Source: Pavlovales sp. CCMP2436 (taxonomy: Eukaryota; Haptophyta; Pavlovophyceae; Pavlovales). Taken from it: a stretch of 14,060 bases of DNA. The notes under the pieces are model-generated. The model did not search any database. It was given only the letters and a program-made list of their open reading frames with translations, and was not told where the DNA came from. This document shows, piece by piece, positions 1 through 14,060 of this stretch. Every line of letters starts with the position of its first letter. The first letter of the stretch is position 1. The stretch spans positions 26,327 through 40,386 of the forward strand of contig MU631441.1 of assembly GCA_026770615.1 (NCBI GenBank), written 5' to 3'. Position numbers and translations under genes: made by a program.

Positions 1-33
1 GGGGGGGGGGGGGGGGGGGGGGAGGAGGGGGGG
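1..33. repeat. G-homopolymer tract at window edge
   Basis: The window opens with 22 consecutive G, then A, GG, A and seven more G. It could form a G-quadruplex on this strand. It may also be an assembly or sequencing artefact at a contig edge. No telomeric repeat unit is visible. Confidence 0.7.
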
Positions 34-234
34 CGTTTACACGACTCCATTCGCTTCACCGCTTCTCTCTGTCCATATCTGCACGGTCTTGTCTGCGAGT
101 GAACGCAAGTCTCCTGCCGCACACTGCTGAGCCACAAATATATATGTAGCGCGTCGGAGCCTGCGTTGGAGCGCGAAGATCAGCTTGATGATTTGTCACA
201 CCGTCAGCCCGAACCCCCCCATCATTAATATTTG
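34..234. other. Unassigned stretch without a supported gene
   Basis: This is mixed-composition DNA between the G-tract and the microsatellite. I see no convincing coding sequence, RNA gene or repeat in it. The open frames that cross it owe their length to the adjacent CATA repeat. Confidence 0.4.
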
Positions 235-372
235 TATACATATATACATGTATACACACATTTATACATACATACATACATACATACATACATACGTACA
301 TACATATATATATATACATGTATACACACATTTATACATACATACATACATACACATATACATACATATATT
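235..372. repeat. (CATA)n microsatellite with an internal 70-bp duplication
   Basis: Runs of CATA are mixed with TATATA. The segment starting TATATACATGTATACACACA occurs at 241 and again at 311, so one 70-base unit is tandemly duplicated. Open frames across it give low-complexity Tyr/His/Ile/Cys peptides and are not genes. Confidence 0.9.
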
Positions 373-490
373 CAAAATAGTAGAATTTAATACATAATAC
401 ATAATATATATAATATATAAAGAATGAATTTAAATATAAGAAAATATAATACATCATATTAAATTATGATTATAAATAAAATTATTAATC
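373..490. other. AT-rich spacer
   Basis: About 120 bases are almost entirely A and T, with no gene, RNA or clear repeat unit. The composition switches abruptly to GC-rich at about 492, where the coding-like fragment begins. That switch suggests an insertion or recombination edge. Confidence 0.6.
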
Positions 491-494
491 ACGT

Positions 495-608
495 CAGCTC
501 AACCGCCTCGACGAGCGCGTCAGCGAAATGCACACCGAGGCGCAGAACTTCTTCGAGATGGCCAAGCAGATGCGTCAGGCCTCTGAGAGACAGGCGCGCT
601 GGTTTTGA
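495..608 (+). pseudogene. Orphan 3' coding fragment (coiled-coil-like tail)
   Basis: From the abrupt GC-rich edge the frame reads 37 residues and then TGA at 606-608. It starts QLNRLDERVSEMHTEAQNFF and ends QASERQARWF. The Glu/Gln/Met/Arg-rich spacing looks like the end of an amphipathic helix or coiled coil. There is no start codon and AT-rich DNA lies directly upstream, so this is a truncated 3' end of a gene, not a whole one. A diverged copy occurs near 10839-10900, where EVHTAIQN corresponds to EMHTEAQN here. The parent protein is not recognised. The fragment may be the terminus of a transposon ORF, with the RA repeat beyond it being the 3' untranslated part. Confidence 0.45.
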
Positions 609-807
609 ACTTAGTTTGTAGCCGCTGAATCCTGAATAGCCCGCTACAACGGTGACAACTTAGTGACGTGCTTCATGGGCGTGGACGGCCTGATAGGCGT
701 TCCGCTGACAGTAAAAAGTATAGACGGCGCCGGCCAAAAAAATGAGCGGGAGACGGTTGCACCACGACAAGGCGCTTGGTCGCGCTGCTACTGGCGCAAC
801 GCCTCGT
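525..807 (+). repeat. Dispersed repeat RA, copy 1
   Basis: This segment aligns by eye with 10839-11107 in the same orientation. Shared blocks include CCTGAATAGCCCGC, CAACGGTGACA, GTGACGTGCTTCATGGGC and GATAGGCGTTCCGCTG, plus a GAGACGG block and a GCGCAAC block. Small indels break any shared reading frame, for example a longer AAGTCACTTAAGAAGTACGC stretch in the other copy. It begins inside the orphan coding tail ending at 608, so the unit probably is the 3' end of a mobile or multicopy element. Confidence 0.75.
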
Positions 808-833
808 TACCAACAGAAAAGAAGCGGAAGGGA

Positions 834-990
834 GGCACTGGCAATGCCTCCCGCCCGTCGCTCTTCACAGAGGGATATTCAGCGGTTGGGACGGTATCCG
901 TGTGCTCTGCAAAGGTCCCTTGGCACAAGTATTTCTCAACGCTTGGGTCCGATGGAGACCTGTCAGGGGACGTAAGTACTTCGCATTTAG
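834..990 (+). repeat. Dispersed repeat RB, copy 1
   Basis: RB shares GACGGTATCCGTGTGCTCTG, TTTCTCAACGCTTGGGT and GGAGACCTGTCAGGGGAC with copies at 2936-3050 and 9541-9612, and with an inverted copy at 11661-11790. Copies 1 and 4 also share the flank with TCGCTCTTCACAGAGGGATA. Read on the minus strand, the copies give similar peptides (DPSVEKY, AEHTDTV and YPSVKSD here). RB may therefore descend from a coding segment in the reverse direction. Confidence 0.75.
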
Positions 991-1370
991 ACGTTATGAT
1001 AACTATCACTTCCGTGTTGGATCCAGGGCACACACATCTAGCTACAGTGCCTAGATGAACGTGTGCGTTGTTGTGGGGTGGGGCTGTGGCATCTGCTACG
1101 AGTTCGCCAGAAATATCGTCGTCTACCGCCATCCCTGCTGCGCCAGGACTGACGATGTCTGACGTCGGCCAAGTCAGTGAATGATCACTACTTGTTGATG
1201 AAACATAGTACCGCTGATAACTAGATGCAGATTAATGAGGCTAAGGTGTGTTTAGCTCACCTTAGGTGCAGCCCAGAACGCCCTCTGACACGCATCTATC
1301 GATACCTCTTGATATTTTTTCATTGAAAAGGAATCTTTATTTATTTAAACTTAGTATTTAGCCAGTAATG
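991..1370. other. Intergenic DNA with no recognised feature
   Basis: I see no gene with a convincing protein signature. The first part is mixed composition. From about 1310 it is AT-rich and leads into repeat RF. Confidence 0.4.
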
Positions 1371-1592
1371 TTAAATTAGTTACTGGTGAAGTTCTGAAGG
1401 ACCGAGGCTTTTTTTTTGCCTCTTGAGACCCTATTTTCCAAAGCTTAGCTCCGAAGCACAAAATAGAGGCCAATGGCATGGCAGTATGTGTACCCATCCC
1501 ATTAAATAGGTTTGGATACATAAAATCTTTCTCAGGGTTCTAGTCGAAACATGAGTTCTCAAGTGGCAAAGAAAATCCTCGACCCAGTAGAG
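1371..1592 (+). repeat. Dispersed repeat RF, copy 1
   Basis: It aligns with 2535-2758 over almost equal length (222 and 224 bases). Shared anchors in order are TTAAATTAGTTA, a T8-10 run, GAGACCCTAT, an AGCTC block, GGTTTG, TCTAG and CAGTAGAG. The copies have diverged substantially. No coding potential is seen, so it looks like an old non-autonomous element. Confidence 0.6.
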
Positions 1593-1656
1593 CCTGCTCA
1601 ATAGCTAATTAAATATTCATTAAATATGATCAGAATTCAAATGAAAGCCTATTGAA

Positions 1657-1823
1657 TACAGGGGGTCGCGGGTAATAAGAAACCATATCGTTAAAAGACT
1701 GAGTCTCGTTTGTTGTGCCCTTCAATAGCAATTTAAGATTTTTTAAAAAAAATGTATGTATTTTGCTAAGAAACTGAGCCTCAGGCTAAAATTCGCCATT
1801 CTTATTGCACGCGATCCCCTGTA
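1657..1823 (+). mobile_element. MITE copy 1 (TA-flanked, Tc1/mariner-like ends)
   Basis: This 167-base element begins TACAGGGGGTCGCGGGTAAT and ends in the near-exact reverse complement (ATTGCACGCGATCCCCTGTA). The terminal TA pair suggests a TA target site as used by Tc1/mariner transposases. The interior is AT-rich and shares TATGTA-TTTTGCTAAGAAACTGAGCC with the copies at 3396 and 10483. It has no ORF of its own, so it is non-autonomous. Ends with one or two mismatches between arms indicate moderate age. Confidence 0.85.
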
Positions 1824-2086
1824 GGCAGATTCCAGAAGGTACCAGTAGGCACAAGTCAGTGGGCGCACTGGGCGGCGCGGGAAGCGAGCGTCACCCTCGC
1901 TTATAGCATCATGCGTGGCTGAATTGCAGGTGATACCGCTCATTGAGTCTGTCTGCGGTGGCAAGCGGCCTCTCGGCGAGCGGCTCAGGCTCGAGCGGCA
2001 GCAACGTAGGGTCCGTGTCTACCATGCTGATTTTTTTTATTTTTTTGCAGTGAATTAATCGGTCATAGCCTTTCAAATTGGATTTT
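1824..2086. other. Intergenic DNA with no recognised feature
   Basis: GC-rich at first, then T-rich near 2030-2046. No frame gives a recognisable protein and no RNA gene is visible. It separates the MITE from the element at 2087. Confidence 0.4.
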
Positions 2087-2498
2087 TATCCTATTGAATA
2101 GGACGCATTCGGCACGCTGGAGCCGACGAACCGCGCGGCGGGGACCCATGGTCACCGCACATCGCCATGGACGGTATGCGCCGCGTGGATATCCAGGAAT
2201 CAATCAGATTGATGATGCAGCCTCTCGTTGATCCTTTGTGAGCTGTAATAATTAAAATTCAAAAAAATGAGCGAAATTATAGCGCATGGGGCCCGAATTC
2301 GGGCACATGGGCGCGCACGCGCCAATAGCGTGTGTTGCACGCCGCGCCGGGGATACTGGTAGCTTGCCACCTCTTCTGGGCGTTTGAAAAAGCCTAGGTA
2401 CCCTCAGATGTTTCCGACTCGTCCCCTAGTGCAGCCCTAAGGACACTTAGTTACCATCTTATTGGCCATTCCGGATGAATATCCAATTGAATAGGATA
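2087..2498. mobile_element. Possible non-autonomous element with about 20-bp terminal inverted repeats
   Basis: The left end reads TATCCTATTGAATAGGA. The reverse complement of the right end reads TATCCTATTCAATTGGA, and similarity continues weakly for a few more bases. Both ends finish in TA, which would again fit a TA target site. The ends are themselves nearly palindromic. The 412-base interior is GC-rich with no recognised protein. It contains a perfect 14-base palindrome, GCCCGAATTCGGGC, at 2291-2304. Only one copy is in the window, so its element status is an inference. Confidence 0.45.
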
Positions 2499-2534
2499 TC
2501 AGCATTTAATTAAATTAAAAATTTATTTAAGGGT

Positions 2535-2758
2535 TTAAATTAGTTATTGGAGGTTCAGAGAAGGGTCGGTAATTTTTTTTTTCGCTGAGACCCTATGTTT
2601 CAAGGTTCAGCTCGGGAGAACGAAATATGGACGGACTCACGGCGACCATGCGGCTGCGTCCTTAAGCGGATCTAATAGAATTGGGTACAGAAAAGCGAGT
2701 GCCTGCCTTTTGAATGGGTTTGAATAAGATCTGTCGCAGGGGTCTAGCCACAGTAGAG
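2535..2758 (+). repeat. Dispersed repeat RF, copy 2
   Basis: Partner of 1371-1592, with the same anchors in the same order and orientation. Its right edge lies about 50 bases before the broken gene fragment at 2808. Confidence 0.6.
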
Positions 2759-2807
2759 ATCTCGATGGTTATTTGCCAATAATAATATAATTGGATATTA
2801 TTTATTT

Positions 2808-3098
2808 AACGATATCGGTCTCGACCTCGTTATGTGCAGGTTGTTGAGGTCCGACCAAATTGTCGACGGCGTGGTCGTCGACGACCTCCGCCTCGAGCTC
2901 CAACGGCGCGTATCTACTCACGCTAGCGTTCTCAGGGGAGACGGTATCCGTGTGCTCTGCTAAGGTTCCATGATCCCTGTGTTTTCTCAACGCGTGGGTT
3001 ATGTGGAGACCTGTCAGGGGACAGACGTATTCCTAGATATTTGCACGCTCATGGCGAGCAGCTGACTGGTTGAGGTTCTTGCTGCCATCTTTGACACG
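2808..3098 (-). pseudogene. Broken copy of the 4194 gene, interrupted by repeat RB
   Basis: On the minus strand, two blocks match the protein encoded at 4194-4916. The upstream block (about 3098-3051) reads KDGSKNLNQSAARHE against KGGVKNLNQAATCQA. The downstream block (2915-2808) reads RYAPLELEAEVVDDHAVDN, then HNEVETDIV, against KYASRVLDEEVVDNDAVDN and HNEVEADIV (residues 34-69 of the intact protein). In the intact gene the blocks are nearly adjacent. Here about 110-130 bases of RB lie between them. The fragment lacks the gene's ends and stops right after the conserved block. This is a pseudogene unless RB is spliced out as an intron and further exons exist elsewhere, which I cannot show. 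Confidence 0.7.
2936..3050 (+). repeat. Dispersed repeat RB, copy 2 (inserted in the pseudogene)
   Basis: It carries ACGGTATCCGTGTGCTCTGC, TTTTCTCAACGCGTGGGTT, GGAGACCTGTCAGGGGACA and ACGTATTCCTAGATATTTGC. The last block is shared with copy 3 at 9541. It lies between two conserved blocks of a gene that are nearly contiguous at 4194. Confidence 0.75.
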
Positions 3099-3395
3099 GT
3101 GCGCGAGCTTGACCTTGCGAGGCAGGTTATGTCTGGTCGTAACCGGAGAGCATTACCGCGCGCACTGACGGCGGTGAGTTTTACGACCAGAGTTGGCTAC
3201 TACCCAGTGCGCCGCGCTCGGTGCTGCACGCCGGGTATAAGGCCATCGCGCGCACGTGAGCAGGCAGCCATCGTGCAACCAGTGTTTATCCAAGCGGCGA
3301 AACGAAATCTGCACTGTGAAAGCTGACAAATGTTACAACTTACATTTTTTTAATGCGATGTACTTGGCCGGGAGAGTCACATTTACCTAGGAGGG
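3099..3395. other. Stretch without a supported gene
   Basis: A 75-codon frame runs 3099-3326 on the plus strand, but it starts opposite the pseudogene and its product has no recognisable motif. No RNA gene is seen. Nothing here can be assigned a function. Confidence 0.4.
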
Positions 3396-3572
3396 GAGGG
3401 GGTGTCGCGGGCGCAATAAGAAGGGCGAATTTTGAGCTTAAGGTTGAGCTTCTTAGCAAATTACATATACAAACAGTGCTTAAATATGCTTAAGTTACAT
3501 ACAAACAATGTAAAAAAACGAGGCTCTGCGCTTCTTAACGCTACGGCTTTTTATCGCCCGCGACACCCTGTA
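3396..3572 (-). mobile_element. MITE copy 2, inverted relative to the others
   Basis: The interior is the reverse complement of the other copies, with GAGCTTCTTAGCAAATTACA followed by a second ACATACAAAC block. The right end is TTATCGCCCGCGACACCCTGTA in two parts and retains the terminal TA. The left end reads GGGGGTGTCGCGGGCG, and its outermost TACA has been lost into a G-rich run. It is the most diverged of the three copies and carries a different central GTGTCGC where the others have GATCGC. Confidence 0.75.
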
Positions 3573-4193
3573 GGGAATTGGGGCACTACCTGGTTTCACG
3601 GTGGGATTAGAATTACATTAATATTGGGATTATAAAGCCCACGGGAGTTCCGATCCGCCAAAAGGATAATGAGAGCTCAGGGATGATGACATGAGTTGAA
3701 ACTCCGCGAAAGTTTCTACCCCTCCTATATGAGACTTATAACGATAATACATAAAAACGAAATAAAAATGGTGGCTTGTATTATTATCAGTAGCAAGAAC
3801 TATACTGCAATGAATGCAGAGGTACGCTGGCTGGCTGTCTTACTGCAGGGGGCTTTTTTATATCATTATTAGTGATAGTAGTATCAGTATTATTATTATT
3901 ATTAATAATAATAATAATAATAATTCCAGATTACTATAACTAGTATTACTATTACTAGTATTACTGATTACGTACACCGCAATAAAAATAGGATTCGTAG
4001 ATCAGCTTTCCCAGTGCAGATTGTGTTACTGTACGCCGCAAGAAGGGTCTGAGCTGTGACACAGTATGGCTGCGTGTCTAAGCTCCCTCGTGTGCGTACG
4101 TAGCGGCGGGTGCTACGCACGCATCTTCAGCTCCGGGTCGCAAAACTCGCTGCCGTCGGTGCGCAGTCGGTTCCTTCTTGGAACGACCAGGGC
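3573..4193. other. Intergenic region upstream of the 4194 ORF, microsatellite-bearing
   Basis: AT-rich DNA with trinucleotide repeats at 3860-3965, then a GC-richer stretch from about 4020. The 4194 frame stays open upstream to 4110 but has no ATG there, so either it starts at 4194 or an earlier exon joins it. No promoter element can be named with confidence. Confidence 0.4.
3888..3919. repeat. (TTA)n/(TAA)n perfect palindrome
   Basis: Five to six TTA units run directly into TAA units around a central TTAA, giving a perfect 32-base inverted repeat that could extrude as a cruciform. Less regular TACTA/TAGTA repeats follow to about 3965. Confidence 0.85.
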
Positions 4194-4916
4194 ATGAGGC
4201 ATAAGCCGCTCATGACCAAGCGCCAGAAGGGCGGCGTCAAGAACCTCAACCAGGCCGCTACTTGCCAGGCGCGCCAGGCCGTTGGCATGGGCAAGTACGC
4301 GTCGAGAGTGCTCGACGAGGAGGTCGTCGACAACGACGCCGTCGACAATGTTGTTGTCAACCTCGACAACTTGCACAACGAGGTCGAGGCCGACATCGTC
4401 ACCGTGCGCAACCGGGAGACGTCCAAGGCACGCATGGCCAAGCTCAGGGCCAACCGGAAGTGCGCGGCGGCTGCCAACGTTGCCCCGCCTACGGCGGCTG
4501 CGCTCCCGTCGGGTACGCCGGCCTTCTCGCTGAAGCAGAACGGCGAGCCACGCAAAACCGCTTACGCGGCGGAAGTGGCCAAGTCGACCGCGGTGCAGCG
4601 CATCACAAAGGCGGTGGCGCACGGGCGCTGCTCCGCCGCGCAGCAGGGGGGCGAGGCACTAGAGTGCGCGCTCAACCAGGTCCACTGCCGCGGGCTGTTG
4701 GAGAACCGCGGGCTCGTCGCGCCCGAGGCATCTCGTTTGGCAGCGGATGTGCGCAAGACGCTGGAGCGCGTGCAGTCGTCCAAGGCGGGCCCGCTAACCA
4801 AGGTGGGCAAGCAGTACGCGACTACGATTGCCATTCATTGCGGCCTTCAGCTCCCTGCCCGCGTCACAGAATGCCCCCGTCCTCTCAGCGCGTGCGGCAG
4901 CTACTACTACTACTAA
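4194..4916 (+). CDS. Conserved repeated-family protein of unknown function (240 aa)
   Basis: I do not recognise a family. The start is the first ATG in a frame that is open from 4110. The predicted protein begins with a basic segment (MRHKPLMTKRQKGG). Residues 41-70 form an acidic, Val/Asp/Asn-rich stretch, and 72-89 a strongly basic one (RNRETSKARMAKLRANRK). An Ala/Pro linker follows, then a helical C-terminal half with EALECALNQVHCRG and LAADVRKTLERVQSS. Alternating acidic and basic patches without membrane segments suggest a nucleic-acid or chromatin-associated protein, but that is inference. The last residues run into a CTA repeat (SYYYY, then TAA), so the annotated end may be wrong and a splice could remove it. 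Part of it recurs as a broken copy at 2808-3098, which marks it as a multicopy, possibly element-borne gene. Codon choice is GC-rich, like the kinase gene. Confidence 0.5.
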   Translation: MRHKPLMTKRQKGGVKNLNQAATCQARQAVGMGKYASRVLDEEVVDNDAVDNVVVNLDNLHNEVEADIVTVRNRETSKARMAKLRANRKCAAAANVAPPTAAALPSGTPAFSLKQNGEPRKTAYAAEVAKSTAVQRITKAVAHGRCSAAQQGGEALECALNQVHCRGLLENRGLVAPEASRLAADVRKTLERVQSSKAGPLTKVGKQYATTIAIHCGLQLPARVTECPRPLSACGSYYYY

Positions 4917-4938
4917 TACTAATACTAATAATAATAAT
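4900..4938. repeat. CTA/AAT trinucleotide microsatellite
   Basis: Four to five CTA units pass into ACTAAT and then AATAAT units. The tract overlaps the end of the preceding frame. A pyrimidine-rich tract (CCCCCCTTCTCCCCCC) follows at about 4962-4980. Confidence 0.85.
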
Positions 4939-5349
4939 ATCATATACCATACCCAACCTCTCACCCCCCTTCTCCCCCCTCATCCCCTCCCTGCGCCGCC
5001 GCCGTCACCTCACCGCGCAGCAACGGGTTTCTAAACGCCACTGCGTGATCAGCATCGCCGCGCTGATCTATTTATTTACATTTATTTTGGGCATTATCGC
5101 AATTTCTAAATTATGATGCGTATTAGCGGTGCACGTGGTCCACTTTTACCAATATTACTATCACTAACAATTACTTTCTACTACTATTGGTTACTATTAT
5201 TATTATTATTTCTCAAACGAGCACGGTGCTGAGCCGGTGAGTTGCATGCTGTAAGTGTAGACTCTCACTCTTCGGCTCCGCGGCTCCAACGATGCGCCAC
5301 GGGTGGGTAGACTCACGCGCTAACGAGTTAAATTTTGTACCCGCCTCGC
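4939..5349. other. Intergenic region between convergent genes
   Basis: This spacer lies between the 3' end of the 4194 frame and the 3' end of the kinase gene. It holds the pyrimidine tract, an AT-rich stretch, a TACTAT/TTATTA microsatellite at about 5165-5210 and no supported gene. A 17-base string at 5218-5234 (CGAGCACGGTGCTGAGC) also occurs inside the kinase gene at 6702-6718. Confidence 0.5.
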
Positions 5350-8300
5350 TCAACGACTGCCGTGGCTCGTCGCGGTCCCGCTGCCGCTTATGCGGCCCGG
5401 GCTGGCGAGCTGCTCGTCGATGCTCGGCACTGCGAGGGCCGTGAACACGTCGGCGCGCAGCCCCTGCCAGACGTCGGCCCAGTCGACCGGTGCCTCGACG
5501 AGGCAGCGCATCCTCTCGATGGTCATGACGACACGCTGGCTCTTGCCCCTGCCGAGGCTCTGCATGTTGCCCTTGATCGCGTGCAGCAGCCGCCAGGTGC
5601 GGCTCCAGTCGACCCAGGCGTCCTCCCCCTCGATGCGCGCGAGCAGCTCGCAGACCTCGGTGGCCAGCGCGTCGTGCAGCTGCTCGGCCGAGAAGACCAC
5701 GTTGTCGGTGGCACGCACCTCGCGCGCGAACGAGCCGAAGCGACGCAGCCACTGCGGCACAATGGCGCGCAGCAGCCCCTCCCGCTGCAGGGGATCCTTG
5801 GCGAGCGAGCCGTGCGCGCGGCTCGAGTAGAGCTCTAAGTCCGCGTCCGAGTCGTTGGCCGAGCGAACGAGCAGCAGCGTGCGCGCCTCCTGGTCGGCGG
5901 TGAGCATGCCGCGCACGCGCTCCAGGTGCTCGGAGCCCGAGACGGTGCGCAACCCGTCGTCCACATCCAAGTTTTCGTCCGAGAGCACGATGAAGATGCA
6001 CTCGGGGTGCTGGCGCACCTCCTCAGCCAACAGCGCGTCGAAGCCGTCGATCTCCTCGCTCGTGGAGCCCCACAGCGTGACGTTTTCGGGAGGCACGCCA
6101 AGAATGTTAAACATGGAGCGCATGATGATGCGCTGCACGGGCGCGTCATCGATCCCGATGGCGCGCACGTGTCTCGGCATCACAAAGGAGATGATCTGCT
6201 CGTCGCCCACGTGCTCATGCGCAGTGCACTTGAACTCGAAGACGGTGCCCTGCTCGCTGAAGGCGATCGAGCACGTGCCATCCATCGCCTCGGCGCACTT
6301 GGTCATGATCCAGGCGCCGTCGCCACTCGAGACCGAGTCGGTCGGGTGCAGGCGCACGCCCTTCTTGAAGATGCAGCCCGTATCGTCAAGCGCCAGCAGC
6401 TTGGCGTGGCCCTCGCCAGGCCTGTTGAAGACACGCAGCGTGAGCTGGCCCTGCACGTGGTCCAGCTCGGTGCGCACCTCGCCGCCGTGCTCGCCGTACT
6501 TGCATGCGTTGGAGATAGCGTTGCGGTGGATATGGAAAACCAACTTGGGGTCGAGCTCGAGCACGGGAAAGGGCTCCACCAACGTGCGCATCTCAAAGCG
6601 CTCGGCGTGGCCCGCACAGCGCACCAGCACGTTGCGCAGATTGATTGGCTCTGGCCTCGGCGTGTAGGCGCCGTGGAGCACGTCACGCGCCATCGCCTGC
6701 GCGAGCACGGTGCTGAGCGTGTGCTGCAGCATGCCGTGTAGCTCGCCCAGCCTGGAGGAGAAGGCTCGGTCGTACTCGCCCAAGACGATGGCGCCGGACG
6801 AGATACCGTGCTTGTGCAGCTCCTCGAGCGAGGTGAGTGCGCTCATCGCCGAGAGCATCCCGTTCTTCACCTCGTGCCGCGTGAAGCGGTTCGCCTCCTC
6901 GTCCTTCTGACGACTGACGGTCTCGGAAATCAGACGCTTCTCCGCAGTCTCACGCAGCAAGGCCTTCTCCGCGTTGTGCCGCGAGATGCGGTCGGATATG
7001 TCGCGGATCACCATCACCAGCGCCGAACCGTCGGGCAGCGCGGACGCGTGCGCTTCGCAGCCGAGCGTGCGCAGGCCCGTGCGCTCCATGCGGTACTCGC
7101 GCAGGAACACCGTGGGCCCGCCGCTCGCGTCAGGCTTGATTTTCATCGATTCATTCCACGCGGTGTTGACCATGTGCAAAAAGAAGTATTCGTGCGGCGT
7201 CGTCAAAGACTCTTCTGTGCACTCTGTGTAGTTGTGCGTGGTCGTGGACGTGAAGCCCACGGCTGAGATGCCGATCAGCTCGTGCAGCGATCCCGAGGCC
7301 GTCGTCGAGACGAGGCCGTTGGGGTCTGACCGGGTTGAGATGACCAGCACGTCCGAGGAGTTCTCCCACACGATGCTCATCTGCGCCACAAACCATTCGC
7401 TAAGCTCGAGTTCGTAGAGTACAGGTACAGACTCGTAGATCTCGCTCAGCACGATGGCGTAGCTCATCTTGGCGGCCACGTCCACGATGCAGTCGAGCAC
7501 GAACGGCCACGCCGCAGGTACATGACGGCAACTTGCGTCGCCGCGCTGGCATGGATCTAAAACGTCGGCCAGCCACGCGCCAAAGTAGTCGAGCACGAAG
7601 GCCGTCCACATCACTGCGCACGAAGCGATGAGCCGGCGCGCCGAGATCCAGCGGCGGTACGCATCCCGCTTCTGCGGCGAGCCGCCCTTGGGCCAGCCTG
7701 CAGGTTGCTCGAGCGTGTACGAAAACTGGAAGGGGGGGGGGGGGTAAGAGAGGAGGCAGAGGTCGATGTGAGCGCGCGGATGTGAGCACGCGCGGGTAGC
7801 AGCGCGAGTGGGTTTAGCAGGCCGCACCTTGATATAGACGCGGCGTAAAAGGTCCGCGTAAAGGATGAACGAGATGGTCATCACAATGCCCCAGCTGACC
7901 GGGCCAACGGTAAAGGGCAGTATGTAGCCGCAGATGGTGCTGCCGCCCTGCGTCAGCCCGAAGGCGATAGGCCGCGCGAAGTCGTAGGAGTCGATGGCCT
8001 CGACGGTGAATGACATGACAAAGGCCAGCGTCGTCCATTCGCACCATCGGACGAGGTGCACGCGACAGTGCGTGAAGGGATCGATCAGTATCGGCATCGG
8101 CGCGAGGGCCATCAATAGGTTCGTACAGCACGCGATCCAGTGCACGGTGAGCATCATCGTGCCCACGCCAGTGATGGCCGACGGGCGCACCAGCTTCTCC
8201 AGCCCTCGGATGAGGAGCGCCGTGAAGAGGATTAACGCCGCAATCCCCGCGGCGAGGCGCTCCGACGGCATAAGTGCCTGCTTTTCGCCGGTCGCAAAGG

Positions 8301-8391
8301 CGAACGCGAGCAGCGTCGCGTAGCAAACCAGCGCGCCGGCCGCGATGCAGTTCGCCGTACCCGGCCTGTCGATTGCGATCGGGGCCAGCAT
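5350..8391 (-). CDS. Histidine kinase rhodopsin: rhodopsin-PAS-HK-receiver-HPt (979 aa)
   Basis: Likely a membrane photoreceptor that drives a His-Asp phosphorelay. The coding sequence is 8391-7828 joined to 7725-5350. I start at the first ATG, 8391, because upstream codons in the frame lack ATG. Eight hydrophobic helices fill residues 14-290. Helix 3 has R115-W-C-E118-W119, matching the Arg/counterion/Trp pattern of type I rhodopsins, with Glu as counterion. Helix 6 has W228, and helix 7 has D270-V-A-A-K274, the retinal Schiff-base lysine. A PAS-like domain (about 299-434) ends in VIRDISDR. The DHp His is H472 (RHEVKNG). The ATPase has an N-box with N590 and N594 (HRNAISNACKYG), an atypical G1 region (NRPGEGH) and GDGAWI. 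The receiver has D714, D715, phospho-acceptor D771 (LSDENLDVDDG), S810 and K831. The HPt has H903 (HAIKGNMQSLG). Family knowledge: algal rhodopsin kinases such as Chlamydomonas HKR1 have a similar front end, but that protein ends in a cyclase, not an HPt. An output regulator must lie elsewhere. Confidence 0.9.
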   Translation of the reverse strand: MLAPIAIDRPGTANCIAAGALVCYATLLAFAFATGEKQALMPSERLAAGIAALILFTALLIRGLEKLVRPSAITGVGTMMLTVHWIACCTNLLMALAPMPILIDPFTHCRVHLVRWCEWTTLAFVMSFTVEAIDSYDFARPIAFGLTQGGSTICGYILPFTVGPVSWGIVMTISFILYADLLRRVYIKVRPAKPTRAATRACSHPRAHIDLCLLSYPPPPFQFSYTLEQPAGWPKGGSPQKRDAYRRWISARRLIASCAVMWTAFVLDYFGAWLADVLDPCQRGDASCRHVPAAWPFVLDCIVDVAAKMSYAIVLSEIYESVPVLYELELSEWFVAQMSIVWENSSDVLVISTRSDPNGLVSTTASGSLHELIGISAVGFTSTTTHNYTECTEESLTTPHEYFFLHMVNTAWNESMKIKPDASGGPTVFLREYRMERTGLRTLGCEAHASALPDGSALVMVIRDISDRISRHNAEKALLRETAEKRLISETVSRQKDEEANRFTRHEVKNGMLSAMSALTSLEELHKHGISSGAIVLGEYDRAFSSRLGELHGMLQHTLSTVLAQAMARDVLHGAYTPRPEPINLRNVLVRCAGHAERFEMRTLVEPFPVLELDPKLVFHIHRNAISNACKYGEHGGEVRTELDHVQGQLTLRVFNRPGEGHAKLLALDDTGCIFKKGVRLHPTDSVSSGDGAWIMTKCAEAMDGTCSIAFSEQGTVFEFKCTAHEHVGDEQIISFVMPRHVRAIGIDDAPVQRIIMRSMFNILGVPPENVTLWGSTSEEIDGFDALLAEEVRQHPECIFIVLSDENLDVDDGLRTVSGSEHLERVRGMLTADQEARTLLLVRSANDSDADLELYSSRAHGSLAKDPLQREGLLRAIVPQWLRRFGSFAREVRATDNVVFSAEQLHDALATEVCELLARIEGEDAWVDWSRTWRLLHAIKGNMQSLGRGKSQRVVMTIERMRCLVEAPVDWADVWQGLRADVFTALAVPSIDEQLASPGRISGSGTATSHGSR
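7726..7827 (-). other. Phase-0 GT-AG intron of 102 bases in the rhodopsin kinase gene
   Basis: On the minus strand the donor is AAG/GTGCGG and the acceptor is a poly-C tract followed by TTCCAG/TTTTCG. The interval is exactly 34 codons and contains no stop, so the frame stays open through it. It translates to a Pro/Arg/His-rich, low-complexity peptide. Removing it joins helix 5 (ending RRVYIK) directly to FSYTLEQ. Splicing is therefore inferred from the splice signals and from peptide quality. Confidence 0.8.
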
Positions 8392-8581
8392 GATGAGGCG
8401 CGGAAACGGCGACGCGGCTGTGAGCAGCGGGGTAACGAAGGATGCGGGCACGAACGAGCTGTGGCGATACTGTTGTGCGAGCGCGAGACCCAAAGCGCCG
8501 TCGACTCTGCCCACCACTTATCACACAGCAACCGAGGGGGAACGAATCTCTGAACGAATGTGAATCGGTTCGGCTGACGAC
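8392..8581 (-). promoter_or_regulatory. 5' flank of the rhodopsin kinase gene
   Basis: The frame stays open to 8517 but contains no ATG there. It is either 5' untranslated sequence or the end of an upstream exon (a CTGCTCACAG string resembles a 3' splice site). The base at -3 of the chosen ATG is A, favourable for eukaryotic initiation. No TATA box or named motif stands out. Confidence 0.3.
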
Positions 8582-8944
8582 GCTTTAATCAAGATTATCG
8601 AGATTTTCATAAATAAATTTAAGTACAATAACGTCCAGAAGGGTGAACCGATTTCTGTTGGTGTCGTCGTCGCCGCCCGCTGCCGAGGTTTCGCTGTTGT
8701 CGCAGACACAGCAGGTTTTGCTGCCGGCGCTGCCGCTGCACGTTATTTTTCAAGCCGCAAGCGAGTCTATCACAGAGTTCATCACCGGGGTAATCAGTCC
8801 ACTGGTGAACTGGGTAGGCAAACCCGGCAAACACGCGAATCGAGTGATGAGAGCAGCAGTGGTGACGACGACGGGAAAAGAAACCGGCGGGCCTGACGCG
8901 GTGACGGCAAATTTGGCGAGGACTCTGGCACCTCCGGCAACTCA

Positions 8945-9074
8945 ACGATATCATTTTTTTGTCAGTGATGGGCCTTCAGCGCACAAGCGCAGCTGGAGGT
9001 ACCTGCGGGCACGGCGGATTCACTCGCGAGAGTGACGTCGTCATGAACCGACGATGACGGGTGTCGAGCGGAAT
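8945..9074 (+). repeat. Dispersed repeat RD, copy 1 (decayed coding tail)
   Basis: It shares long blocks with 11482-11614, including CAGCTGGAGGTACCTG, GGCACGGCGG, GAGTGACGTCGT, ATGAACCGACGA and TCGAGCGGAATA. In the other copy a frame reads FVNDGPTAEW and then LEVPAGTAGSLSRVTSL to a stop. Here FVSDGPSA matches but a one-base deletion shifts the frame before the LEVPAGT part. This is consistent with the 3' end of a multicopy protein gene, now broken. Confidence 0.65.
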
Positions 9075-9233
9075 AAATTATAAAATATCAGAGATAGGTA
9101 TACAAAAAATGTCGAGCGCTAATGCGCAGCTCGCCCAACCGCCAGGGGCGGTAACCTCCAGCCCCTGGTGTAGTCATAGGCGGCGGGGTGACTCAATAAT
9201 CCTCCACTTATCTTCTTTAGTGTTAGATGGTTA

Positions 9234-9347
9234 CCTAACACTGAGTGTGTGTTAGTTCTAACTTCGCACTCGCAACAGCGAACATACCCTCGACCGGCCG
9301 GGGCCTTACCTAAAACACACTCAAAAGGGCCGAGTGTTAGGAAAACG
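9234..9347 (+). repeat. Repeat RC module 1, with CTAACAC/GTGTTAG motifs
   Basis: It begins CCTAACACTGAGTGTGTGTT and ends AAAAGGGC...GAAAACG. It aligns throughout with module 2, exactly 400 bases downstream (9634). GTGTTAG at 9220, CTAACAC at 9235 and GTGTTAG at 9249 could pair in alternative hairpins. Confidence 0.7.
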
Positions 9348-9540
9348 CCGCTTTCTAAAACATAATATATACAAATAAAATCTTGATGAAAATCTTGATT
9401 AAAGCACCAGGAGCAAATTTACGGGGAGCCATCGAAATCTCTCTGCGAGCAGCCACATAGAGTATTTAATTCCATGGACCTTCTTTGTGGCTGGTTCGCA
9501 GCAGCCTGCTCGTTGGCTGGACACCTAACACTCATTGATC
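9348..9540. other. Spacer between RC module 1 and RB copy 3
   Basis: AT-rich near 9355-9405, where the right inverted-repeat arm lies, then mixed composition. A further CTAACAC occurs at 9525-9531. No gene is seen. Confidence 0.4.
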
Positions 9541-9612
9541 CGAGTGTTTCTCAACACTTGGGTTCGGTGGAGACCTGTCAGGGGACGGACGTATTTCTAG
9601 ATATTTACACTC
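9541..9612 (+). repeat. Dispersed repeat RB, copy 3 (partial)
   Basis: It retains the right half of RB: GTTTCTCAACACTTGGGTT, GGAGACCTGTCAGGGGACGG and ACGTATTTCTAGATATTTAC. The GACGGTATCCG half is absent. It sits between the two RC modules. Confidence 0.7.
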
Positions 9613-9633
9613 AGGTGGCTGACATCCTGGACT

Positions 9634-9742
9634 CCTAACACTGAGTGTGTGTTAGATTCAACCTCACACACCCAGCAGCTAACACGTGCTCGGACGGCTG
9701 GGCCCCCACCTAACACACAACCAAAAGGGCTTGCCGAAAACG
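9634..9742 (+). repeat. Repeat RC module 2, with CTAACAC/GTGTTAG motifs
   Basis: Partner of 9234-9347. The first 22 bases are identical and the remainder alternates identical blocks with substitutions. Extra CTAACAC motifs occur at 9679 and 9710. Confidence 0.7.
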
Positions 9743-10057
9743 TTACAGTTAGTTATACTATCACACACTAAGATAACTCCTAGCACTCCTATCTGTGAAA
9801 GTTTCTAGTTAAACGTCCGTCCCCAATACTCCCATCTGTGCATAATATGCCTTCCGGGGCAATGGCGTTCATAAGGGCTGGCAGTTCAGGCTTTCCTATA
9901 TTTTGAGCGTGTTTATAGTTTCTAAAGCAAAATCAGGCAACGGCGAGTGATCCTATATATATATATATATAATTCAGCGTGGAAGTGCCCTCCGCGCCTT
10001 GGACCGCCGCTGTCTGCAGCCACCAAGCGAAACAGGTCCGAACTTAAGGAAATACCG
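9743..10057. other. Intergenic stretch with a short TA microsatellite
   Basis: No gene is supported. A (TA)9 run lies at about 9954-9971. Two similar strings, CTCCTATCTGTG and CTCCCATCTGTG, lie near 9786 and 9828 and look like a small local duplication. Confidence 0.5.
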
Positions 10058-10324
10058 ATGCCGGGTATGGTTCCCGTAATCGTTACGTTATGTTATGACG
10101 CCTCTTCTACCGCCTGTGGCGCAGTCTCTGCGTCCAGGAGGCCCCGGGTGTCAGCGTCTGAGCGTCACTCTGTTGAGTTTCAGCGTCACCTTGCAGTGAT
10201 ACCAAAACGCCGACTAAGCTCCGAAGCAGGCGATTTCGTTTCGGGTTTGGTTGAAAATATGTTTCACTGCGGTGTGTCGCCCCACGCAGCGACGCAGTCC
10301 ACATTGCGCCGCATGACAGTGTAA
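10058..10324 (+). CDS. Doubtful hypothetical protein (88 aa)
   Basis: A plus-strand frame starts ATGCCGGGTATGG and runs to a stop at 10322-10324. The product (beginning MPGMVPVIVTLCYDA) has no recognisable motif, signal peptide or membrane segment. Codon use is not clearly different from chance in a mixed-composition region. The opposite strand also stays open in places. It is listed only because nothing else occupies this stretch. It could equally be non-coding. Confidence 0.15.
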   Translation: MPGMVPVIVTLCYDASSTACGAVSASRRPRVSASERHSVEFQRHLAVIPKRRLSSEAGDFVSGLVENMFHCGVSPHAATQSTLRRMTV

Positions 10325-10482
10325 GTCATCGGGTACATAGCCCATTGCAACGCCGAAACATGCCTGCAGATGCCATTTGCGAGATGGAAGGTCGTCGGGC
10401 CGAGGGCTGTCAAATTTCAAATCGAGACACCCGCCCGCCTCATCCCACGGTGGTTATCACTAAACGGGTTTTTGTGGCGGCA

Positions 10483-10653
10483 TACAGGGGATCGCGGGCA
10501 ATAAGAAACTATCGTGTTATGAAATTGAGCCTTGTTTTTTTGCCCATCAATAGTAATTTTTAGCCAAAAGTTAATAATTGTTTGTATGTAATTTGCTAAG
10601 AAACTCAGCCTCAGCTCAAAAAGCGCCGTTCTTATTGCCCGCGATCCCCTGTA
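10483..10653 (+). mobile_element. MITE copy 3 (best preserved)
   Basis: This 171-base element has perfect 25-base terminal inverted repeats. The left end is TACAGGGGATCGCGGGCAAT followed by AAGAA, and the right end is its exact reverse complement. The outermost TA at each side fits a TA target-site duplication. The interior carries TTTGTATGTAATTTGCTAAG and matches copies 1 (same orientation) and 2 (inverted). Perfect arms suggest the most recent insertion of the three. There is no ORF of its own. Confidence 0.92.
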
Positions 10654-10662
10654 TCAATCACC

Positions 10663-10685
10663 GGGGAGGGGGGGAGGGGGGGGGG
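10663..10685. repeat. G-rich tract
   Basis: Runs of 4, 7 and 10 G separated by single A bases follow ten bases after the MITE. It may form a G-quadruplex. C-rich runs follow at about 10776-10796. Confidence 0.8.
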
Positions 10686-10838
10686 TACAGCGCAGCCCGC
10701 CATACATAGTACCCTTCCCCCCTAATGGCCAATTACCTGTTGGTTTCCCACCCATGACGGTGGCCACATCACTGCCCCTCTCCCCTCCCCCTCCCACACG
10801 TGCACGCCCATCGATCCTCAGTCAGAAAAAACGGCGTC
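10686..10838. other. Pyrimidine-rich spacer with no gene
   Basis: CCCTTCCCCCC and CCCCTCTCCCCTCCCCC tracts dominate. Nothing coding or structured is recognised. Confidence 0.4.
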
Positions 10839-11107
10839 GAAGTTCACACCGCAATCCAAAATAACCCGCCGCACCAGAAGCTCAAGCAACGGCGAGGCAA
10901 CTCAATTTTGGCACTTAGTTTGCAACCGCTGATATAATCCTGAATAGCCCGCAACAACGGTGACACCTCAGTGACGTGCTTCATGGGCACGGACGGCCCG
11001 ATAGGCGTTCCGCTGGTAAAGTCACTTAAGAAGTACGCAGACGGCCGGCCGAAAAATGAGCTGGAGACGGCAGTGGTCGCGCCGCTACAGGCGCAACACC
11101 GCGTTGC
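10839..11107 (+). repeat. Dispersed repeat RA, copy 2
   Basis: It matches 525-807 in the same orientation. Its left part still resembles the coding tail of copy 1 (EVHTAIQN against EMHTEAQN) but no longer ends at the same stop. Similarity ends abruptly at about 11107, after GCGCAACACCGCGTT. Confidence 0.75.
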
Positions 11108-11295
11108 AAAACTCGGAGGGACAGCTTGGCTACCCAAAGGGTGTGGCATGCCTCTTTGCTCGAGGCAAGGTGCACCTTTCCCATGGCATGTGCTATCTTA
11201 ATCAGGAGTTTACGTTCCTGGGCCTGCCACTTGCCGTTAGTGGTTAGGAGGTGCCCCAGGTATTCATAAATTTTGTCCTTTGGCGTCTTGGGCAC
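11108..11295 (-). pseudogene. Reverse-transcriptase C-terminal scrap of a non-LTR retrotransposon
   Basis: The minus-strand frame reads KDKIYEYLGHLLTTNGKWQ, then a basic helix (ERKLLIKIAHAMGKVHL) and LWVAKLSLRVLQ. The Y-x-YLG followed by a short turn and a Gly-x-W is the usual end of the palm/start of the thumb in LINE reverse transcriptases (established family pattern). The catalytic YxDD box is not present in the window on this strand. The fragment runs into repeat RA at about 11107 with no proper end. It lies opposite in direction to the retrotransposon at 11821 and so belongs to a different insertion. Confidence 0.6.
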
Positions 11296-11481
11296 CTCTA
11301 TGTGTGGGGAGTTTGCATCCCTTGATGGTAGGCAGACGCAGGCTTTCTGCGTAAGCGAGGACCAGACTATTTACCATTTTCATGAACGTGGGCGGCTGGC
11401 GGGACGAGGGCGACAGCGGCACAAGGACGACGGCGGCGACGAAGAGGAGTTGGAGTGGACCTGGGCGCGTTCAGGAACATT
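11296..11481. other. Spacer with an Asp/Glu-rich plus-strand frame
   Basis: The plus-strand frame here reads KDDGGDEEELEWTWARSG and runs into the RD repeat. It may be the upstream part of the same lost protein. No family is recognised. Confidence 0.35.
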
Positions 11482-11614
11482 ACGATATATTTTTTGTCAA
11501 TGATGGCCCTACAGCTGAATGGATGCAGCTGGAGGTACCTGCTGGCACGGCGGGTTCACTCTCCAGAGTGACGTCGTTATGAACCGACGACGATGAGGGG
11601 TCTCGAGCGGAATA
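11482..11614 (+). repeat. Dispersed repeat RD, copy 2 (coding tail intact to its stop)
   Basis: The frame reads FVNDGPTAEWMQLEVPAGT, then AGSLSRVTSL and TGA at about 11579. The acidic frame upstream lies in another register, so this copy is frameshifted too, close to the T-run at 11490. The partner is 8945-9074. Confidence 0.65.
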
Positions 11615-11660
11615 CCTTATATATTATTGCTGCATAGTTAAACGTCCGCCTCCCCGGGAG

Positions 11661-11790
11661 GCTCACACTGGACCCAAGTGTTGAAAAATACTCAGATCCA
11701 GGGTTTCCACCCCGGGCACACGAATACCGTCTCCACCGCTAAATATCCCTCTGTGAAGAGCGACAGGCAGGAGGCATCATTGCAAGTGCC
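11661..11790 (-). repeat. Dispersed repeat RB, copy 4 (inverted)
   Basis: Reverse complement of copy 1 at 834-990, including the stretch corresponding to TCGCTCTTCACAGAGGGATA and TTCAACACTTGGGTCC. It differs by an inserted CCGGGGTGGAAACCC segment in the middle. Confidence 0.75.
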
Positions 11791-12689
11791 CATGACGTAG
11801 CGTCAATACAACCACTTTATATGGGAGCATCAGACTTACCTGATGATTTCCTGTCCACGATGCTTACAGCAATAGTAGAGGCCACGCGCCTTCGCTGCAC
11901 AATAGGGCCCCATGTAGCAAGAGAACGCTTGTGCGCCCCCCTGAACGCGATGGCCTGGTCTGGTGGACCCGCGTGCCCAAAACGCGGGCGAAAAAGTATC
12001 AGCCATGCTGCGCCTTCTCACCTCACCCGTAGAATCCGCAACGCACGCCCTCGCGGCACATGAATCGAGTATCGCCCAAAACGGACCCGCGAGGCAAGCC
12101 AAGGCAAAAACGATGCCAACCGCAAGGGGAGCGATCAAAAGTCATTCCGAAGCACCCCAGGGGGAAGAAAATGGGATATATTCGAGAACTATGCATGCCT
12201 GCAAATAACACCTATGGGTGAGCTCGCCCCTGCCCTACTATGGCCAGCCCTAGGTGCCACCCGCCGCGCAAAACCCGAAGTGGCTTCGGTCACCCTAGCA
12301 TCAATGAGCGCCTGTCGTGTACTAAACTTGGCAAAACTGCGCACCGCAAACATAGCCCCCACTTTAATGACACAGAAAGACAATTGACAGCCATAAGTGC
12401 AGCCGAAGAAGACATATTAAGGACATGCGGCAGCGCTATAAGGGACACGGTCATAGCTCTTCAAAATGCCCTACCGATGCATGCAAACACGGCTGCAGTA
12501 ACAAAATTGCAGCCAAGACCCTGTTCGCACAGGAATAAGGCCAACATTTAGGCGCTTACACCCCGAGCAGCTGGAAATATTACGGGAAATCCTGCCCGCG
12601 CTCACGTCGGCATTATGCGGACCTATGTGCTTCCGGTTCGTCACACGCCACACAGCACTCATACATGCACTCAAACACCAACTACCGAC

Positions 12690-13201
12690 AGCGGAGAAAC
12701 CACAATTGTGCACCCCGGTTCATTTATCAAACCAGATGGAAACGGCAAGGCTCGAGCAGCCGGTGCGGCGTGTTTTTACGTACTCCCATCACACCACATC
12801 CGCGGCACGACACATGCCCCAAAGGCACATATCCTCACCTGCACATTCTCAGGTGATCAACCAGTTGTCAACGCAGAATGCAATGCGGTCTCACTTGCCT
12901 TACAAGCACTGACTCACGAGCAAGAGCTATTCATCGGATGGGACCATGCCACAGGCGTAAAACGCCTAGACTGGCACAGACGACACCTAGACCGCAACCC
13001 CCTACCACACGGGTTAGGAGATCTCACGAGCTATGATGCAAACCCTCACTTCTACCGCCTACTTAGCCTCAAACACCGTAACGAGGCGCACGGACGCTAC
13101 AGGAACGCGGCTCACACTGCGGCTCATACCAAATCGGATGATGAAGTAGCCAGAATTCTACATACACCGGGAGCGGTACGTCACGATGACGCCTCGAGAG
13201 C
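12690..13201 (+). pseudogene. RNase H-like domain of the retrotransposon
   Basis: The frame reads VHPGSFIKPDGNGKARAAGA, CFYVL, then VVNAECNAVSLALQAL and LFIGWDHATGVKRLD. This follows the RNase H layout of strand 1-3, the Glu helix and the second Asp. Candidate catalytic residues are D at codon 12735 (PDGNG), E at 12876 (NAEC) and D at 12942 (GWDHATG). VHPGS resembles a decayed YTDGS box, so the first Asp may actually be lost. The later segment AAHTAAHTKSDDE could correspond to the KVKAHTG loop. A frame shift at about 13200 leads into the tail. Confidence 0.55.
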
Positions 13202-13204
13202 TAG

Positions 13205-14060
13205 AATAGTGACAGCAAAGGCGCTAAAGAAAGTGACCCGGCTCTTCATCTCCACACACGAGACGACAACTGGCGCAGCCAGGCTGATTTGCCTCCTCAC
13301 CTCCAACCCCCGGCCGTCATAAAACTCGCGCAGAACGCAATGAGCGACTGGGGCTCAAAGGCAGTAGCAGTACACAGAGAAGCCGCCACAGTACAGCTCA
13401 CAAAAAACACGCTCACGGCCCATTGCTGGATGTGATGATGTCTCCTGGCAATAGCGGCCACTGCGACAGAAGACATCATCACATCCAACCAACGAGTAGC
13501 ACGCCATGCGCTAATAGACAGAGTTGCGAGGGAACGCCTAGAGAAGAGAGGCCCCGTCAAACATGCCCCAGGCATAGGTAGAATGGCCAATGTAGAAGCC
13601 ACGTGGACAAAAGAGAGCACGATGGCTCTGCGCCTCCCACGAGTTAGAGGCAAACAGCGACCCACGGAAATGTACACCGAACACATGGCCAGATTGTTAC
13701 TCGGATCATCATACCGCCACAATGCCGAGTAGGCAGCAGAATTCCCGGCAATGGCCATCACTACAATTACCATTGACGGAAAGTCCAAAACAATGGACCT
13801 CGCCTGTCCCCTATGCAAAGCACCTAACTCACAAGACACAAAATACCACCTATACCACGAGTGCTCGTCAACGAAAAAGCACCGCCACGACCTCCACCGC
13901 TCCCTCTGCAAGGAACTGGCCCCGCGCCTGGGACCCGCAAACTCAAAATCAATGGCGAGACACAAGATATCTCGACCGGACTACTTCACCGGAAGGGTAG
14001 GATTAAGTGTCAAAGAAGAGCTCATAAAGAAAGACGTCGACACCGGTGACGCACCCAAGC
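13205..14060 (+). pseudogene. C-terminal zinc-motif region of the retrotransposon
   Basis: A single frame runs to the window end, broken by TGA TGA at 13433-13438 and TAG at 13730-13732. It opens with LHLHTRDDNWRSQADLPPHL and later contains MALRLPRVRGKQRPTEMYTE and LLLGSSYRHNAE. At 13805-13864 it has a C-x2-C-x10-H-x4-C motif (CPLC...HLYHEC), the kind of zinc-binding end found downstream of the RNase H or reverse transcriptase in many LINEs. The frame is still open at 14060, so the true end lies outside. A 222-codon open frame on the opposite strand is a shadow. Confidence 0.65.

Follow-up and report, generated by a model that had tools for sequence, protein, structure and literature searches.

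The window analysed here, a 14,060-nt stretch of the genome of the haptophyte Pavlovales sp. CCMP2436, carries on its minus strand a gene that probably encodes a haptophyte histidine kinase rhodopsin, in which a membrane domain, a kinase, a receiver and a likely HPt domain would pass light on as phosphate along one chain (Table 1). The sequence itself shows that there is one frame containing one intron, in what order the conserved stretches follow one another, and how well the key residues are kept. From the N-terminus the order is TM0, seven-helix rhodopsin (K274), PAS-like domain, DHp (H472), ATPase, receiver (D771) and a C-terminal four-helix bundle (H903).

Table 1. Features of the gene and its predicted product, in window positions; residues are those of the spliced chain.
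Feature	Residues or motif	Position	Strand	Structure or basis
Whole gene		5350..8391	-	exon 1 8391-7828, intron 7827-7726, exon 2 7725-5350, stop 5352-5350
Intron, 102 bases	GT..AG, C-rich run before AG	7726..7827	-	sequence and comparison with P0001
TM0, extra N-terminal membrane helix	12-34	8290..8358	-	model helix, hydropathy, structural alignment
Rhodopsin TM1-7 (span includes intron)	42-290	7420..8268	-	profile matches, fold, K274 conservation
Rhodopsin motif	R115-W-C-E118-W119	8049-8035	-	
Rhodopsin domain residue	W228	7608-7606	-	
Rhodopsin motif	D270-V-A-A-K274	7482-7468	-	
PAS-like domain	314-430	7000..7350	-	model topology, LOV-histidine kinase matches
DHp two-helix domain	455-538, R-H472-E-V-K-N	6676..6927	-	model, conservation
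DHp histidine	H472	6876-6874	-	
HATPase_c catalytic domain	547-689	6223..6651	-	Pfam, conservation
Receiver	708-851, D714-D715, D771, S810, K831	5737..6168	-	model, conservation
Putative receiver phospho-acceptor	D771	5979-5977	-	
HPt-like four-helix bundle	868-952, L-H903-A-I-K-G	5434..5688	-	models, conservation
Histidine of HPt-like bundle	H903	5583-5581	-	

Gene model and relatives

The feature is real and constitutes one gene with one intron. Its open frame extends from 5350 to 8517 and, read from the ATG at 8391, would give 1013 codons unspliced. The intron is in frame (34 codons, with ends reading GTGCGG..TTCCAG) and is missing from the database model P0001; joining the two exons yields exactly this protein, public entry T492DRAFT_613137 of the same alga (979 aa), which is labelled hypothetical, perhaps because a Pfam scan of it finds the ATPase as the only domain above its cut-off. 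P0003 and two diatom-type rows likewise have no comparable insert in the aligned stretch. Every residue named in the preliminary description (R115, E118, W119, D270, K274, H472, D771 and H903) is as given there, in the numbering of the spliced chain. Third-position GC of the gene is 0.872, and overall GC is 0.46 in bases 1-4000 and 0.53 in bases 9001-14060. A Pfam scan of nine other frames of the window matched nothing at E <= 0.1, and a tRNA search of the window found none.

The sequence is GC-rich and both strands hold long frames that overlap, which would suit a frame that arose by chance or was mis-joined from more than one gene, but the probability of this is vanishingly small: 93 other proteins match, with a coverage of 80-97% for many, and 41 relatives close to full length can be aligned from one end to the other with their parts in the same order. 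The homologues, the residue conservation and the spliced translation together rule out a chance frame. Separate genes for the membrane and kinase parts are unlikely for this family because P0003, an MMETSP entry, holds all parts in a single chain, as rhodopsin and histidine kinase sit in one chain here.

At E <= 0.001, a first protein search found 94 proteins, one of them the window's own (E-values from 0 to 1.8e-28). Its named matches were haptophytes and diatoms; one pelagophyte came in with a later search, and a third search, with 12 haptophyte-type query rows, brought three more proteins (P0117-P0119). No green alga occurred among the matches with a readable organism name. These searches scored the best 7993 to 7996 candidates by shared words, and the tree took in 52 of 116 proteins. 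Residue counts given below draw on all 94 rows, the window's own protein among them, with gapped rows omitted at each position, whereas the profile, the Pfam and NCBIfam scans of relatives and the list of invariant residues rest on 41 rows selected from the 94 for being close to full length and including the rhodopsin part, and hence favourable. Residues are present at E118, K274, H472, D771 and H903 together in 57 rows, 43 of which read exactly E, K, H, D and H. A viral origin was also considered and rejected, as patterns matched in 126 stretches of viral contigs and none of these coded a relative; the top viral structure matches were mostly named histidine kinases.

The rhodopsin-type membrane domain

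Profile matches and the structural model support placing the membrane domain in the rhodopsin family. A PDB search with the single sequence gave one irrelevant match (E 0.8), so a profile was needed; built from the 41-row alignment, it matched bestrhodopsin and rhodopsin phosphodiesterase, with bestrhodopsin (7pl9) ranking first by profile among the solved structures (E 1e-7) and K274 aligned with the lysine of its D-V-V-M-K. The structure prediction yielded a rhodopsin fold of TM0 and seven helices around K274, and together with the profile matches it supports the rhodopsin domain that had been proposed in the preliminary description. The modelled membrane part found its best structural match in the 8-TM rhodopsin phosphodiesterase, and this alignment starts at residue 5 and so includes TM0 (hydropathy window, residues 10-37), an extra N-terminal helix that is a trait of histidine kinase rhodopsins. 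Two marks of microbial (type 1) rhodopsins, the seven-helix fold and the Schiff-base lysine of the last helix, are present in the predicted structure.

Identity of the model to the listed solved rhodopsins is just 9-16%, and Pfam Bac_rhodopsin was unlisted for 40 of the 41 relatives, as might be expected of a rhodopsin relative that no longer senses light and answers another cue with its kinase output unchanged. We consider such a loss very improbable, however, since the Schiff-base lysine is kept in all 82 rows, haptophytes and diatoms included, and a retinal-free sensor would have little reason to retain it. The residues around it are similarly constant (R115 76/76, E118 73/76, W119 75/77, W228 77/78, and an acidic residue, D or E, in 80/81 at position 270).

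Kinase core and phosphorelay domains

In the model, TM7 runs into the PAS-like domain as one continuous predicted helix (residues 261-310). The strands and helices modelled at 314-430 fit a PAS fold, Pfam PAS_4 was listed for only one of the 41 relatives, and a whole-chain Foldseek search found LOV-histidine kinases; the model and these fold matches support a PAS-like domain followed by DHp-ATPase. Within the DHp, H472 and E473 are invariant (94/94 each) and N476 nearly so (93/94). The Pfam search suggested in the preliminary description upheld its architecture in part: HATPase_c was above its cut-off (1.6e-6; listed for 39 of the 41 relatives at E <= 0.1), whereas Hpt (PF01627) scored 12.7 bits against a cut-off of 24.6, and Response_reg was unlisted both for the window's protein (E <= 10) and for all 41 relatives (E <= 0.1). 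Scanned against NCBIfam, the relatives matched in part, chiefly bacterial histidine kinases (best 1.2e-6), and the window's protein gave nothing near its cut-off.

With the ATPase boxes assigned by position, the N box reads R-N-A-I-S-N594 (N594 in 92/93 rows), the G2-like box G-D-G-A-W and the atypical G1 box N622-R-P-G, with Asn at the place of the G1 Asp in 92/93 rows and N-x-P-G in 87/93. Together with the phosphotransfer assignment, this unusual G1 box is the weakest point of the overall reading. Along with the G2 box and a DHp that retains H-E-x-x-N, a motif compatible with phosphatase action, it could indicate a pseudokinase or an enzyme that is mainly a phosphatase, so that light would govern phosphate removal from a partner instead of autophosphorylation. 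We hold this to be improbable, given a HATPase_c match above its cut-off, an intact N box and the near-invariance of H472 and D771, and retain the kinase reading.

The receiver is named by fold and motif because Pfam Response_reg was unlisted. Strands and helices alternate in its model, and the acidic and partner positions hardly vary (D714 85/88, D715 88/88, D771 87/88, S810 88/89, K831 88/89), so that the predicted topology and near-invariant D715, D771, S810 and K831 support the assignment.

For the C-terminal bundle, we use the term HPt-like because the Pfam Hpt score is under its cut-off. HPt domains carry their histidine within L-H-x-x-K-G on the second helix, and the models and 94-row counts give a four-helix bundle with His and K-G on that helix, a placement of the motif that supports the call; the alignment behind the HPt model consisted of rows chosen mainly for an L-H-x-x-K-G-like motif. 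Conservation is 60/74 for H903, 70/74 for K906 and 71/73 for G907. Thus, within the proposed rhodopsin-PAS-HK-REC-HPt architecture, the rhodopsin, PAS-like, DHp-ATPase and receiver parts gained support from profile, fold or model, while an HPt identity for the bundle is plausible but weak.

Rhodopsin, kinase and receiver could all be as described and the bundle still be a structural or docking cap instead of a working HPt, with phosphate going from D771 to a separate HPt protein or merely tuning the kinase. Ostreococcus HPT is described as a separate protein in the available text of two papers (PMC4343026, PMC12704426). The sub-threshold Pfam score fits such a cap, and the structure search with the isolated bundle does not discriminate, since a plant HPt protein ranks in it no higher or lower than unrelated four-helix bundles. 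The histidine is absent in 14 of the 74 rows, and 11 of these 14 still hold K906 and G907, suggesting that the bundle does more than carry the histidine; the C-terminus of P0003, moreover, bears a further HPt-like stretch. In the diatom Seminavis robusta, which has two or more relatives (P0020 and P0070 among them), P0020 is without the HPt histidine. Nevertheless, His is the commonest residue at position 903 and lies on the second helix within the motif, and HK-REC-HPt is the usual order of tripartite kinases, so we regard a mere cap as unlikely. It agrees with the full relay as far as D771, and the probabilities of the alternatives weighed here overlap and do not sum to one.

Proposed signalling and comparison with known systems

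The model predicts eight membrane helices, the last extending as a long helix into the PAS-like domain and then the DHp; with eight, both chain ends would be intracellular. Retinal would be bound to K274 through a Schiff base, for which D270 and perhaps E118 would be the acidic partners. Absorption of light would shift the last helix, the PAS-like domain would relay the change, and autophosphorylation of H472 from ATP would be altered. Phosphate would then pass from H472 to D771 of the fused receiver and next to H903 of the fused HPt-like bundle, before leaving for a separate response regulator. On the model of the green-algal 2c-Cyclops, we would guess, with only a slight leaning, that light turns the relay down.

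The chances seem about even that the gene represents a photoreceptor family that is widespread but has gone unrecognised in haptophytes, diatoms and one or more pelagophytes, with a whole His-Asp-His relay in one chain feeding separate response regulators. Such a family would serve ocean phytoplankton as a main light input, would be a candidate for the haptophyte photopigment, and would have been missed because Pfam sees little beyond the ATPase. If so, lineages that lost the HPt histidine would have rewired the last relay step. A 2009 review of phototaxis evolution, in the portion available, puts a question mark against the haptophyte photopigment and mentions eyespots for Diacronema and Pavlova, as well as phototaxis for one member of the Pavlovales (PMC2781859); the gene is a concrete and testable candidate from that order. 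For diatoms, a 2021 paper lists cryptochromes, aureochromes, heliorhodopsins, GPCR-type rhodopsin-like proteins and phytochromes in its accessible part (PMC8413402). With a rhodopsin kinase conserved across diatoms and haptophytes, important primary producers of the sea would have a further light input at the membrane, coupled to two-component signalling, and optogenetics would gain a single-chain rhodopsin relay. Among the matches listed for open PMC titles and abstract starts, none dealt with a rhodopsin-histidine kinase from either haptophytes or diatoms; such a protein may nonetheless have been described in print.

Several known systems share parts of this design. Bestrhodopsin, the best profile match, consists of rhodopsin domains fused to a bestrophin channel and is without a kinase. 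Tripartite hybrid kinases of the ArcB/BarA type have DHp, ATPase, receiver and HPt in one chain and in the same order, but the Pavlovales sensor is a rhodopsin-type domain, its receiver is unlisted and its HPt below the cut-off in Pfam, and its G1 box is atypical. The rhodopsin phosphodiesterase of Salpingoeca rosetta, the best structural match of the membrane part with TM0 included, has a phosphodiesterase as effector where the Pavlovales protein has a two-component kinase. Its key residues in the text available, Glu164, Asp292 and Lys296 (PMC7644710), likely correspond to E118, D270 and K274, the first through the R-Y-A-E-W alignment and the others through the same last-helix spacing of four.

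The cryptophyte Guillardia theta also combines rhodopsin and histidine kinase: of three clade C molecules, two contain a kinase domain and are predicted to be HKRs (PMC7714340), and GtRh4-8 are tabled as HisK-RR (PMC7693036), with no HPt mentioned in these partial descriptions. Green-algal HKRs carry an N-terminal rhodopsin followed by histidine kinase, ATPase and receiver in one chain (PMC7693036, PMC12704426, as far as available), an arrangement that the Pavlovales protein shares with Chlamydomonas COP5/HKR1 and Ostreococcus Ot-HKR (Rhod-HK). Compared with these descriptions, it adds a PAS-like domain between rhodopsin and kinase and an HPt-like bundle after the receiver, whereas the Mamiellales Rhod-HK figure names Rhod, HiskA, HATPase and REC with HPT as a separate gene (PMC12704426, PMC4343026), and the main text, as available, of a modular-rhodopsin survey nowhere contains "HPT" (PMC7693036).

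The 2c-Cyclops (Cr2c-Cyclop1, Vc2c-Cyclop1) likewise have an 8-TM rhodopsin with both ends cytosolic, a kinase and a receiver, and according to the accessible text phosphoryl transfer to the receiver is backed by mutants and takes place in the dark, most likely inhibited by light (PMC6284317). They are 2549 and 2210 aa long, against 979 aa for the Pavlovales protein, which was rejected as a member of this cyclase type since Pfam scans of it and the 41 relatives listed no cyclase family and its chain ends 27 residues past the HPt-like bundle. The likeness to algal HKRs drawn in the preliminary description is right in kind, but the protein differs in having no listed cyclase family and in its built-in HPt-like domain; it is likely a histidine kinase rhodopsin variant that does without the cyclase and has a likely phosphotransfer domain fused on.

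Gene structure and setting

Splicing of the two exons yields a 979-aa protein identical to P0001, a database entry labeled 'hypothetical protein T492DRAFT_613137 [Pavlovales sp. CCMP2436]' from a haptophyte of the class Pavlovophyceae. Counted from the ATG at 8391, the open frame holds 1013 codons, 34 of which are in-frame intron; the residue numbers in the preliminary description are all correct and follow the spliced chain. In the alignment, no insert of intron size was found at this site in P0003 (an MMETSP1466 entry) and two further rows. GC at third codon positions is 0.872 in the coding exons; bases 1-4000 have an overall GC of 0.46, and bases 9001-14060 one of 0.53. Elsewhere in the window, two frames resemble decayed non-LTR retrotransposon pieces, with an E-C-N-A-V..A-L stretch that we take to be RNase H-like and, presumably, a C-x2-C..H..C knuckle; Pfam gave no match for either frame.

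Features of the 14,060-base window (bases) and of the structure model of its protein (residues)
Feature	Coordinates	Strand	Remarks
Open frame	5350-8517	minus	
First exon	8391-7828	minus	
Intron	7827-7726	minus	102 bases, GTGCGG to TTCCAG, long C run ahead of AG
Second exon	7725-5350	minus	
G-rich run	1-33		opens the window
ATAC/TATACATA array	236-420		long, degenerate
Retrotransposon-like frames	12615-13322, 13751-14059	plus	
PAS-like fold	residues 314-430		
DHp pair	residues 455-538		H472
ATPase	residues 547-689		
Receiver	residues 708-851		D771 ends third strand
Four-helix bundle	residues 868-952		H903 in second helix

Domain architecture and residue conservation

The preliminary description proposed a rhodopsin fused to a His-Asp-His phosphorelay, and a single chain running from rhodopsin to an HPt-like domain is indeed present, its architecture borne out by the structure model, fold matches and residue conservation. 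In the model, TM7 (the last rhodopsin helix) runs on as a single helix up to residue 310. Histidine kinases and phytochromes were the top whole-chain Foldseek matches, including 8a7h, a LOV-histidine kinase (406 columns, rmsd 27.3), and the LOV-PAS-HK construct 6ph4 (438 columns, rmsd 20.4), where rmsd values this large mean that the matches back domain kinds and order, not domain placement.

Conservation was counted over the full set of 94 rows from the first search (E <= 0.001), using for each site the rows with a residue there. The counts for key residues are R115 (76/76), E118 (73/76), W119 (75/77), W228 (77/78) and K274 (82/82) in the rhodopsin, where site 270 is D in 56 and E in 24 of 81; H472 and E473 (both 94/94) and N476 (93/94) in DHp; N594 and N622 (both 92/93) in the ATPase; D714 (85/88), D715 (88/88), D771 (87/88), S810 and K831 (both 88/89) in the receiver; and H903 (60/74), K906 (70/74) and G907 (71/73) in the HPt-like bundle. 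E118, K274, H472 and D771 are all exact in 67 of the 70 rows with residues at these four, and together with H903 in 43 of 57.

Counting against the reading, 14 rows lack His at 903 (P0005, P0017, P0020, P0042, P0051, P0054, P0063, P0067, P0071, P0076, P0077, P0084, P0085 and P0093, the last perhaps misaligned there), having A, Q, L, F or T instead, while 11 of them keep both K906 and G907; the final relay step has possibly been lost in some of these lineages. Also against it, E118 is missing in three rows (P0022, P0043, P0090), N replaces D771 in P0032, several database proteins stop ahead of the receiver, and receiver and HPt motifs were not found in the pelagophyte P0101. The C-terminal part of P0003, whose precomputed domains include Pfam Hpt, has another HPt-like stretch, closer to the canonical form (A-H-R-C-K-G..G-C-L-G); such a pair in one chain would be unusual.

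Pfam recovered the proposed domains only in part: HATPase_c passes in the window's protein (1.6e-6, 29 bits versus a cut-off of 26.4), but Hpt falls below its cut-off (12.7 versus 24.6 bits). Among 41 near-full-length relatives, at E <= 0.1, there were 39 matches for HATPase_c, one each for Bac_rhodopsin (0.0012), Hpt and PAS_4, and none for Response_reg. The family is thus almost unseen by Pfam, which may account for the 'hypothetical' label.

Distribution of the family

Relatives named in protein searches were Seminavis robusta (two), Fistulifera solaris, Cylindrotheca fusiformis, Mayamaea pseudoterrestris, Thalassiosira profunda, Cyclostephanos tholiformis (two), Emiliania huxleyi (partial) and Pelagophyceae sp. 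CCMP2097, alongside MMETSP entries (MMETSP1466, 'Core..', 'Dact..'). A quick tree of 52 rows placed the window's protein and Emiliania within a 9-row set (SH-aLRT 100), the pelagophyte within a 4-row set (99) and its named diatoms within a 39-row set (99); being midpoint-rooted, it gives grouping, not direction. No relative was found in the viral contigs scanned. One distant relative, P0115 (999 aa), has R-W-C-E-F, D-V-V-L-K, a precomputed PF18143 domain and a DHp-like R-H-T-L-K-N instead of R-H-E-V-K-N; a pattern scan found no receiver or HPt motifs in it.

Proposed mechanism and known systems

The domain order and key residues of the proposed mechanism are observed in one chain. Retinal would be bound to K274, light would shift TM7, and the continuous helix would carry the signal via the PAS-like domain down to DHp, with phosphate passing from H472 to D771, to H903 and on to a separate regulator. 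By predicted architecture, the protein would work like a histidine kinase rhodopsin (HKR), the structural features tested all being found except in the G1 box of the ATP site, where the Asp is replaced by Asn (N622, window 6424-6426) in 92 of 93 rows and N-x-P-G occurs in 87 of 93, a conserved ATP-site change.

No published account of this rhodopsin-kinase was found among the matches listed in open-access literature. New here are the family's presence in haptophytes, diatoms and one pelagophyte, and the predicted fused HPt-like domain, PAS-like linker domain and odd G1 box. The haptophyte photopigment stood as unknown in a passage of a 2009 review (PMC2781859), and the window's gene makes that question testable.

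Green-algal HKRs are likened to this protein by structural features. The mechanism's direct precedent is Cr2c-Cyclop1, for which passages of PMC6284317 describe mutations at the retinal lysine, DHp His, G box and receiver Asp, an analysis that led its authors to a model of phosphoryl transfer in the dark and light inhibition of the cyclase, most likely via inhibited transfer. In Ostreococcus, according to passages of PMC4343026 and PMC12704426, a rhodopsin kinase is thought to reach the response regulator TOC1 via a separate HPT protein, whereas in the window's protein the HPt-like domain would lie within the chain.
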